Source: Lachnospiraceae bacterium 28-4
GTDB taxonomy: Bacteria; Bacillota; Clostridia; Lachnospirales; Lachnospiraceae
DNA: 64,000 bases
Reading direction: 5' to 3'
Assembly (NCBI GenBank): GCA_000403275.2
Contig: KE159599.1
Span: forward strand, 1,039,548 to 1,103,547
Shown: piece by piece, positions 1 through 64,000 of the stretch
Position numbering within the stretch: the first letter of the stretch is position 1
How the letters are laid out: the number at the start of each line of letters is the position of its first letter
Program-made: the position numbers and the translations under genes
The notes under the pieces: generated by a model
The model's input: only the letters and a program-made list of their open reading frames with translations
Databases searched by the model: none
Told to the model about the DNA's origin: nothing

Positions 1-1372
<1,372 letters not shown>

Positions 1373-1428
1373 TATTATTCTTTATTCTCCTTTACTCTAA
1401 AAATATTATATTTAAAAGTTTTTATCAC

Positions 1429-2676
1429 TTATGCCTCTTCCTGCGCTTCTTCCTGCTCTCGCTCAATTTCCTGCTTTTCGTAAGCTTTAAAGAAAGGAAG
1501 GTAAACAAAATATGCCAGTACGAACAGCAATGCCCAAAGAATAATACCCTTAAAATCACTATTTACCATAAAGGTTGAAATAGGCTGTGGCAGGAAGTTC
1601 ATCATCATGGCAACTGCAGGAATCGCAACCAACCCAAGCTTAAATACAATGTAAGTCACTGTCGGGATGATAAAGGATACAACCATAAATCCTAACATCA
1701 TAACCGGATTCAAAACAACTGGCAAGCCATACATAACCGGTTCATTAATGTTAAAAATCGAAGAAGCAATTGCCGCCTTTCCAATAGTATTAATTTTTTT
1801 TGACTTGGAACGAAGCATTAAAATATTAAGCGGCAGCGTACACCCCATACCTCCAAGACAACACCACCCCATAAATACAACCTCATCCGTTGCAATATAA
1901 ATCGGTGGCTGGCCTGCTGCAACAGCCGCTGCGTTTGCAGCAATATTAGTCAGATACAGCGCACATGCAATTGGCCAGACTGCCCATGCAGAAAGACCAC
2001 AGCAATAGCACAATGCCATAATCATGTATAACAACACAAATCCAAGATATGTATTCCCAATATTTGCCAACGGCGCAAACACAACTTCTAACAGAGAAAA
2101 CAGATCAAAATGCTGCCCAATAAACATACATGCCAAAATCAAAAGAAATACGATCAAAATGGATTCAAACCATACCACAACTACAGAAGGAAGTGAAGTA
2201 TTCTTCTTAAACAAACCATGTTTAAAGTAAGTAGAAAAGATTGCTCCAATTACCAGCCCCAGCACCAATGCAACCGTCATACCTCCGGTGCCAACATATC
2301 CGGAATTAACTACCAGATTGCCATCCACGAACTGTGGATTTGCCAGCGCCACCAGCGCTGATATGGATGCAAAACCTGTAATCATTTTTTGTTTATGAAG
2401 CTTTTTACTTTCCATGACACTATAAGGAATTAAAAATGCCATAAAAAGCGAAATCAATCCAAAAGAAAAAGAATTAATCAGGCTTAAGTCCGGTATCCAA
2501 TCCCAAAAATTCCTAAATGTATTAATCAAGCTTGCCAGAGAGCCCACCATAATCATCGGCAAAATCGTAGAAAAGCATGTCTGTAATGCACGCATGTACG
2601 GGTTCTGCATAAACTTCTGCATCTTTTGTGTAAAGGGCCCTGCCAACCACTCCTGTAATTTACCATAAAAGCTCAT
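1429..2676 (-). CDS. PTS lactose/cellobiose-type IIC permease
   Basis: A 415-residue polytopic membrane protein rich in hydrophobic segments. It has the conserved FNINEPVMYGLPVVLNP region of the lactose/cellobiose (Lac) PTS superfamily, and the length fits a IIC-only protein. It forms the sugar channel and receives IIB-dependent phosphorylation at the cytoplasmic face. The C-terminus is a charged Glu-rich tail (EIEREQEEAQEEA). It sits between separate IIB and IIA genes, so all three domains are on separate polypeptides. TAAAAAAGGAGG-like sequence precedes the ATG. Confidence 0.93.
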   Translation of the reverse strand: MSFYGKLQEWLAGPFTQKMQKFMQNPYMRALQTCFSTILPMIMVGSLASLINTFRNFWDWIPDLSLINSFSFGLISLFMAFLIPYSVMESKKLHKQKMITGFASISALVALANPQFVDGNLVVNSGYVGTGGMTVALVLGLVIGAIFSTYFKHGLFKKNTSLPSVVVVWFESILIVFLLILACMFIGQHFDLFSLLEVVFAPLANIGNTYLGFVLLYMIMALCYCCGLSAWAVWPIACALYLTNIAANAAAVAAGQPPIYIATDEVVFMGWCCLGGMGCTLPLNILMLRSKSKKINTIGKAAIASSIFNINEPVMYGLPVVLNPVMMLGFMVVSFIIPTVTYIVFKLGLVAIPAVAMMMNFLPQPISTFMVNSDFKGIILWALLFVLAYFVYLPFFKAYEKQEIEREQEEAQEEA

Positions 2677-2693
2677 TTGTTTTACCTCCTTTT

Positions 2694-2999
2694 TTAATTT
2701 TCCAATAAGTTCTTTGCTACTTCAAAACATTTTGTACCATCCAAGGTAGAAAATACATAATTATCAATGATTGCATATTTTCTATCATGCTCTTCGCAGA
2801 TCTCCTTAATCATATCCTCATTACATTTCATCTGAGGAGCTGCCATAATTACATCAAAGTCATCAATCACCTCGGATAACTCCGCATAGCTGTACGCTTC
2901 TGTCGTCACATCATACCCCTGGCTCTCGCCTGCCTTGACTGTACGAGTTGCAATCATACCACTGGATACTCCATTGCCACAAATAAATAAAATTCTCAT
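2694..2999 (-). CDS. PTS lactose/cellobiose-type IIB component
   Basis: The start MRILFICGNGVSSGMIATRT gives 101 residues, the family's usual size. The open frame extends 42 codons further upstream, but that part is not family-like, and the ATG at 2997-2999 has a GAAGGAAAG ribosome site just upstream. The phosphocysteine is Cys8 in ICGNG, replacing the usual CxxGMST pattern. It carries phosphate from IIA to the sugar in IIC. It is the first gene of the four-gene operon IIB-IIC-IIA-GH1, divergent from the PRD regulator. Confidence 0.92.
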   Translation of the reverse strand: MRILFICGNGVSSGMIATRTVKAGESQGYDVTTEAYSYAELSEVIDDFDVIMAAPQMKCNEDMIKEICEEHDRKYAIIDNYVFSTLDGTKCFEVAKNLLEN

Positions 3000-3117
3000 T
3001 ATTCTTTCCTTCTTTCTATCGTTTTTTATTCTCGAAAAAGAGTTGTTGGTATCATTATTACTGATTTCAAAATAAAATTCTATCCTCCCTTTTCCTGATT
3101 GGGTAGGAAAAAGTATA

Positions 3118-3147
3118 TTGGACAATCTTATCGGATACTTCTATGAT
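3118..3147 (+). promoter_or_regulatory. Sigma-A promoter of the PRD regulator gene
   Basis: TTGGAC (3118-3123) and TATGAT (3142-3147) are separated by 18 bases and lie 26 bases ahead of the regulator's ATG. An AGAAGGA ribosome site is at 3161-3167. The divergent PTS promoter must lie between about 3000 and 3117. No convincing pair was picked for it, which fits activation by the neighbouring regulator. Confidence 0.6.
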
Positions 3148-3173
3148 AATATTAAAAAAAAGAAGGAATTGCT

Positions 3174-5081
3174 ATGAATAACTATAAAAAACTAATAGAA
3201 ATCCTAAAAAATTCAAATAAATCCATTTCCGCTAAACAATTAGCCGAATTATTATCCGTTTCAGATCGCTCTATAAGGAATTATATTAAGACCTTGCGTG
3301 ACTGTGGTGAAAAAATCATTGCCGACGAAAATGGATATAGATTGGTTGCATCTGAAAAAACACAAGAGCCCGACGATGAAACAAACCTATTTAACTTTGC
3401 TTCATCAGAGGACAGAATCAATTATATCATTGAAAAAATCATATTAGCTAATTCAGGAATTGATCTTTACGATCTAGCTGACACTATTTATATTAGTTAT
3501 TCAACAATCGAAAAGGATATTATCAGAGTCAAAAAGAAAATTGCACTTTTTAATCTACATTTAAACCGGAAAAATGGAATTGTTAAAATTATCGGTAATG
3601 AAAAAGATAAGCGGAGTTTGATTTCTCACTATCTGTCATCGGATTCTGCCGTCTCTATGGAACTGACTGTGGAATCACTGTGCAATTTTTTAAAAGTATC
3701 TCAGGCTTTTATTCAGTCTACTATATCTGCCGCATTAAAAAAAGAGAATCTTTACGCCTCGGATTATGCATTCCGAAGCATTCTGATCCATGTGATTATC
3801 AATATAGCTCGAATAAAAATCAGTCAGTATCTGCTAGAGAAACCTCTCTATGATATAGTTGGTTTTGATACCACCGAGCATAATTGTGCAAAAACCATTT
3901 ATGAAAAAATAATCGAACGCTGTCCTATGGAAATCAATGAATTTGAAATTCAGCAATTAGCATTTATCATTGCTGCAAAAACCAGCAGTATAAATATCAA
4001 TCAAACGATTGATCTATCCAAAGTTGTAGACAGCAATCTCATTTGCTTTGTAAATAATATTATCCAAAAAGTAAACGACGTCTATTCTATTGATTTGAAT
4101 GATGAAGATTTTGTTAGTTTTTTTACCCTGCATTTATCCAATATGCTGTTTCGATGCAAACATAACATGTCCTTTACTACACCTCTGTCAGATGAGATTT
4201 TTATTCAAAATCCTTTGATTTACGATGTTGCTGTCTATGTTACACAACAGATTAAAAAATCTTTCGGCTACCACCTTAGCAGGGACGAAATTACGCTTAT
4301 TTCTCTGCATATTGGTGCTGTTCTGGAGAAAAAAATAGATGAAAGCAACACCTTAAAAGCAGTTCTTGTTATAAACAATTATTACAACTATCATAGCCAA
4401 TATTCTTTAGAAGTTCTAAATAAAAAGCTTAACGGAAATTGTAAGATTCTGGATGTTATGAATACTATTGATGATGTTAACCCTATTTATTATGATCTGA
4501 TTATTAATGCTACAGATTCTGGCAAGCAGGGTGATTTCCTTCCCATGGTGCAAACGCATGCTATCATTACAGACAGAGATTTTGATAAAATACGAAATTA
4601 TTGCGAAAACTTATTATCCAAAAATAAGAACCAGGATTTTAAGGGGAAACTGCAGGATTTTATTGATCCCCGTTTATTCGAACGAAACCATTATGAAAAT
4701 TCCATAGAACAAATGATTCAGTATATGGCACAAAAAATTATTGAGATGGGATTTGCTCCCGAAGAATTTACTGCATCCGTATTGGAGCGAGAAGCAATTA
4801 CGCATACCAGCTTTGACAATAAAGTGGCAATCCCCCACTCCATTGTTTGTTCCACCGAAAAAAATATTAGCTTCATTATCATCAACGAAAAACCCATGAA
4901 ATGGGGCTTATTTGATGTACAACTTATTATGATGATTGGTGTAAATCACAATCAGAGAAAAGATTTCAAGTATATTTATTCCAATCTTCTGGAACGATTT
5001 GAGGATCAGAACATTGTAAAAAGATTATTAAATTCACGTAATTATCACGAATTTATTGAAATACTAATTAGCTCAAAGTAA
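3174..5081 (+). CDS. PRD-containing transcriptional activator (LicR/MtlR type)
   Basis: 635 residues. In order: a helix-turn-helix (about 1-60, AKQLAELLSVSDRSIRNYI), a second Mga/HTH-like region (90-170), two PTS-regulation domains with candidate His (LIHVIIN near 210, FFTLHLSN and ISLHIGA near 320-380), a IIB-like domain (about 400-490) and a IIA-like domain (500-635) with the phospho-His in VAIPHS. In the IIB-like domain the place of the expected Cys reads NNYYNYHSQ, so this input may be lost. It is divergent from the lactose/cellobiose PTS operon and is probably its activator, responding to HPr and IIB phosphorylation. Confidence 0.9.
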   Translation: MNNYKKLIEILKNSNKSISAKQLAELLSVSDRSIRNYIKTLRDCGEKIIADENGYRLVASEKTQEPDDETNLFNFASSEDRINYIIEKIILANSGIDLYDLADTIYISYSTIEKDIIRVKKKIALFNLHLNRKNGIVKIIGNEKDKRSLISHYLSSDSAVSMELTVESLCNFLKVSQAFIQSTISAALKKENLYASDYAFRSILIHVIINIARIKISQYLLEKPLYDIVGFDTTEHNCAKTIYEKIIERCPMEINEFEIQQLAFIIAAKTSSININQTIDLSKVVDSNLICFVNNIIQKVNDVYSIDLNDEDFVSFFTLHLSNMLFRCKHNMSFTTPLSDEIFIQNPLIYDVAVYVTQQIKKSFGYHLSRDEITLISLHIGAVLEKKIDESNTLKAVLVINNYYNYHSQYSLEVLNKKLNGNCKILDVMNTIDDVNPIYYDLIINATDSGKQGDFLPMVQTHAIITDRDFDKIRNYCENLLSKNKNQDFKGKLQDFIDPRLFERNHYENSIEQMIQYMAQKIIEMGFAPEEFTASVLEREAITHTSFDNKVAIPHSIVCSTEKNISFIIINEKPMKWGLFDVQLIMMIGVNHNQRKDFKYIYSNLLERFEDQNIVKRLLNSRNYHEFIEILISSK

Positions 5082-5138
5082 GCATCAAACCTGTTCTTTC
5101 ATCGAATTCATTCAATACAATTATATACAGAAAGCCAG

Positions 5139-5240
5139 CTAATATCAACTTCTTTCTACCACGGTATTTTGTATGTGTTCCAAACAGATTGCCTAAGCAA
5201 TCGGAACACCGACACGTCCTTCGGGATTGTCGAAAACAAA
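5139..5240. repeat. 102-bp direct repeat, copy 1
   Basis: This stretch is closely repeated at 7776-7877 in the same orientation, with roughly 12 substitutions and no indels. It contains a GATTGCCTAAGCAATC palindrome and a second small hairpin near 5212-5232, and is followed at 5250-5275 by a CCGATTCC/GGAATCGG hairpin that copy 2 lacks. It lies downstream of the SRAP gene. No protein or RNA family is recognised. On the minus strand a Cys- and Arg-rich reading frame is shared by both copies. Confidence 0.75.
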
Positions 5241-5381
5241 CTTAGCAGGCTCCGATTCCTCCGGAATCGGGCTTGCAGGGGGATACGGAATTCAAATATG
5301 TGCCAATCCCTCCTTTCTCAACCCTAAAAGGTAGATCGTGTCCTTTTTCGTATTTTCTTAAATTATCAGCAGATAAACTAT

Positions 5382-5978
5382 TTAAAACAAACTCATCTGC
5401 TGATACTCCGCTTCCGCACATTTCTTTTTCTGCAATCTTTCAAAATGCATTTTCAACAACTCTATTGCCTCTTTCTGCGAAAACAGCCAATTTCCCATAT
5501 CTTCCCTTTCCAAGATCAGTGGCATTCTGTGATGTACTCCAGCCATACACCCTACCGCTTCGCAGGTAAGAATCGTAAATCTGTCCCCCGACGGATCTTT
5601 GTGACATATCCCTGCCAGATACATGATCTTCTCCGGCGAATAGAACTCATACTTCTCTTTCTTCTTGTTATCTATCCGTTTCCACTCATAAAATCTATTC
5701 ACCGGGATCAGACAGCGGTGCCTTTCAAAATCACACCGGAACATGGGTTTTTCCTGTACCGTTTCAGACCTGGCATTGAAGATCAGCGATTTCTTCCCAT
5801 GCGCTTCATATCCCCATTTTAATACCTCCGATACTATCTCATCATGATCTGCCCGCAAAATAAGAGCTGGCTGGGATGGGCGCACATCTCCCGTTGTTGC
5901 CAGTTTCTGGTCAATCTTTCTGGCAATCTTCTCTATTTCCCTCATCGTATCATCATCCACATAAAATACGCCGCACAT
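5382..5978 (-). CDS. SRAP-domain protein (YedK/HMCES-like, SOS response-associated)
   Basis: The chosen start gives MCGVFYVDDDTM, so Cys2, the residue that crosslinks abasic sites after Met removal, is exposed. A GGGGGA ribosome site supports it over the upstream ATG at 6020. 198 residues. Other family motifs are CLIPVNRFYEWKR (the catalytic Glu region) and VHHRMPLIL (the conserved His). It is expected to form a thiazolidine crosslink with abasic sites in single-stranded DNA. It is third in the SOS cassette after the Y-family polymerase. A 10-bp hairpin (5365-5374/5394-5403) spans its stop codon and may end the transcript. Confidence 0.92.
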   Translation of the reverse strand: MCGVFYVDDDTMREIEKIARKIDQKLATTGDVRPSQPALILRADHDEIVSEVLKWGYEAHGKKSLIFNARSETVQEKPMFRCDFERHRCLIPVNRFYEWKRIDNKKKEKYEFYSPEKIMYLAGICHKDPSGDRFTILTCEAVGCMAGVHHRMPLILEREDMGNWLFSQKEAIELLKMHFERLQKKKCAEAEYQQMSLF

Positions 5979-6044
5979 CACTAATCCCCCGATTCTATAA
6001 TAAAGCCATAATCCGTACATCTGTCATAACACTATCTGTCTGTT

Positions 6045-7334
6045 TCACAGATTCCTCACTTTCTCGCGTTCCACATCTATTCCTAATGTTACCCCGCTGC
6101 GTCTCTCCTTATCCAGGCCGCCGCTCATATGGGCCACATTGCCCTTCAAAAAACTCGCCCTGAACACAGCATTCTCGCCGTATTTTTCCCTGATCTTATC
6201 TACGGTTTTATTCACGGTTTCCAGCCTGTCATATTTCTGTAGGTCAAAAAGATTGTACTGCCGTCCGGTATCACTTTCTACCTTTGAAGTATGCACCCCA
6301 ATCTGTCTGATCGGCACTCTTCCATCCCACAGCTTTTTAAACACCTTACATGCTACCTCATAAATTTCTTCCGTCACATCAGTGGACGTCAATAACTGCA
6401 TCTGCTTATTAGCATACTGAAACTCACAGATAGTGATATGCACGCTGACCACCCTTATCTTTACATAGTCACTCCGCAGTCTCATTCCAACCGTTTCGCT
6501 GAGGGAGAGCATTAAATGCCGCGCGTATTCTTCCGTCACAATATCCACTGGCGCTGTCAGGCTGTTCCCATACCCTTTATTTGCTTCATGGGTAAACATA
6601 TAGGGCTGCAGATCTTCTCCTCTGGCATATCCCTGTATGATCTTCCCCGGTGTCTTTAAATGTGCCTGGATCATTTCCTCATCTGCCTGCGCCAGCTCCC
6701 CGATCGTATAAATTCCCAGCCTATGCAGCTTTGCTGTAGTCGCTTTTCCCACAAAAAACAATTCCGAGACAGGTAGCGGCCACATCTTCTTTTCTATCTC
6801 TTCCGGGAAAAGCGTATGCACCTTATCCGGTTTTGAAAAATCCCCTGCTATTTTCGATAAAAGGAAATTGGTTGATATCCCGATATTGACTGTAACCCCC
6901 AGTTTTTCCTTTATCTCATCCTTTAGTTTATATGCAAAGGCCACCATCTGTCCCTGCCCGTACAGCTTTTCATATCCGTCAAATACGGCCCACGCCTCAT
7001 CAATGCTGTACTGGATTACCTGATCCGTATACTGATTCAGCTTCTTGATAAACGCTCTGGAAGCACTTACATATAAGCCATAATCAGGTGGTATCACAAC
7101 AAGTTCCGGACACTTTTGCTTTGCTGTCACAATGGCTTCACCGGTCTTGATGCCATATTTTTTAGCCGGTATACTTTTTGCAAGAACAATCCCATGCCGT
7201 TTTTCCTGATCTCCTCCTACGATGCTCGGAACCAGACGCAAATCCGTCCTTTCCCCGAATATATTCACCCGGTATGCCGCACTCCAGGAAAGAAAGGCAC
7301 TGTTTGCGTCTATATGAAATATATAAGGCCTCAT
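6045..7334 (-). CDS. dinB: Y-family DNA polymerase (Pol IV/UmuC-like)
   Basis: 429 residues. The catalytic carboxylates are in FHIDANSAFLSW (motif I) and YSIDEAWAVFDGY (SIDE motif). Little-finger motifs follow toward the C-terminus. It is a translesion polymerase that copies damaged DNA with low fidelity. It starts one base after the stop of the small upstream gene and has no strong ribosome site, which implies coupling. A typical beta-clamp motif may be QYNLFDL near residue 370. The LexA-like box upstream of the cassette supports SOS induction. It resembles the B. subtilis UvrX/YqjW branch, but the exact subfamily cannot be settled here. Confidence 0.93.
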   Translation of the reverse strand: MRPYIFHIDANSAFLSWSAAYRVNIFGERTDLRLVPSIVGGDQEKRHGIVLAKSIPAKKYGIKTGEAIVTAKQKCPELVVIPPDYGLYVSASRAFIKKLNQYTDQVIQYSIDEAWAVFDGYEKLYGQGQMVAFAYKLKDEIKEKLGVTVNIGISTNFLLSKIAGDFSKPDKVHTLFPEEIEKKMWPLPVSELFFVGKATTAKLHRLGIYTIGELAQADEEMIQAHLKTPGKIIQGYARGEDLQPYMFTHEANKGYGNSLTAPVDIVTEEYARHLMLSLSETVGMRLRSDYVKIRVVSVHITICEFQYANKQMQLLTSTDVTEEIYEVACKVFKKLWDGRVPIRQIGVHTSKVESDTGRQYNLFDLQKYDRLETVNKTVDKIREKYGENAVFRASFLKGNVAHMSGGLDKERRSGVTLGIDVEREKVRNL

Positions 7335-7335
7335 G

Positions 7336-7635
7336 TTACAGAAACTGGAAGATCCGCCATTTCTGGGTTGCTATATTATATCTCATTTCCAACGTCCTGT
7401 TCATTTCCCCCTGTTTAATTCTGCATACAAACTGTTTTTCTTTTATTCCAACATAATTCTTTTCCCCCCGCGATATAATATCTTCTATCAGGAATTTTTT
7501 GATTTCATGTTCTTCTGTTTCCAGCCGGAAGCATAAAGGTGTTATCCTGCCATCACGGTCTGTAACAGACAATATCTGGATTGGAATATTGACTGCTTCT
7601 GTATGATATACTCCTTCAAGAATCTGATCTCCCAT
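7336..7635 (-). CDS. Small protein of the SOS polymerase operon (YolD-like position)
   Basis: 99 residues from MGDQILEGVYHTE. This start has an AGAGGTG ribosome site 7 bases upstream, better than the ATG at 7662. It is beta-rich with no membrane segment. It is first in the operon with the Y-family polymerase and the SRAP protein. Small proteins in this position (such as YolD) are often thought to partner the polymerase, but similarity to YolD itself was not established. The function is unknown, and partnership is inferred from the one-base spacing to the polymerase gene. Confidence 0.75.
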   Translation of the reverse strand: MGDQILEGVYHTEAVNIPIQILSVTDRDGRITPLCFRLETEEHEIKKFLIEDIISRGEKNYVGIKEKQFVCRIKQGEMNRTLEMRYNIATQKWRIFQFL

Positions 7636-7672
7636 TTTTTCACCTCTTTTCATACCATACATTTATTTATAT

Positions 7673-7701
7673 AATATAACAAACATATGTTCTATTGTAA
7701 A
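7673..7701 (-). promoter_or_regulatory. SOS-regulated promoter with LexA-type box
   Basis: On the minus strand TTTACA (7696-7701) and TATATT (7673-7678) are 17 bases apart. The spacer holds GAACATATGTTT (7681-7692), one mismatch from the Gram-positive LexA box GAAC-N4-GTTC. A repressor there would block RNA polymerase directly. Confidence 0.75.
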
Positions 7702-7775
7702 AAGGAGATTATTCCCAGTCCTTACTTTTTATCCAACTCCATATTTTTTCTATAGTTATTAACAAGAATAGTCAA

Positions 7776-7877
7776 CTAATATCAACTTCTTTCTATCACG
7801 GTATTTTGTATGTGTTCCAAACAGATTGCCTAAGCTATCGGAACACCGGCACACCCTCTGGGAGTGTCGAAAGCAAA
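7776..7877. repeat. 102-bp direct repeat, copy 2
   Basis: Second copy of the 5139-5240 repeat, same orientation. Its right edge coincides within about 6 bases with the left end of the IS3-family element, so the insertion may have cut it. The hairpin near 7850-7868 keeps a stem (CAC-CCC/GGG-GTG) although the bases differ from copy 1. The two copies bracket the SOS cassette. Confidence 0.75.
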
Positions 7878-7895
7878 TGGATTGTCAACACTTTT

Positions 7896-8690
7896 TTAGA
7901 CAACTTTTTTAAGGTTGTTTTCCCTGTATTGTACCGGTGTTTGATATCCCAAAGCGGAATGTATTCTGTGATGGTTATACCAGTTCACATAATCCCATAA
8001 CTTCAATTTCAGCTCCTTCAGATCTGCAAATGTTTCATTCCATACGAATTCTGTTTTTATAATCTTAAATGTCGCTTCTGCTACCGCATTATCATAAGGG
8101 CATCCTTTATGGCTCAGGGAACGTTCTATATCAAATGCCTCCAGCAGTTCTTCGATTGTCTGGTTTTTGAATTCGTTTCCACGGTCAGTATGGAACAGGC
8201 GGATATCCTGTAGACTTCCTTCCACACTCTGGAATGCCTCTTTTACAAGTCCTGCCGTTTTATGCTCTCCGGCACTGTAGCCTATGATTTCCCTGTTAAA
8301 GAGGTCTACAAGTACACATATGTAATTCCAGTCTGTCCCTGCCCTTACATATGTTAAATCGCTTATTACAACGTCCCTGTATTCCCTGTCCTGAAACTGA
8401 CGGTCCAGGACATTTCCTGTTTTGGATTCGTTGCAGGTGTCTTTGTGCGGCTTAAATTGTGCGGTTGTGTAATTGGAAACCAGGCCTTCCTGCTTCATGA
8501 TCCATCCAATCCGGCGTCTGGATACCTGTTTTCCTGTTTTCATCAGCTCCTCCTTTATTTTGCGTGTGCCGTAATTGTTACGGCCTGCCTTGAAAATTTC
8601 TGTGATTTCAGAGGAGAGCTCTGAATCGTCGGGCGTTTGTTTTGCTTCGTAATAATAAGTGCTTCTGTTTACCTGCAGGACGCGGCACAT
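7896..8690 (-). CDS. IS3-family transposase OrfB (DDE integrase core)
   Basis: 264 residues from the first ATG. The same frame is open to about 8737 and reads ...QYSVSAMCRVLQVNRSTYYYE, so the native product probably begins upstream, through frameshifting from orfA. The catalytic DDE triad is visible: Asp in VISDLTYV, Asp in FHTDRGNEF, Glu in NAVAEATFKIIK. An HTH_21-type region (ITEIFKAGRNNYGTRKI) precedes the core. The orfB frame is +1 (or -2) relative to orfA, where many IS3 members use -1. The product would catalyse excision and insertion of the element. Confidence 0.93.
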   Translation of the reverse strand: MCRVLQVNRSTYYYEAKQTPDDSELSSEITEIFKAGRNNYGTRKIKEELMKTGKQVSRRRIGWIMKQEGLVSNYTTAQFKPHKDTCNESKTGNVLDRQFQDREYRDVVISDLTYVRAGTDWNYICVLVDLFNREIIGYSAGEHKTAGLVKEAFQSVEGSLQDIRLFHTDRGNEFKNQTIEELLEAFDIERSLSHKGCPYDNAVAEATFKIIKTEFVWNETFADLKELKLKLWDYVNWYNHHRIHSALGYQTPVQYRENNLKKVV

Positions 8691-8730
8691 TGCTGATACA
8701 GAGTATTGTGGGCATTGGCCTTTATCACAT

Positions 8731-9027
8731 TTACTTTCGTCCTAAGATCAGCGCCGCTTGTTTTAAAATATCGTTCTCCATCTTAAGCTGCCGGTTTTCC
8801 TTACGGAGTTTTAGCAGTTCTTCCTGCTCTGATGTGCGGTTGTCCTTTTCGTGGAAAGAGCCGGAGTTTTCCGTCTGCTTTACCCATTTATCAAACAGGG
8901 AATGGGCAATATCGTATTCCCGGCAGATATCACATCTTCGTTTACCGGAATGGTATAAATCCACCAGCTGCTGTTTAAATTCATCTGTGTACTTACGAGG
9001 TTTTCTTTTCTGTTTTGATTCGGTCAT
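8731..9027 (-). CDS. IS3-family transposase OrfA (HTH protein)
   Basis: 98 residues. The helix-turn-helix (KYTDEFKQQLVDLYHSGK...CREYDIAHSLFDKWV) is at residues 12-50. A leucine-zipper-like coiled coil (EELLKLRKENRQLKMENDIL) follows, then the usual ending AALILGRK. It binds the element's ends and fuses to OrfB by frameshifting. An AAGGAGCAG ribosome site precedes the ATG. The gene looks intact. Confidence 0.93.
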   Translation of the reverse strand: MTESKQKRKPRKYTDEFKQQLVDLYHSGKRRCDICREYDIAHSLFDKWVKQTENSGSFHEKDNRTSEQEELLKLRKENRQLKMENDILKQAALILGRK

Positions 9028-9102
9028 ATTGGCTGCTCCTTTTCTTACTGGTTTTATATTATATGACCTTAAAAAATCTGTCCAGTTTATTGTAACCTAT
9101 CC

Positions 9103-9591
9103 ATGTTCCGCGCCGTGCAGGAGCAGGTATACTATCTCTACCATGAGAAAAAACGCCCGCTCTGCCTTGCCATTGATGAATGCCAGTACCTCTCCCCGGC
9201 AATCCTTAATGACCTCAAGCTGATCATGAACCACGGCTATGACTCCTTAAACTGCTTTTCCCTCATCCTCTGCGGGGAATCCTATTTTAACCGCACCCTT
9301 GCAAAGCCCGTAAACGAAGCGCTGCGCCAGCGGGTCGTTGTCCATTATGATTTTGAGGGTCTCTCAGACGAGGAAGTGGCAAAGTATGTCTCCCATAAGA
9401 TACAGACCGCCGGCGGCAGCCTTTCCATCCTAAGCGAAGCTGCTTTGTCCGCCGTCCACGGCTACGCCTAGGGCAATGCCCGCATGATCGACAACCTGAT
9501 GACCGATGCCCTGATCATCGGCGAACAGACCGCAAAACAGGTCATTGACCCGGAAACCATTCTTGCCGCAGTCAACAACCAGCAGCTCTGA
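9103..9591 (+). pseudogene. Transposition AAA+ ATPase remnant (ExeA/TniB-like), truncated and with a stop
   Basis: Only the C-terminal half of an AAA ATPase remains. It begins at the IS3 end with FRAVQEQVYYLYHEK, then Walker B CLAIDECQYLSPA, sensor I SLILCGES and the arginine-finger region LRQRVVVHYDFEGLSDEE. The Walker A part is missing. An in-frame TAG (9469-9471) interrupts GYA-stop-GNARMIDNLMTDA, where Gln (CAG) is likely the ancestral codon. The frame then continues to TGA at 9589-9591. Such ATPases work with DDE transposases of IS481/Mu-like elements. No matching transposase gene remains nearby. Confidence 0.85.
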
Positions 9592-9695
9592 GGCTTTCCG
9601 GTACCGACGCTTTGGCGCATCCGGACATCTATTCGTTAAATACCTGTTTTTTGAAGTGTTTCAGAACAGGGGACAATTCTGAAAAAGGGCAGGAA

Positions 9696-9720
9696 CCTAA
9701 TGTCATTAAGTTAGGCTTTG
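9696..9720. repeat. IS4 element left terminal inverted repeat
   Basis: 25 bases from CCTAATG to GGCTTTG, a perfect inverted match to 11266-11290. If the outer two bases belong to the target, the element begins at 9698 and its target duplication is GGCAGGAACC. Confidence 0.93.
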
Positions 9721-11288
9721 AGAATAACTGAGACCATACAATTCGCATTTTTCTTCTCCCTTTTTTGCATGCCAAAAAGACAGTTTCCACTGCCTGAATT
9801 TTATCTATAAATTTTATCTGATTATGATATCCTGTAGTGGAAAGTCCTTGGCTGCTTTTTGTTGGCCTTACGTTCGTAATGCCTGTCAGGGCGGATGGGC
9901 AATGTATGGCGCAGTATAAGTGCTTTCAAATGGGATGGGCCGATTTTATTGCGGAAGTATTCCTTGCATATTTTTGCCGCATATGTATGATTGATCTGCC
10001 GGGCGTGTTTTTTCCCCGGTTTCACTTCAGGCTTCAACTGACTGGTAATCATGTGGCTGAAGTTGTACATGGTAAGCCTTGCAAAGATCTCCTGCATCAT
10101 AAGGTCCATCTTTTTTGAATGGAAATGGAGCAGCGAAAGGGCATATTTTAATTCCCGGAAAGAAGTCTCTATCCCCCAGCGCAGCTTGTACAGCTCTTTG
10201 ATTTCCGATAAGCCAAAGCGTCCTTCCGGCAGGTTCGTAAGGAGGTATACCGGTTCCCCCTCCTGCAGGTCGTTGCCGCATCTGACCACCCTCATGGGCT
10301 GGAAGTGGTAAGTGGGGGAGTCCTTGGAAACATAGGAAAAGCAGCGGTTGCCAGGCCGGTATCCCTCCCCCAGCATTCTGGCGCGGCTCTTGTTTCCCTT
10401 GAAGGAATTGGCATGGGCTATTTTGCAGGTGAATGGAAGGTCAAACTCCTTTTGCTCCGGGAAGTCTGCCTTTGCAAGGAACCCCCAGTTGCTGGAAGGC
10501 TTTTTGACCCGGATGACAAACGGGATGCCGCGGGCCTCGAGGTCGGCAACCATCTGGAAGGATTCATAGCCGCGGTCCCCGATGATGATGGAATGCCCCG
10601 GGTCGCTGAGCCGGTCCAGCATAGGCTTCAGCGCCGCCTGCTCCCCCGGCTTCTTCCCGGGATGGACGGCCGCGTCCACATACAGGCCGTCCATAAGGTC
10701 ATAAAGGGCATTCATATGTACGCAGTTCCATCCCTTCTTTCCGGCGCCGTTAAAGAGATAAGAGGAAGCATCCTTTTCGTTCCTGGGGGTATAAATCGTG
10801 GACCCATCCACAGCCAGCAGGCGGTATCCCTTCCAGCGGGTCCCTTTATACTGGGCGGTAAAAGTACGGAAAAGCATATAGAGCGCATCGGGCTTTATCT
10901 TTAAGCGCTGCTGGTAGAAGGCAGAAGGGGAAGGGCAGTCCGGGCTGTCATGAAAATAATCGGTGAGTTCGTTGCGGATGGTGCTGCCTTCCATCTGGAG
11001 AAGGAAGCGCAGCATGGTAGGGAAGTCGAGTTTTTTTCTGCGGGTAAAATCGGTTTTGCTGTTCCAGACGAATTGTTCTTTCTGGTCGGATATGTGCCTG
11101 ATGGCCTTCCTAAGGCTGGCCTTAATATGTGTGATATGTTTCATGGAGTCCTCCTTGGTATGTTTTCATCAAGGGCTCCGCCACACATTTTTGATGATTT
11201 GTCAATACCTTTTTCAAAAAAAGCAAAATAATACCGAAGCAATCGCTGTGATCACTTCGGTATTACAAAGCCTAACTTAATGACATTA
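9698..11288 (-). mobile_element. IS4-family insertion sequence, apparently intact
   Basis: The element has perfect terminal inverted repeats (23 bases, or 25 with flanking bases) and a 10-base direct repeat GGCAGGAACC on both sides, which fits the 7-13 base target duplications of IS4 elements. It contains one full-length transposase. It inserted into the debris downstream of the ATPase remnant. The perfect ends and duplication suggest a recent insertion. A hairpin inside the right end (ACCGAAG.../...CTTCGGT, 11233-11262) may shield the transposase from outside transcription. Confidence 0.93.
9822..11144 (-). CDS. IS4-family DDE transposase
   Basis: 440 residues and complete. The catalytic residues are Asp in LLAVDGSTIY (about 116), Asp in IIIGDRGYES (about 190) and Glu in the IS4 Y-(2)-R-(3)-E-(6)-K signature YKLRWGIETSFRELKYAL. 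The start follows a GGAGGACTCC-type region, with AAGGAGGAC just upstream of the ATG. Length and motifs match an active cut-and-paste enzyme. The C-terminal basic tail (RKANKKQPRTFHYRIS) is typical. Confidence 0.95.
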   Translation of the reverse strand: MKHITHIKASLRKAIRHISDQKEQFVWNSKTDFTRRKKLDFPTMLRFLLQMEGSTIRNELTDYFHDSPDCPSPSAFYQQRLKIKPDALYMLFRTFTAQYKGTRWKGYRLLAVDGSTIYTPRNEKDASSYLFNGAGKKGWNCVHMNALYDLMDGLYVDAAVHPGKKPGEQAALKPMLDRLSDPGHSIIIGDRGYESFQMVADLEARGIPFVIRVKKPSSNWGFLAKADFPEQKEFDLPFTCKIAHANSFKGNKSRARMLGEGYRPGNRCFSYVSKDSPTYHFQPMRVVRCGNDLQEGEPVYLLTNLPEGRFGLSEIKELYKLRWGIETSFRELKYALSLLHFHSKKMDLMMQEIFARLTMYNFSHMITSQLKPEVKPGKKHARQINHTYAAKICKEYFRNKIGPSHLKALILRHTLPIRPDRHYERKANKKQPRTFHYRIS

Positions 11289-11290
11289 GG
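11266..11290. repeat. IS4 element right terminal inverted repeat
   Basis: Exact reverse complement of 9696-9720. It is followed directly by the second copy of the flanking duplication. Confidence 0.93.
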
Positions 11291-11610
11291 CAGGAACCTC
11301 TTTATTCTGCCTGAAATATTTTTCAGACAATTCCAAATCCTGTCTCCAGACTGTCCCGCATGTCCGGTCCACATGCTGCGGGCAGCATTATTGTACACAC
11401 AATTCATGCAGGAAGATTTCTATTTGACTGCACAGTTCAGTTGACAGCAGTATGCGGTCAGCGAAAAGAAAGTGCCGTAATGGTGTTTATACTGTCGAAA
11501 TTAAAATGCTTTTTCCGTCTACTACAAAGTGCCGCGTTACAGTATTATCCGGTACCATTCAAAACAAAAATTGTTGTCAATTTGTTGTCAACAAACTCTA
11601 AAAGTGATAA
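11291..11610. other. 320-base gene-free stretch, probable old transposon end
   Basis: No coding frame is supported. Rejoining the sequence either side of the IS4 element gives several loose repeats of the form CAGACAATTC / CAGACTGTCCC / GACAATTCTGAAAA, as seen at the multi-repeat ends of TniB-type transposons. This is an inference, and the stretch may simply be decayed DNA. Near 11567-11590 there is a short TTGTTGTCAA direct repeat. Confidence 0.4.
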
Positions 11611-11847
11611 AATATCCAGTAAATATGCGGCTTTCCGGCTCCACACTTCTTTGTCATGCATAAGAATTCCCCCCATTTGGACGGAGCCTACGCCGCTTTT
11701 GGCAAAGTCATCGAAGGCATGGAACATGTGGACAATATCGCAGAAACGAAGACCGATTATTCCGACCGCCCTATGGCTCCGCAAGTCATGAAAACTGTCA
11801 CCGTGGAAACTTTCGGCACCGAATATCCGGAACCGGAAAAGGTTTAA
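11611..11847 (+). pseudogene. Peptidyl-prolyl isomerase (cyclophilin) C-terminal remnant
   Basis: The frame after a stop (TAA just before 11611) reads ...PHFFVMHKNSPHLDGAYAAFGKV, the C-terminal half of a cyclophilin, and ends in the usual VETFGTEYPEPEKV. About 75 residues remain of the usual 170 or so. The N-terminal half, with the catalytic Arg of the FHRV motif, is missing. No start or ribosome site is seen. Loss probably accompanied the neighbouring mobile-element activity. Part could be read from the ATG at 11656, but it would not fold as an enzyme. Confidence 0.85.
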
Positions 11848-11990
11848 GTTCATATTTTGTTCATATTACTTTAAAAAAAACTTCAATTCATTATCATTCT
11901 TTAGACATTTCTTTCTCATATACTAAATTCATAAGATAAATACATGAGAGCCAGAGTTAATTGATTTTTTAAATAACTTTTTCATAATAA

Positions 11991-12020
11991 ATGCCAGGTA
12001 AAGTCAACTTTACCTGGCAT
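11991..12020. terminator. Hairpin after cyclophilin remnant
   Basis: A perfect 12-bp stem (ATGCCAGGTAAA with its complement) around a six-base loop, followed by CCTCCCTTTT. It could end the old cyclophilin transcript on the plus strand. Confidence 0.6.
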
Positions 12021-12067
12021 CCTCCCTTTTAGAAGACTTTTTTCTCAAACTTTTGCTCCATTTCATA

Positions 12068-12133
12068 TTGACATACGGCACTTTACCGTAATAAAATATA
12101 TTCATTACAAAGAGCGTAATAACATGCGCTCTT
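12068..12133 (+). promoter_or_regulatory. Promoter and leader hairpin of the symporter gene
   Basis: TTGACA (12068-12073) and TAAAAT (12092-12097) are 18 bases apart. The early transcript can form AAGAGCG (12110-12116) with CGCTCTT (12127-12133), followed by ATTTTTAT and then the strong ribosome site AAGGAGGTG. The hairpin could attenuate the gene, although the loop is short and the stem only 7 bp. Confidence 0.5.
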
Positions 12134-12183
12134 ATTTTTATGAAGGAGGTGCATCATGGTATCGCAGGATGCCATGAAAATGT

Positions 12184-13632
12184 ATGAATGGATTTATTCA
12201 AATCGTAACAAATATCAACAGCGTCCTGAACAATTTTATCTGGGGGCCTGTCATGCTCGTTATTTTCCTTGCGGTAGGACTTATGTTTACGTTAAGAACC
12301 AAAGTATTTCAAATCTCCCACTTCAAATACTGGATCGATGTGACATTTCTCCAGCTTTTCAAAAAAGATTCGGCACATGTACGGAAAACAGACGACAAAC
12401 ACGCCATTTCCCAGTTTCAGTCACTCTGTACCGCGCTGGCGGCGACAATAGGCGTAGGAAATATTTCGGGGGTGGCGATCGCCCTCGCACTTGGCGGCCC
12501 AGGTGCTATCTTCTGGATGTGGCTTTCCGCCTTTCTTGGCATGATGACAAATTATGCGGAAAATACCCTCGGCATTAAATATCGTTATAAAAACGAAAAA
12601 GGCGACTGGGTCGGCGGCGCTATGATCTATATCGAAAAAGGATTGGGCTGGAAATGGCTCGCCGTCATCTTTTCCATTTTCTGCGTCTTAGCTTCCTTCG
12701 GCATAGGCAATATGTCGCAGGGAAACGAAATCGCCAACGGACTATATAACTCTTTTTCCGTTCCTAAATGGGCAACTGCGCTCATCGTTATGCTTCTGGC
12801 CGGCCTCGTTATCGTAGGCGGCATCAAGCGCATTGCCTCCGTAACGGAAAAATTAGTGCCTTTTATGGCGGTTACATATATCCTTGGCGCCCTTATCGTT
12901 ATTTTCTCTAATGCTTCCGCCGTTCCCGGAGCCTTCGGCGCTATTTTTAGCAACGCTTTCCGATTTTCTTCCGTAGGGGGCGGTTTGGCAGGATTTACCG
13001 TTATGGTCGCTATGAGAAGGGGAATTTCCAGAGGTGTATTCTCCAATGAGGCCGGTCTTGGCTCTTCCGTCATGGTTCACTCCGCTTCCAATGTAAAAGA
13101 ACCTGTCGTTCAGGGAATGTGGGGCATTTTTGAGGTATTCGCGGACACGCTGGTAGTATGTACACTGACCGCGCTCACGATCCTGACCTCCGGCGTTTAT
13201 GATTATACGGAATACGCAAAATATGTCGGTACGGATCTTCCGGAAACTTTAAAAAGCGGCGTCGCCCTTACCAGCGCGGCATTCGAATCCGTATTTGGTT
13301 CCATCGGGGGCGGGTTTATTTCCGTTGCGGTTATGTTATTCGCCTTTTCCACCATCCTTGGCTGGTCCTATTACGGAGAGCGGGGCATCGAATATTTATT
13401 CGGCCTGAAAGCCGTTCCCGTTTATAAGCTGGTTTTCATCCTTATTATTTTCATCGGCTGCAACGCTTCCTTAAAGCTGGTAGTGGATATTTCGGATACT
13501 TTCAACGGTTTTATGGCGTTGCCCAACCTGATCGCCGTCAGCCTGTTGTCCGGCCAGGTTATCGCTATGACAAAAGAATATATTTCCAAAGTCAAAGCGG
13601 GCAAAGAGACGGTTAATGGGGACGAACTCTAA
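12184..13632 (+). CDS. Alanine/glycine:cation symporter (AgcS family)
   Basis: 482 residues with about 10-11 hydrophobic segments. Family motifs include SQFQSLCTALAATIGVGNISGVAIAL (seen as QSLCTALAATIGVGNISG) and SNEAGLGSSVMVHSAS. It should take up alanine or glycine with Na+ or H+. The start is uncertain. The strong AAGGAGGTG site feeds an ATG at 12156 in another frame, giving MVSQDAMKMYEWIYS, while the symporter frame opens at 12184 (MNGFIQIVTN) with only a weak site. Removing one base near 12201 would join the two as MYEWIYSIVTNIN, so a frameshift or translational coupling is possible. A strong terminator follows. Confidence 0.88.
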   Translation: MNGFIQIVTNINSVLNNFIWGPVMLVIFLAVGLMFTLRTKVFQISHFKYWIDVTFLQLFKKDSAHVRKTDDKHAISQFQSLCTALAATIGVGNISGVAIALALGGPGAIFWMWLSAFLGMMTNYAENTLGIKYRYKNEKGDWVGGAMIYIEKGLGWKWLAVIFSIFCVLASFGIGNMSQGNEIANGLYNSFSVPKWATALIVMLLAGLVIVGGIKRIASVTEKLVPFMAVTYILGALIVIFSNASAVPGAFGAIFSNAFRFSSVGGGLAGFTVMVAMRRGISRGVFSNEAGLGSSVMVHSASNVKEPVVQGMWGIFEVFADTLVVCTLTALTILTSGVYDYTEYAKYVGTDLPETLKSGVALTSAAFESVFGSIGGGFISVAVMLFAFSTILGWSYYGERGIEYLFGLKAVPVYKLVFILIIFIGCNASLKLVVDISDTFNGFMALPNLIAVSLLSGQVIAMTKEYISKVKAGKETVNGDEL

Positions 13633-13662
13633 AAACGCTGGCGGATGATTATCTTTTATTTA

Positions 13663-13701
13663 AAGGGTATTCCAAATACCATGATGCCTTGGAATACCCT
13701 T
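13663..13701. terminator. Bidirectional terminator between symporter and PTS operon
   Basis: AAGGGTATTCCAA pairs perfectly with TTGGAATACCCTT around a 13-base loop. T-rich sequence follows on the plus strand, and A-rich sequence (T-rich on minus) lies on the other side. It serves the convergent symporter and IIA genes. Confidence 0.88.
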
Positions 13702-13708
13702 TTCAATA

Positions 13709-14215
13709 TTACCTTATGATTTTTTGCCCTCTTTGCACTTTATTCATTGTCTGAAACTGAATCTTCTTACCATTGTCATCCGTCACTATCAACATAACGG
13801 ACATATCGTACTGCACACTTAATTTTTTCAACGAGACTTCCACAATCGGCTCTCCCGCACGTACCTTATCCCCCTGCTTTTTATCCAACAGGCAAAAACC
13901 ATCCCCCTTTGCATTGACTGTCCCGATACCAATATGCACCAAAAGCTCTGCGCCATTCTTCATACGGATCCCGAAAGCATGTCCTGTGGGAAAGAGTACA
14001 GCCAGTTCCCCATTGGCAGGCGCGCAAATCACAACTTTGCTTCCCTCATAACAAAAGGCCGTGCTTTCTCCCATCATTTTTCCGGCAAATACCGGATCAG
14101 ATACAGATGCCACATCAATCATGGTTCCGTCCGCCATTGCAACAATATCATTATCACCGCAGGAAACAGGGGGTAGCTCTTTATCCTGTGTTATTTTTTT
14201 CCACACTTGAAACAT
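13709..14215 (-). CDS. PTS glucose-type IIA component
   Basis: 168 residues of the Crr/EIIA-Glc fold. The substrate-side His is in FPTGHAFGI and the active phospho-His in ELLVHIGIGTV, followed by GDGFCLLDKKQGDKVRAGEPI, all at normal spacing. It supplies the IIA function missing from the IIBC protein encoded upstream in the same operon, so a three-domain BglP is split here. An AGGTAAAAATT stretch precedes the ATG. It is last in the operon bglG-IIBC-GH1-IIA. Confidence 0.94.
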   Translation of the reverse strand: MFQVWKKITQDKELPPVSCGDNDIVAMADGTMIDVASVSDPVFAGKMMGESTAFCYEGSKVVICAPANGELAVLFPTGHAFGIRMKNGAELLVHIGIGTVNAKGDGFCLLDKKQGDKVRAGEPIVEVSLKKLSVQYDMSVMLIVTDDNGKKIQFQTMNKVQRGQKIIR

Positions 14216-14224
14216 AATTTTTAC

Positions 14225-17082
<2,858 letters not shown>

Positions 17083-17153
17083 AAACTTCTCCTTCTCCTT
17101 CGTTTTTATACAAACAGACTGTCGCGATCAATCTGTAATTGCCAAATGTATCT

Positions 17154-17996
17154 CTATGATTCCTGGTCACAATTTTCCCTTGAACAGACACGATTAATAT
17201 GAAGTATCAGATAGAGCATTTCTTCTTTATGAATATTCTGATTAAACTTACTTTCCAGATACCGAACTATAATGACAGCCGCGGAATATTCCTTCGGACA
17301 CTGCTCTATCATAGCATCCAACAACCCACTATTCCCGCTTTCTATACATTCTCCTTTGGTAAGCCGCTGTAAAAAATAATGTATATGTGTAGCATAACGG
17401 GCATAATTTGCCGTATTCCGATTGATGGATATGCCAAAAGCATTTTCAACAATTTTTGTAATATGTTCAATAATTTTTTCAGCATCTAAAATTTCCTGAT
17501 GCTTATGGGGAGTCATTTCATTATTAATAATATTAATTGCGATACCTGCCGCTTCCGTACGCGGAATGGCCGTATGCAAACGATAATTAATTAATTTAAC
17601 CGCGTCTTGGGCAATCATAAACTCTTTCGCATAAATCTGTTGCAAATCATAAGTCATTGGATATTGTATATGAATATTTTTTTCCATCCTCTCAACGCAA
17701 AATGCAATATGATCCGAAAGGGTAAATACCATATTAGGATTAAACAAAGTATCTATCTGATTCCGGCAGACATCGGCAATCTCAGAAGAAACCAGAATGA
17801 TTTCATCACTTATATGATCGAACAAAGAAATATTTCTTATATCTACACTGTAGTATGTTCGTTCGATCTTTGATAAGTCTTTTAATTCATAAGGCATCGT
17901 TGGAAAACCAACACCTTTACCATAGATAATCAGCTCTTCTAAATTGTTATCTACAGCAAGTGCAAAATTATTATTGATTTTTTTTATAATCCTCAT
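17154..17996 (-). CDS. licT: Transcriptional antiterminator, BglG/LicT family
   Basis: 280 residues from MRIIKKINNNFALAV, with AGAGGAAAAATT ahead of the ATG. The longer frame from 18050 runs through the leader terminator and is not used. The RNA-binding CAT domain (1-55) is followed by PRD1 (65-165, His in SDHIAFCVER and YRLHTAIPRTE) and PRD2 (175-280, His in THIHYFLQR and LILHINRV). When sugar is present it binds the RAT hairpin in its own leader and prevents termination. Regulation is by IIB and HPr phosphorylation of the PRD histidines. It is the first gene of the bgl operon. Confidence 0.94.
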   Translation of the reverse strand: MRIIKKINNNFALAVDNNLEELIIYGKGVGFPTMPYELKDLSKIERTYYSVDIRNISLFDHISDEIILVSSEIADVCRNQIDTLFNPNMVFTLSDHIAFCVERMEKNIHIQYPMTYDLQQIYAKEFMIAQDAVKLINYRLHTAIPRTEAAGIAINIINNEMTPHKHQEILDAEKIIEHITKIVENAFGISINRNTANYARYATHIHYFLQRLTKGECIESGNSGLLDAMIEQCPKEYSAAVIIVRYLESKFNQNIHKEEMLYLILHINRVCSRENCDQES

Positions 17997-18031
17997 AATT
18001 TTTCCTCTAAACAGATACAATTTTCCTAAAC

Positions 18032-18101
18032 AAAAAAACCTCGCAGACACACTCTAATACTCTAAGTACTATAAGTGATGCCTCCGAGGAGTTACAACCT
18101 T
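18032..18101 (-). promoter_or_regulatory. RAT antiterminator site overlapping a leader terminator
   Basis: Read on the minus strand, GGTTGTAACTCCTCGGAGGC...CAC (18073-18101) resembles the LicT/BglG RNA target GGATTGTTACT...AGGCAAAACC. Its 3' half overlaps the terminator arm CCTCG (18085-18089), which pairs with CGAGG (18039-18043) ahead of seven Ts. The two folds exclude each other, as in known RAT leaders. The leader lies between the promoter and the antiterminator gene. Confidence 0.8.
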
Positions 18102-18116
18102 ATCTTTTATTGTTGT

Positions 18117-18145
18117 AGTATAGCAAATCAAAAATATAATGTCAA
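18117..18145 (-). promoter_or_regulatory. Promoter of the beta-glucoside operon
   Basis: TTGACA (18140-18145) and TATACT (18117-18122) on the minus strand with a 17-base spacer, one base from the full consensus. Transcription would begin near 18110, just upstream of the RAT. Confidence 0.85.
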
Positions 18146-18207
18146 GCCATTTTCCGGAAAAATCATGTGTGGCATGAAAAGCTGATTTCCTTAACTTTTT
18201 CTTCTAT

Positions 18208-19032
18208 TTACATCCATGTCCTGTCATCAAACGAATAATGATTCCCCTGGTTTCCCTGGTTCATTTGCTGCTGGAGCAAATCCGTCTTCATCCCCTTAAT
18301 CACTACTCCAAGAATAACAACGGAGATGCCAAAATTAATAATCCAGAAATACGGAATAGTAAAGGGCAGCCATGAAACACAGGCCTTAATCAGCAATGGA
18401 AGCACCCTGCTGTAAATGCCAAGCAAATACAACTGCCCGAAGGTGAGCTGGTATTTCATAGAGGATGCCACGATCATCCCGATCAGGGCCACAAACAAAA
18501 CGCCGAAGAAAAACAGCATAGTCATAACGACATACGTAATAATCATGACAACTACAATAATAAAATACATGGAAGGCACCAATGCCTCAAGATCATCTTT
18601 TGAAAAATTGATTCCTAATTCGTCAAACCGATACTGCTGCATCGCGCTGCTGGAATTTTTTATAATTACTTTCTCAGAATCCATCAGTATAACATTGATA
18701 TAACCGGCATAATATGACTCCATCTCCGACGCATCATAAAATACCTCATCCGGGTTCGTATCCACCCAAATGCAGTTACTGCCGTCATCAATCTGCACTA
18801 TTTCATCTACCCATAAAACCCCATTGCTCAGTTCAAAATCCGGCACTTCTTCCCGAATCATAGCCCCCAGCCCCGAACCCAGCTGGAAAAATGGAACGAT
18901 AATGGTCAGCACAAAATAAATGAGCATAACGACAATGGCAAATAAGAAAACCTTCGATTTCCTATTATTCAGAAATTCCTTATAGCTCTTAAAACTATAA
19001 ACGGACAATGACATTTCTCGAAATATATTCAT
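18208..19032 (-). CDS. DUF1189 membrane protein
   Basis: 274 residues. An N-terminal membrane segment (FLFAIVVMLIYFVLTIIVPF, about 30-50), an extracellular region of about 100 residues and four more hydrophobic segments (160-255) match DUF1189. The C-terminus is Gln/Asn-rich (LLQQQMNQGNQGNH). The function of the family is not established. It is transcribed alone or behind the aldolase gene, from which it is separated by about 80 bases. The ribosome site GAGGGAGAAAAAGG precedes the ATG. Confidence 0.8.
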   Translation of the reverse strand: MNIFREMSLSVYSFKSYKEFLNNRKSKVFLFAIVVMLIYFVLTIIVPFFQLGSGLGAMIREEVPDFELSNGVLWVDEIVQIDDGSNCIWVDTNPDEVFYDASEMESYYAGYINVILMDSEKVIIKNSSSAMQQYRFDELGINFSKDDLEALVPSMYFIIVVVMIITYVVMTMLFFFGVLFVALIGMIVASSMKYQLTFGQLYLLGIYSRVLPLLIKACVSWLPFTIPYFWIINFGISVVILGVVIKGMKTDLLQQQMNQGNQGNHYSFDDRTWM

Positions 19033-19115
19033 CCTTTTTCTCCCTCATACTACAAATAACGGACAGCCCGCCAAGCGTTCTGCCCATTATTTGCTGCTTT
19101 ATATCAACTCTGTTT

Positions 19116-19979
19116 TTAAGCTTTGCCTACGGAACCGAATAATTCCATTTTTTCTTTTACCGTCTGCTTGATCGCTTCAAAGCCGGGCGCTAACAGCTTA
19201 CGGGGATCAAATCCCTTGCCCTGCTGATCTTTTCCATCTTCAATATACTTACGTGTAGCCGCTGCAAAGGAAAGCTGGCATTCAGTATTTACGTTGATTT
19301 TAGCTACGCCCAGGGAAATCGCTTTTTGGATCATATCCGCCGGGATGCCTGTACCGCCGTGAAGTACCAGAGGCATTTCGCCTGTCAGCTGCTGGATCGC
19401 ATCCAATGTTTCAAAGGACAAACCTTTCCAGTTTTCCGGATATTTGCCATGGATATTGCCGATGCCTGCTGCCAGGAAGTCGATACCGAGGTCTGCAACA
19501 GCCTTGCATTCCTTCGGATCTGCGCATTCGCCCATACCTACAACACCGTCTTCTTCTCCGCCGATAGAACCAACTTCCGCTTCCACGGAAACACCTTTAT
19601 CATGTGCTGCTGCAACAACTTCTTTTGTTTTCGCTACATTTTCATCGATCGGGTAATGGGAGCCATCGAACATAACGGAGGAAAATCCCGCTTCGATACA
19701 TTTATAGCAGTGTTCATAGCTGCCGTGATCCAAATGAAGAGCTACCGGAACCGTGATGTTCTGATCTTTGATCAATCCGTTTACCATGCCAACGATTACA
19801 TCATATCCGCCCATATACTTGCCTGCTCCTTCGGAAACGCCAAGAATAACAGGGGAATTATTTTCCTGAGCCGTCAAAAGAATTGCCTTTGTCCACTCAA
19901 GATTGTTGATGTTGAACTGTCCTACCGCATAGTGGCCAGCTTTTGCTTTTTGAAGCATTTCTGTTGCTGATACTAACAT
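19116..19979 (-). CDS. fba: Class II fructose-bisphosphate aldolase
   Basis: 287 residues from MLVSATEMLQKAKAGHYAVG. This start has TGGAGGTAAATAAA upstream, and the longer frame is rejected. The zinc ligands are in ALHLDHGSYEH and LVLHGGTGIP, with the catalytic Asp in the first motif. NVNTECQLSFAAA binds the substrate phosphate. It splits fructose-1,6-bisphosphate into two trioses. TATAAT occurs at about 20023-20028 on the minus strand, so a private promoter between it and the lipid kinase gene is likely. A second, more distant class II aldolase is at 34808. Confidence 0.94.
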   Translation of the reverse strand: MLVSATEMLQKAKAGHYAVGQFNINNLEWTKAILLTAQENNSPVILGVSEGAGKYMGGYDVIVGMVNGLIKDQNITVPVALHLDHGSYEHCYKCIEAGFSSVMFDGSHYPIDENVAKTKEVVAAAHDKGVSVEAEVGSIGGEEDGVVGMGECADPKECKAVADLGIDFLAAGIGNIHGKYPENWKGLSFETLDAIQQLTGEMPLVLHGGTGIPADMIQKAISLGVAKINVNTECQLSFAAATRKYIEDGKDQQGKGFDPRKLLAPGFEAIKQTVKEKMELFGSVGKA

Positions 19980-20056
19980 TTTATTTACCTCCATGTGAAT
20001 TTTTAAAATAACCTGCATTTATTATAATACATTCTTTTTAAAAAGGAAATAGTTTC

Positions 20057-21007
20057 TTATTTTTCCGGTATTCTTATTTTCACCGCCTGTTTTCTGTTTG
20101 TGATTTCCACCTTTTTATGGCAGCCTCCAAATTCCCCGTCCGTAGTCCATGGAATCTCTTCTTCGGATTCCAAAACTATTTTCTCCGTTTTAAAACAATA
20201 CATATGATCCGTATTGATCCTGCGGTTCAGCAGCGCGGCTATAATTGCATTTAACTCTAACGGGTTGGATGGCTTGCGGATCAATGTTACTTCAAATTCC
20301 CCATCATCCAGTTCCACATACTTTCCTGTAATGCGTTTAAAGCCTCCTACCGAAATGGAATTCGTCACCATGCCGAAAATAAATTCGTCCTCTATCACTT
20401 CGTCCTTATCGGTCCATTCCCTATGGTTCCCTTCCTCGTCTTCCTTCTCCGTTCTGTTTCGATAAGTTATTTTGAAACGATAGGATTTAATAGAAGAAAG
20501 GCGTTTCATTCCTTCCAATATATAAGCCATATGCCCCAGTACATTTTTAATCTCCTGGCTGGTCTCATAAGACACATCCGTAAACATGCCGAAAGCAGCG
20601 ATATAAACAAAGCTCTCTCCGTTGATTTCTCCTATGTCACAGGCGTAGTCCCGGCCATTTGCAATGGCTTCGGCAGCCTTCACCATGTTCTTTGGTATCC
20701 CGAGGCTTTTTGCAAAATCATTGGTACTGCCCGCCGGTATATAGCCGATGGGAATCTGCTTCTGGCATTTCATCATGCCGTTCACCACCTCGTCTAATGT
20801 GCCATCCCCTCCGCTGCATACCACCAGGTCATAATCTTCCTTCTTATCCCGGACAGCCCGCACGGCATCTCCTTCCTTTTGCGTAGGGTATACCGTGATT
20901 TCGTATCCCGCTTTTGCAAAAATATTGATAATATCGCATAACTTATTCTTTATTTTCGCCTTTCCCGCCCGGGGATTAAAAACAAATAGTATTCTTGTTT
21001 CTTCCAT
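20057..21007 (-). CDS. Diacylglycerol kinase-family lipid kinase (YegS/DgkB-like)
   Basis: 316 residues. The nucleotide-binding DAGK_cat domain starts ILFVFNPRAGKAK and has the signature VCSGGDGTLDEVVNG. A C-terminal beta domain ends ITNRKQAVKIRIPEK. It should phosphorylate diacylglycerol or a similar lipid at the inner membrane face using ATP. AGAGGTATTGCC precedes the ATG. It is downstream of the HPr-like gene, separated from it by a strong terminator, so it is probably a separate unit. Confidence 0.9.
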   Translation of the reverse strand: MEETRILFVFNPRAGKAKIKNKLCDIINIFAKAGYEITVYPTQKEGDAVRAVRDKKEDYDLVVCSGGDGTLDEVVNGMMKCQKQIPIGYIPAGSTNDFAKSLGIPKNMVKAAEAIANGRDYACDIGEINGESFVYIAAFGMFTDVSYETSQEIKNVLGHMAYILEGMKRLSSIKSYRFKITYRNRTEKEDEEGNHREWTDKDEVIEDEFIFGMVTNSISVGGFKRITGKYVELDDGEFEVTLIRKPSNPLELNAIIAALLNRRINTDHMYCFKTEKIVLESEEEIPWTTDGEFGGCHKKVEITNRKQAVKIRIPEK

Positions 21008-21084
21008 GGCAATACCTCTGCTCTCCTCAATATCCTATTTTCTTATGCCTCATGCCATTAGACGCACAATCCGGCATTAAAAAC

Positions 21085-21126
21085 GGGAGCATCCGAAGAC
21101 GCTCTTTTGCGCCCGCTCATGCTCCC
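21085..21126 (-). terminator. Terminator of the rapZ-whiA-HPr genes
   Basis: On the minus strand GGGAGCAT and ATGCTCCC pair around a 26-base loop, then GTTTTTAA. It follows the HPr-like stop at 21134. Confidence 0.82.
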
Positions 21127-21133
21127 TTTCACC

Positions 21134-21397
21134 CTAGCTGACTTTTCCTTTTAATAAGTACTCCTCGATGTCCTTTACTGCCTGCTTCTCATCCTGCCCG
21201 TCCGCAATAACAGTAATTGTTTCGCCGCTGTCAAGTCCAAGGCTCATCATTCCCATAATGCTTTTCGCATTTACTTTTCTGCCTTCGGACTCAATGTACA
21301 CCGTGCATTCGTGCTTGCTGGCCACCTGAACCAGCACCGCGACCGGTCTTGCCTCCATTCCTGACGGCAGCTGCACCTGCATGCTCTTTTCAATCAT
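21134..21397 (-). CDS. HPr-like catabolite co-regulator with Glu at the His15 position (Crh-like)
   Basis: 87 residues from MIEKSMQVQLPSG, with AAAGGAGGAG upstream. The fold is HPr. The usual catalytic GIHARPA reads GMEARPVA, with codon GAG, so His15 is Glu and PEP-dependent phosphotransfer is not possible. The regulatory Ser46 site is intact (VNAKSIMGMMSLGLDSG). This is the pattern of Bacillus Crh (Gln there). It probably acts only as an HprK substrate and CcpA co-repressor. Its position after rapZ and whiA is conserved for Crh. HprK is encoded 4 kb upstream. Confidence 0.9.
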   Translation of the reverse strand: MIEKSMQVQLPSGMEARPVAVLVQVASKHECTVYIESEGRKVNAKSIMGMMSLGLDSGETITVIADGQDEKQAVKDIEEYLLKGKVS

Positions 21398-21413
21398 AAT
21401 AATACTCCTCCTT

Positions 21414-22355
21414 TTAATTTCTAAGCCTATCAGCGATTTCACTTAATTTCCTCAGTCTATGATTCATTCCCGACTTTCCAACTGTCGGACTTAAGATTTG
21501 TCCCAGCTCTTTTAATGTTGCATCCGGATATTCTAATCTTATTTCTGCCGTTTCTTTTAAGTTGTCTGGTAGATTTTGAAATCCATAATGTTCTCTTATG
21601 AGGAGGATATCCTCTATCTGTTTGGATGATGCATTTACTGTCTTGGTAATATTCGCCGTTTCGCAGTTTACTTTTCTGTTAATGGAGTTACGCACTTCTT
21701 TTACGATACGGTAATTCTCGAAGTTCATCAAAGAAATATGCGCCCCCATAATATTTAAAAGATCGACGATCCCTGCGCCTTCCTTTAAATATACTACATG
21801 ATATTTTTTTCTGATGACAATTTTAGCATCGACTCCAAAGCCCTGTATCAGTTCCTTTAACTGTTCCGCACTTTCCTGATGTGTACAGACAAATTCCAGG
21901 TGATAACTCTTCTCAGGATCGCTCATAGAACCTATACATAAAAAAGCACCTCTTAAAAAAGCTCTTTTGCAACAGGCATTCTTTATCAACAATGGATTAA
22001 CCTTTACGGCCTCTGTATTTTCTCCGCCATCCGGCCCTCTCATTTTAACCGCCTGAAGTATTTTATCCGCCTCGCCGCTGTCCTCCGTAATGGTAACATA
22101 TGTATGTCCTTTTCCTTCTTCACGGGGAAACTGCAAAGCATCTCCATCTATATTAAAGGTTTTTTTCAATAATGTAAAGCATTTTCTTAGAACTGTTTCA
22201 TTTTCTGTCTGAATACCAAGCCGTATCCCGGATTTTCCGCCCATTTCCACCCTTCCGAGGAAACAGATGACCGCGGACAGCTCTGCCAGCTGGCAATGTC
22301 GCGAAGAACTGACGTGTCCTGCCAACTCTTCCTTCACTTCGCTCGAAAAAGACAT
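21414..22355 (-). CDS. whiA: DNA-binding protein WhiA
   Basis: 313 residues from MSFSSEVKEELAGH. An upstream ATG at 22367 in the same frame is too close to its AAGGAG (one base) to be a clear start. It has an N-terminal LAGLIDADG-like pair of domains (18-200) and a C-terminal helix-turn-helix (TLKELGQIL...KSGMNHRLRKLSEIADRL). It is associated with chromosome segregation, cell division and, in actinomycetes, sporulation. It sits between rapZ and the Crh-like gene, the standard Firmicutes order. Confidence 0.93.
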   Translation of the reverse strand: MSFSSEVKEELAGHVSSSRHCQLAELSAVICFLGRVEMGGKSGIRLGIQTENETVLRKCFTLLKKTFNIDGDALQFPREEGKGHTYVTITEDSGEADKILQAVKMRGPDGGENTEAVKVNPLLIKNACCKRAFLRGAFLCIGSMSDPEKSYHLEFVCTHQESAEQLKELIQGFGVDAKIVIRKKYHVVYLKEGAGIVDLLNIMGAHISLMNFENYRIVKEVRNSINRKVNCETANITKTVNASSKQIEDILLIREHYGFQNLPDNLKETAEIRLEYPDATLKELGQILSPTVGKSGMNHRLRKLSEIADRLRN

Positions 22356-22400
22356 ATTTCCGACCATACTCCTTTCAAAGGCACCCCCTGGCTCACCGTC

Positions 22401-23264
22401 TTACAGCCCCTGTTTCACATCTCTGTGGTAAAGCTTAAGGCCGTAATTCCCTTTATCTTTCATACGCTTGTACAATTCGTTTGCCAGAGTCACGCTTCTA
22501 TGTTTTCCGCCCGTACATCCAATTCCGATCACAAGCTGGTATTTTCCTTCTTTTACATAATTCGGTATCAGAAAATGTATCATTTCTTCCAGTTTCTTCA
22601 TAAATTCCTCCGATTCCGGAAAGCCCATCACATAATCCTGTACCGCCTTATCATTTCCTGTCTGCAATTTCAATTCATCGATATAATAAGGATTGGGAAG
22701 AAAACGCACATCGAATACAAGATCCGCATCCGCCGGAATGCCGTTTTTAAAACCGAAAGAAAGGATCGTCACCATAAGACTGTTATATTCTTCATTCCTG
22801 ACAAATATTCTGTCAATCTCTTCTTTCAGTTCCCTCGTCAGAAGATTAGACGTATCGATGACATAATCCGCATCCTCTTTTATCGACTTGAGTATTTCCC
22901 TTTCTTTTCGTATGCCATCCTCTACTCTTCCCTCCGGGGAGAGCGGATGGAGCCTCCTGCTTTCTTTATAGCGCTTCATAAGAACATGCTGGGAAGCATC
23001 CATAAAAAGTATTTCATATTTATAACCGCTTTTTTTCAAATTGTCCAATACACGGCACGCTTCTTCAAAGGGCTGGTCCGCACGGACGTCAAGCCCCAAC
23101 GCTACCTTATTGATTTCCGAACTGGAAGTCACAATCAATTCCACAAATTTTTCAATCAACGGTACCGGCAAATTGTCTACGCAGTAAAATCCTACATCTT
23201 CCAGCAGTTTTATCGCCGTCAGCTTTCCTGCGCCGCTCATTCCGGTTACGATTACAAATCTCAT
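22401..23264 (-). CDS. rapZ: RapZ/YvcJ nucleotide-binding protein with altered Walker A
   Basis: 287 residues. The N-terminal P-loop reads GMSGAGKLTAIKLLEDVGF, where the family has GAGKS. The codon CTG gives Leu in place of the Mg-coordinating Ser. The C-terminal domain has IGCTGGKHRSVTLANELYKRM, intact. In other bacteria RapZ binds RNA and controls glucosamine-6-phosphate synthesis. The Gram-positive YvcJ hydrolyses nucleotides. It lies between murB and whiA in the usual order. The start has GGAGG about 15 bases upstream and GAGAG closer. Confidence 0.93.
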   Translation of the reverse strand: MRFVIVTGMSGAGKLTAIKLLEDVGFYCVDNLPVPLIEKFVELIVTSSSEINKVALGLDVRADQPFEEACRVLDNLKKSGYKYEILFMDASQHVLMKRYKESRRLHPLSPEGRVEDGIRKEREILKSIKEDADYVIDTSNLLTRELKEEIDRIFVRNEEYNSLMVTILSFGFKNGIPADADLVFDVRFLPNPYYIDELKLQTGNDKAVQDYVMGFPESEEFMKKLEEMIHFLIPNYVKEGKYQLVIGIGCTGGKHRSVTLANELYKRMKDKGNYGLKLYHRDVKQGL

Positions 23265-23342
23265 ATGCTCTCTGTTTTTCCTCCGTATCCGTCAGGCTCA
23301 TCCCTCATTTCGCCTTCCAATGCCTTCCGGCCGGCATGAACC

Positions 23343-24254
23343 TTAAAAATCACCCAGATAAATGATCTCCCTTTCCAGCGTCACTCCAAACTTTGCCTTT
23401 ACGCAATGCTGTACTTCCTCGATCACCTCTCTGATATCCTCTGCAGTGGCATTTCCCGTATTGACAATAAAGCCGCAATGCTTTTCCGAAACCTTAGCGC
23501 CGCCTATGCCAAATCCGCGCAGCCCTGCATCCATAATTAATTTTCCCGCAAAATATCCTTCCGGGCGCTTAAAAGTACTTCCGGCGCTGGCATATTCCAA
23601 CGGCTGCTTTTCCCTTCTTTGCTTTGCCAGTTCGTCCATCCTGCCGCCGATCTCGTCCTTGTTTCCTTTGTTCAGGGCAAGAACGGTATCCAGCACGATA
23701 AACGGGCGGCTTTTTACCACACTGGTACGGTATCCAAATTCCATCGTATCGTTATCCAGAACTAGAATTTCCCCTTCCATGTTCATTACTTCCACGGATT
23801 CTACAATCTGCTTCATTTCTCCGCCATATGCCCCGGCATTCATGACGATAGCGCCGCCCATTGTCCCCGGAATACCGGAAGCAAATTCCATGCCGCTCAG
23901 CCCATGGTCACGGGCCTTTGCCGCCGCCCTTGCGAGAAGCGTTCCGGCAGAAACCTTCATCCGCTCTCCTTCCACCGTTATGCCGTCTTTGCCGTCCTCC
24001 AGCTTTACTACGATGCCGGAATATCCCTTATCGCCGACCAGAAGGTTGCTGCCGTTCCCAATAATAAAATATTTCTGCCCTGTGATGTGCAGATAAGGCA
24101 CCAATTTTTTTAATTGCTCTTTATCATCGACCCTGATCAGGCATTTTGCCGCTCCGCCTACCCGGAAAGTCGTATGTTTGCTCATTGGCTCGTTAAATAA
24201 TATATTTTCCTTAGGTACTATCTTTTCAATATAATCAAAAATGGATACGCTCAC
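23343..24254 (-). CDS. murB: UDP-N-acetylenolpyruvoylglucosamine reductase
   Basis: 303 residues, starting with GTG. The FAD-binding domain has YFIIGNGSNLLVGDKGYSG and GIPGTMGGAIVMNAGAYGGEM. The catalytic Ser is in ASAGSTFKRPEGYFAG and the C-terminal Glu in TLEREIIYLGDF. It is the second committed step of peptidoglycan precursor synthesis, using NADPH. It is upstream of rapZ on the same strand. The ribosome site is weak. Confidence 0.95.
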   Translation of the reverse strand: MSVSIFDYIEKIVPKENILFNEPMSKHTTFRVGGAAKCLIRVDDKEQLKKLVPYLHITGQKYFIIGNGSNLLVGDKGYSGIVVKLEDGKDGITVEGERMKVSAGTLLARAAAKARDHGLSGMEFASGIPGTMGGAIVMNAGAYGGEMKQIVESVEVMNMEGEILVLDNDTMEFGYRTSVVKSRPFIVLDTVLALNKGNKDEIGGRMDELAKQRREKQPLEYASAGSTFKRPEGYFAGKLIMDAGLRGFGIGGAKVSEKHCGFIVNTGNATAEDIREVIEEVQHCVKAKFGVTLEREIIYLGDF

Positions 24255-24302
24255 CTTAGATTCCCGCCTGTTTTTTATTATGGTATGTAAATGGGTGACA
24301 AC

Positions 24303-25250
24303 TTATTCCAATACCAGTCTGGCCGCCCCGTAAATACCCGCGTCATTCCCCAAAGTGGCCAGCGCAAACTTCACATCGCTGCTGCCCCTGAATACCGTCT
24401 TATAAAAATAAGGGCTGATATATTCAAATAAAATTTTTCCTGCCTTGGACACGCCGCCTCCGATTACAATAACTTCCGGGTTAATAATGCTGGCTACGAC
24501 TCCCAGCCCTTTGCCCAGATATTCGCCGAACTGCTCTGCGATCTTAACCGCCAGATCGTCCCCATCCTTAACCGCGTCGAATACTTTTTTTGCGGACAGT
24601 TTTTCTTCCGGTACGTTTCTTAAAACGCTGGGATCTTCACAGGAGCGGAGCGCCCTCCTTGCCAGTCTTACGACTCCCGTTGCGGAAGCATATTCCTCCA
24701 GGCAGCCTGTGTTCCCGCAGCCGCAGCGTTCCGTTTCATTGTCCTCCACATGCATATGCCCGATTTCTCCGCCCGCGCCCACCGCGCCGGTAAGGATCTC
24801 GCCATTTACAATAATTCCTCCGCCCACGCCGGTTCCAAGCGTAACGGCTATCAGATTCTTACATCCCTGGCCGCCGCCCTTCCACATCTCGCCAAGAGCC
24901 GCCACATTTGCGTCATTTCCGGCTTTTACAGGAAGGTCCAGAAGTTCTGCCAGCGTATCCCGGATGCTGAAAGTACCCCAGCCCAGATTTACCGCGCCAT
25001 ATACCGTTCCTTCTCCGTCAATGGGGCCGGGAGCGCCCAGCCCTACTCCGACCACATCTTTTTTCAGCATATCCTTTTCTTCCATCTTTGCTTTGATGCT
25101 TTCCGCCGTATCCGCAAGGATCAGTTCTCCTCCGTTTTCCTTTCTGGTAGGAATCTCCCATTTATCCAGTAAATTTCCTTCTATATCAAAAAGCCCTAAT
25201 TTCACCGTAGTTCCGCCTACATCCACTCCAAATACATATTTACCCATCAT
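24303..25250 (-). CDS. glkA: ROK-family glucokinase
   Basis: 315 residues. The ATP-binding start is YVFGVDVGGTTVKLGLFD. The catalytic base region is AGNDANVAALGEMWKGGG. The ROK zinc site reads CGCGNTGCLEEYAS. Two ATGs in tandem (25245-25250) follow GGGAGAA, so either is possible. It phosphorylates free glucose released by the beta-glucosidases or imported. It lies downstream of hprK (27-base gap), a common clostridial arrangement linking sugar phosphorylation to catabolite control. Confidence 0.94.
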   Translation of the reverse strand: MMGKYVFGVDVGGTTVKLGLFDIEGNLLDKWEIPTRKENGGELILADTAESIKAKMEEKDMLKKDVVGVGLGAPGPIDGEGTVYGAVNLGWGTFSIRDTLAELLDLPVKAGNDANVAALGEMWKGGGQGCKNLIAVTLGTGVGGGIIVNGEILTGAVGAGGEIGHMHVEDNETERCGCGNTGCLEEYASATGVVRLARRALRSCEDPSVLRNVPEEKLSAKKVFDAVKDGDDLAVKIAEQFGEYLGKGLGVVASIINPEVIVIGGGVSKAGKILFEYISPYFYKTVFRGSSDVKFALATLGNDAGIYGAARLVLE

Positions 25251-25276
25251 TTCTCCCTGCCTTTCTCTCCGACTCC

Positions 25277-26215
25277 TTAATCTTCCTCATCCCTGCGCCT
25301 TGCCAGCGAATTCTGCACACGGGTGTACAGTTCCTGCGCCGCGTTATATCCCATCTTCTTCTGGCGGTGGTTGACCGCCGCGGACTCACATATGATCGCA
25401 AGATTACGTCCCGGACGAATCGGGATATTGTGGCATACGATCTTATTGCCCAAATACTCCGTATACTCTTCTTCCAGGCCAAGCCTGTCATATTCCTTAT
25501 CTTTATCCCAGTCCTCCAGGCGGATGACAAGGTCGATATTCTGTGTATCCTTTACGCTGGATACACCGAACAATGTCTTTACATCCACAATGCCAATGCC
25601 CCGCAGCTCGATAAAATGCTTCGTAATATCCGGCGCAGTACCGATCAGCGTATCATCGCTTACTTTTCTAATTTCCACCACATCATCCGTCACGAGGCGG
25701 TGGCCTCTCTTAATCAACTCCAGAGCCGCTTCCGATTTACCGATACCGCTCTCACCCGTAATCAGAACACCTTCGCCGTATACATCCACCAAAACTCCAT
25801 GAACGGAAATGCACGGAGCGAGTTTTACGTTCAGCCAGCGGATAATCTCTGCCGTAAATGCGGAAGTCGCTTTTTTCGTCATAAGCAGCGGTACTTCATT
25901 GGCTATAGCCATCTCCAGGAACAAAGGATCCGGCTGCAGCTCACGGCAGAATACGATGCCCGGAATATCACAGGAAAGTAGTTTCGTATAAATCTCCTTT
26001 TTTCTTGCCTCCGGCAGACCCAGCATATAAGTATATTCCACAAAACCAATGATCTGCATACGAGTCGCCTCAAAATGTTCGAAATACCCCGCCATTTGCA
26101 ACGCGGGCCTGTTGATATCCGGCTGGGTAATTTTCACCTTAGTAATATCCAGCTCCGGTGTCAAATTCTCCAGCTTCATTTTTGCGATAATGTCCTTCAA
26201 ACTTACGCTAGCCAT
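25277..26215 (-). CDS. hprK: HPr kinase/phosphorylase
   Basis: 312 residues. The P-loop GESGIGKSEAALELIKRGH (about 154-172) and the HprK signature IELRGIGIVDV...LFG are intact, as is VHGVLVDVYGEGVLI. It phosphorylates Ser46 of HPr and of the Crh-like protein when glycolytic intermediates are abundant, and reverses this in starvation. AAAGGAGAAGGTTT precedes the ATG. Its likely substrate with Glu at position 15 is encoded 4 kb downstream on the same strand. Confidence 0.95.
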   Translation of the reverse strand: MASVSLKDIIAKMKLENLTPELDITKVKITQPDINRPALQMAGYFEHFEATRMQIIGFVEYTYMLGLPEARKKEIYTKLLSCDIPGIVFCRELQPDPLFLEMAIANEVPLLMTKKATSAFTAEIIRWLNVKLAPCISVHGVLVDVYGEGVLITGESGIGKSEAALELIKRGHRLVTDDVVEIRKVSDDTLIGTAPDITKHFIELRGIGIVDVKTLFGVSSVKDTQNIDLVIRLEDWDKDKEYDRLGLEEEYTEYLGNKIVCHNIPIRPGRNLAIICESAAVNHRQKKMGYNAAQELYTRVQNSLARRRDEED

Positions 26216-26325
26216 AAACCTTCTCCTTTTCCTTTATTATAAATTTTTTCTTTTATTTCACGGTGTTCTCTGAATATAAATTTTACCATAGAAAGATGGG
26301 AATGGCAATAAAAGCGAAGGGGGAC

Positions 26326-26663
26326 GGAACCAATTTTTATGAGCGCCCTGTCGGACCAAGGCAAACGAGTCTGGGGGCTGGGAAGAGGGCCGGTGTGGGA
26401 GCGGTTTTCTGCCGGAGCTTCCAATCAGATTTCACTAATGAAATGGGCATATGGTGTTCACCCGGACGAGTCGGAAGCAACGGCATCCATGCCTATGCTT
26501 CCTGGCCCGCCATCCTTGGCGGGCTTACTCTGGTTATTGACCATTTCATAAGTGAAATAACTGATTGTACGCAACGGCAGAAAACCGCTCCCACACCGAC
26601 CCTCTTCCCAGCCCCCAGACTCGTTTGCCTTGGTCCGACAGGGCGCTCATAAAAATTGGTTCC
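26326..26663. repeat. 338-base giant inverted repeat (89-base arms, one mismatch)
   Basis: 26326-26414 and 26575-26663 are inverse copies with one difference (C in the left arm at 26390, where the right arm calls for T). The repeat continues inward with weaker pairing: CAATCAG...TTTCACT-ATGAAATGG near 26422-26445 against 26541-26567. The core holds two small hairpins, GGCATCCATGCC and GCCCGCCATCCTTGGCGGGC. It is GC-richer than the flanks and contains no believable gene. It lies between the end of the ECF transporter operon and the start of hprK. It could be a structured RNA, a MITE-like element or a barrier to transcription. Confidence 0.92.
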
Positions 26664-26686
26664 TTTGTGTCTAGTCTATATCCAAC

Positions 26687-27520
26687 TTACAAAAACGGAT
26701 TATAGTAGCGGCTGCCGTCCCGGAAAGTGATGAGAAGATCCAGTGCGATAATGGCTACGGCAAGGCCCATGGCAATCCAGTCTTTTTTCTGGAATTTCCG
26801 CTGGACATACCATGTCCGTTTGTTTTTTTTGCCGAAGCCTCTCAGTTCCATTGCATTGCTGACGGTTTCAATCCGGTTCAGACTGGATAGAACCAGCGGG
26901 AGAAGGATGGCTGCGGAGTTTTTGATCCTCGTCCAGAATTTGTCTTTACCGGAAAGCTCTATCCCCCTGGCCTGCTGGGCCTGGCTGATATTGGTGAAAT
27001 CCCTTTGCACGTCGGGGATATAACGCAGCGCAAGGCTGACCGAATAGCCAATGCGGTAGCTGACGCCGATACTTGCCAGGCTTGCTGCAAACTCACTTGG
27101 GTCGGTACAGGCGATGAACAGCAGGGCTACCGGCACTACGCATACTACCTTCATCGTCATATTAAAATGATAAAAAAGCTGCTCCAGCGTAACCGTATAA
27201 GGACCTGCAACCGTCAGCAGGACTGTGCGGCTCCTATACAGGCCGACACCGTATTCCGGCGAAAATAAATAGACAAACAAATTATTCATCAGAAGAAAAA
27301 CGGCTGCCAGTCCCAGAACGAAACGCACTTCCCGGAAACGCACTTTGCTGATCTTGAAAATGACAAAGCTTCCTGCCAGCATGCAGAGCAGCACCCTGGT
27401 ATCATATGTCACCATTGCCGCCACGCTCCATAGAAGGAAAAATACAAGCTTCGTCGTCCCGGTCAGTTCATGCACGAGGCTTTTTCTCCTGATATAACTC
27501 ATAATCGCAACTTTTGCCAT
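26687..27520 (-). CDS. ecfT: ECF transporter T component (EcfT)
   Basis: 277 residues from MAKVAIMSYIRRKS, with GAAGGAGGCGCGCTGAC upstream. It lies two bases after the ATPase stop. It has five to six membrane segments and the two coupling Ala-Arg-Gly-type motifs (QQARGIEL and AMELRGFGKKNKRTW) that contact the ATPases. It forms the energy-coupling module with the fused ATPase and the S component at 29371. Confidence 0.93.
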   Translation of the reverse strand: MAKVAIMSYIRRKSLVHELTGTTKLVFFLLWSVAAMVTYDTRVLLCMLAGSFVIFKISKVRFREVRFVLGLAAVFLLMNNLFVYLFSPEYGVGLYRSRTVLLTVAGPYTVTLEQLFYHFNMTMKVVCVVPVALLFIACTDPSEFAASLASIGVSYRIGYSVSLALRYIPDVQRDFTNISQAQQARGIELSGKDKFWTRIKNSAAILLPLVLSSLNRIETVSNAMELRGFGKKNKRTWYVQRKFQKKDWIAMGLAVAIIALDLLITFRDGSRYYNPFL

Positions 27521-27521
27521 G

Positions 27522-29231
27522 TCAGCGCGCCTCCTTCCGTTCATATCCGATAAACCGCTCCGTAAATGCCTGTGGATCTTCCACTCCGCAGGAAACGCTT
27601 AAAGTATACAGGCTCGTTTCCTTCAGATTCGCTTTTTCCACCAGGGAAGGGCTGTTCAGCACATGCGCCGCACTGGTATCCGCCAGCAGTTTCCCTTCGG
27701 AAAAAACAATGGCTCTCGGCGTATACTCCAGCATCAGATGCATATCGTGCGTCACCATCAATATTGTATAACCCTGGCGATTCAATTCCACCAGGAACTC
27801 CATGATTTCCGTATAATGAAAATAGTCCTGCCCCGCCGTAGGTTCGTCCAGAATCAGTATCTGAGGACGGCATACGAGAATGCTGGCGATCGTCACACGT
27901 TTTTTCTGTCCATAAGAGAGTGCGGATACCGGCCATTTTCGGAAGGGATACAAGCCGCAGATCTTCAACGTTTCCTCCACGCGTTCCTTTCGTTCCTCCT
28001 CTGTCATTCCCATCTTTAGCAATGCCAGTTCCACTTCATCCCATATCATCGGCTTGGATATCATCTGGTTGGGGTTCTGCATTACGTAACCGATTTTTTC
28101 CGCCCTCTCCCTGATCGTATCATTCAGCAGATCCCTCCCCTCCAGGAGAATCCGTCCCGATACGGGAAGTTCAAAACCGCAGATCAGCTTGGCCAGCGTA
28201 CTTTTTCCCGCGCCGTTCCGCCCCACAATGCTTATCATTTCTCCCTTATATATCGTAAAATCAATATCTTCCAGAGTATTTTTCCCTTGCTGGTAACCAA
28301 AGGTCAAATGTTCCACCTGCAGCAGCGGTTCTGCTTTCCCGGACTGCATCTTCCCCTCTTTCCCGCTTTGATACCAGGTTCTTACCATCCCTTTCTGCTC
28401 GTCCGTCAGTTTCAGGCTGTCCACATGGGCAGGGCTCATCTCAGGAGTCACCGTTACCCCTGCATATTTCAGCGCGGTCAGATACAGCGGTTCCCGGATG
28501 CCATGCTCTGTCAGCAAAGCGGAACATAACAGCTCTTCCGGCCTCTGATCCGCTACAATTCTTCCCTCATGCATAAGGACGATGCGATCCACGCTCCGCC
28601 AAAGCACGTCTTCCAGTCGATGTTCAATAATAATCACTGCCGCTTTTGTCCGTTCCTGTACTTTTTCGATCAGTTCAATCGTATTTTTCCCGGCCGCAGG
28701 ATCCAGATTCGCCAAAGGCTCATCGAACAAAAGAACCTTTACTTCGTCTACCATAACGCCCGCCAGGCTGACCCTCTGTTTCTGTCCGCCGGAAAGCTCA
28801 TGGGGTGCATGCTGTAAATGATGATCGATGTCCACCAGCCGGGATACTTCGTCCACCGTCAGTTTCATCTGTTCCTGGTCAACGCATTCATTTTCCAAAG
28901 CAAATGCGATATCTTCCCCGACCGTCAATCCGATAAACTGCCCGTCCGTATCCTGAAGCACCGTGCCCACCGAACGGCTCATCTCAAAAATGCTGCTCTC
29001 TTTCACTTCTTTTCCGTCCACAAGCAGTTTTCCCGTACTCTGCCCCGGATAAGCAAAGGGAATCAATCCATTTATGCAGCTTGCAACCGTGCTTTTGCCG
29101 CTGCCGGAAGAACCCGCCACCAGCACCCTTTCTCCCGGATAAATATCGAGATTGATCTCATATAGGGTTGGTTCCGCCTGTGCCGTATATTGAAATCCAA
29201 AATTCTGAAACGAAATAATGGGTGAACTCAT
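27522..29231 (-). CDS. ECF transporter ATPase with two fused ABC domains
   Basis: 569 residues from MSSPIISFQNFGFQYT. The start has AAAAGGAGTAAACCC upstream, and 41 upstream codons are rejected. NBD1: Walker A GSSGSGKST, signature LSGGQKQR, Walker B VLLFDEPLANLDP. NBD2: Walker A GRNGAGKST, signature LSYGQKKR, Walker B ILILDEPTAGQD. Most ECF systems encode two separate ATPases; here they are one protein (as in YkoD). It powers uptake of the vitamin or other small substrate captured by the S component. Confidence 0.94.
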   Translation of the reverse strand: MSSPIISFQNFGFQYTAQAEPTLYEINLDIYPGERVLVAGSSGSGKSTVASCINGLIPFAYPGQSTGKLLVDGKEVKESSIFEMSRSVGTVLQDTDGQFIGLTVGEDIAFALENECVDQEQMKLTVDEVSRLVDIDHHLQHAPHELSGGQKQRVSLAGVMVDEVKVLLFDEPLANLDPAAGKNTIELIEKVQERTKAAVIIIEHRLEDVLWRSVDRIVLMHEGRIVADQRPEELLCSALLTEHGIREPLYLTALKYAGVTVTPEMSPAHVDSLKLTDEQKGMVRTWYQSGKEGKMQSGKAEPLLQVEHLTFGYQQGKNTLEDIDFTIYKGEMISIVGRNGAGKSTLAKLICGFELPVSGRILLEGRDLLNDTIRERAEKIGYVMQNPNQMISKPMIWDEVELALLKMGMTEEERKERVEETLKICGLYPFRKWPVSALSYGQKKRVTIASILVCRPQILILDEPTAGQDYFHYTEIMEFLVELNRQGYTILMVTHDMHLMLEYTPRAIVFSEGKLLADTSAAHVLNSPSLVEKANLKETSLYTLSVSCGVEDPQAFTERFIGYERKEAR

Positions 29232-29370
29232 GGGTTTACTCCTTTTATCTATTGTCTGTACCGCCATCGGCGGAATAATATACATAACAAAAAGGTAAAA
29301 GCTGTCGCCCGGACAGCAACAGCTTATACTCTTCCTCTTCGTACATAACGGCAACTGCCATTATTTCATT

Positions 29371-29910
29371 TTATTCCTTGTTCAATGAACCTTTCTTTAC
29401 CAATGTCTTAGAATACGCGATCAAAAGCAGCGTACCCACAACGCCGGTAGTGAGCATATTGCTGATGCCCGCAACCAGACCCTGCATAAACAGCTTTTCC
29501 AAAGGTTCCGCATAAATCAGGATATCCAGGCACGGAGCGATAAAGCCCCAGGAAACCAAATGGGCAATCACCTGAGCCACATTAAACCGAATCAGCTTTT
29601 TGCCGTCCAATCCTTCGGACATATCCAGTTTCATTGTAATAATACCAATAATCAGGCCTGCCATCCCGGAAGCAATGATCCAGCTCCACCATGGGCCATA
29701 ATTCGTCGCATCGATGAGCGTATGGCCGACCAGCCCGATCAAAAGCCCCGCTATCGGGCCAAACAGCATTGCAAACACTGCCTGAACCGCATACTGCAAA
29801 CTGATATATGTATTAGGAACAGGCGTGGGAATAGAAATTTTTCCCAAAACAAAAAATAACGCCGCGCCGATGCCAATGGCAACTACACTTTTTACAGATA
29901 GTTTTTTCAT
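29371..29910 (-). CDS. ECF transporter S component, UPF0397 family
   Basis: 179 residues with about five membrane segments. Conserved UPF0397 features: MKKLSVKSVVAIGIGAALFF, IPTPVPNTYISLQYA, GPIAGLLIGLVGHTLID, GPWWSWIIASG. This family partners fused-ATPase ECF modules; its substrate is not established. It is the first gene of the operon S-AA-T. Between it and the ATPase gene is a small hairpin (AAGCTGT...ACAGCTT, 29299-29325). No riboswitch was recognised in its leader. Confidence 0.9.
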   Translation of the reverse strand: MKKLSVKSVVAIGIGAALFFVLGKISIPTPVPNTYISLQYAVQAVFAMLFGPIAGLLIGLVGHTLIDATNYGPWWSWIIASGMAGLIIGIITMKLDMSEGLDGKKLIRFNVAQVIAHLVSWGFIAPCLDILIYAEPLEKLFMQGLVAGISNMLTTGVVGTLLLIAYSKTLVKKGSLNKE

Positions 29911-29957
29911 TTCTCACTCACTCCATTTCTTTATAGAATATTTATCTACACAAAAAC

Positions 29958-29986
29958 ATTATAGTGGGAATGTCAAACCGTGTCAA
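29958..29986 (-). promoter_or_regulatory. Consensus promoter of the ECF operon
   Basis: On the minus strand TTGACA (29981-29986), 17 bases, TATAAT (29958-29963): a perfect sigma-A consensus 50 bases before the S-component ATG. A second TTGACA overlaps the spacer. Confidence 0.9.
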
Positions 29987-30064
29987 TATACACACAATGA
30001 TTTCCGTGCAATGATAGCATCATTGATATGCGTCATTTTAACGCCGCTTTAAAAGGCAGTTCTC

Positions 30065-30958
30065 TTATCTCAATATCTGCTGGCCGCTTGCAGTATAAAT
30101 TTCATACCATTCATAATGTTCCAATTTAACATCCAGCGCTTTGATTGCCAAATCCAGCCTTTCCAATTTGTTGCTTCCGGAAATCGGAGCGGCTCCTGCC
30201 GGATGATACATCAGCCATGCATAAATAATCGTTTCCGGCTTCTCATTATGCCTCTCTGCAATTTCGTTTATTTTTTCCATCGCATGACAGCAAAGAGGAT
30301 CTTCTTTCTTAAATAATCTTCCTCCCGCCAAAGGCGACCATATCATTGGATGGATATGCCGCACTGTCAGATAATCCATCATTCCGCTGTTAAAATGTTC
30401 AAAGCATACCGGATTCCATTCTATTTGATTTGTTACAAGTTCTCCGTCCATCGCCTGATTGAGAGCATCAAATTTAAACGGATCAAAATTGGATACTCCG
30501 ACTTCCTTTACCAGCCCTTCCTTTTTCAAATCTTTTAAAGCCCTTGCCGTCTCCCATGGGTCAAAACAGGGGTCTTCCCTGTGTATTAAATACAAATCCA
30601 AATAATCCGTCCGCAGACGCTGCAAACTTTCCTTACAGGACTGCATCACTCTTTCATAAGAAGTATTATAATACCCAAAAGTTTCCCCATTTACTTTTTC
30701 CTGGAAAATACCTGTTTTTGAAATTAACTGTATCTTCCCGCGAATAGACGCATCTTCTGAAAAAGCATCCCCCATCAGCCTTTCGCATAAAGTTGACGAA
30801 TAAATCTCCGCCGTATCAAAAGAAGTGATTCCTCTGTCAATGCACGCATTCATAAACTGCGCTAATTCCTTCGACGTCCATTTCCAGTCTTCCAGCCTCC
30901 AGAACCCTTGTACAACCGCAGAAAGCGATAATCCTTCCGATAATTTTACTGTTTTCAT
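30065..30958 (-). CDS. Aldo/keto reductase (YdhF-like)
   Basis: 297 residues from MKTVKLSEGLSLSAVVQGFWRL. An ATG four codons upstream sits directly on its AAAGG. The TIM barrel has the catalytic Tyr in FDTAEIYSST, Lys in LISKTGIF and the His of YLIHRED. The NADP site is ISGSNKLERLD. It is last in the sugar ABC operon, after the permease. Within that cluster it may oxidise or reduce the imported sugar or a cleavage product, but the substrate cannot be deduced. Confidence 0.9.
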   Translation of the reverse strand: MKTVKLSEGLSLSAVVQGFWRLEDWKWTSKELAQFMNACIDRGITSFDTAEIYSSTLCERLMGDAFSEDASIRGKIQLISKTGIFQEKVNGETFGYYNTSYERVMQSCKESLQRLRTDYLDLYLIHREDPCFDPWETARALKDLKKEGLVKEVGVSNFDPFKFDALNQAMDGELVTNQIEWNPVCFEHFNSGMMDYLTVRHIHPMIWSPLAGGRLFKKEDPLCCHAMEKINEIAERHNEKPETIIYAWLMYHPAGAAPISGSNKLERLDLAIKALDVKLEHYEWYEIYTASGQQILR

Positions 30959-31009
30959 ATAAATGCCCATACCTTTCCCATAATCTGTTCCTTTATGTTC
31001 TGCTCTTTC

Positions 31010-31999
31010 TTAAGCATTCTTTCTCATATCCAATGCAACCGCGCTGCATATAATAATACCTTTGATTACCAACTGCCAGTTAGCGTTTACACCGATAAAT
31101 GCTAAACCATAACTAATAAATGTAAAAATAATGACGCCTATGACTGCCCCTGACACTTTGCCGATGCCCCCGCTCAAAGAAATGCCGCCCACTACGCAGG
31201 ATGAAATAGCATCGAATTCATAAGCGTTCCCATAAGAACTATTGGCGCCGCCTGTCCTGGCCACCTCCATAATACCGGCCAGACCCACCAGACAGCTTTC
31301 AATAATGAACACGCACATGATCACTTTGTTTACGCTTACGCCGGAAACCTTGGCCGCTTCGGGATTGCCGCCTACAATATAAATATTTTTTCCGAACACT
31401 GTTTTATTGAGGACGAACCATACGATAACAACTGCCGCCAAAGCGATAACAACCAACAAGCTGATCTGCCCAAACAACTTATAGCTGCTTAAAAAACGCA
31501 GATCATCCCTGATTCCTCCAATTGGTTGTGAATTATTGGGTTTTTTTGCAAAATAAAGGCAATTAATTCCATATACAATCGTTGACATCCCAAAAGTTGC
31601 TATAAAAGGCGCCATCTTCAGTTTTGAAATCATAAACCCATTGACCGCTCCGATAACGGCAACAGCCGCAATCGTAATAAGAATTGGAAGGATAATCGGA
31701 AGTTCCGGCAAATTGGGCCAAAACCTGTTGGAGTACGCCGCCATTTGGGACATAGACGCCACCAAAACCGCCGCCAGACCCACCTGTCTTCCGCCCGCCA
31801 GATCGGTTCCTCCTATCAGAAGCGGAAACATCAGCCCAAGGGCACAAATCATCTTTACCGCAGATTGCGTAATAATATCGGTAAATACCCGCCATTGCAA
31901 AAAGGAAGGCTCTATTATTATAATCCCTATAATCATAAACAGCAAAACGATAACAAGAGCCTTATCAATTAATATCTTTTTCAAATTTATCGTCTTCAT
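31010..31999 (-). CDS. Sugar ABC transporter permease (RbsC/MglC type)
   Basis: 329 residues with eight or more hydrophobic segments. Family motifs: GGTDLAGGRQVGLAAVLVAS, FIATFGMSTIVYGIN, GGNPEAAKVSGVSVNKV and SSCVVGGISLSGGIGKVSGAVIG. It overlaps the ATPase gene by four bases (ATGA), implying coupling. It forms the channel for a monosaccharide delivered by the binding protein at 33607. Confidence 0.94.
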   Translation of the reverse strand: MKTINLKKILIDKALVIVLLFMIIGIIIIEPSFLQWRVFTDIITQSAVKMICALGLMFPLLIGGTDLAGGRQVGLAAVLVASMSQMAAYSNRFWPNLPELPIILPILITIAAVAVIGAVNGFMISKLKMAPFIATFGMSTIVYGINCLYFAKKPNNSQPIGGIRDDLRFLSSYKLFGQISLLVVIALAAVVIVWFVLNKTVFGKNIYIVGGNPEAAKVSGVSVNKVIMCVFIIESCLVGLAGIMEVARTGGANSSYGNAYEFDAISSCVVGGISLSGGIGKVSGAVIGVIIFTFISYGLAFIGVNANWQLVIKGIIICSAVALDMRKNA

Positions 32000-33525
32000 T
32001 CAGAATCCTCCTCTTTCGCTTTATTGGAAAACATCGTAGCATACTTCATTACCTCTATCTGCGTAGCTTCCTTCTGCTCCAATATTCCCGATAATTTCCC
32101 CTCACACATAATCATTATCTTATCCGACATGCCAAGCAGTTCCGGCATTTCCGAAGAAACCATAATAATTGCCTTCCCCTTCTTTACCAGGTCTCTCATG
32201 ATTTTATAAATCTCATATTTAGCGCCTACATCTACGCCCCTTGTAGGCTCGTCCAGGATAAGGATATCGCAATCCGACAAAAGCCATCTTCCTACCAACA
32301 CCTTCTGTTGGTTTCCCCCGGAAAGATTTTTTATCAAAGTATCCGTATTTGCCATCCTCACATCCAGTTCCCTGCATATATCATCTACGCTTTTCCCTAT
32401 TTTTTTCCTGTGAATTAACCCTATTACATTATCCGCCAGTTTTTTATAAGCTACTACCAGTGCATTATCCCATACGGAGAGCATCGGTATGATGCCTGTT
32501 GCCCGCCGTTCTTCTGTCAATAAAGCGAATTTATTTTTTATGGCATCCTTCGGCGTTTGATTTTTAATTATTTTCCCATTCATAACCAGCGTCCCTGAGC
32601 GGATCTTCCTCAATCCGAAAATCGCTTCTACCAGCTCTGTCCGCTGGGCTCCTACCAAACCGCCAATCCCTAATATTTCCCCTTTATGAAGTTCAAAATT
32701 AATATGTTCAAATGAATGTTCCTGCGCACTTGTAAAATCTTCTACCTTTAAAAGCACTTCTTCCTGAATCGTATCTTCCGCGGGAGGAAACCTTTCCTCC
32801 ATATTACGTCCAACCATTTGATGGATGACTTCATCGATTGTAATATCCCTGATCGCCCACTTTCCTACATATTGTCCATCCCGCATAATAGTGATCTCAT
32901 CCGTAATCTCAAAAATTTCTTCCAACTTATGCGATATATAAATGATAGAACGGCCTTCTGACTTCAACCTGCCGATAATCTTAAAAAGATGCTTTGTCTC
33001 GGCTACCGTAAGGCTTGACGTAGGTTCATCCATAATAATAACTTTGGCGTCATAAGATACTGCCTTGGCTATTTCAATGGCCTGAAGCTGGGAAACGGAT
33101 AAGCTTTTTGCCAAAGTATCCGCCGGAATATTGAATTCCAAATCTTTCAGCAGCTCCTCCGTCATTGCTTTCATTTTTTCCTCATCTACTACCATGCCTT
33201 TTTTTACAAATCTTCCTACCCATATGTTATCCACTACACTCCGGTAAGGAATCGGGTTCAATTCCTGATGGATCATGGATATTCCCAATTTTAAAGCGGT
33301 ATTGGGATCTGCCATTTCCACTTTTTCTCCATCCAGTTCTATAGTTCCTTCTTCCGGATGATATAATCCGAACAGGCATTTCATCAGTGTCGATTTTCCG
33401 GCGCCGTTTTCACCGATTAAAGCATGTACCGAACCGGGTTTCACCTCCAGCTGTACCTTATCAAGCGCCTTTACACCCGGGAATGATTTAGACATATTAC
33501 TTACTCTCAATCTATACTTTTCCAA
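31996..33525 (-). CDS. Sugar ABC transporter ATPase (MglA/RbsA type)
   Basis: 509 residues, starting with TTG eight bases after GGAGG. An internal ATG ten codons in is less well placed. There are two ABC domains: NBD1 with Walker A GENGAGKST and signature LSVSQLQ; NBD2 with a degenerate P-loop (IGGLVGAQRTE), signature LSGGNQQK and Walker B ILILDEPTRGVD. The degenerate second P-loop is normal for this family. It energises the permease at 31010. Confidence 0.95.
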   Translation of the reverse strand: MEKYRLRVSNMSKSFPGVKALDKVQLEVKPGSVHALIGENGAGKSTLMKCLFGLYHPEEGTIELDGEKVEMADPNTALKLGISMIHQELNPIPYRSVVDNIWVGRFVKKGMVVDEEKMKAMTEELLKDLEFNIPADTLAKSLSVSQLQAIEIAKAVSYDAKVIIMDEPTSSLTVAETKHLFKIIGRLKSEGRSIIYISHKLEEIFEITDEITIMRDGQYVGKWAIRDITIDEVIHQMVGRNMEERFPPAEDTIQEEVLLKVEDFTSAQEHSFEHINFELHKGEILGIGGLVGAQRTELVEAIFGLRKIRSGTLVMNGKIIKNQTPKDAIKNKFALLTEERRATGIIPMLSVWDNALVVAYKKLADNVIGLIHRKKIGKSVDDICRELDVRMANTDTLIKNLSGGNQQKVLVGRWLLSDCDILILDEPTRGVDVGAKYEIYKIMRDLVKKGKAIIMVSSEMPELLGMSDKIMIMCEGKLSGILEQKEATQIEVMKYATMFSNKAKEEDSE

Positions 33526-33547
33526 GTAATATTCCTCCCTTCTGGAA

Positions 33548-33581
33548 GGCGGCTGCCCGTTTCCGTTCTTTTGCAGCCGCC
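33548..33581 (-). terminator. Stem-loop between binding-protein and ATPase genes
   Basis: GGCGGCTGC pairs perfectly with GCAGCCGCC around a 16-base loop, just after the binding-protein stop. Such hairpins typically stabilise the upstream message or partly terminate, so the binding protein outnumbers the membrane parts. There is no clear T-run after it. Confidence 0.65.
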
Positions 33582-33606
33582 CATATGATCACAGCTTCTT
33601 TCGTGT

Positions 33607-34776
33607 TTATTCCGAAATGGAATTCATCAGTTCCAACGTTTGATCCAAATTGCTGCTATCCACAATTACATAAGGAACCCACACGTATTTTCCTTCTACC
33701 GTACAATCCACTCCCACTACGTCTTCCGTAATTTCCTTGCCCTCTTTTACGGCTTTTATTACGTTAATGATGGCATCGGACTGATTCAGCCTGTCGTTTA
33801 ATACTGTGCCAAGCAGAGATCCCGCTTTCATTGCTTCCAAAGCGTCAATATTGGCATCAATTCCTACAACCGGAACAAATTTTTCCGGATCGCCGCTGTT
33901 ATATCCGTTATTGATGCAGGCCTGTACTGCTCCCATTGCCATACTGTCGTTGTTGCAAAGCACGCCTTCAATCCCGTCAATCCCATATGCCGTAATCCAT
34001 GCGTTCATTTTATCCAATGCCTGAGCCTGATCCCAGTTCGCAGTATCCATTGCCAGTATTTCATATTCAATTCCCTGAGCGCTTAAAGTTTCTTCATAAG
34101 CCTGTGTGCGCAGGACAACATCCTGCTGCCCGATTTCGCCTTGCAGCACTACCAGCTGTAAAATGCCGTCGCCGTTTTTATCCGCAATTTCTTTGTTTGC
34201 ATTCCAATAATTAATTAACGCCTGTGCGCACATTTCTCCCGATTCTTTTGCCTGGGCTCCTACATAAAGAATATTGTCATAATTTTCCATTGTCGTTTCC
34301 ATAGGCTCCATATTGAAAAATACGGCCGGCACTCCTTCTTCGCTGCACTTTTGAGCCATGGTTTCCGTACTTTCTCTATCGGGCGCGCAGATCGCAACCA
34401 CATCCGTTCCTTTCGTAAGCGCCGCTTCCAATTTGCTGATAGCGGTAGAAACATCATTTGCCGCATCCTGCATATCAAGGGAAATTCCCCCTATTTTTTC
34501 CTCTTCATTCTGCATGATAATACGGAAGCCGCTCTGGAACTGGTCGTCAAACGCCCTCCATATAACGGTAGCATTTACAGAACTGTCTGCTGCTTCGCCT
34601 TCTGCAGCAGCATCTTCTGCAACATCCGCGCTTTCTTCTGTTTCATTTTCCGCAGCATCTACAGCGGGAGCTTCTTCTGCCGCCGGCGCCTGTTGGGTTT
34701 CATTTGCCGTGCCGCATGCAGCGAGGGAAAATACCATTGCAGTTGCTAATATTGTGCTTAATAATCTTTTTTTCAT
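33607..34776 (-). CDS. Sugar-binding lipoprotein (MglB/RbsB type)
   Basis: 389 residues. The lipoprotein signal peptide is MKKRLLSTILATAMVFSLAAC, with the lipobox Cys21 (LAAC). An acidic Ala/Glu-rich linker of about 45 residues follows. The periplasmic-binding fold (about 68-385) has GVLCNNDSMAMGAVQA and VVGIDANIDALEAMKAG. It captures sugar outside the membrane for the permease and ATPase encoded downstream. The exact ligand is unknown. Confidence 0.94.
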   Translation of the reverse strand: MKKRLLSTILATAMVFSLAACGTANETQQAPAAEEAPAVDAAENETEESADVAEDAAAEGEAADSSVNATVIWRAFDDQFQSGFRIIMQNEEEKIGGISLDMQDAANDVSTAISKLEAALTKGTDVVAICAPDRESTETMAQKCSEEGVPAVFFNMEPMETTMENYDNILYVGAQAKESGEMCAQALINYWNANKEIADKNGDGILQLVVLQGEIGQQDVVLRTQAYEETLSAQGIEYEILAMDTANWDQAQALDKMNAWITAYGIDGIEGVLCNNDSMAMGAVQACINNGYNSGDPEKFVPVVGIDANIDALEAMKAGSLLGTVLNDRLNQSDAIINVIKAVKEGKEITEDVVGVDCTVEGKYVWVPYVIVDSSNLDQTLELMNSISE

Positions 34777-34807
34777 ATAGTTATCCTCCGTTTTTTATTT
34801 ACCCAAA

Positions 34808-35656
34808 TTAGCTTTCAAATCTGAAATCCTTCATTTTTCCTTTGATAAATTCCTTTGCGGAATTTTTGGAATGAATAAACATTGCCGTATTATATTTAAA
34901 TTCCGGCTGCTTTTTTAATTCTTCAAAAGAATCCGCGACTGCCGTAAGCACATCCGTCGCCACATTGATTTTTCGGATACCATTACGGATTGCCTCCTGA
35001 ACCTGATCAATAGGCGTCCCCGATCCTCCGTGAAGCACTAACGGTACGTCTACCGCTTCTTTAATCGCTTTTAACCTCTCTATATTAAGATGCGGCGCTG
35101 CAATATAATGTCCATGCTGCGTTCCGATGCTGACTGCCAGGCAATCCACGCCTGTTCTTTCTACGAATTCCCTCGCTTCTTCCGGATCGGTCTGCGCTGC
35201 CTCAGGGCCTTTGACGATCAAATCCCCCTCTTCCCCTACCAGTTTGCCCAATTCTCCTTCCACCGTAATGCCAAGGGTGTGTGCATAATCTACAACCTTT
35301 TTTGTCAAAGCGACATTTTCTTCAAACGGCAGGGAAGAACCATCAATCATAACGGAAGAATAGCCCGCCTGAATTGCCGCAACACATTCTTCATAGGTAC
35401 GGCAATGATCCAAATGAAGCGCAATCGGTATTTGAGCATTTGCCGCTGCCCTTTTTACAGTCTCCACCGTTCCTTCAAATCCTCCCATCAGGTCGCAGCA
35501 ATCCGTTCCCGTGATAAAAATAACCGGGCAATTCAATTCGGTTCCTGCTTCAATAGCCGCCAAGGCCGTCTCGTAAGAAACCGTCACATAAGCGCCATAC
35601 GCAACCTGCTGTTCCTCCGCCAGTTTTAAAATTTCTTTCATTGGTGCAAATTTCAT
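34808..35656 (-). CDS. Class II aldolase, GatY/KbaY-like
   Basis: 282 residues from MKFAPMKEILKLAEEQQVAYG. The zinc ligands and catalytic Asp are in ALHLDHCRTYEEC and LVLHGGSGTPIDQ; NVATDVLTAV binds phosphate. It is clearly distinct from the glycolytic aldolase at 19116. In an operon with a PfkB kinase and a sugar ABC transporter it probably cleaves a ketose (1-)phosphate or bisphosphate to a triose phosphate plus a second fragment. Tagatose- or fructose-type substrates are possible, but not proved by sequence. Confidence 0.92.
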   Translation of the reverse strand: MKFAPMKEILKLAEEQQVAYGAYVTVSYETALAAIEAGTELNCPVIFITGTDCCDLMGGFEGTVETVKRAAANAQIPIALHLDHCRTYEECVAAIQAGYSSVMIDGSSLPFEENVALTKKVVDYAHTLGITVEGELGKLVGEEGDLIVKGPEAAQTDPEEAREFVERTGVDCLAVSIGTQHGHYIAAPHLNIERLKAIKEAVDVPLVLHGGSGTPIDQVQEAIRNGIRKINVATDVLTAVADSFEELKKQPEFKYNTAMFIHSKNSAKEFIKGKMKDFRFES

Positions 35657-35677
35657 AATCTCCATCCTTTCTTTATT

Positions 35678-36622
35678 TTATTTATAAAAACTTTGATATA
35701 AATCAAAAGCTTCTTCATAATCCGGTATTCCTGCAGTCCCGCCTACACTCCCCACATTTTTTGACGCCACGCAGGAAGCAAATTCAGCGCCGGAAAAGAT
35801 ATCCATCCCATTAGCCAATCCACTCATCAGTCCTGCCATAAAGGAATCCCCCGCCCCTGTTGTATCTACCACCGGCAGCCCTTGCGGACATTTGATAAAC
35901 CTCTTCTCCTTAAAATCCGTAACAAAACATCCCTCGGCCCCCATCTTGATCCCAAATACCTTCATAGGGAATCTTTTAAAGCATTCCGCTATTAATTCCG
36001 GTTCCGTCCGCCCGGTAATTTTAACCGCTTCATCCATACTTGGGAAAAAAATATCCGTTTCCATAAATGCCGGAGCGAGATAGGAAAGCCAGTCCCTCTC
36101 GGGATCTTCCAAATTAAAAGCCGCATCCATAACCGTCATCTTTCCGCGGCGGTGCGCCCTGCAAAAAACATCCTTTATGCCTCCCTCATCCATTTTCCGC
36201 ATTGCCATAGCAGAACCGATGTATATCATATCCGCTTCTTCTATCAGCTGATCGCCGATATCTCTTCCGGAAAGCCTTGCAAAAATAGATTTCTCCGATA
36301 AAAAATGCCTTTCGCCCTTTTCATCGATCAATGCATAAGAGGCTGCCGTAGCGCATTCTTTTTCATAGATTACACCCGAAGTATTTATCCCCCGGCTATC
36401 GCATTCCCGCAGAATAAACTCCCCGTTGGCATCCTTGGCAACCCTTCCGGCAATAGAAACCGAATTTCCCAGCTTCGCAAGGCCTATCGCTACATTAAGG
36501 GCATCCCCGCCGCAGCAAACGGAGGGCTTGTCAATCTTTACACTATCCAAAGACAAAATATTGGATGGTACAGGAGAAAGCAGCGTATCGCATACCATCA
36601 TTCCTATACAAAGCATCTTCAT
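35678..36622 (-). CDS. PfkB-family carbohydrate kinase
   Basis: 314 residues from MKMLCIGMMVCDTLLSPV, with AAAAGGAGTGTGGACGG upstream; a longer frame is rejected. It has the sugar-binding region CCGGDALNVAIGLAKLG and the C-terminal anion-hole/catalytic motif VVDTTGAGDSFMAGL. It phosphorylates the imported sugar or its derivative using ATP. It is the first gene of the operon pfkB-aldolase-binding protein-ATPase-permease-reductase. Confidence 0.93.
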   Translation of the reverse strand: MKMLCIGMMVCDTLLSPVPSNILSLDSVKIDKPSVCCGGDALNVAIGLAKLGNSVSIAGRVAKDANGEFILRECDSRGINTSGVIYEKECATAASYALIDEKGERHFLSEKSIFARLSGRDIGDQLIEEADMIYIGSAMAMRKMDEGGIKDVFCRAHRRGKMTVMDAAFNLEDPERDWLSYLAPAFMETDIFFPSMDEAVKITGRTEPELIAECFKRFPMKVFGIKMGAEGCFVTDFKEKRFIKCPQGLPVVDTTGAGDSFMAGLMSGLANGMDIFSGAEFASCVASKNVGSVGGTAGIPDYEEAFDLYQSFYK

Positions 36623-36695
36623 CCGTCCACACTCCTTTTCTCTTCTTTCCTTATTTTCTTTCTCCACATGCTTTGATTATTATTTCGTTCATTCT

Positions 36696-36709
36696 AATGT
36701 ACGTACATT
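36696..36709. promoter_or_regulatory. Operator-like palindrome upstream of the sugar operon
   Basis: AATGTACGTACATT is a perfect 14-base palindrome 74 bases upstream of the kinase start. A near copy lies at 36886-36899 by the regulator gene. The pair fits a GntR/HutC-family dimer site. Confidence 0.65.
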
Positions 36710-36885
36710 TGTATGTCTATATATTTGCATATTCAACAAAAAATGTCAATATATTTTTTTCATTTTATTTATTTTACTCAATTTTATTTTTCTTTCCTAA
36801 AGAAAATCATATAAAATGTCATTTTTTCTCATTATCTATTGCATTTTTTCATATAATATCATATTATAAGTATATATTTGTTTTA

Positions 36886-36899
36886 TTGTCCGTACATAA
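36886..36899. promoter_or_regulatory. Second operator-like site, near the GntR gene
   Basis: TTGTCCGTACATAA matches the 36696 palindrome at most central positions (TGT-CGTACA) and lies 46 bases before the regulator ATG, in a place to allow autoregulation. Confidence 0.5.
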
Positions 36900-36944
36900 A
36901 AATACAAAAACGGTAACTAAATAAAACTTAAGGGGGAAAATCTT

Positions 36945-37697
36945 ATGCAGTTATTTCAAAAGAAACTTGATAAAAACACACCGATACCTTTGTACTTTCA
37001 GTTAAAAGGCATTATATTAAGCGATATTCAAGACAATTCGTTTTCAGTAGGGGATGCCATCCCTACCGAAAACGAATTAGTAGAGTATTACCATATCAGC
37101 CGCTCCACCGTAAGACAGGCGATTTCTGAACTTGTCCAGGAAGGCTGGCTGACACGAAAGGCAAGCAAAGGGACTTTTGTGACAAAACCGGAGCAAAAAT
37201 CCAGTTATATCCGCTCTTTCGAGCCTTTTTACCAACAAATTTCAAGGCTGGGGAAAACTCCCCGTACCGAATTAATTGATTTGAATGTAATCACACCAAG
37301 GCCGGAAATTGCGGAAAAGCTGAATTTAGAGCCGGAGCAAAAAGTAATTTCCATGTTCCGGAGACGCTTTGCCGATGATATCCCTATGGTAACTTTTCAG
37401 AATTATATACCTTATGATTTATGTTCTTTTATTTTAAGCTATGACTTCAAAGTGCATTCTTTATATGAATTGCTGATGAACAATCCGTCCACACAGATTG
37501 CTAACACCAAAACCATCGTCTCCGCCATGAATGCCACTACAGAAGATATTGAATTATTGAATGTAAAAGTAAACACGCCTATGCTCTATTTCCATAATAT
37601 TTCAACGACCGGAAACGGAACTATTGTAGACTATGCTTTTGCACATTATAGGGGAGATTTGAATAAGTTTGAGTTCGATGACAGCCCCAAACGATAA
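36945..37697 (+). CDS. GntR/HutC-family transcriptional regulator (UTRA domain)
   Basis: 250 residues. The winged helix is at 10-75 (PTENELVEYYHISRSTVRQAISELVQEGWL). The UTRA effector domain runs from about 95 to 245 (VISMFRRRFADDIPMVTFQNYIP). The ribosome site AAGGGGGAAAATCTT precedes the ATG. It is divergent from the sugar operon, with two similar operator-like sites between, so it is probably that operon's repressor, released by the sugar or its phosphate. Confidence 0.94.
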   Translation: MQLFQKKLDKNTPIPLYFQLKGIILSDIQDNSFSVGDAIPTENELVEYYHISRSTVRQAISELVQEGWLTRKASKGTFVTKPEQKSSYIRSFEPFYQQISRLGKTPRTELIDLNVITPRPEIAEKLNLEPEQKVISMFRRRFADDIPMVTFQNYIPYDLCSFILSYDFKVHSLYELLMNNPSTQIANTKTIVSAMNATTEDIELLNVKVNTPMLYFHNISTTGNGTIVDYAFAHYRGDLNKFEFDDSPKR

Positions 37698-37830
37698 TCC
37701 CGGCGGATTGCTCCCATTCACTATGCATGAAACTACGGCTATTTTCTATCCGCCCCAATCAAATACCGCACAGCTTCTACCGCTACAGCCGCAGACGGCC
37801 CGCCGATACTGGTACTAGTCACGGAAACCT

Positions 37831-40176
37831 TTACTCCGTCCTTATAATCGTCTCCACCACCGACATCCTCCTCACGCGCCTTACCGGGTGATGCACGGCC
37901 GCCGCCAGGGAAACAGCCACGACAATAAGAATGACTGCCAGGCTGGCCGTTGGAAAAGTCCATTCCTCCCCCCAGCGAACCGTCACCATATAATAATACA
38001 GTATCCGGTTCACCGGCAGACCTGCCCCGCATCCGATGATCATTCCCCACAAAGCATAAGTCCCAGCCTCAGCAACGATCATCTTTTCCATCTGGGCGCA
38101 TTCCATGCCGACGGCCCGCATAGCCCCGTACTGCCTCATGCGCGCGGATACGCTCATCGCGATAATATTGATCACATGGAAAACAGTAATCAGCGCAATT
38201 ACCGCCAGAAAACCATATACAAACACGATAACGGAATACATCGCCCCTTTTGCCTGTCTGTTTTTCATCCTTCTGTCGGATAAATGCACATCATCTCCGG
38301 CAAGGGCGCGGATTTCATCGATCGTTGTATTGGATGCCCTTCTATTCAACTGAATATCTATAATGGTATAATCCTCTTCTCCCGTCAACCCCTGAAAAGT
38401 GCTTTCCGAACATATTAAAATCACTTCTCCGTCCGCGCTGTTAAACGGACACTGGCTTAAAACCCCGGAAATGGCGAACTCCTCTCCTCCATTTCCCGTA
38501 TCAATCTGCAAGACGTCTCCTTCCCTTACCGGCTGATCCGGCCTGAACACCGCCAGCATTCCCCTCCCGTTCACCGCTTCTTCAAAAGAACCCTCCACTA
38601 GATCCTCCTTCGCCCACCCAAACTGATAATCTTCATAGGATATAATACAGGCAGAGCCTTTTTCCCCCCTGATCTCCACTGGCACATCATAGGCAAACAT
38701 CCTTCCATATACCCGTTTTACCCCTTCTATCTTCGATATCCTCTCTCCCAGCTCACCGTCCATGGAGCTGTCCCCCTCTTGACCGATGAGAGAAATATCC
38801 GGCGTATAGGGCTGTAATCCATTCAGTGCATGTCCCATAAAATCAACCGTTGTAGCAAACGCCAGAAACAGTATGATACTGAAGGCAAAAGAAGATGTGG
38901 TTAAAATAAAATTTTTCCCGCTGTATAATGCATGGTGGATTCCTAACGCCGTCTCTATTCTGCCAAAACCCTTTCCTGCCGCTTTACGAACTCCCATATT
39001 ACTGTGGGCATTCCCCGAGACTGCTTCCAAAGGCGAAACTTTTGCCGCCCGTTTCGCCGGCGCACGGGCTGCCATAAGCACGCTGGCCACTCCTACTGCG
39101 GCTCCGCATGCCATACCGATCCAACTGATCCCAAACCCCGGCATCTTTCCAAAATATTCAGGATTGGTCAATCTCAAAAAAGCACAGAGCAGCCAGATAA
39201 TGCCAGTGCCAATCCCAATTCCCGCCGGAACTGCTATCCTGCACCAGCCAAGCGCTTCCTTTCTGACAAGCCTGGATATCTGCTTCCTTTCTGCCCCCAG
39301 ACAGGAAAGCAGTCCGAAAAACTCCGTCCGCCGGACAACATAGCTATTCATACTGCTGCTAATCATCAATACTCCTGCTACCGCTGCCAATATGGAAAGA
39401 AAAAGGGCCGCGCCATATAAAATGAGTATGGTAGGATCATCGCTCTGCCCCATAGTCGCCAGCAGCAGTTCATTTCCTGATACCTTATCCTCCGGGATTC
39501 CGAATTGATCCCGGATACTTTCCTCCGCTTTTCGAATGTTGCACCAAGGCAGAAATTTTACATATATCAAGGACTCCCTCTCTTCTCCCTCTTTTGCCCG
39601 GATATTTCTGAAGCCCTCCATATTCATTATCAGTCCAAAAACCCCTTTTTCCGCCAGCATCGGCGTCTGCTCCAAAATCCCCGTCACCTGATAAACAAAC
39701 TCCGTTCCATCCGGCCCGGAAAGAACGATCCTGCTCCCGACCGTAAGTCCCAGCCTTTTTTTCATATCCGCATCTATCATCACTTCGCCCGGCTCCTCTG
39801 GAAATACCCCTTCCTGCATGCGGACGCCAAAAACATCCAAACCGGTTCTGTCCAAACCAGCAATCAACGCCTCCTCTCCTTCTATCCGGTAATGCATATC
39901 CAATCGGTAATTCAAAACATCATACCGGCTGCATGTTTCAATTTCCGGTCTTCCGGCGAGTATTTCCATCTGTTCATCATCCATTCCCCGGAAAGCAATA
40001 TGCCATTCTCCGTAGTCTTCCTTCGCCTGTTTACGCATGGTACGTATTTCCATATCCGCCATACCAAAAATCGTCATAACAAGAAATACGGAAAATATAA
40101 TACAAAAAACCGTCATTCGGTTCTGATCCTTACGGACTTTGGCCGAGATAGAAGCGAGTTCAAGATAATTTTTCAT
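37831..40176 (-). CDS. ABC transporter permease, FtsX/MacB type
   Basis: 781 residues from [20 protein letters not shown], with GAGG close upstream; the ATG at 40182 is also possible. One N-terminal membrane segment (24-45), a large extracellular domain (about 50-240), three segments (250-370), a second extracellular domain (430-640) and three C-terminal segments (RQYGAMRAVGMECAQM motif). It pairs with the ATPase that overlaps its start. The set resembles peptide-resistance or lipoprotein-type exporters rather than an uptake system. Confidence 0.92.
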   Translation of the reverse strand: MKNYLELASISAKVRKDQNRMTVFCIIFSVFLVMTIFGMADMEIRTMRKQAKEDYGEWHIAFRGMDDEQMEILAGRPEIETCSRYDVLNYRLDMHYRIEGEEALIAGLDRTGLDVFGVRMQEGVFPEEPGEVMIDADMKKRLGLTVGSRIVLSGPDGTEFVYQVTGILEQTPMLAEKGVFGLIMNMEGFRNIRAKEGEERESLIYVKFLPWCNIRKAEESIRDQFGIPEDKVSGNELLLATMGQSDDPTILILYGAALFLSILAAVAGVLMISSSMNSYVVRRTEFFGLLSCLGAERKQISRLVRKEALGWCRIAVPAGIGIGTGIIWLLCAFLRLTNPEYFGKMPGFGISWIGMACGAAVGVASVLMAARAPAKRAAKVSPLEAVSGNAHSNMGVRKAAGKGFGRIETALGIHHALYSGKNFILTTSSFAFSIILFLAFATTVDFMGHALNGLQPYTPDISLIGQEGDSSMDGELGERISKIEGVKRVYGRMFAYDVPVEIRGEKGSACIISYEDYQFGWAKEDLVEGSFEEAVNGRGMLAVFRPDQPVREGDVLQIDTGNGGEEFAISGVLSQCPFNSADGEVILICSESTFQGLTGEEDYTIIDIQLNRRASNTTIDEIRALAGDDVHLSDRRMKNRQAKGAMYSVIVFVYGFLAVIALITVFHVINIIAMSVSARMRQYGAMRAVGMECAQMEKMIVAEAGTYALWGMIIGCGAGLPVNRILYYYMVTVRWGEEWTFPTASLAVILIVVAVSLAAAVHHPVRRVRRMSVVETIIRTE

Positions 40177-40897
40177 CCTCATTGCCCCTTTCCAAACTGT
40201 CAGAATGATTGTCGGCTCCGAAATATCCTCCCATATCTTTCAGCACCCCGTCCGTCACCCGGAATACCCTGTCCATATCGGACACCAGATTCATATTATG
40301 AGTAATCATCAAAATAGTCTGCTGGTAACGGCGCGAAGCCCTGACCAGTAGTTCCATAACATCCCGGCTGCTTGCCGAATCAAGATTTCCTGTGGGTTCG
40401 TCCGCCAGAATCAATGTCGGCTGCATGATCAGGGCTCTTCCAATCGCGGCTCTCTGCTGCTGTCCGCCGGAAAGCTGGCTCGGCAGATGCTTCCTTCGAT
40501 CTGCCAGCCCAAGCACTTCCAATATCTCCTCCACCCTTTCTTTCTCCGGTTTCCTTCCATCCAGAAGAAGCGGGAAAGTAATATTTTGTTCCACATTCAA
40601 CTCCTCAATCAGATGAAATTCCTGAAAAATAAAGCCGATATTTCTTCTCCTGAATATGGTACGCTTTCTTTCGTCCAGCTGAAACAAATCCTCCCCATCT
40701 ACAAAAACTCTCCCGGCCGTAGGCGTATCCAGCCCTCCAACGCAATTCAGCAGCGTACTTTTCCCCGATCCTGATTCCCCCACTATCGCCGCAAATTCTC
40801 CCTTTTCCATGACAAAACTTACATTTTTCAAAGCATTGATCTGATTTTCTCCTTTTCCGTATATCTTGCTTAAATTCTGCACTTCTAATATTTTCAT
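40160..40897 (-). CDS. ABC exporter ATPase (LolD/MacB type)
   Basis: 245 residues. Walker [11 protein letters not shown]-loop [12 protein letters not shown], signature LSGGQQQR, Walker [14 protein letters not shown]. The family is typical of BceA/MacB ATPases. It overlaps the permease gene by 17-23 bases. A TAAGGAGGACGG ribosome site precedes it. The likely response-regulator operator at 40936-40973 lies directly upstream. Confidence 0.95.
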
Positions 40898-40935
40898 CGT
40901 TTCCGTCCTCCTTATATGGAGAATACCACCCGGGA

Positions 40936-40973
40936 CTTACAATAGCGTGAATATTGCCTTACAATTTTGTAAG
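40936..40973 (-). promoter_or_regulatory. Probable response-regulator operator of the ABC exporter
   Basis: CTTACAAT occurs at 40936-40943 and again at 40958-40965, a 22-base (two-turn) spacing. The second is part of the perfect palindrome CTTACAATTTTGTAAG (40958-40973). This is the kind of site bound by OmpR-type regulators such as the one at 42271. Confidence 0.6.
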
Positions 40974-41007
40974 ATAATATATTGGATAAAATGCTCAAAA
41001 TATTAAA

Positions 41008-42237
41008 TTATAATTCCTTAAGCTTTATTGGAAAAGTCATTACAAAAGCTGCCCCTCCCCCCGGAATATTATGGGCAGACAACATCCCTCCCTGCCCTTC
41101 CATTACTGATTTCGCCAAAGGCAGACCAAGCCCGATGCCATTTCCCTTTCCCACGCGGTAAAACCTCTTAAACATATGATGAAACATTTCCTCTCCGATC
41201 CCTTCCCCATCGTCTATTACCGAAATCCTTACTGCGCCCGCAAGCTCTTCCCACGAGATCTCGATTTTTGCCCCCTCCCTCGTATAATCCAGCGCATTTT
41301 TTACCAGATTTCCCAATGCTTCTCCCGTCCATTGCAAATCGCAGTTCACACTTACTCTGTCCTGGCCGGACAAAAGAATCTCTTTCCCTTCTCGCTGTGC
41401 CCGGACTGCCAGTTCTTCAATTCCCCTTTTCACCACATCCACGACCGGATGATCTTTCTTTTCAAATATCACCGCTCCTGCATCCAGCCTCGTGATTTTC
41501 AGCAACGCAAGAATCAGCTGCTCCATCCGTATAAGCGCTTCCGAGGCTTTTTTCGTAAATTTTATGACGGTTTCCGTATTTTCAGGTTCTGCCAATATAA
41601 TTTCACAATACATTTCCAGCGCTGCCAATGGCGTTTTCAGCTGATGGGAAATATCGGATATCGTATCCTTTAAAAACGCTTTCGCCCTCCCTGTCATTTC
41701 ACCTTGCGCCGCCAGCGCCTTTGCCAAATGATCCACGCTTCCAAACAACTGATGCAGACGCCCTTCTTCCAAATAAGAAAGATTTCCGGAAAAATCCCCT
41801 TCTGTAAATTTCCGCACCATCTTCTCCGCCTCCGCATATACTTTTTCCCTGTCCGAAAAGAAAAAGCCTGCCCCCGCCATCTGGACAAGCCACAAACTCA
41901 TGACAAATCCTGTCATGAAAACAGCCATCTTGCTTTGCATACCGGCTATGCCGGGCAAAAAAGCAGTCTCCGCATCTTCGCCAATCCCCATCATCTCTAC
42001 AAGAGCCTCCCCCTCCGGCGATGATGCATCTGCCGCAAACGCCCTAGCAATAACATTCCTCTCCACTCCGGCTTCCAACAAAGAAGATACGACAGAACGG
42101 TTATGCGAAAGATATATTTCTTTCGATAACCGTCCGTACATCATCCATATCACTGCGGCAAAAACAGTCAACGCCGCCAATACTCCCATCAAAAAAACAT
42201 AAAAATGCCTGAACTGCCTATCCCGCCAAAAACTCAT
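41008..42237 (-). CDS. Sensor histidine kinase
   Basis: 409 residues. Two membrane segments (15-35 and about 108-128) enclose a short extracellular region of about 70 residues. The H-box DISHQLKTPLAALEMYCE (phospho-His) is at about 195-215, N-box NLVKNALDYTR, G-boxes DDGEGIGEEMF and GNGIGLGLPLAK. It lies between the response regulator and the ABC exporter genes and probably senses an envelope stress or peptide for the exporter. Confidence 0.94.
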   Translation of the reverse strand: MSFWRDRQFRHFYVFLMGVLAALTVFAAVIWMMYGRLSKEIYLSHNRSVVSSLLEAGVERNVIARAFAADASSPEGEALVEMMGIGEDAETAFLPGIAGMQSKMAVFMTGFVMSLWLVQMAGAGFFFSDREKVYAEAEKMVRKFTEGDFSGNLSYLEEGRLHQLFGSVDHLAKALAAQGEMTGRAKAFLKDTISDISHQLKTPLAALEMYCEIILAEPENTETVIKFTKKASEALIRMEQLILALLKITRLDAGAVIFEKKDHPVVDVVKRGIEELAVRAQREGKEILLSGQDRVSVNCDLQWTGEALGNLVKNALDYTREGAKIEISWEELAGAVRISVIDDGEGIGEEMFHHMFKRFYRVGKGNGIGLGLPLAKSVMEGQGGMLSAHNIPGGGAAFVMTFPIKLKEL

Positions 42238-42270
42238 TTTTACTTTCCGCCCCCATTATTCCATTTCTTT

Positions 42271-42957
42271 TCATTCCCAACAGTAGCCAATCCCTCTGAT
42301 TGTCACCAAATGCTCCGGACTGGAAGGATCTTCCTCTATTTTTTCCCTCAGACGCCGTATATATACGGAAAGGGTATTATCATCCACAAACTGTCCCCGC
42401 CCGTCCCACAGCTCTTCTAATATCATGTCTCTCGTCACGACCCTGCCCGCGGATCGAACCATCAGGCACAGCAGCCGGAATTCCACGCCTGTCAGCTCCA
42501 GCTTCCGCCCCGCCAGCCATGCCCGGTTCCCTTCCAGATCAATAAAAATATCGCCACGGGCTAACTCGGCCCTGCCCTCCCGCTTTTGGATTCCCGTCCG
42601 GCGCAAAAGAGCCTGGATTCTCGAAAATAATTCCCCCAGGCGGAAAGGCTTGGTAATATAATCATCCCCGCCGCTGTCCAGTCCCCGGATCACATGTATT
42701 TCATCATCGGAAGCCGTGAGAAAAATAATCGGCGTCTGATTTCCCTTAGCCCTTAGCATTTCGCAGACTTCAAACCCCGTTCCGTCCGGCAGCGCCACAT
42801 CCAGCAACAGCAAGTCATATTCTTTTTCCCCTAAAAGCTGCTTTGCCTCCCGGACGTTTCCTGACAGCTGAACATCATATTCTTTTTTCTCCAGTGAATA
42901 GATCAGTCCATCCGCCAGGCTTTCATCGTCTTCCAGCAGCAAAATTCTTACAGCCAT
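42271..42957 (-). CDS. OmpR-family response regulator
   Basis: 228 residues. Receiver domain with the acidic pair LEDDE, phospho-Asp in LLLLDVALPDG and Lys in DYITKPFRLGE. C-terminal winged helix (RAWLAGRKLELTGVEFRLL ... DDNTLSVYIRRLREKIEEDP). Partner of the kinase at 41008. Likely target is the repeat at 40936-40973. Short linker typical of the family. Confidence 0.95.
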   Translation of the reverse strand: MAVRILLLEDDESLADGLIYSLEKKEYDVQLSGNVREAKQLLGEKEYDLLLLDVALPDGTGFEVCEMLRAKGNQTPIIFLTASDDEIHVIRGLDSGGDDYITKPFRLGELFSRIQALLRRTGIQKREGRAELARGDIFIDLEGNRAWLAGRKLELTGVEFRLLCLMVRSAGRVVTRDMILEELWDGRGQFVDDNTLSVYIRRLREKIEEDPSSPEHLVTIRGIGYCWE

Positions 42958-42995
42958 CTCTCTTCCCTTTCTCCCCTTATTCCCCTCTTTCTTCC

Positions 42996-44864
42996 CTATT
43001 GGCCGTCCGAATGAAAAAACCGATAGATCCCCTCCGCAATATGCTCCGGTATCTCCGGCACTTCCATTAATTTCTCCACATCCGCCTCTTTCATTTCCTC
43101 AATGGATTTGAAATGCCGCATCAGCGCCTTCCTTCTGGCGGGTCCGACTCCCGGTATATCATCCAGCACAGACTTCACCTGCGTCTTTCCCCTCAGGGAG
43201 CGGTGGTATTCTACGGCGAAGCGATGGGCCTCGTCCTGTACCCTCGTAATCAGTTTAAATCCTTCCGAACTCCTGTCAATAGGAATCTCCTGATTCCGGT
43301 AGTAAAGCCCCCTCGTCCTATGGTTATCGTCTTTTACCATACCGCATACCGGAATATCGATCTGCAGTTCCTGCAAGACTTCCAACGCGATATTGACCTG
43401 CCCCTTTCCGCCGTCCATCAAAATCAGATCCGGGAACTTGGTAAAACTTCCGAATTCCTTTTCCATCTCTTTCAGAGCCATCTCCTCCCGCTCCTCCATG
43501 CCATGCACAAACCTTCTCGTCAGCACTTCCTTCATGCATGCATAATCGTCCGGCCCCGATACTGTCTTTATCTTAAATTTTCGATAATCGCTCCGCTTCG
43601 GCTTCCCCTTTTCATAGACCACCATCGACCCTACATTGGCAAATCCGCTGATATTGGAAATATCATACGCCTCCATCCGATGAATTCCCTCCACGCCGAT
43701 CAGGGCCGCGATCTCCTTTACCGCGCCGATTGTACGCCCCTCTTCCCTTTTTATCTTCTCCCTATCCTGGCTCAGCACAAGCGCCGCATTTTTGGCCGCC
43801 AGTTCCACCAGTTTTTCCTTAGAACCCTTTTTCGGCACGCGGATATAGACCCGGCTCCCTTTCCTTGCCGACAGCCATTTCTCCAGCACTTCGGTATCTT
43901 CGATCTCTTCCTGGATCATCAGCTCCCTTGGAATAAACGGAGTACCCGCGTAAAACTGCTTCACAAAGTCGAGAAGCACCTGCTTCCTCTTATTCCCTGA
44001 CACATGTGTCATATAAAAATGCTCCCGGCCGATCAGTTTTCCGTCCCTGATAAAAAATACTTGCACCACCGCATCATTTTCATCCAGTGCCAACGCGATA
44101 ATGTCCTTGTCCTCCCCGTCGCTGTCCGTGATCTTCTGCTTTTGCGCTATCTTCTTCACACTATTGAACATATCCCGGTATTTGATCGCCTCTTCAAACT
44201 CCATGTTTTCGGAAGCCTCTTTCATTTTCCTCTCCAGTTCCTTCAAAACAGGGCTGAAATTTCCACTCAAAAAATCCAGGGCATGCCCCACCTCTTCCCT
44301 GTATTCCTCCTGGGAAATGGAACCCTGGCAAGGCGCCATGCACTGTTTGATATGATAGTTCAAACAGGGCCTGTCCTTCCCGGCCTCCTTCGGGAGATTC
44401 TTGTTGCATGTCCTGAGCATATAAAGCTTATTTATTAAATCGATCGTATCCTTCACCGCCGCCGCGCTCGTAAACGGGCCGAAATACCGTGACTTATCCT
44501 TTTTCATCTCTCTGGAAAGCATCACCCTCGGATACGCGTCCCCCAGCGTCACCTTGATATAAGGATAGGTCTTATCGTCCTTAAGCATTGTATTATACCG
44601 GGGACTGTACTCCTTAATCAGATTGTTCTCCAGAACAAGGGCCTCCAGCTCGGAATCCGTAATGATATATTCGAACCGGGCAATCTGCGTCACCATCTTA
44701 TCGATCTGGGGCCCTCTTCCGATGTTTTTTCGAAAATAAGATCTGACGCGGTTATGCAAGTTGATCGCTTTACCGACATAAATAATCGCATCGTTTCCAT
44801 CATGCATAATATACACGCCCGGCTTTGCGGGCAGTTTTTTCAATTCCTCGTTAAAATCAAACAT
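42996..44864 (-). CDS. uvrC: Excinuclease ABC subunit C
   Basis: 622 residues. GIY-YIG nuclease at the N-terminus ([20 protein letters not shown]), a UVR motif ([12 protein letters not shown]), the RNase H-like C-terminal nuclease ([15 protein letters not shown] ... [11 protein letters not shown]) and helix-hairpin-helix repeats ([15 protein letters not shown]). It makes both incisions in nucleotide excision repair with UvrAB. It lies just downstream of ftsH. Confidence 0.96.
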
Positions 44865-44885
44865 ATCCGCGTTACTCCGTTATAT

Positions 44886-47027
44886 TCAAAAGCTTCCCGG
44901 CGTGTTGGAAAAGCGTCCGACTGTCCCGGGATCCTTTTCTTCAGCGGTTTCCACGCTTTCTTCCTCTCCGACGCCCGCGCCATCGTCCTCTTTCTTCTCC
45001 GGCACATCCTCATCTTTCCGGCCGGGAAGCGCTGCATCAGCTTTCTCTTCTATCTCTTTCCCTTCTTTATCATCCTCTTCCGGCTCGGGAATTCCCTTCT
45101 CTTCACGGTATATTTTCATGAATTCCTTTCCGGTGATCGTTTCTTTCTCAATCAGATGGGCTGCCAGCTTATCCATCAGCTCCCTGTTTTCGGATAAAAG
45201 CTGCTTTGCTTCTTCATAACAGCCTTTCAGAAGATTCATGACTTCCGTATCCACATCCGCCGCCGTCACATCGCTGCAATTCAGCCTAGATCCCCCGCCC
45301 AGATATTCATTCTCTATCGTAGCCAGCCCCATCAGTCCGAACCTGTCGCTCATCCCGAAGCGGGTCACCATATTCTTAGCAATATTCGTCGCCTTCTCGA
45401 TATCGTTGGCCGCGCCGGTCGTTACCGTGTCGAACACGATCTCTTCCGCCGCCCGGCCTCCCAGATAGCCTACCAGCATATCGTGGAGTTCTGCCTTTGT
45501 GTTCAGATATTTTTCCTCCTCCGGCACCTGCATAACATAGCCCAAAGCGCCCATCGTCCTTGGAACAATCGTAATTTTCTGCACCGGTTCGGAATTTTTC
45601 TGCAACGCGCTGAGCAGGGCGTGCCCCACTTCATGGTAGGATACGATTTTTCGTTCTTCCTTGCTCATAATGCGGTCTTTCTTCTCCTTGCCCACCAATA
45701 CCTGTTCCACCGCTTCAAACAAATCCTGCTGGCAGACATAATTCCTTCCTTTCTGTACCGCATTGATCGCCGCTTCGTTGATCATATTGGCAAGATCCGA
45801 GCCGACCGCTCCACTGGTCGCCAAAGCTATCGCTTCCAGATCCACGCTTTCATCCATCAGCACATCCTTCGCATGTACCTTAAGAATCTCCGAACGCCCT
45901 TTTAAATCCGGTTTATCCACGATGATCCTGCGGTCAAAACGGCCCGGGCGCAGCAGCGCCTTATCCAGTATTTCCGGCCGGTTCGTAGCCCCCAGAATCA
46001 GAACTCCCTTGGAAGTATCGAAACCATCCATTTCGGACAGAAGCTGGTTCAAAGTCTGTTCCCTTTCCTCGTTTCCTCCCCCGTATTTGCTGTCCCTGCT
46101 TCGTCCGATCGCATCGATCTCATCGATAAATACAATACAAGGCGCATTTTTTGTAGCTTCCTTAAACAGATCCCTTACCCTGGAGGCGCCCACGCCCACG
46201 TACATCTCGATAAAATCCGAACCTGTCAAAGAAAAAAACGGCACGTGTGCCTCTCCTGCCACCGCTTTTGCCAGCAATGTCTTTCCTGTTCCCGGAGGTC
46301 CCACCAGGAGGGCTCCTTTGGGCAGTTTTGCCCCGATTTTTGCATATCTGCCCGGATTATGAAGAAAGTCAACCACTTCCTGCAGGGATTCTTTCGCTTC
46401 ATCCTCCCCTGCCACGTCTTTAAAACTTACCCCTGTTTCCTTTTCCACGTACACTTTCGCATTGCTCTTCCCAATGCCCATGACTCCGCCGCCGTTCTTT
46501 GCCATCCGTCGGAATAAAAGGCTTAAAATAAGCCACAAAAGAAGCACCGGCGCGATATAAGTCAAAATGATCGAAAGAATCATCCCCGAACTATCAGGAA
46601 CCACTCCCTTGACATCCACGTCATTTTCCAGAAGGCGCTGGGTCAAGCCTTCATCCTGAATCTTTCCTGTGTAATAAGTAACCGTCACCCCGTACCCATA
46701 AATGCCAAGGGCATTTTCCTGTTTCTTCGGTTTGATGGAAATGCGGTCAGACTCAATTTGCACGCTTTCCACTTCGCCGTTTTCCACCATCTCAATAAAT
46801 TCGTTATACGTGATCTCTTTCTCCGTATTGCCGGTCATCGCCTTCATAAAATAACTCATGCAAAAAAGAGTGATAAGAGAAGCGATCAGCAGCAGGAGAA
46901 TGCTCTGCTTCTTCGGATTTTCCCCATTGCCTCCCGGCCCCTTATTCCCATTATTATTCTGATTTCCTCCACGATTGCCGTTATTGTAGCCGCCCCCATC
47001 GTATTGGCTTAAATTGTTATTATCCAT
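44886..47027 (-). CDS. ftsH: ATP-dependent zinc metalloprotease FtsH
   Basis: 713 residues. Walker A VGPPGTGKT, Walker B IVFIDEIDAIGR, second region of homology LRPGRFDRRI, zinc site HEVGH. Two membrane segments (42-62 and about 155-175) flank a short extracytoplasmic domain. Unusual are the 40-residue N-terminal Asn/Gly-rich stretch (QYDGGGYNNGNRGGNQNNNG) and a highly acidic C-terminal tail of about 70 residues. It degrades membrane and regulatory proteins. A good promoter lies upstream. Confidence 0.96.
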   Translation of the reverse strand: MDNNNLSQYDGGGYNNGNRGGNQNNNGNKGPGGNGENPKKQSILLLLIASLITLFCMSYFMKAMTGNTEKEITYNEFIEMVENGEVESVQIESDRISIKPKKQENALGIYGYGVTVTYYTGKIQDEGLTQRLLENDVDVKGVVPDSSGMILSIILTYIAPVLLLWLILSLLFRRMAKNGGGVMGIGKSNAKVYVEKETGVSFKDVAGEDEAKESLQEVVDFLHNPGRYAKIGAKLPKGALLVGPPGTGKTLLAKAVAGEAHVPFFSLTGSDFIEMYVGVGASRVRDLFKEATKNAPCIVFIDEIDAIGRSRDSKYGGGNEEREQTLNQLLSEMDGFDTSKGVLILGATNRPEILDKALLRPGRFDRRIIVDKPDLKGRSEILKVHAKDVLMDESVDLEAIALATSGAVGSDLANMINEAAINAVQKGRNYVCQQDLFEAVEQVLVGKEKKDRIMSKEERKIVSYHEVGHALLSALQKNSEPVQKITIVPRTMGALGYVMQVPEEEKYLNTKAELHDMLVGYLGGRAAEEIVFDTVTTGAANDIEKATNIAKNMVTRFGMSDRFGLMGLATIENEYLGGGSRLNCSDVTAADVDTEVMNLLKGCYEEAKQLLSENRELMDKLAAHLIEKETITGKEFMKIYREEKGIPEPEEDDKEGKEIEEKADAALPGRKDEDVPEKKEDDGAGVGEEESVETAEEKDPGTVGRFSNTPGSF

Positions 47028-47075
47028 AATGACTCCTACGTATCCTTATTTTTCAGCTTTTCAGCCGCTTATTTC

Positions 47076-47104
47076 ATTATAGGGATTGGGTTTTGATAAA
47101 TCAA
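47076..47104 (-). promoter_or_regulatory. Promoter of ftsH
   Basis: TTGATT (47099-47104), 17 bases, TATAAT (47076-47081) on the minus strand, 49 bases before the ftsH ATG. Confidence 0.75.
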
Positions 47105-47322
47105 TAAGATATTTATGAAAATATTTTACCATGTATAAAAGATTTCTAAATTTTTTTCATGGAAACTCTGGATTTTTATCCTTCATTCATTGTATAATAC
47201 AAAAGTTGTTTTATTTTTCGGCATCTGAATACCATGAACCGAAACCAAGACCAAACAGGCCGCACCTGCTATTCAGGGGCTTTATTGTAGCGGCCAAAAA
47301 GAAATACGAGGACTGACATCAT

Positions 47323-48804
47323 ATGAACTTAGGATTTGACAACCATACTTATTTAAAATTGCAATCAGAACATATCAGGAAAAGGATCGCCCAGTTCGGG
47401 AACAAATTATATCTGGAATTCGGCGGCAAGTTATTTGACGATTACCATGCATCACGCGTCCTTCCCGGTTTTCAACCTGACAGCAAACTGAAAATGCTCC
47501 TGCAGCTCAAGGAACAGGCGGAGATCATCATCGCCATCAGCGCCGACGCGATTGAAAAAAATAAGATACGCGGCGATCTCGGTATTACTTACGATATGGA
47601 CGTCCTGCGCCTGATCGACGCATTCCGCTCCATGGATCTATACGTGGGAAGCGTAGTAATCACCCAGTACTCCGGCCAGCCGGCCGCCGACCATTTCCGC
47701 AAACGCCTGTCGCTTCTCGGAATCCGGTCTTATCTGCATTATATTATTGAAGGCTATCCAAGCAATATCGCTCATATTGTCAGCGATGAAGGCTATGGAA
47801 AAAACGACTATATTGAAACGAGCAGACCGCTGGCCGTCATCACCGCCCCCGGTCCCGGAAGCGGGAAAATGGCAACCTGCCTTTCCCAGTTATACCACGA
47901 ACATAAGAGAGGCATTGCGGCTGGCTATGCCAAGTTTGAGACTTTCCCTATCTGGAACCTGCCATTGCGCCACCCGGTCAATATCGCCTACGAGGCCGCT
48001 ACTGCCGATTTGAACGATGTCAATATGATAGACCCCTTCCATCTGGAAGCCTATGGGGAAACTACCATAAACTATAACCGCGATGTTGAGGTCTTTCCTG
48101 TCCTGAGCGCTATGTTTGAGCAGATTTTGGGCAACAGCCCTTATAAATCTCCTACGGATATGGGAGTGAACATGGCGGGCAAATGCATTATTGACGATGA
48201 AATATGCCGGGAAGCATCCAGGCAGGAAATCATACGCCGCTACTACCAGGCATTGTACGACCAGAAAAAAGATACGATGGGTTCCAAAGAAACCGTGTAC
48301 AAACTGGAACTTCTGATGCAGCAGGCTTCCATTACGGCCGAAGACCGGAAAGTCATCCCTGCAGCCATGATGCGTCAGGAGAATACAGGCCACCCGGCTG
48401 CCGCCATCCAACTGCCGAACGGGCAGATCATCACAGGGAAAACCTCCGACCTTCTCGGAGCTTCCGCTGCCGTCCTGCTCAATGCCCTGAAAACGTTAGG
48501 AGGCATTGACCACGACCGCCATCTCGTATCGCGGGCAGCTATTGAGCCTATACAGGCATTAAAAACCGGCTATCTTGGCAGCCGCAACCCAAGGCTCCAT
48601 ACGGACGAAATACTGATCGCCCTGTCCATCAGCGCAGCCACCGATGAGGCCGCAAAACTGGCGCTCAGCCAGCTTCCGAAGCTCAAAGGCTGTGAAGTAC
48701 ATTCCACGGTCATCCTTTCCTCCGTGGACGAAAAAACGTTCCGCCGGCTTGGCATGCACCTGACAAGCGAACCGGCTTATGAGACAAATTCGATGTTTCA
48801 TTGA
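47323..48804 (+). CDS. DUF1846 family protein
   Basis: 493 residues, a soluble protein matching the DUF1846 family (usual length about 500). Conserved stretches include LYLEFGGKLFDDYHASRVLPGF, PGPGSGKMATCLSQLYHE and CREASRQEIIRRYY. The P-loop-like GPGSGKMA suggests nucleotide binding, but its role is not established. A hairpin (GGCCGC 47258-47263 with GCGGCC 47290-47295) sits in its leader, and TATAAT is at about 47194. A bidirectional terminator separates it from the convergent Septu genes. Confidence 0.9.
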   Translation: MNLGFDNHTYLKLQSEHIRKRIAQFGNKLYLEFGGKLFDDYHASRVLPGFQPDSKLKMLLQLKEQAEIIIAISADAIEKNKIRGDLGITYDMDVLRLIDAFRSMDLYVGSVVITQYSGQPAADHFRKRLSLLGIRSYLHYIIEGYPSNIAHIVSDEGYGKNDYIETSRPLAVITAPGPGSGKMATCLSQLYHEHKRGIAAGYAKFETFPIWNLPLRHPVNIAYEAATADLNDVNMIDPFHLEAYGETTINYNRDVEVFPVLSAMFEQILGNSPYKSPTDMGVNMAGKCIIDDEICREASRQEIIRRYYQALYDQKKDTMGSKETVYKLELLMQQASITAEDRKVIPAAMMRQENTGHPAAAIQLPNGQIITGKTSDLLGASAAVLLNALKTLGGIDHDRHLVSRAAIEPIQALKTGYLGSRNPRLHTDEILIALSISAATDEAAKLALSQLPKLKGCEVHSTVILSSVDEKTFRRLGMHLTSEPAYETNSMFH

Positions 48805-48833
48805 AGCAGTGCGCATTGTCCGCAGGGTTAAAA

Positions 48834-48871
48834 AATTGAGGGGAGCAGAACCTATTCCGCTCCTCTCAATT
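48834..48871. terminator. Bidirectional terminator between DUF1846 and ptuB
   Basis: AATTGAGGGGAGC and GCTCCTCTCAATT pair perfectly (13 bp, 12-base loop), with an A-run on the left. It spans the ptuB stop codon and serves the two convergent transcripts. Confidence 0.8.
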
Positions 48872-49592
48872 CACTGTGTGATCCGCTGTTATTCATCGCT
48901 GATATCATCGACTGCAAATACCAGATCAGAATTCCCACATAAGGAGTCCTGGGATTGGTCTCTGCTTGAAAATCTTTTAAAACACCGGAACAATAAACAA
49001 CCAAATCATCATCCGATACCTGCCCCATCTCATCGATCAAGCTCTCCAACGCCGCTTTTCGTTCTGCTATTAACGGTGATGAAGGACAATTCAAATTCAA
49101 TGTATGTATTAAGTCAAACCGAACGTCCGGATCCGCAGCATCAATCTTCCCATCTATTGTATATGTAATCGATGTTAAAGTTTCCGGTCTGCACGGATTT
49201 ACTTTCCTGAATTCATCATTTCCTTTATGCCCATCGCATGTCAGATCTGACATTGTCCGGCTTCCATGCGCCCCTCTGTTCCCATGGCATACAGCAACAA
49301 AATTATGATAATCAAGCCCCTGCCCTATATTTCTCCCATCACCAGGGCTGCGCGGCACCATATGTTCCAAAATAATTGGTGTTATTACAGGATCCGCATC
49401 CTGGCGCGGGATCCGGCACATGCAATATGCACATATCTGCCCCTGTTCTTCCACAAGTCTGTCTCTGACCTGCTCTTTTAACGGATTTTTTAATAAAGCA
49501 TACGCTTCTTTCGGTGAAAGTTCTTCATCTATTGCCTTCCGGCGCAGCTGTGCCAGTCCTTCCGGCTCGCTTTTCTTCTGAATTGCTATCAT
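48852..49592 (-). CDS. ptuB: Septu defence HNH nuclease PtuB (TIGR02646-like)
   Basis: 246 residues from MIAIQKKSEPEGLAQLRR, overlapping the ptuA stop by ATGA with GGAGG upstream; the frame from 49637 is longer but unsupported. The HNH-type zinc-finger nuclease core is ICAYCMCRI ... IILEHMVPRS ... LDYHNFVAVCHGN. With PtuA it forms the Septu anti-phage pair, in which PtuB cleaves nucleic acid when the complex is activated by infection. Confidence 0.88.
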   Translation of the reverse strand: MIAIQKKSEPEGLAQLRRKAIDEELSPKEAYALLKNPLKEQVRDRLVEEQGQICAYCMCRIPRQDADPVITPIILEHMVPRSPGDGRNIGQGLDYHNFVAVCHGNRGAHGSRTMSDLTCDGHKGNDEFRKVNPCRPETLTSITYTIDGKIDAADPDVRFDLIHTLNLNCPSSPLIAERKAALESLIDEMGQVSDDDLVVYCSGVLKDFQAETNPRTPYVGILIWYLQSMISAMNNSGSHSELRGAE

Positions 49593-50887
49593 TTTTGACC
49601 TCCGCGTATACGTTCCAGCTTTAGTTTTACACGGCATCCAGCCACCTCTGGGTCATGGTAATCCCGCAATTTATCAATTTTATCCAATATCTGTTCTGCC
49701 AATCTGAATTCTTTCTTTTCAAGCAAGCTATAAAAACTCTTGAACAATTTTGAAACTTCCGGCGGCCGCTCAGTTACCCCCATTATTTCATTTAAAACTG
49801 CATTAACCTCCTTGCCATAAACCTGACTGCCCGCATTCATAATCTGATAGTCTTTTAAAATCATCAAATTCTCGCTCTTCACCGACTGGATCACCGCCGG
49901 TGCATGTGTGGTGACAATAAACTGTACTTTCGGAAAAATATTTATTAAATCATAGATGACACGCTGCTGCCAAGCCGGATGCAGATGCAGATCCACTTCA
50001 TCAAGCAAAACAATTCCATCCGTCTCCGATAATACACGCTCCGACAGCTGCGGATTCAACACAGCCATCCGATAAGCAATATCCGCAATGAGGCTGATCG
50101 TTCCTTTATATCCGTCGCTTAACTGATTCAGCGGAATTTTTACCTTGCCTTCTTTTTCGTCTTGATAAATAATCACAATCTCAGACGTATCCAAATCCAA
50201 CTTCACTTTTACATCTGTAATTCCGGTCATGAGCGCAAAGCAACGTTCCATGGCGCCCCTGACGGCGGAAAATTCAGGACTGGGGATTTTTTCATCCAGA
50301 TCACGTCTCGCCATTTTCCTAAACCAATTCATCATCAGTTTTACGTTTGCCGTTCCGTCTAAACAATCAATGTACCCATTCGTTCGCGTATTTTTCTTAA
50401 AAGTATCACTTTTCTTTTCCCGGTGGTAATCCCACATACGACCAGTTCCATAATATGCTATCATCGGAAGAATAAGAGATGCGTCCCCATTCATCAATTT
50501 TTTCCGATAGGCTCCTGAAATGTCAGTCATTTCTCTTGCATCCACTACTGTCGTTTTTCCGTTTTCACCGTTTAATGCCCTCATCCATGGAGTCATTTTC
50601 CCGTCAATATTTCCATATGCAAACACCTCTACCGGATATTGCGGCTGTACGTCAATCACGCTTCCCATGGAATAATATTTATTATGTGCATCGTTTTTAT
50701 CTATTGTTCTCAATCGAATCCCATCGAAAGAATACAACAAAGTCCCTGCGGCAACAGCCGCCGCTTCTAAAACCGTCGTTTTACCAGCTCCATTTGCCCC
50801 AACAATTACCGTCAGCCTATCGTGAAATTCCACTTCTAACTTCTCAAAACACCTGAAATTATGCAATACCAATTGTTTCAGATTCAC
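49589..50887 (-). CDS. ptuA: Septu defence ATPase PtuA
   Basis: 432 residues starting with GTG (50885-50887), eight bases after GGAGG; another GTG is three codons upstream. It is an OLD/SMC-like ATPase: Walker A VGANGAGKTT, ABC-type signature LNQLSDGYKGT, Walker B GIVLLDEVDLHLHP and H-loop IVTTHAPAV. The order PtuA-PtuB with coupled overlap is diagnostic of Septu. It is an isolated two-gene insertion between housekeeping genes, and flanking repeats were not found. Confidence 0.88.
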   Translation of the reverse strand: MNLKQLVLHNFRCFEKLEVEFHDRLTVIVGANGAGKTTVLEAAAVAAGTLLYSFDGIRLRTIDKNDAHNKYYSMGSVIDVQPQYPVEVFAYGNIDGKMTPWMRALNGENGKTTVVDAREMTDISGAYRKKLMNGDASLILPMIAYYGTGRMWDYHREKKSDTFKKNTRTNGYIDCLDGTANVKLMMNWFRKMARRDLDEKIPSPEFSAVRGAMERCFALMTGITDVKVKLDLDTSEIVIIYQDEKEGKVKIPLNQLSDGYKGTISLIADIAYRMAVLNPQLSERVLSETDGIVLLDEVDLHLHPAWQQRVIYDLINIFPKVQFIVTTHAPAVIQSVKSENLMILKDYQIMNAGSQVYGKEVNAVLNEIMGVTERPPEVSKLFKSFYSLLEKKEFRLAEQILDKIDKLRDYHDPEVAGCRVKLKLERIRGGQK

Positions 50888-50917
50888 CCCATGCACCTCC
50901 GATCGCTTTCCGTTTTC

Positions 50918-51820
50918 CTACAGCTTCTTCAAAAAATGCCCGTCTACATTCACGCCTTCGTTCACGACAATAAACGCTTTCGGATCATACTTCCGGATAA
51001 TATGCTTCAGTCTGCCTACCTCATATTTGGACACTACCATATAAAGCACTTCCGTATTCTCATCGGTATATGCACCAAGCCCCTTCCATGTAGTAATACC
51101 CCGTTCCAGCTTCTGGAAAATCTCCTGCTCCATCTCCGTACAAGCATTCTTGGTAATAATATTTACCTCCACATTAATATTCTGGGAATGCACCTTGTCC
51201 ACCGCGAAAGCGCTGACCGATGCATAGATCAGGGAATAAATCACCGTCTGTACATCAAACAGGAAAAGACATACCGAATACAATGCAATATTCACAATCA
51301 GATTGACCTTCCCTACGCTGAAATCCTTCTTCCAACGGATCAGCAATATGCCCAGCACATCCGTACCGCCGTCAGAACTTCCCATTTTCAGGGAAATGCC
51401 GATCCCCGATCCACATAAAATACCGCCAATCAGGCACGACGCCAGAATATCCTCCATCACCGGCGTCCTTGGAACCGTTATGATAAACAGAAAAAAAGAC
51501 ATTGCTGTTACACATACCAGAGTTTTTGTAAAAAATATCTTTCCCAGTTTTTTCATCGCTATAATAAACAACGGGATATTGAAAATATAATAAATCAGGC
51601 CCGCGATATCAAAACTTTCCAGCGGCAGCCCCGCATATTGGATCAACAAAGTACGGATGACCTGACAGATCCCCATCATCCCGCCAGTATACAGCCCGTG
51701 CGGAACCACAAATAAATTCATTCCGACGGCGTAAAGAGCCGTTCCGGCTACCGCGCCTAGCAATCTTCTCGTTTCATAAATAACAAGCTTCCGCTCCAGC
51801 TTTGGAATTCTGTTCATCAA
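50918..51820 (-). CDS. YitT/DUF2179 family membrane protein
   Basis: 300 residues. Five or six membrane segments in the N-terminal 200 residues (GVGTALYAVGMN-type start, here GAVAGTALYAVGMNLFVVPHG, GGSDGGTDVL-type motif SSDGGTDVLGILL) and a C-terminal DUF2179 cytoplasmic domain (ITTWKGLGAYTDENTEVLYMVVSKYEV). The family's function is not settled. Just upstream are two 16-base tandem repeats (51917-51948). Confidence 0.9.
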   Translation of the reverse strand: MMNRIPKLERKLVIYETRRLLGAVAGTALYAVGMNLFVVPHGLYTGGMMGICQVIRTLLIQYAGLPLESFDIAGLIYYIFNIPLFIIAMKKLGKIFFTKTLVCVTAMSFFLFIITVPRTPVMEDILASCLIGGILCGSGIGISLKMGSSDGGTDVLGILLIRWKKDFSVGKVNLIVNIALYSVCLFLFDVQTVIYSLIYASVSAFAVDKVHSQNINVEVNIITKNACTEMEQEIFQKLERGITTWKGLGAYTDENTEVLYMVVSKYEVGRLKHIIRKYDPKAFIVVNEGVNVDGHFLKKL

Positions 51821-51916
51821 ATCTCCTCCCTGACAATACGCTTCCAGCAGCGTCTATTATGCTCCCAATACATCTGCGCATATATTTTCTCCATTTGCGC
51901 AAACTAGAATTTGTTT

Positions 51917-51948
51917 AAACTGTGGTTTGAACAAACTGTAGTTTGGCC
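51917..51948. repeat. Two 16-base tandem repeats in a divergent promoter region
   Basis: AAACTGTGGTTTGAAC (51917-51932) and AAACTGTAGTTTGGCC (51933-51948) follow head to tail between yitT and the divergent DUF3892 gene. Each is itself nearly palindromic (AAACTGT-GTTTG). They could be tandem operator sites. Confidence 0.6.
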
Positions 51949-52014
51949 AAACGGCCAGCGCCATTCACAATAAAACTCTAACCAATATTATACCAAAAAA
52001 GGAGACAATGCAAT

Positions 52015-52317
52015 ATGAAAAATATCGATAAAGATTCTCTCAACGACGCGCTTGCCAGAAATACGCTGGATGATATTCCCACGCCCAAAAGCGACGCCAA
52101 GGAAATCATCGGCCTGGTAAAAAGCGGCGGACGGGTCACCGGCTACCAGCTTTCGGACGGTGCCACCGTTTCCAAGCAGGAAGGAGTAGATCTTGCCAAA
52201 GAAGGGGGCATCAAAGGAGTCGGCATCGCCCACCGAAAAGATACGGAATATTTAAAATCCCTGCCGGACGGCACGGAAAACAACAATCTGAATAACCTCC
52301 CTTCCATATCCGGTTGA
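52015..52317 (+). CDS. DUF3892 domain protein
   Basis: 100 residues. The segment IIGLVKSGGRVTGYQLSDGATVSKQEGVDLAKEGG (seen as VTGYQLSDG...) matches DUF3892, a small domain of unknown function. AAGGAGACAATGCAAT precedes the ATG. It is followed closely by the superoxide-dismutase-like gene on the same strand. The N-terminus is charged and without a signal. Confidence 0.85.
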   Translation: MKNIDKDSLNDALARNTLDDIPTPKSDAKEIIGLVKSGGRVTGYQLSDGATVSKQEGVDLAKEGGIKGVGIAHRKDTEYLKSLPDGTENNNLNNLPSISG

Positions 52318-52401
52318 TTTTCGGCAGCAGCCGCTTCCTTTCCCATAAACTCCCATCCATGCATATATTATAGAAACATTGCCATATAAAGGATAGCGAC
52401 T

Positions 52402-52893
52402 ATGTACCAATTTACGCCACGACTGACCTTTGTACGCATATTAGATAAAAACTGCCCGGCCGCCATGGCATGGGTTACCGGCAAAGGCGCTTATTCCGAA
52501 CTAAGCGGACTCGTCAAGTTTTACCGCACCCCCTACGAAGGAGTCCTCGTAGAAGCGGAAATATTCGGACTTCCCAATATTTCCACGCAGGATTCTTCCG
52601 ATTTCTACGCTATGCATATCCACCAAAACGGAGACTGCTCCGGCTCTTTCGAAAAAACCGGCGGTCATTTCAATCCTTCCAACACCGTCCATCCGGAACA
52701 TGCCGGCGACATGGTTCCCTTGCTCGGAAACCAGGGCTATGCCTGGACGGCCTTTTACGACAAACGCTTTACAATCGAGGATATTATAGGAAAATCCGTC
52801 ATCATTCATTCCCGGCGGGATGACTTCACCACTCAGCCCGCCGGCGACCCCGGCGAAAAGATCGGCTGCGGGGTCATACGCCGGGAAGAATAA
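52402..52893 (+). CDS. Cu/Zn superoxide dismutase family protein
   Basis: 163 residues without a signal peptide. The metal ligands are present in MHIHQNGDC (two His), GGHFNP, TVHPEHAGDM (two His, Asp) and VIIHSRRDD. The loop between the third and fourth zinc ligands is about six residues shorter than usual. The disulfide Cys pair (GDC and GCGVI) is kept. The active-site Arg before the last Cys is Lys (GEKIGCGVI). Family membership is clear, but activity is not certain. A terminator follows at 52913-52948. Confidence 0.88.
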   Translation: MYQFTPRLTFVRILDKNCPAAMAWVTGKGAYSELSGLVKFYRTPYEGVLVEAEIFGLPNISTQDSSDFYAMHIHQNGDCSGSFEKTGGHFNPSNTVHPEHAGDMVPLLGNQGYAWTAFYDKRFTIEDIIGKSVIIHSRRDDFTTQPAGDPGEKIGCGVIRREE

Positions 52894-52912
52894 TTCCCCA
52901 CAGTTTTCAAGC

Positions 52913-52948
52913 AAACAGGTGCGGCGGTCAATCCCTCTGCACCTGTTT
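52913..52948. terminator. Terminator between SOD-like gene and amidase-deacetylase
   Basis: AAACAGGTGC pairs perfectly with GCACCTGTTT around a 16-base loop, between convergent genes. Confidence 0.7.
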
Positions 52949-52973
52949 CCATTACAATAAACCTCTCCTCCGG

Positions 52974-54371
52974 TCAATCCATATGAAAATGCACCGGTTC
53001 CACCTCTTCGGTCAATGCCTTCATTTCATATTCCGGCAGTTCATCCAGCAATTCATCCAGACATATCCCCGTGGCGTAAACCACGTCATGGGCCAGCATC
53101 ACCACATTCTGCCTGCCAAGAGCAGATTCCCTGGCATTGGTGATCAGCTGTTTGGGATCGGGGTTTTGAACCGCATCCTCCAGGCTGGCATTCCAGTCGT
53201 AATAAATAAATCCCATTTCTGTCATTTTTTCCGCAATATCCTTGCACACACGCTTATTATATGCATTAACGCTCCCTCCCGGAAAACGGAAAAGTTTTGC
53301 CTCCACTCCCGTCGTTTCTTTAATTACCTCATAAGCCTTTTCAAAGTCCCGGACATAACTGTCCACGCTCTCATATATTTTCTCATAATCATGGCTATAG
53401 CAATGGATCCCTATCGTATGCCCCTCCTCTGCTATCCTTCTTGCCATATCAGGATTCCTCTCCACATTTTCTCCAACCAGGAAAAAAGTAGCCTTTATAT
53501 TCCTCTCTTTTAATATTGTTAAGACTCTATCTGTATTTTCCACATATGGGCCGTCATCAAAAGTAAGATACATCGTTTTCGGATGAAAATAAAGATCGAT
53601 GCCGCTCACAATGCCATCCGCTATTTTTTGCTGGTACTCCGATGTTATCAGCTTTCCCCCTTCTTCCGAATTGGACAAAAAACCGGTCTCAACCAGACAG
53701 GACGGCATAACCGTTTCCCGGGTCACATGAAGTTCGGAATCCCCCCTCAGCTCCCTTGCTTTCGCTCCCGTACTTTTTAATGTTTCCTGATGGATCAGCC
53801 GGGCCAGCCTTTCGTTATCCGCTCCCTTTCCTGCGTCATACCATGTCTCAATGCCTTCCACGCTTTCATCCTCAAAAGTATTCTGATGGATGCTCACGTA
53901 AATATCCGCTTCCCAGGCATTGGCATTTTTAACACGCTCTTCTTTTGCCGTATAAGTATCATCCTCCCGCGCCAGGACTGCCTGATACCCCATTCCCTCC
54001 AGCCGGTCTCTTACCATTTCCGCAATCGCCAGGTTGATATCTTTTTCCTGTATGCCATTTTTTTCGCATCCTTCGTCTTCCCCTCCGTGCCCAGGATCGA
54101 TTACCACAACCGGCACGCCCGGTTCCCTTTCCATTGCTTCCGGCAAGGCCAGATTGCCGGATATGGTTTCCGCCGTCGTTTTTAATTCCGCCTTCCGGTT
54201 TTCTTCCGCTTCTATCTCCGGGTTTTCAGGAGCCGCCAGCGTATTCAATGCCAGTGCCATTGACGTTCCTGCCGCTGCAGCCGCCACCAGCAGCGCACAA
54301 GCGACCCGCACTCTCCTCTTTCTGCGCGTCTCACGCTTTTTCATTTGTTCATATGATATTCTTTTGTACAT
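52974..54371 (-). CDS. Amidase_3 and NodB polysaccharide deacetylase fusion
   Basis: 465 residues. A membrane anchor (about 20-42) is followed by an N-acetylmuramoyl-L-alanine amidase domain (85-255: VVVIDPGHGGEDEG, Glu/His zinc ligands, SIHQNTFED, PSCLVETGFLSN) and a NodB deacetylase domain (265-440: MYLTFDDGP, GIHCYSHDY, FRFPGG). The two activities together would cut stem peptides and deacetylate glycan of peptidoglycan. Such fusions are found in clostridia and spore formers, but are not common. The cytoplasmic part is very basic (KKRETRRKRRVR). Confidence 0.93.
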   Translation of the reverse strand: MYKRISYEQMKKRETRRKRRVRVACALLVAAAAAGTSMALALNTLAAPENPEIEAEENRKAELKTTAETISGNLALPEAMEREPGVPVVVIDPGHGGEDEGCEKNGIQEKDINLAIAEMVRDRLEGMGYQAVLAREDDTYTAKEERVKNANAWEADIYVSIHQNTFEDESVEGIETWYDAGKGADNERLARLIHQETLKSTGAKARELRGDSELHVTRETVMPSCLVETGFLSNSEEGGKLITSEYQQKIADGIVSGIDLYFHPKTMYLTFDDGPYVENTDRVLTILKERNIKATFFLVGENVERNPDMARRIAEEGHTIGIHCYSHDYEKIYESVDSYVRDFEKAYEVIKETTGVEAKLFRFPGGSVNAYNKRVCKDIAEKMTEMGFIYYDWNASLEDAVQNPDPKQLITNARESALGRQNVVMLAHDVVYATGICLDELLDELPEYEMKALTEEVEPVHFHMD

Positions 54372-54394
54372 ATTTTGACGCTCCCTTCTTCCCG

Positions 54395-54453
54395 AAAAAA
54401 CACCCTTGCATCATCCGCCTTTGACTGTTGTCAATAAGTAGATTACACAAGGG
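54395..54453 (-). terminator. Terminator of the two-component operon
   Basis: On the minus strand CCCTTG (54448-54453) pairs with CAAGGG (54403-54408), followed by TGTTTTTT. The loop holds a smaller TTGAC/GTCAA hairpin. It lies downstream of the 54492 stop. Confidence 0.6.
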
Positions 54454-54491
54454 CTGCATCAAAATATCATCATACTTGTATCATACTTGCA

Positions 54492-55367
54492 TCATTTTGC
54501 AATTTTTAAAAATAACTCGTTAATCCCTTCATAAAACCCGACCGTTACCACCGTATTGCCTTCGCCGATGCCGGGAAAAGTATACTTTTTAAAATAAGGC
54601 GTTGTCTCCAGCAGCGGATTGACCGATTCATAAGGGACAGGCTCGCTGATCCCCATATAGCCGCTCCATTTTTCCACGATCCCGTCCGGGTCGATGTCCT
54701 CCCATGCAAGAGGCGTCCTCACATAAAACTCATAAATTTTACCGCTGTCGGCATCGATATACGCATCGATCAGACGGTTATCCTTATCGGCATTTTTTTG
54801 GCTGTTTGACAGACTCAGCTTCCAGACCGCCACATTATTTCTCGGTTCCAGCACGTCGATCGCCGAATACAGAACCGCATCATAATATCCCTTTTCTATT
54901 TTTTTCACGCCCTCCGGCAAAATCCCGAGGCCGGCCAGCATTTCCAGGCTGCTGTTGCATGTTCCGTATATTTCCTCATCCGTAATCTCTTCCCCGGAAG
55001 GTCCTTTGTGATTGACGACAAACGCATAAGTACCCCCCAATCCCTGATACCCCGTCTCCGACGTTTCATTCCTCGTCCATGCATTTTGCTCGCTTTCCGG
55101 CAGAGCCTGGCTGTTAAGGCATTGGGAAAGAATATATAACTTCTCGTTGCCGTTCAACGAATACCGGTATCCTTCCCCGGCCTCCTCGATTTCCTTCCAA
55201 TGCGTCTCGTTCAATATCTCTTTATCCTTATATCCCGTCAACGCTTCCGGCCCCCAGACGGACGCCGCAATAACCAAAGCGGTAAAGGCAAGAAAGAAAA
55301 TGGCAACTCTGTCCTTCGGCAGCGCTTCTCCGATCCGGTCGGATATTTTATCCCTTATTCGCTTCAT
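54492..55367 (-). CDS. Membrane-anchored protein of unknown family in a two-component operon
   Basis: 291 residues from MKRIRDKISDRIGEALPKDR, with GGAGGGGCAT upstream. There is one N-terminal membrane segment (about 21-42, VAIFFLAFTALVIAASVWGP) and an extracellular domain of about 245 residues with a PepSY-like feel (LIDAYIDADSGKIYEFYVRTP). It overlaps the histidine kinase gene by 20 bases and is last in the operon. It may be a sensor accessory or target. The family is not recognised. Confidence 0.75.
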   Translation of the reverse strand: MKRIRDKISDRIGEALPKDRVAIFFLAFTALVIAASVWGPEALTGYKDKEILNETHWKEIEEAGEGYRYSLNGNEKLYILSQCLNSQALPESEQNAWTRNETSETGYQGLGGTYAFVVNHKGPSGEEITDEEIYGTCNSSLEMLAGLGILPEGVKKIEKGYYDAVLYSAIDVLEPRNNVAVWKLSLSNSQKNADKDNRLIDAYIDADSGKIYEFYVRTPLAWEDIDPDGIVEKWSGYMGISEPVPYESVNPLLETTPYFKKYTFPGIGEGNTVVTVGFYEGINELFLKIAK

Positions 55368-56775
55368 ATGCCCCTCCTCTCTCCGGGTTCGGCAATACAA
55401 AGCCGACGCACGTTCCTTTGCCGGGTTCACTCTCTATCTCCAACCGGCTGTTATGCAGCCTCAATATTTCCGCGCAAAGGGCAAGCCCCAGTCCTGCCCC
55501 GTTTTTGCTCCTTGCTCTGGATTTATCCACCATATAGAACGCCTTGACCACATTCTTCTGCTCTTCCTCAGGAATACCCACTCCATGATCCCTGATTTCA
55601 AACCGGTATCCCTCTTCCGTCCGGCATCCTCCGATCTCTATCCGCCCCTCCGCTTCCGAAGCTTTGCAGGCATTATCGATCAGGTTGATCAAAACCGTTT
55701 TGATCAGATCCGTCTCCGCCCATACCGTACCCTTTTCGAACTGATATACCAACTGCTGCCCGCCGCTCCTGAACATATCCTGCAAATACAGGAATATGGA
55801 TTCTGCGGATACTTTTTGGAACTGCGCCTCATCCCGTTTCGTAACGATAATATCCAGCAGCCGGAACGCCATCGTTTCCAGCCGCTTTCCTTCCGTATAA
55901 ATATAGTTGGCGGACATAAAACTCTTTTCTTCATCCAGCTTATGGGAACGCAGCATATCCGCGTAACCTATGATCGCTGTCAACGGAGTCTTTAATTCAT
56001 GGGCAAAAGCAGCTACAAAATTTTCCCTGTCCTGGATTTCTTCCTCCAGTCTGGCAATATTCTCCTCCAAAGCATTTGCCATATAATTAAAATCCTTCGT
56101 CAACTGCCCGAGTTCGTCGCCGCTTACCTGTCTGGCCCGGTAATAATAATCTCCGGCGGCCATCCTTTTTGTCGCTTTCGTCAGCAGACGGATCGGCTTT
56201 GTCAGCCATGAGGAAATCAGATGCATGATCGCCGTACCTGCGACCAGCATGGCAATCGTCACCCTGCGGTAGACGGAAAAGCCCGTTTCCCTCTCCCTGA
56301 ACACATCCGAAATATCCCGCATCGTCTCCAGGTACAGAAGCCGGTCCAGCGTATTCAACACCACTCCTGTCTGCACATAATATCCCCCCGCCATTTCAAT
56401 GATCCGGTAGGCCTTCGTACTTTCATTCGTCTGTCCGAGCAGAGTATCATCCGCATCAAAGCCATCGCTGGCATACAAAATATTTTTCTGTTCATCGGAG
56501 ATCCGCAGAAGCCGGCTCGTGCTGTTTCCTCCCTTTTCCAGATTGGAAGCGATCTCCTCTATCGTATTATCCTGCAGAATATCATATTTTACCGGCACAT
56601 TGAGGGCTGCCGTTTCAAAGGCAAAACTCAGGATGCTATTATCATCCAACGCCTGTCCCACTTCCCTTGCAAGGGAAGTTTCAAATACATAATTCACAAA
56701 ATAAAATCCGCTGAATCCCAATGCAATCGCCAAGACAATAATGGTCCACAGCAGCAGTTTTAATGAAAACTTCAT
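55348..56775 (-). CDS. Sensor histidine kinase with HAMP domain
   Basis: 475 residues. Two membrane segments (7-28 and about 170-190) bound an extracellular sensor domain of about 140 residues. A HAMP domain (about 192-245, LTKPIRLLTKATKRMAAGD) leads to the H-box FVAAFAHELKTPLTAIIGYAD, N-box NLIDNACKASE, and G-boxes DHGVGIPEE and GAGLGLALC. It overlaps the response regulator gene by one base (TAATG) and the downstream gene by 20. Confidence 0.94.
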   Translation of the reverse strand: MKFSLKLLLWTIIVLAIALGFSGFYFVNYVFETSLAREVGQALDDNSILSFAFETAALNVPVKYDILQDNTIEEIASNLEKGGNSTSRLLRISDEQKNILYASDGFDADDTLLGQTNESTKAYRIIEMAGGYYVQTGVVLNTLDRLLYLETMRDISDVFRERETGFSVYRRVTIAMLVAGTAIMHLISSWLTKPIRLLTKATKRMAAGDYYYRARQVSGDELGQLTKDFNYMANALEENIARLEEEIQDRENFVAAFAHELKTPLTAIIGYADMLRSHKLDEEKSFMSANYIYTEGKRLETMAFRLLDIIVTKRDEAQFQKVSAESIFLYLQDMFRSGGQQLVYQFEKGTVWAETDLIKTVLINLIDNACKASEAEGRIEIGGCRTEEGYRFEIRDHGVGIPEEEQKNVVKAFYMVDKSRARSKNGAGLGLALCAEILRLHNSRLEIESEPGKGTCVGFVLPNPERGGAYEANKG

Positions 56776-57431
56776 TACTGCACCTCTAAACGGTATCCCA
56801 CTTTATATACCGCTACCAGATTATGTTCCCACCCCAGTTTTTTCCTGAGGCGCTGTACATGAAGGTCCAGCGTCCGGCTGTCCGCCAGGTACTCGCCCTC
56901 CCAGACCTTTTCATATAAATTTTCCCTGAACAGGGCAACATTTTTGTTTTGTATGAATAACAGCAGCAGCCCGAATTCTTTGTTCGTTAAAACAACAGGC
57001 TTCCCCCCCTTCATCACCCTGCGTGCTTCCACATCCACAACCACATCCCCCGCCGTCAGAATCTGTTCCGTCTTATTATACCTGCGCAGCACGGCTTCCA
57101 CCCGGGCAACCAGTTCCACCACATCAAAAGGTTTTACCAGATAATCATCCGCCCCCAGTTTCAGCCCCTTTACTCTGTCCTTCACCTCATGCTTTGCGGT
57201 TATAAAGATAACAGGGATCTTCAATGGCCGTATATATTCCATAATATCATAGCCATCCGCTCCCGGAAGCATGATATCCAGAAGAACCAAATCAAAATCC
57301 TCCTCTTCAATCCGATTGATCGCCTTCAGCCCGTCCTGCACGGAAATGCAGTGATAGCCCGCCGAAGAAAGATTCAGGTCAATCAAATCGCAAATCGGTT
57401 TTTCATCATCTACAATAAGTATTTTTATCAT
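56775..57431 (-). CDS. OmpR-family response regulator
   Basis: 218 residues from MIKILIVDDEKPICDL, overlapping the stop of the upstream gene by ATGA. Receiver with DDE, phospho-Asp in LVLLDIMLPGADG and Lys in DYLVKPFDVVE. C-terminal winged helix ending QRLRKKLGWEHNLVAVYKVGYRLE. It is second in the four-gene operon and the partner of the kinase at 55348. Confidence 0.95.
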   Translation of the reverse strand: MIKILIVDDEKPICDLIDLNLSSAGYHCISVQDGLKAINRIEEEDFDLVLLDIMLPGADGYDIMEYIRPLKIPVIFITAKHEVKDRVKGLKLGADDYLVKPFDVVELVARVEAVLRRYNKTEQILTAGDVVVDVEARRVMKGGKPVVLTNKEFGLLLLFIQNKNVALFRENLYEKVWEGEYLADSRTLDLHVQRLRKKLGWEHNLVAVYKVGYRLEVQ

Positions 57432-58558
57432 TTTTCTGATTTCCACCCCCAATATGCTCGTGCCTTTTTCACAACTTCTTCCATCGTATCTTCATCGCCG
57501 CAGCGATAACTGCCCTTAATCTCCGTATCCGCCGAAAAGCCGCCTGTTCTTTGGTAATAAACGGCATAATCGCTTTTCACGATCAGCTCATGCCCGCTCC
57601 CTTCATAGCTGTATCTCGCCAGCACCACGATATCTTTCAGGCCGTCCCCGTCGATATCCCTGCAGCTTATCCCTTTCAGCGCATAAAGATTGTCGTATTC
57701 CCCCATAGGCTGCAAACTCGACACAATGTATCCCTGTTCGTTTACAAGATAGATCATAAAAACTCCATAATCCGCAATGCTATAAACTCCCGGCACCACC
57801 TGCAGCCTTCCCAGTTTCTCAAAATTCCTGAAATAGCATTGTTCCGAAATAATCCGCAGTCCGGCCTTTTCCAGCTCGTCCAGCGTCACAGCCGTATATA
57901 AAAATTCCGTAGAATTACCGTCCCTTACAAAAGAAGCGATCAAATCTATGCTCTTGTTCATGCTAAAACGATTGATCTTGTCCGATATCCGATAATCCCT
58001 GTAAAATTTCGTGCCTTCCTCGTTCTGGAAAAGAACGTCTCCCACCTTATACGTTTTTCCGGCATAGTTCCCTTCCTCATTAACGCAGGATGTGATTAAC
58101 ACGATATCCATCAGGCCGTCCCGGTTCACATCCTGGAAGGAAACCGCGGAAATCCCCCTGTTCGGCTGCTCCATCCTGCCCCTGTTCCGCCCGTTTGTTT
58201 CCAGCTGATCCGTTTTATAAAGAATCTCTCCATCCGCGGCCACAAAAAACAACAGCAGACGGTCATAACCCTCATCCATTGCGGGAACAAAAAAAGCGTC
58301 GCCATAGCCTCCCATCTCAATAGGAAATATTTGGTCTTCTATCACACGGAAGCCGCTGTTCCCGATATCGTCCTGATATTTGACCTCATCAAAACGCCGT
58401 TTATATTCATTATACTTTTCCGCTTCCTCCACACCGGGAGACATTGCCTCTGCCGCCTCCGCCGCATAAACAACGTTCGGGCCGGCTAAAAATGCCAGCG
58501 CCAGCAGCGCCGCTGTCATCATACATTTCAACAAATGCATGGTTTTAAAAAAACGCAT
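57428..58558 (-). CDS. Exported FG-GAP/VCBS-like repeat protein
   Basis: 376 residues from MRFFKTMHLLKCMMTAALL, with GAGGG upstream. A signal peptide with cleavage expected after VVYAAEA (about residue 35). Two clear Ca-type repeats are VSFQDVNRDGLMDIVLI and ISCRDIDGDGLKDIVVLA, in a beta-propeller-like pattern. A third weaker region is VPAMDEGYDRLLLFF. It is the first gene of the operon with a response regulator, kinase and anchored protein. The role is unknown; a secreted ligand or sensor partner is an inference. Confidence 0.82.
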   Translation of the reverse strand: MRFFKTMHLLKCMMTAALLALAFLAGPNVVYAAEAAEAMSPGVEEAEKYNEYKRRFDEVKYQDDIGNSGFRVIEDQIFPIEMGGYGDAFFVPAMDEGYDRLLLFFVAADGEILYKTDQLETNGRNRGRMEQPNRGISAVSFQDVNRDGLMDIVLITSCVNEEGNYAGKTYKVGDVLFQNEEGTKFYRDYRISDKINRFSMNKSIDLIASFVRDGNSTEFLYTAVTLDELEKAGLRIISEQCYFRNFEKLGRLQVVPGVYSIADYGVFMIYLVNEQGYIVSSLQPMGEYDNLYALKGISCRDIDGDGLKDIVVLARYSYEGSGHELIVKSDYAVYYQRTGGFSADTEIKGSYRCGDEDTMEEVVKKARAYWGWKSEK

Positions 58559-58752
58559 ATAAATTTTCCCTCGTTTTGCATTTCCTGTGCGTATCCATTT
58601 TATCATAAGCTATTGGTTATTTAAAGTCAATCGCACGTCCAAATATAAGAATGTTTCGGTTTGCGTATATATTCCATTCTTTTACATAAACTAACTTCCA
58701 TGATTCCCCTTTTGGGAATCTCAAATCAAAGACAAGAAGGGAAGATATGCTC

Positions 58753-58911
58753 ATGAATCGTGCAGAGAAAGAAAATAATTCAGTCAAACTGCCTGAAGAG
58801 ATCCATACGACCCCGGGCGGGCAAAAACCAGCAAATTTTAAGAATGATGCCAAAAATGTGATTCCTGACGAAGTTCCCCGCAAAGACGGGCCAGGCGGAG
58901 AAGGAAAATAA
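58753..58911 (+). CDS. Small 52-residue hydrophilic protein, unrecognised
   Basis: MNRAEKENNSVKLPEE...HTTPGGQKPANFKNDAK...KDGPGGEGK. It has a GAAGGGA ribosome site 10 bases upstream, a hairpin (58702-58720) in the leader and a strong terminator after it (58967-59004), so it looks like a true single-gene unit. No membrane or signal segment. Prolines and glycines suggest it is unstructured. The minus-strand frames across it are judged shadows. Confidence 0.65.
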   Translation: MNRAEKENNSVKLPEEIHTTPGGQKPANFKNDAKNVIPDEVPRKDGPGGEGK

Positions 58912-58966
58912 ACGGGCATCCGTCAGACAGAAATGCATCGAAAAGGCAAACTTGTAACACAAAACC

Positions 58967-59004
58967 AGAGCGTATAGGGATTGATCGACCAGCCTATACG
59001 CTCT
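58967..59004. terminator. Bidirectional terminator downstream of the small ORF
   Basis: AGAGCGTATAGG pairs perfectly with CCTATACGCTCT around a 14-base loop, followed by ATTTTCTTTT on plus; the minus side reads GGTTTTG. Confidence 0.88.
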
Positions 59005-59035
59005 ATTTTCTTTTCTATATTCGAAAACCATTCCC

Positions 59036-59380
59036 TCACACCAACCCAAGCGTCTTAAAAACCGCCCAGACATAAGGAGCCCCAAAGCATCCCAGGCTCT
59101 TCGGCCCTGTCACTTTATGCTCTCCGTCCTGCTGTATCTTCTGGTATGCCTGTTCGAACGTAGCCCTGGTGATAGACTTTTTCTTTCTGTCCGAAAACAA
59201 CTCGCCGCCTTTTACCGTATAAGTAAAAGGCAGACCCTTCGCCGTATAAAAAGTCTCTCCCTGCCGAATCGTAATGGCTTCCCATAGCTCGTCCTTTGTT
59301 ACCGTTCCCTGCCAGTCCGTTTCTGTTTTTCTCCTCCCCTGTGTTCCCCCCTCACGCAACGCTATTTTTTCGTATTCCAT
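59036..59380 (-). CDS. Hypothetical 114-residue protein
   Basis: From MEYEKIALREGGTQGRRKTE, with AGAGGAGAAGCTC upstream; the ATG at 59425 is less likely. Charged and soluble, with a conserved-looking core (GETFYTAKGLPFTYTVKGGELFSDRKKKSITRATFE, centred on ITRATFEQAYQK). The family is not recognised. It may be DNA-related because of the basic core, but this is only a guess. It is convergent with the small ORF and shares its terminator. Confidence 0.7.
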   Translation of the reverse strand: MEYEKIALREGGTQGRRKTETDWQGTVTKDELWEAITIRQGETFYTAKGLPFTYTVKGGELFSDRKKKSITRATFEQAYQKIQQDGEHKVTGPKSLGCFGAPYVWAVFKTLGLV

Positions 59381-59529
59381 GAGCTTCTCCTCTCTATACC
59401 CTTTTCCGGTATGAGAAATGCTCATTCACTCAGGGCATAAACAGATTTGTGTTGTATCCATCATAATCTATTAAAACCATAAAGTCAACAATCGTGATTA
59501 TTGATCATGGAAATCAATTCTGCAAAAAA

Positions 59530-59553
59530 GGATATCCGCCAGACGGATACCCT
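59530..59553. terminator. Terminator after the SCP2-like gene
   Basis: GGATATCCG and CGGATACCC form a hairpin with one bulge, with A-run before and T-run after, so it may work in both directions. Confidence 0.7.
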
Positions 59554-59578
59554 TTTATTTTTATTATGTAATGTTGCC

Positions 59579-59920
59579 TTATTTTTTCTTCTTATCCGTC
59601 TTGCCTGAAAGCTGTTTCAGAAAAGCTGCCTTGCCCAGATCCCCCTCCGCTTTCAGCTTGCCGATCAGGTATGCCTTCACCGGATCGATCTTGCCATTGG
59701 CAAGCCCTATGACTGTATCCGCATTTGCAGTAACCAGAATATCACGGTCATGGTATTCATAAGGTTCTACGTTCACTTTGCCGTCTTTGATCTCCACGTA
59801 GAAAGCGCCTTCGCCTTCCCCTGTCACATTAAACTGAAATGCCACATGATCCGTAATATGGCTTGCATCCACATCCGCATACGCCGTCTTTACACTTGCC
59901 ACTATTTCTTCGTAAGTCAT
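59579..59920 (-). CDS. SCP2 sterol-binding domain protein
   Basis: 113 residues from MTYEEIVASVKTAYADVDAS, with AGAGGAGGAACCA upstream; a longer frame from 59944 is rejected. SCP2 fold: beta strands GAFYVEIKDGKVNVEPYEYHDRDILV and a final helix region KLKAEGDLGKAAFLKQL. It probably binds a lipid or hydrophobic ligand in the cytosol. The C-terminus is Lys-rich (DKKKK). A monocistronic gene. Confidence 0.88.
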   Translation of the reverse strand: MTYEEIVASVKTAYADVDASHITDHVAFQFNVTGEGEGAFYVEIKDGKVNVEPYEYHDRDILVTANADTVIGLANGKIDPVKAYLIGKLKAEGDLGKAAFLKQLSGKTDKKKK

Positions 59921-60020
59921 TGGTTCCTCCTCTCTGTTACACATGATTTCATATCCCTATTCTTAGTATACTATCCTAAGTTCATGATTTCAAGAATAAT
60001 CGCAAAAGAGGAAGTTCCTC

Positions 60021-62471
60021 TCACGCTAACTTCCGCACCAATTCTATCACACGGCCCGCGCTGCTCCTGATATCGCTTTCCGAAAGCATGCCCTGTTCAT
60101 ACGCCTCCCGGATATTTTTGTCGTCCTCTGCATTTCCCGGCATAATGATATCATTGCCCGCAGCGGCGCACTTCCACGGAATGCTTCCGTCCTTTGGAAC
60201 AGTCGTATTCCAGTCAGACATAATTACGCCGTCAAATCCCCATTCCCCACGTGCAATCACCGTACACAGGTCTTTATTGTTCGCCGCATGTATTCCATTC
60301 ACCAGATTATAAGAACTCATTATGGCCATCGGCGCACTCCGTTTTACTGCAATTTCAAATCCGCGGAGATATATTTCCCTCAATGCCTTTTCGGATACAC
60401 GGACATCCACGCCCATGCGGTTATCTTCCTGGTTATTACATGCAAAATGTTTCAGCGTCACGCCGCATCCCTTTCTGCTCTGCACGCCTTCCGTCACCGC
60501 CGCCGCCATCACTCCTGACAATAAAGGATCCTCGGAATAATACTCAAAATTCCGCCCGCATAATGGATTCCTTTGAATATTCATTCCCGGCGCCAGCCAT
60601 AAATCCACATAAAATTCCTTCATTTCCTCCGCTATCGCCCTGCCGAATTCCTTCAAAAGCTCTTCGTCCCAAGTCTGCGCCATTAATGTACCCACCGGAA
60701 ACGCCGTACAGAACTGATAATATATTTCCGCGCCTTCATGGTGTTCCATCGGCTCTAAAAAGCCGTTTTCCAGGCATCCCAGGACTCCCGCCCCATAAAC
60801 CGTTCCGCTCTCCTTATCCGCCTCATAGCTCTGCCTCAGCCTGAGTCCCGCCGGTCCGTCCGCCATAACCAGCGAACGTATGCCGTATTTTTCTTCCGAA
60901 GTTTCTGCAGTCTCTCCCGCAGACCCCGGCACATGGCATCCTGCGGAACCGAGCATACTGGTATTCTGCGTAATGTTGCCGTATAGAAGAGGAATCAAAT
61001 CCTCCACAGGCCAGTCCGCCGCAAAATACTGCATACAGTCTTTATGCTCTTCCCTGCCGGGTACAAATATATATTCCGCAGCCTCTTGTCCCCATGCGCC
61101 TCCGAAAGAAGCTTCCTGCGCATCTTTCCTCCGGCTGTCTCCTTCCAGCTCCTGAACCTCTTGCTGCAACGGGCAAATCCGGTTCGTACGTTCAATCACT
61201 GCCCGCTCCATGATATTTAATGTCGCCACATGCCTAAGGGAAGCGGAATGCTCCCCGATCCAGATCCCATATGCTCCCTGTTCCATCACCCATGCGCTTT
61301 CCTGTTCCGAAAATACCGCCAGCTGCTTTTGTTCGACAGAAACCGTCAGTCTGCATGCTTCCCCTGGCTGAAGCAACGGCGTTTTCGCAAATCCCGCCAG
61401 ACGGCGGTATTCCTTTTTCCTCCCTATCCCGGGCAAAGTTACATACACCTGGACAACTTCCCTTCCGGAATAATACCCCCCTGTATTCTGTACCTCCACA
61501 TCAATTTCCATCCCATTTTCCCGGACTCTCCCTTCCAGAAATTCCATTTCAAACGTGGTATAAGAAAGTCCATATCCAAAGGGGAACAACGGTTTTACCC
61601 CAAAGCTGTCAAAATATCGGTAGCCTACATAAATCCCTTCTTTATACTCTTCTTTTTCCAGATTGCCGTTCAAATAACTGAAAGAGTCCGCACACGGATA
61701 ATCTTCATACCGTCTGGCCCAGGTTGCTGTCAGCCTTCCTCCCGGAAATTTTTTGCCAAATAATACATCTGCGGCCGCGCGCCCCCCTTCCTGCCCCGCC
61801 TGGGAAATATTTAAAATTGCCGATATATATTCTGCCTCTTCCAAAATATCCGTAAGCTCCACAATCCCTCCGGCATTCAGGACAAGCACTGTTGGAATTT
61901 TTTTTGCGCTCAGGTACAAAATATCCTCCCGTTCTCTTTCGCTTAAATAGTAATCCCCCTCTGCCCTGCGCCGATCCCTGCCTTCGCCGGATATCCTGCT
62001 TATGACATAAACAGCAGCTTCCGCCCCTCTTACATCTTCATCCATAATCGGACGCCCTTCCGGCAGGGCAAATGCATTTGCCGCATACGCGTCAAATGGA
62101 TTTTCCACATGCTTTGCATCCTCCAATATTTTTTTCTTCCATTCATTTCTTGCAGCATCATAGCATTTTCCATATTCTTCCAGCCATCCGCTGCTTACCA
62201 AAACGGCGCCGATTTCTTTCATCCCCTGAAAAATAGAAATACTTTCCCGGCTATTCACGTCGCCGGACCCTGTACCCCCTTTGACAGTCTTTACCGCGCC
62301 GCTTCCCAAAAGAGCCACAGGCATGGATGCGTCCAGCGGAAGCAGGCCGTCATTTTTTAAAAGCACCATTCCCTCCGCCGCTATTTTCCGCGCCAGTTTT
62401 CCATGCTCTATTTCCCTCTGCGTAACACGGGAATCCAATGTTCCGCTATGCACCCGGATTTTCTTTTCCAT
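60021..62471 (-). CDS. Beta-glucosidase, GH3 with permuted domain order
   Basis: 816 residues. The order is unusual: the GH3 C-terminal alpha/beta domain comes first (30-290, EGMVLLKNDGLLPL), then a fibronectin III-like domain (about 310-420, SYTTFEMEF...GREVVQVYVTLPG), then the catalytic TIM barrel at the C-terminus (520-800), with the substrate Lys-His region TLKHFACNNQ and the nucleophile Asp in GVIMSDWNT. No signal peptide, so it acts on imported glycosides. AAGGAGAACTATT precedes the ATG. It is downstream of the sugar ABC permeases. Permuted GH3 enzymes are known from rumen Ruminococcus and Butyrivibrio. Confidence 0.93.
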   Translation of the reverse strand: MEKKIRVHSGTLDSRVTQREIEHGKLARKIAAEGMVLLKNDGLLPLDASMPVALLGSGAVKTVKGGTGSGDVNSRESISIFQGMKEIGAVLVSSGWLEEYGKCYDAARNEWKKKILEDAKHVENPFDAYAANAFALPEGRPIMDEDVRGAEAAVYVISRISGEGRDRRRAEGDYYLSEREREDILYLSAKKIPTVLVLNAGGIVELTDILEEAEYISAILNISQAGQEGGRAAADVLFGKKFPGGRLTATWARRYEDYPCADSFSYLNGNLEKEEYKEGIYVGYRYFDSFGVKPLFPFGYGLSYTTFEMEFLEGRVRENGMEIDVEVQNTGGYYSGREVVQVYVTLPGIGRKKEYRRLAGFAKTPLLQPGEACRLTVSVEQKQLAVFSEQESAWVMEQGAYGIWIGEHSASLRHVATLNIMERAVIERTNRICPLQQEVQELEGDSRRKDAQEASFGGAWGQEAAEYIFVPGREEHKDCMQYFAADWPVEDLIPLLYGNITQNTSMLGSAGCHVPGSAGETAETSEEKYGIRSLVMADGPAGLRLRQSYEADKESGTVYGAGVLGCLENGFLEPMEHHEGAEIYYQFCTAFPVGTLMAQTWDEELLKEFGRAIAEEMKEFYVDLWLAPGMNIQRNPLCGRNFEYYSEDPLLSGVMAAAVTEGVQSRKGCGVTLKHFACNNQEDNRMGVDVRVSEKALREIYLRGFEIAVKRSAPMAIMSSYNLVNGIHAANNKDLCTVIARGEWGFDGVIMSDWNTTVPKDGSIPWKCAAAGNDIIMPGNAEDDKNIREAYEQGMLSESDIRSSAGRVIELVRKLA

Positions 62472-62508
62472 AATAGTTCTCCTTTTATTTAGTCCTTATA
62501 TGCTCATT

Positions 62509-62583
62509 ATGCCTCCTGGCGTATTGCAACAGCATATGAGCCGATTTTGCAGGCATACATATCCAACAATACGCCGGAGGCAT
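62509..62583. repeat. Long hairpin between permease and GH3 genes
   Basis: ATGCCTCCTGGCGTATTG (62509-62526) pairs with CAATACGCCGGAGGCAT (62567-62583) with one bulged base around a 40-base loop. Read on the minus strand it lies after the permease stop. It could decouple GH3 expression from transport by partial termination or RNA processing. Confidence 0.75.
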
Positions 62584-62612
62584 TTATAACAGCTTATAAC
62601 AGCAATTATACC

Positions 62613-63458
62613 TTATTCTTTTACACCGCCAAGAGTTACCCCTGCGATAATATATTTGGAAAGAAGCAGATAAATAATAACAATCGGAACAATCGCCACC
62701 ATGATCATCATATAAATTTTTGCGCTGTCAAAATTCATATAATCCGCCCCCCTGAGCGTTGCGATCAAAATTGGCACCGTCATTTTATCCTTTGACTGAA
62801 TAATCAACGCAGGAACAAAATAGTTATTCCATGAACCTACAAAAGTGAAAATAGCCTGTACCGCAATAGCCGGTTTCATGATCGGAAGCACGATCTGGTT
62901 AAAGGTCCTGAACTCCATGCTTCCGTCGATCCTCGCCGCTTCCACCAAAGACAGCGGAAGGGATGACTGTAAATAGCTGTACATAAAGTAGAACACCGCC
63001 GGCGAAGCAATCGATGGAATAATGAGCGGGAGCAGCGAATCGTACATCCCCATCTTGGTAATCAACCGCAGGAATCCCATTGCCGTAACCTGCGTCGGCA
63101 TTACGAGGATTGCCATAATAAAAGTAAACGCAACTTTTTTCAGTTTAAAGTCATACGCATAAAGCCCATAAGCCGTCAAGGACGAAAAGTATGTACAAAG
63201 TGCAGCCGAGACACCCGATACTACCAAACTGTTTAAAATCCCCCGGAACATAGGGAAGGTTCCGTCATTCGCAACTTTTTTCAGATTGACCAGAAAATCC
63301 TTTCCCGGAAGCGCCGAAAACCCCTTCTGCAAATCTGCATGCGACCGGGTCGCATTAATAATTAAAATGTAGAAGAAGAACAGGCACATGATCGACAAAA
63401 TAATCAGCACTAAATGTGCAACAATGCTCCGCAAAGCATTTGGCTTTTTTGATTCCAT
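62613..63458 (-). CDS. Carbohydrate ABC transporter permease (MalG type)
   Basis: 281 residues from MESKKPNALRSIVAHLVLI, with GGAGGAAATAGAGGT upstream; a longer frame is rejected. Six membrane segments and the EAA loop VEAARIDGSMEFRTFNQIVLPIMKP. It pairs with the MalF-type permease at 63463, one coupling unit, and probably brings in an oligosaccharide for the GH3 enzyme. The ATPase is not in this window (these systems often share MsmK). Confidence 0.94.
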   Translation of the reverse strand: MESKKPNALRSIVAHLVLIILSIMCLFFFYILIINATRSHADLQKGFSALPGKDFLVNLKKVANDGTFPMFRGILNSLVVSGVSAALCTYFSSLTAYGLYAYDFKLKKVAFTFIMAILVMPTQVTAMGFLRLITKMGMYDSLLPLIIPSIASPAVFYFMYSYLQSSLPLSLVEAARIDGSMEFRTFNQIVLPIMKPAIAVQAIFTFVGSWNNYFVPALIIQSKDKMTVPILIATLRGADYMNFDSAKIYMMIMVAIVPIVIIYLLLSKYIIAGVTLGGVKE

Positions 63459-63462
63459 ACCT

Positions 63463-64000
63463 CTATTTCCTCCTTCTCTTTTCTTCTTTTGCGCGCCGTT
63501 TTGCCGCCGCTTTTGATCCATCCTCGTCAGTTCCATTTGTCATCTTGTATACAACAAAGCACAAAGCCCCGCTGACAATAAACAGGTAAACGGATAACGC
63601 GCCCGCCATGCCATAGTTCTTGCTCTTTAAATGGCTGTTCAGGAACATGATGAGCGTCATGGACGTACGGTCCGGAGTTCCCTGGCCATTTGTCAGAATC
63701 TGTGGAACATCAAACATCTGAAGCCCACCGATAATCGCTGTAATCAATGTATAGGCAAGAATCGGCCGTATCAGGGGCAGGATGATGGAGAAAAACCTTC
63801 TTAGACCGCTGCATCCGTCTATTTCAGCAGCTTCAAAAACGTCCACGCTGATGCCCATAATGGCCGCCATCAACATAATCGTCGTATTTCCAAACCACAT
63901 CAGAAAGTTCATGAACCCTATCAATGACCGGGTGCCAAACGTCGATCCCATAAAATCAATTTTTTCATGGATTACTCCCAAAGACATTAAAATCGAATTA
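63463..64000 (-). CDS. Carbohydrate ABC transporter permease (MalF type, partial)
   Basis: The frame is open to the right edge of the window, so the N-terminal part lies beyond it; ATG codons near 63985 are internal. About 179 residues are visible: the EAA loop VFEAAEIDGCSGLRRFFSIILPLIRP and the final membrane segments, ending in a basic tail (KAAAKRRAKEEKRRRK). It ends four bases before the MalG-type gene. Confidence 0.92.
   Translation of the reverse strand, partial: NSILMSLGVIHEKIDFMGSTFGTRSLIGFMNFLMWFGNTTIMLMAAIMGISVDVFEAAEIDGCSGLRRFFSIILPLIRPILAYTLITAIIGGLQMFDVPQILTNGQGTPDRTSMTLIMFLNSHLKSKNYGMAGALSVYLFIVSGALCFVVYKMTNGTDEDGSKAAAKRRAKEEKRRRK

Follow-up and report, generated by a model that had tools for sequence, protein, structure and literature searches.

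The 338-base inverted repeat at 26326–26663 of the window (by which we mean the whole 64,000-nucleotide stretch of DNA analysed) is one copy of a mobile element whose RNA sense is the minus strand. Taken as a whole, it is best explained as a non-autonomous, MITE-like DNA transposon that carries an RNA core, would keep its arms alike at the DNA level and has loops predicted to bind CsrA, a reading to which we assign a probability of about 0.6. The element consists of a 160-nt TwoAYGGAY RNA between arms of ~100 bases, many of which end in CACGGAAATCAATTTT; its insertion duplicates nine target bases, and at least 62 copies are present in the genome. What appears to be new here is a known RNA family as the core of a transposable element, with arms apparently maintained at the DNA level.

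In the window copy, the outer 89 bases of the two arms, 26326–26414 (the 3′ arm in RNA sense) and 26575–26663 (the 5′ arm), pair with each other with a sole difference at 26390, which forms a G-U pair in the minus-strand RNA. A repeat finder drew the arms at 26326–26428 and 26561–26663 (103 nt, 95% complementary) and placed an inner paired block at 26429–26449 and 26538–26558. The repeat next to hprK that an earlier note had described from the letters is thus real, as is the second paired block inward of its arms. The same note held that either strand would yield a very long RNA hairpin, which agrees with folding of the repeat against 100 shuffles (z −24.7 for the plus strand and −29.0 for the minus strand), and that no gene lies inside, which agrees with the lack of a Pfam match at E 0.001 in any of the three open frames (70–129 aa) that overlap the repeat. 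On either side lie hprK (25277–26215) and an ecfT/CbiQ-type gene (26687–27544), both on the minus strand. Remnants of the terminal inverted repeat of the family (consensus CACGGAAATCAATTTT) were recognised by comparison with this consensus at both ends: GACGGAACCAATTTT at 26323–26337, which is crossed by the alignment of the left flank with the sister species (G004), and AAAATTGGTTCCTTT at 26652–26666. These ends match the consensus at 12/16 and 11/16 positions, just under the threshold of at least 12/16 at both ends. A 9-base target duplication was looked for at this copy and is not recognisable.

Copies at other loci, for which the earlier note had proposed a BLAST search, are plentiful. The genome (4.28 Mb, 7 contigs) contains 62 RF01731 matches, all over the cut-off, and 68 BLAST matches of the window element, some of them counted on both strands; the possibility that nothing similar exists elsewhere can be discarded. 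An assembly artefact, which the note had also considered, is excluded because dozens of copies share the same architecture and the sister species carries an element at the same site. The stretches examined contained 77 core matches, some partial (83 with further stretches), which belong to three core subtypes by best BLAST query. Long complementary arms, defined by a local alignment score of at least 40, accompany 70 of the 77; six cores lack them and one lies at an edge. Many arms end in CACGGAAATCAATTTT, which is found at 12/16 or better at both ends in 36 of the 70 arm-bearing copies, while the other 34 do not have recognisable ends on both sides. Directly outside the 36 elements, 9-base direct repeats have a mean identity of 0.546 compared with 0.264 after shuffling (z 10.5), whereas duplication lengths of 4–8 and 10–12 reach z 3.7 at most (the next best being 10, with z 3.7); in eight of the 36, the flanking 9-mers are identical at 8 or 9 of 9 positions. 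The same length stands out in the sister species: 18 of its 33 complete copies entered the test and gave z 7.9 for nine bases, with no other length above 0.9, and 8 or 9 of 9 duplication bases are identical in seven of the 18. The statement that there is no clear target duplication therefore holds for the window copy but not for the family.

Comparison with the sister species provided one clean empty site, C3:321592, where TTCTTCAAT occurs once in G004 and flanks the insertion on either side in the window's genome. The right end of this copy lies ~30 bases past its arm, and it was accordingly unmatched in the 9-base duplication test. For 24 of the 83 copies both flanks lay within the G004 DNA compared; a core match was found there in 11 and none in 13. 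Inspection of 12 of these 13 sites revealed, besides the clean empty one, mostly other intergenic sequence, and at C2:246456 the matching G004 site holds a truncated core. With common ends, a 9-base duplication and an empty site in a relative, the family is MITE-like. ERIC, NEMIS/Correia and bcr elements are bacterial MITEs or palindromic intergenic repeats, and the present family resembles this class in being small, non-coding, intergenic and multicopy, with terminal inverted repeats and a target duplication. It differs in that the arms account for more than half of the element and are largely unrelated from copy to copy although the two of one copy match, and in that the core is a covarying RNA that occurs in other genera of the family Lachnospiraceae. 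Literature searches for MITEs in Lachnospiraceae and for Kineothrix repeats returned nothing relevant among the matches listed.

A transposase gene with the same ends was sought around 12 loci with unpaired end motifs, and no convincing inverted partner was found within ~3 kb; the best partner score was 25, for a GC-rich match at L087. ISLre2/UPF0236 elements were rejected as the autonomous partner, since they also make 9-base duplications but have other ends; the window's genome contains three identical insertion sequences of this type (L251–L253), and each is flanked by a separate 9-base duplication. Carriage by phages or plasmids was rejected too (no match at E 1e-5 among 50,697 phage and 72,556 plasmid records), and the copies show no replication-strand bias by GC skew. 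Growth of the palindrome into its flanks was dismissed on a set of 41 elements with recognisable ends, in 27 of which the inverted identity halts at the element end and in two of which it continues for at least six bases. L088 (C1:1396341–1396723), outside this set, shares the ends and has 102-base arms that pair perfectly, yet no core was matched in it; on either side its inverted repeat reaches 14 or more bases into the flank. L085, of 215 bp, has the same ends and part of a core. In genome G001, tiny palindromes at C17:18454–18539 and C367:7477–7543 have facing end motifs 67–86 bases apart, with no room for a core; the end motif (up to two mismatches) occurs there 63 times forward and 56 times reverse, compared with 50 and 43 in the window's genome.

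The core of the window copy (26415–26574, minus strand) scores 79.3 bits on the TwoAYGGAY RNA model (RF01731; gathering score 43), covers positions 1–168 of the 168-position model, and is the single Rfam match over the gathering score in a cmscan of all 64 kb. Its inner block forms a helix with its 5′ side at 26538–26558 and its 3′ side at 26429–26449, corresponding to helix 2 of the core alignment. The two small hairpins mentioned in the earlier note proved to be the GGA-loop hairpins of this RNA: the first at 26505–26524, with the loop AAGGAU at 26512–26517, and the second at 26473–26502, with the loop AUGGAU at 26485–26490. The window core has both hairpins and fits the AYGGAY pattern, with the first loop departing from it at the Y. 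Hence, of the structured RNA, MITE and regulatory element that the note offered as alternatives, the first two both apply, as a known structured RNA within a MITE-like frame. TwoAYGGAY was described in 2010 as a structured RNA without an assigned role in the consulted part of Weinberg et al. (PMC2864571). Compared with that description, as far as the excerpt reaches, the RNA here forms the centre of a transposable element present in many copies, between ~100-base arms outside the Rfam model; mobility is not mentioned in the consulted passages that name the RNA.

Compensating changes, the other check proposed earlier, are frequent in the core. Among 22 aligned cores, drawn from ten genomes of the genus, both sides have changed with pairing kept at 33 of 37 consensus pairs, 96.1% of cells are paired compared with 34–46% when the partners are slid, and the GGA of both loops is invariant. 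Selection on an RNA helix favours G-U over A-C mismatches on the transcribed strand. At the consensus pairs of the two core hairpins, in 115 cores from the window species and G004 (seven short ones left out), G-U cells outnumber A-C cells by 37 to 10 (p 1e-4), although these cells are related rather than independent and the excess is smaller by pair columns (G-U in 14, A-C in 9). A cruder hairpin count, which included three duplicates and other loops, gave 21 to 6, and A-N-GGA loops alone gave 8 to 5. The long core helices show 34 G-U and 23 A-C cells (p 0.18), while the pooled arms (G-U 182, A-C 192) differ from the hairpins with p 9e-5. Folding the opposite strand of the same core alignments yielded 9 G-U and 15 A-C cells, so that the hairpin excess is not created by the folding program. 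The core behaves as an RNA because it combines strong covariation with a G-U preference of its hairpins on the RNA strand, and its retention as RNA on one strand is supported by these sequence patterns, mainly the covariation.

RF01731 is present in 12 of 16 genomes of the genus and, at E 0.001, in 39 of the 250 family genomes sampled (one for each genus), with 37 of the 39 over the cut-off; ten candidates were scored per genome, and copy numbers from this sample are lower bounds. Among 36 loci from other genomes, seven have long arms by the same threshold, including G004 and some in other genera. In G015, another species of the genus, different inverted ends, AATTTTATGTACAATT, enclose eight of the 13 copies (two of the eight are near contig ends and possibly represent one locus). 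Therefore, the RNA core does not seem to be tied to a single transposon frame.

Binding of CsrA by TwoAYGGAY was proposed earlier from motif matches, according to the part of PMC4333381 consulted. In the family sample, CsrA is over the cut-off in 38 of the 39 genomes with RF01731 and in 88 of the 211 others (Fisher 6e-12, with genera that are not independent), and the window's genome has it as well. However, all 39 RF01731 genomes have flagellin, which tracks the RNA equally well, and flagellin occurs without CsrA in only four of the sampled genomes (the RNA is present in one of them, G207), so that a link to CsrA is inseparable from one to motility. Inside the genus, RNA and CsrA are not associated (CsrA in 9 of 12 RF01731 genomes and in 3 of 4 others), with G003 (97% complete) as a clear exception. 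Because of these two results, CsrA binding by the core is only plausible, as judged from co-occurrence and loop sequence.

Role as a CsrA sink is our best functional guess. The core would be transcribed by read-through or from some promoter, its two A-N-GGA loops would then bind a CsrA dimer, and the copies jointly could serve as a CsrA sink spread over the genome or as cis sites within the RNAs that contain them. CsrB carries many CsrA sites in one or a few sRNA genes. The present RNA would resemble the CsrB/RsmY-type CsrA-sequestering sRNAs of Gammaproteobacteria in its GGA hairpin loops and its co-occurrence with CsrA, and would differ from them in having two putative sites per RNA and scores of dispersed copies. 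A broader picture, which we put forward only tentatively, is that the transposon spreads a putative CsrA-binding RNA: each jump would add a two-site sink, copy number would set the strength of a global regulator, the differing frames of related species would have taken up the same core, and palindrome proofreading at the DNA level would keep copies whole while arms drift. If this were true, every jump would place a further two-site CsrA sink in a new promoter context. The presence of TwoAYGGAY on a transposon in the window species and its sister, together with CsrA in 38 of 39 sampled genomes, makes the function directly testable. The position of copies relative to genes argues against a simple cis role: for 82 of the 83 copies (one lies at an edge), a crude ORF caller gave neighbours in the orientations (−,+) 29, (−,−) 24, (+,+) 22 and (+,−) 7, that is, 29 divergent and 7 convergent gaps and co-directional gaps split 24 to 22 with no strand preference. 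No consistent orientation or position relative to a gene was found over these 82 copies.

The strongest competing explanation is a purely selfish MITE, with a core that is a passenger or a transposase-binding structure unrelated to CsrA, and we regard it as a real possibility, if a doubtful one. It accommodates the dispersal of the copies with their target duplication and unbiased orientation to genes, as well as same-ended elements without a core match or with a partial core (L088, L085 and the closely facing G001 motifs), and the CsrA evidence is weakened by its link to motility and by the lack of association within the genus. Nevertheless, a mere passenger would not readily account for the strong covariation, the invariant GGA loops and the G-U preference of the hairpins, nor for the same core between the other ends in G015 or the near-constant company of CsrA in genomes with the RNA.

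The arms follow a different pattern from the core. The best match of an arm is its partner in the same copy in 142 of 144 cases here and in 63 of 66 in G004, and the median best score is 27 to another copy and 84 to the own partner; between copies, arm sequences are for the most part unrelated. In seven copy pairs with alignable arms, 89 columns have changed in both arms and 58 in one only, and gaps are common to both arms in 47 columns and single in 18. Arm sequence thus drifts freely from copy to copy and from one species to the other, but inside a copy the two arms remain alike. Their mismatches have no strand bias (G-U 127 and A-C 128 here, 55 and 64 in G004), and there is no sign of RNA-level selection on the arms. 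The mismatches are also clustered (38 adjacent compared with 18.7 expected, sd 3.8; 118 within five bases compared with 77.7, sd 6.0), which fits correction in tracts. Arm pairing seems to be kept at the DNA level, since arms match their own partners best and lack a G-U over A-C bias, and template switching is most likely responsible, as far as such patterns can tell. Of the two explanations of the near-perfect arms that had been suggested, recent origin or strong upkeep, the second is favoured, and what is kept up is apparently the palindrome in the DNA rather than a giant RNA helix, given the missing G-U preference. Comparing arms with core hairpins inside a single element also gives an easy means of telling upkeep of a palindrome at the DNA level apart from selection on RNA, which is difficult where covariation is taken to prove that an RNA is functional.

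Template switching homogenises the arms of inverted repeats and inverts their spacers, according to passages of PMC8604942 and PMC8794818, and insertion sequences can be inverted through recombination of their terminal inverted repeats, according to a passage of PMC3004938. The matched arms, clustered changes and flipped spacers predicted from the excerpts of these three papers are all seen here. The systems in those excerpts are short repeats in yeast, RNA genes and IS ends, whereas here the process would act on arms of ~100 bases, in a single family with scores of copies. In the element, template switching during replication (or gene conversion from arm to arm) would copy one arm onto the other, and the same process could flip the core.

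Sites shared with the sister species illustrate this behaviour. At the window site, G004 has the same neighbours (ecfT protein 97% identical, flanking DNA 87–91%) and an element in the corresponding position, its core oriented as here, with a core identity of 0.74. The arm identities between species are 0.54 and 0.53, compared with 0.50 and 0.48 after shuffling, whereas within each species the two arms have a self-identity of 0.95–0.96. In both species the matching left flank continues into the element's left end, which suggests a single insertion common to both; the right ends are not alignable. At C1:921605 the core is flipped and the arms can be aligned between species (0.66 and 0.61, shuffled 0.47). 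At C2:659610 (L090, C2:659505–659860, compared with L217:14914), the insertion point and ends are the same and the core subtypes differ, as if the interior had been swapped, and this site is not explained by vertical descent with arm drift. It speaks for another source of arm identity, namely ectopic gene conversion between copies or fresh copying of arms at each transposition in place of switching within a copy. We consider this unlikely: no arm donor is visible because hardly any copy has arms like those of another, as the median scores of 27 and 84 indicate, and the flipped core at C1:921605 and the clustered arm mismatches fit switching within a copy.

The hairpin as a functional unit fares considerably worse. 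That the whole 338-nt structure serves as double-stranded RNA (for example, as an RNase III substrate or an antisense source), with arms kept by RNA selection, would suit the extreme folding of both strands and the complementary arms of 70 of 77 copies, yet is very unlikely given arm mismatches balanced between G-U and A-C in both species, next to 37 and 10 in the core hairpins of the same strand, and given the same RNA without long arms at 29 of the 36 loci of other genomes.

A simple terminator is rejected, as the arms are far too long for one, in line with the earlier note, and no terminator-like site was found at the repeat. Most improbable of all is a role at this one site, acting at the 3′ end of ecfT or regulating hprK from upstream (as a terminator, attenuator or riboswitch): the repeat does lie between the two genes in their own direction and adjoins a promoter-like hprK site, and Rfam types RF01731 as cis-regulatory, but over the 82 copies the RNA points either way about equally often where both neighbours run in one direction, no terminator-like site was found, no ecfT match was found near hprK in relatives (tblastn E 1e-10, 80 hprK loci, within the flanks covered), and the 10 of these 80 loci that were scanned gave no Rfam match. 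The promoter-like site (TTGCCA-17-TAAAAT, 26280–26308, minus strand) lies upstream of hprK just outside the element, in a stretch largely conserved in the sister species. The adjacency of ecfT and hprK (25277–27544 in the window) is also present in G004.

Copies that lie less than 700 bases apart are arranged head to head, with their RNA 5′ ends facing, in all six pairs of the window's genome (C1:1031193/1031551, C1:1195132/1195566, C2:131321/131680, C2:679154/679555, C3:179916/180341 and C3:653047/653433) and in the one pair of G004 (L217:2556/3006). Such pairs may reflect a common divergent promoter or an insertion preference. At least seven further inverted pairs are arranged the same way (C3:333495 in the window's genome, one each in G005, G125, G076 and G247, and two in G023), and one direct pair, in G205, occurs among the matches listed.
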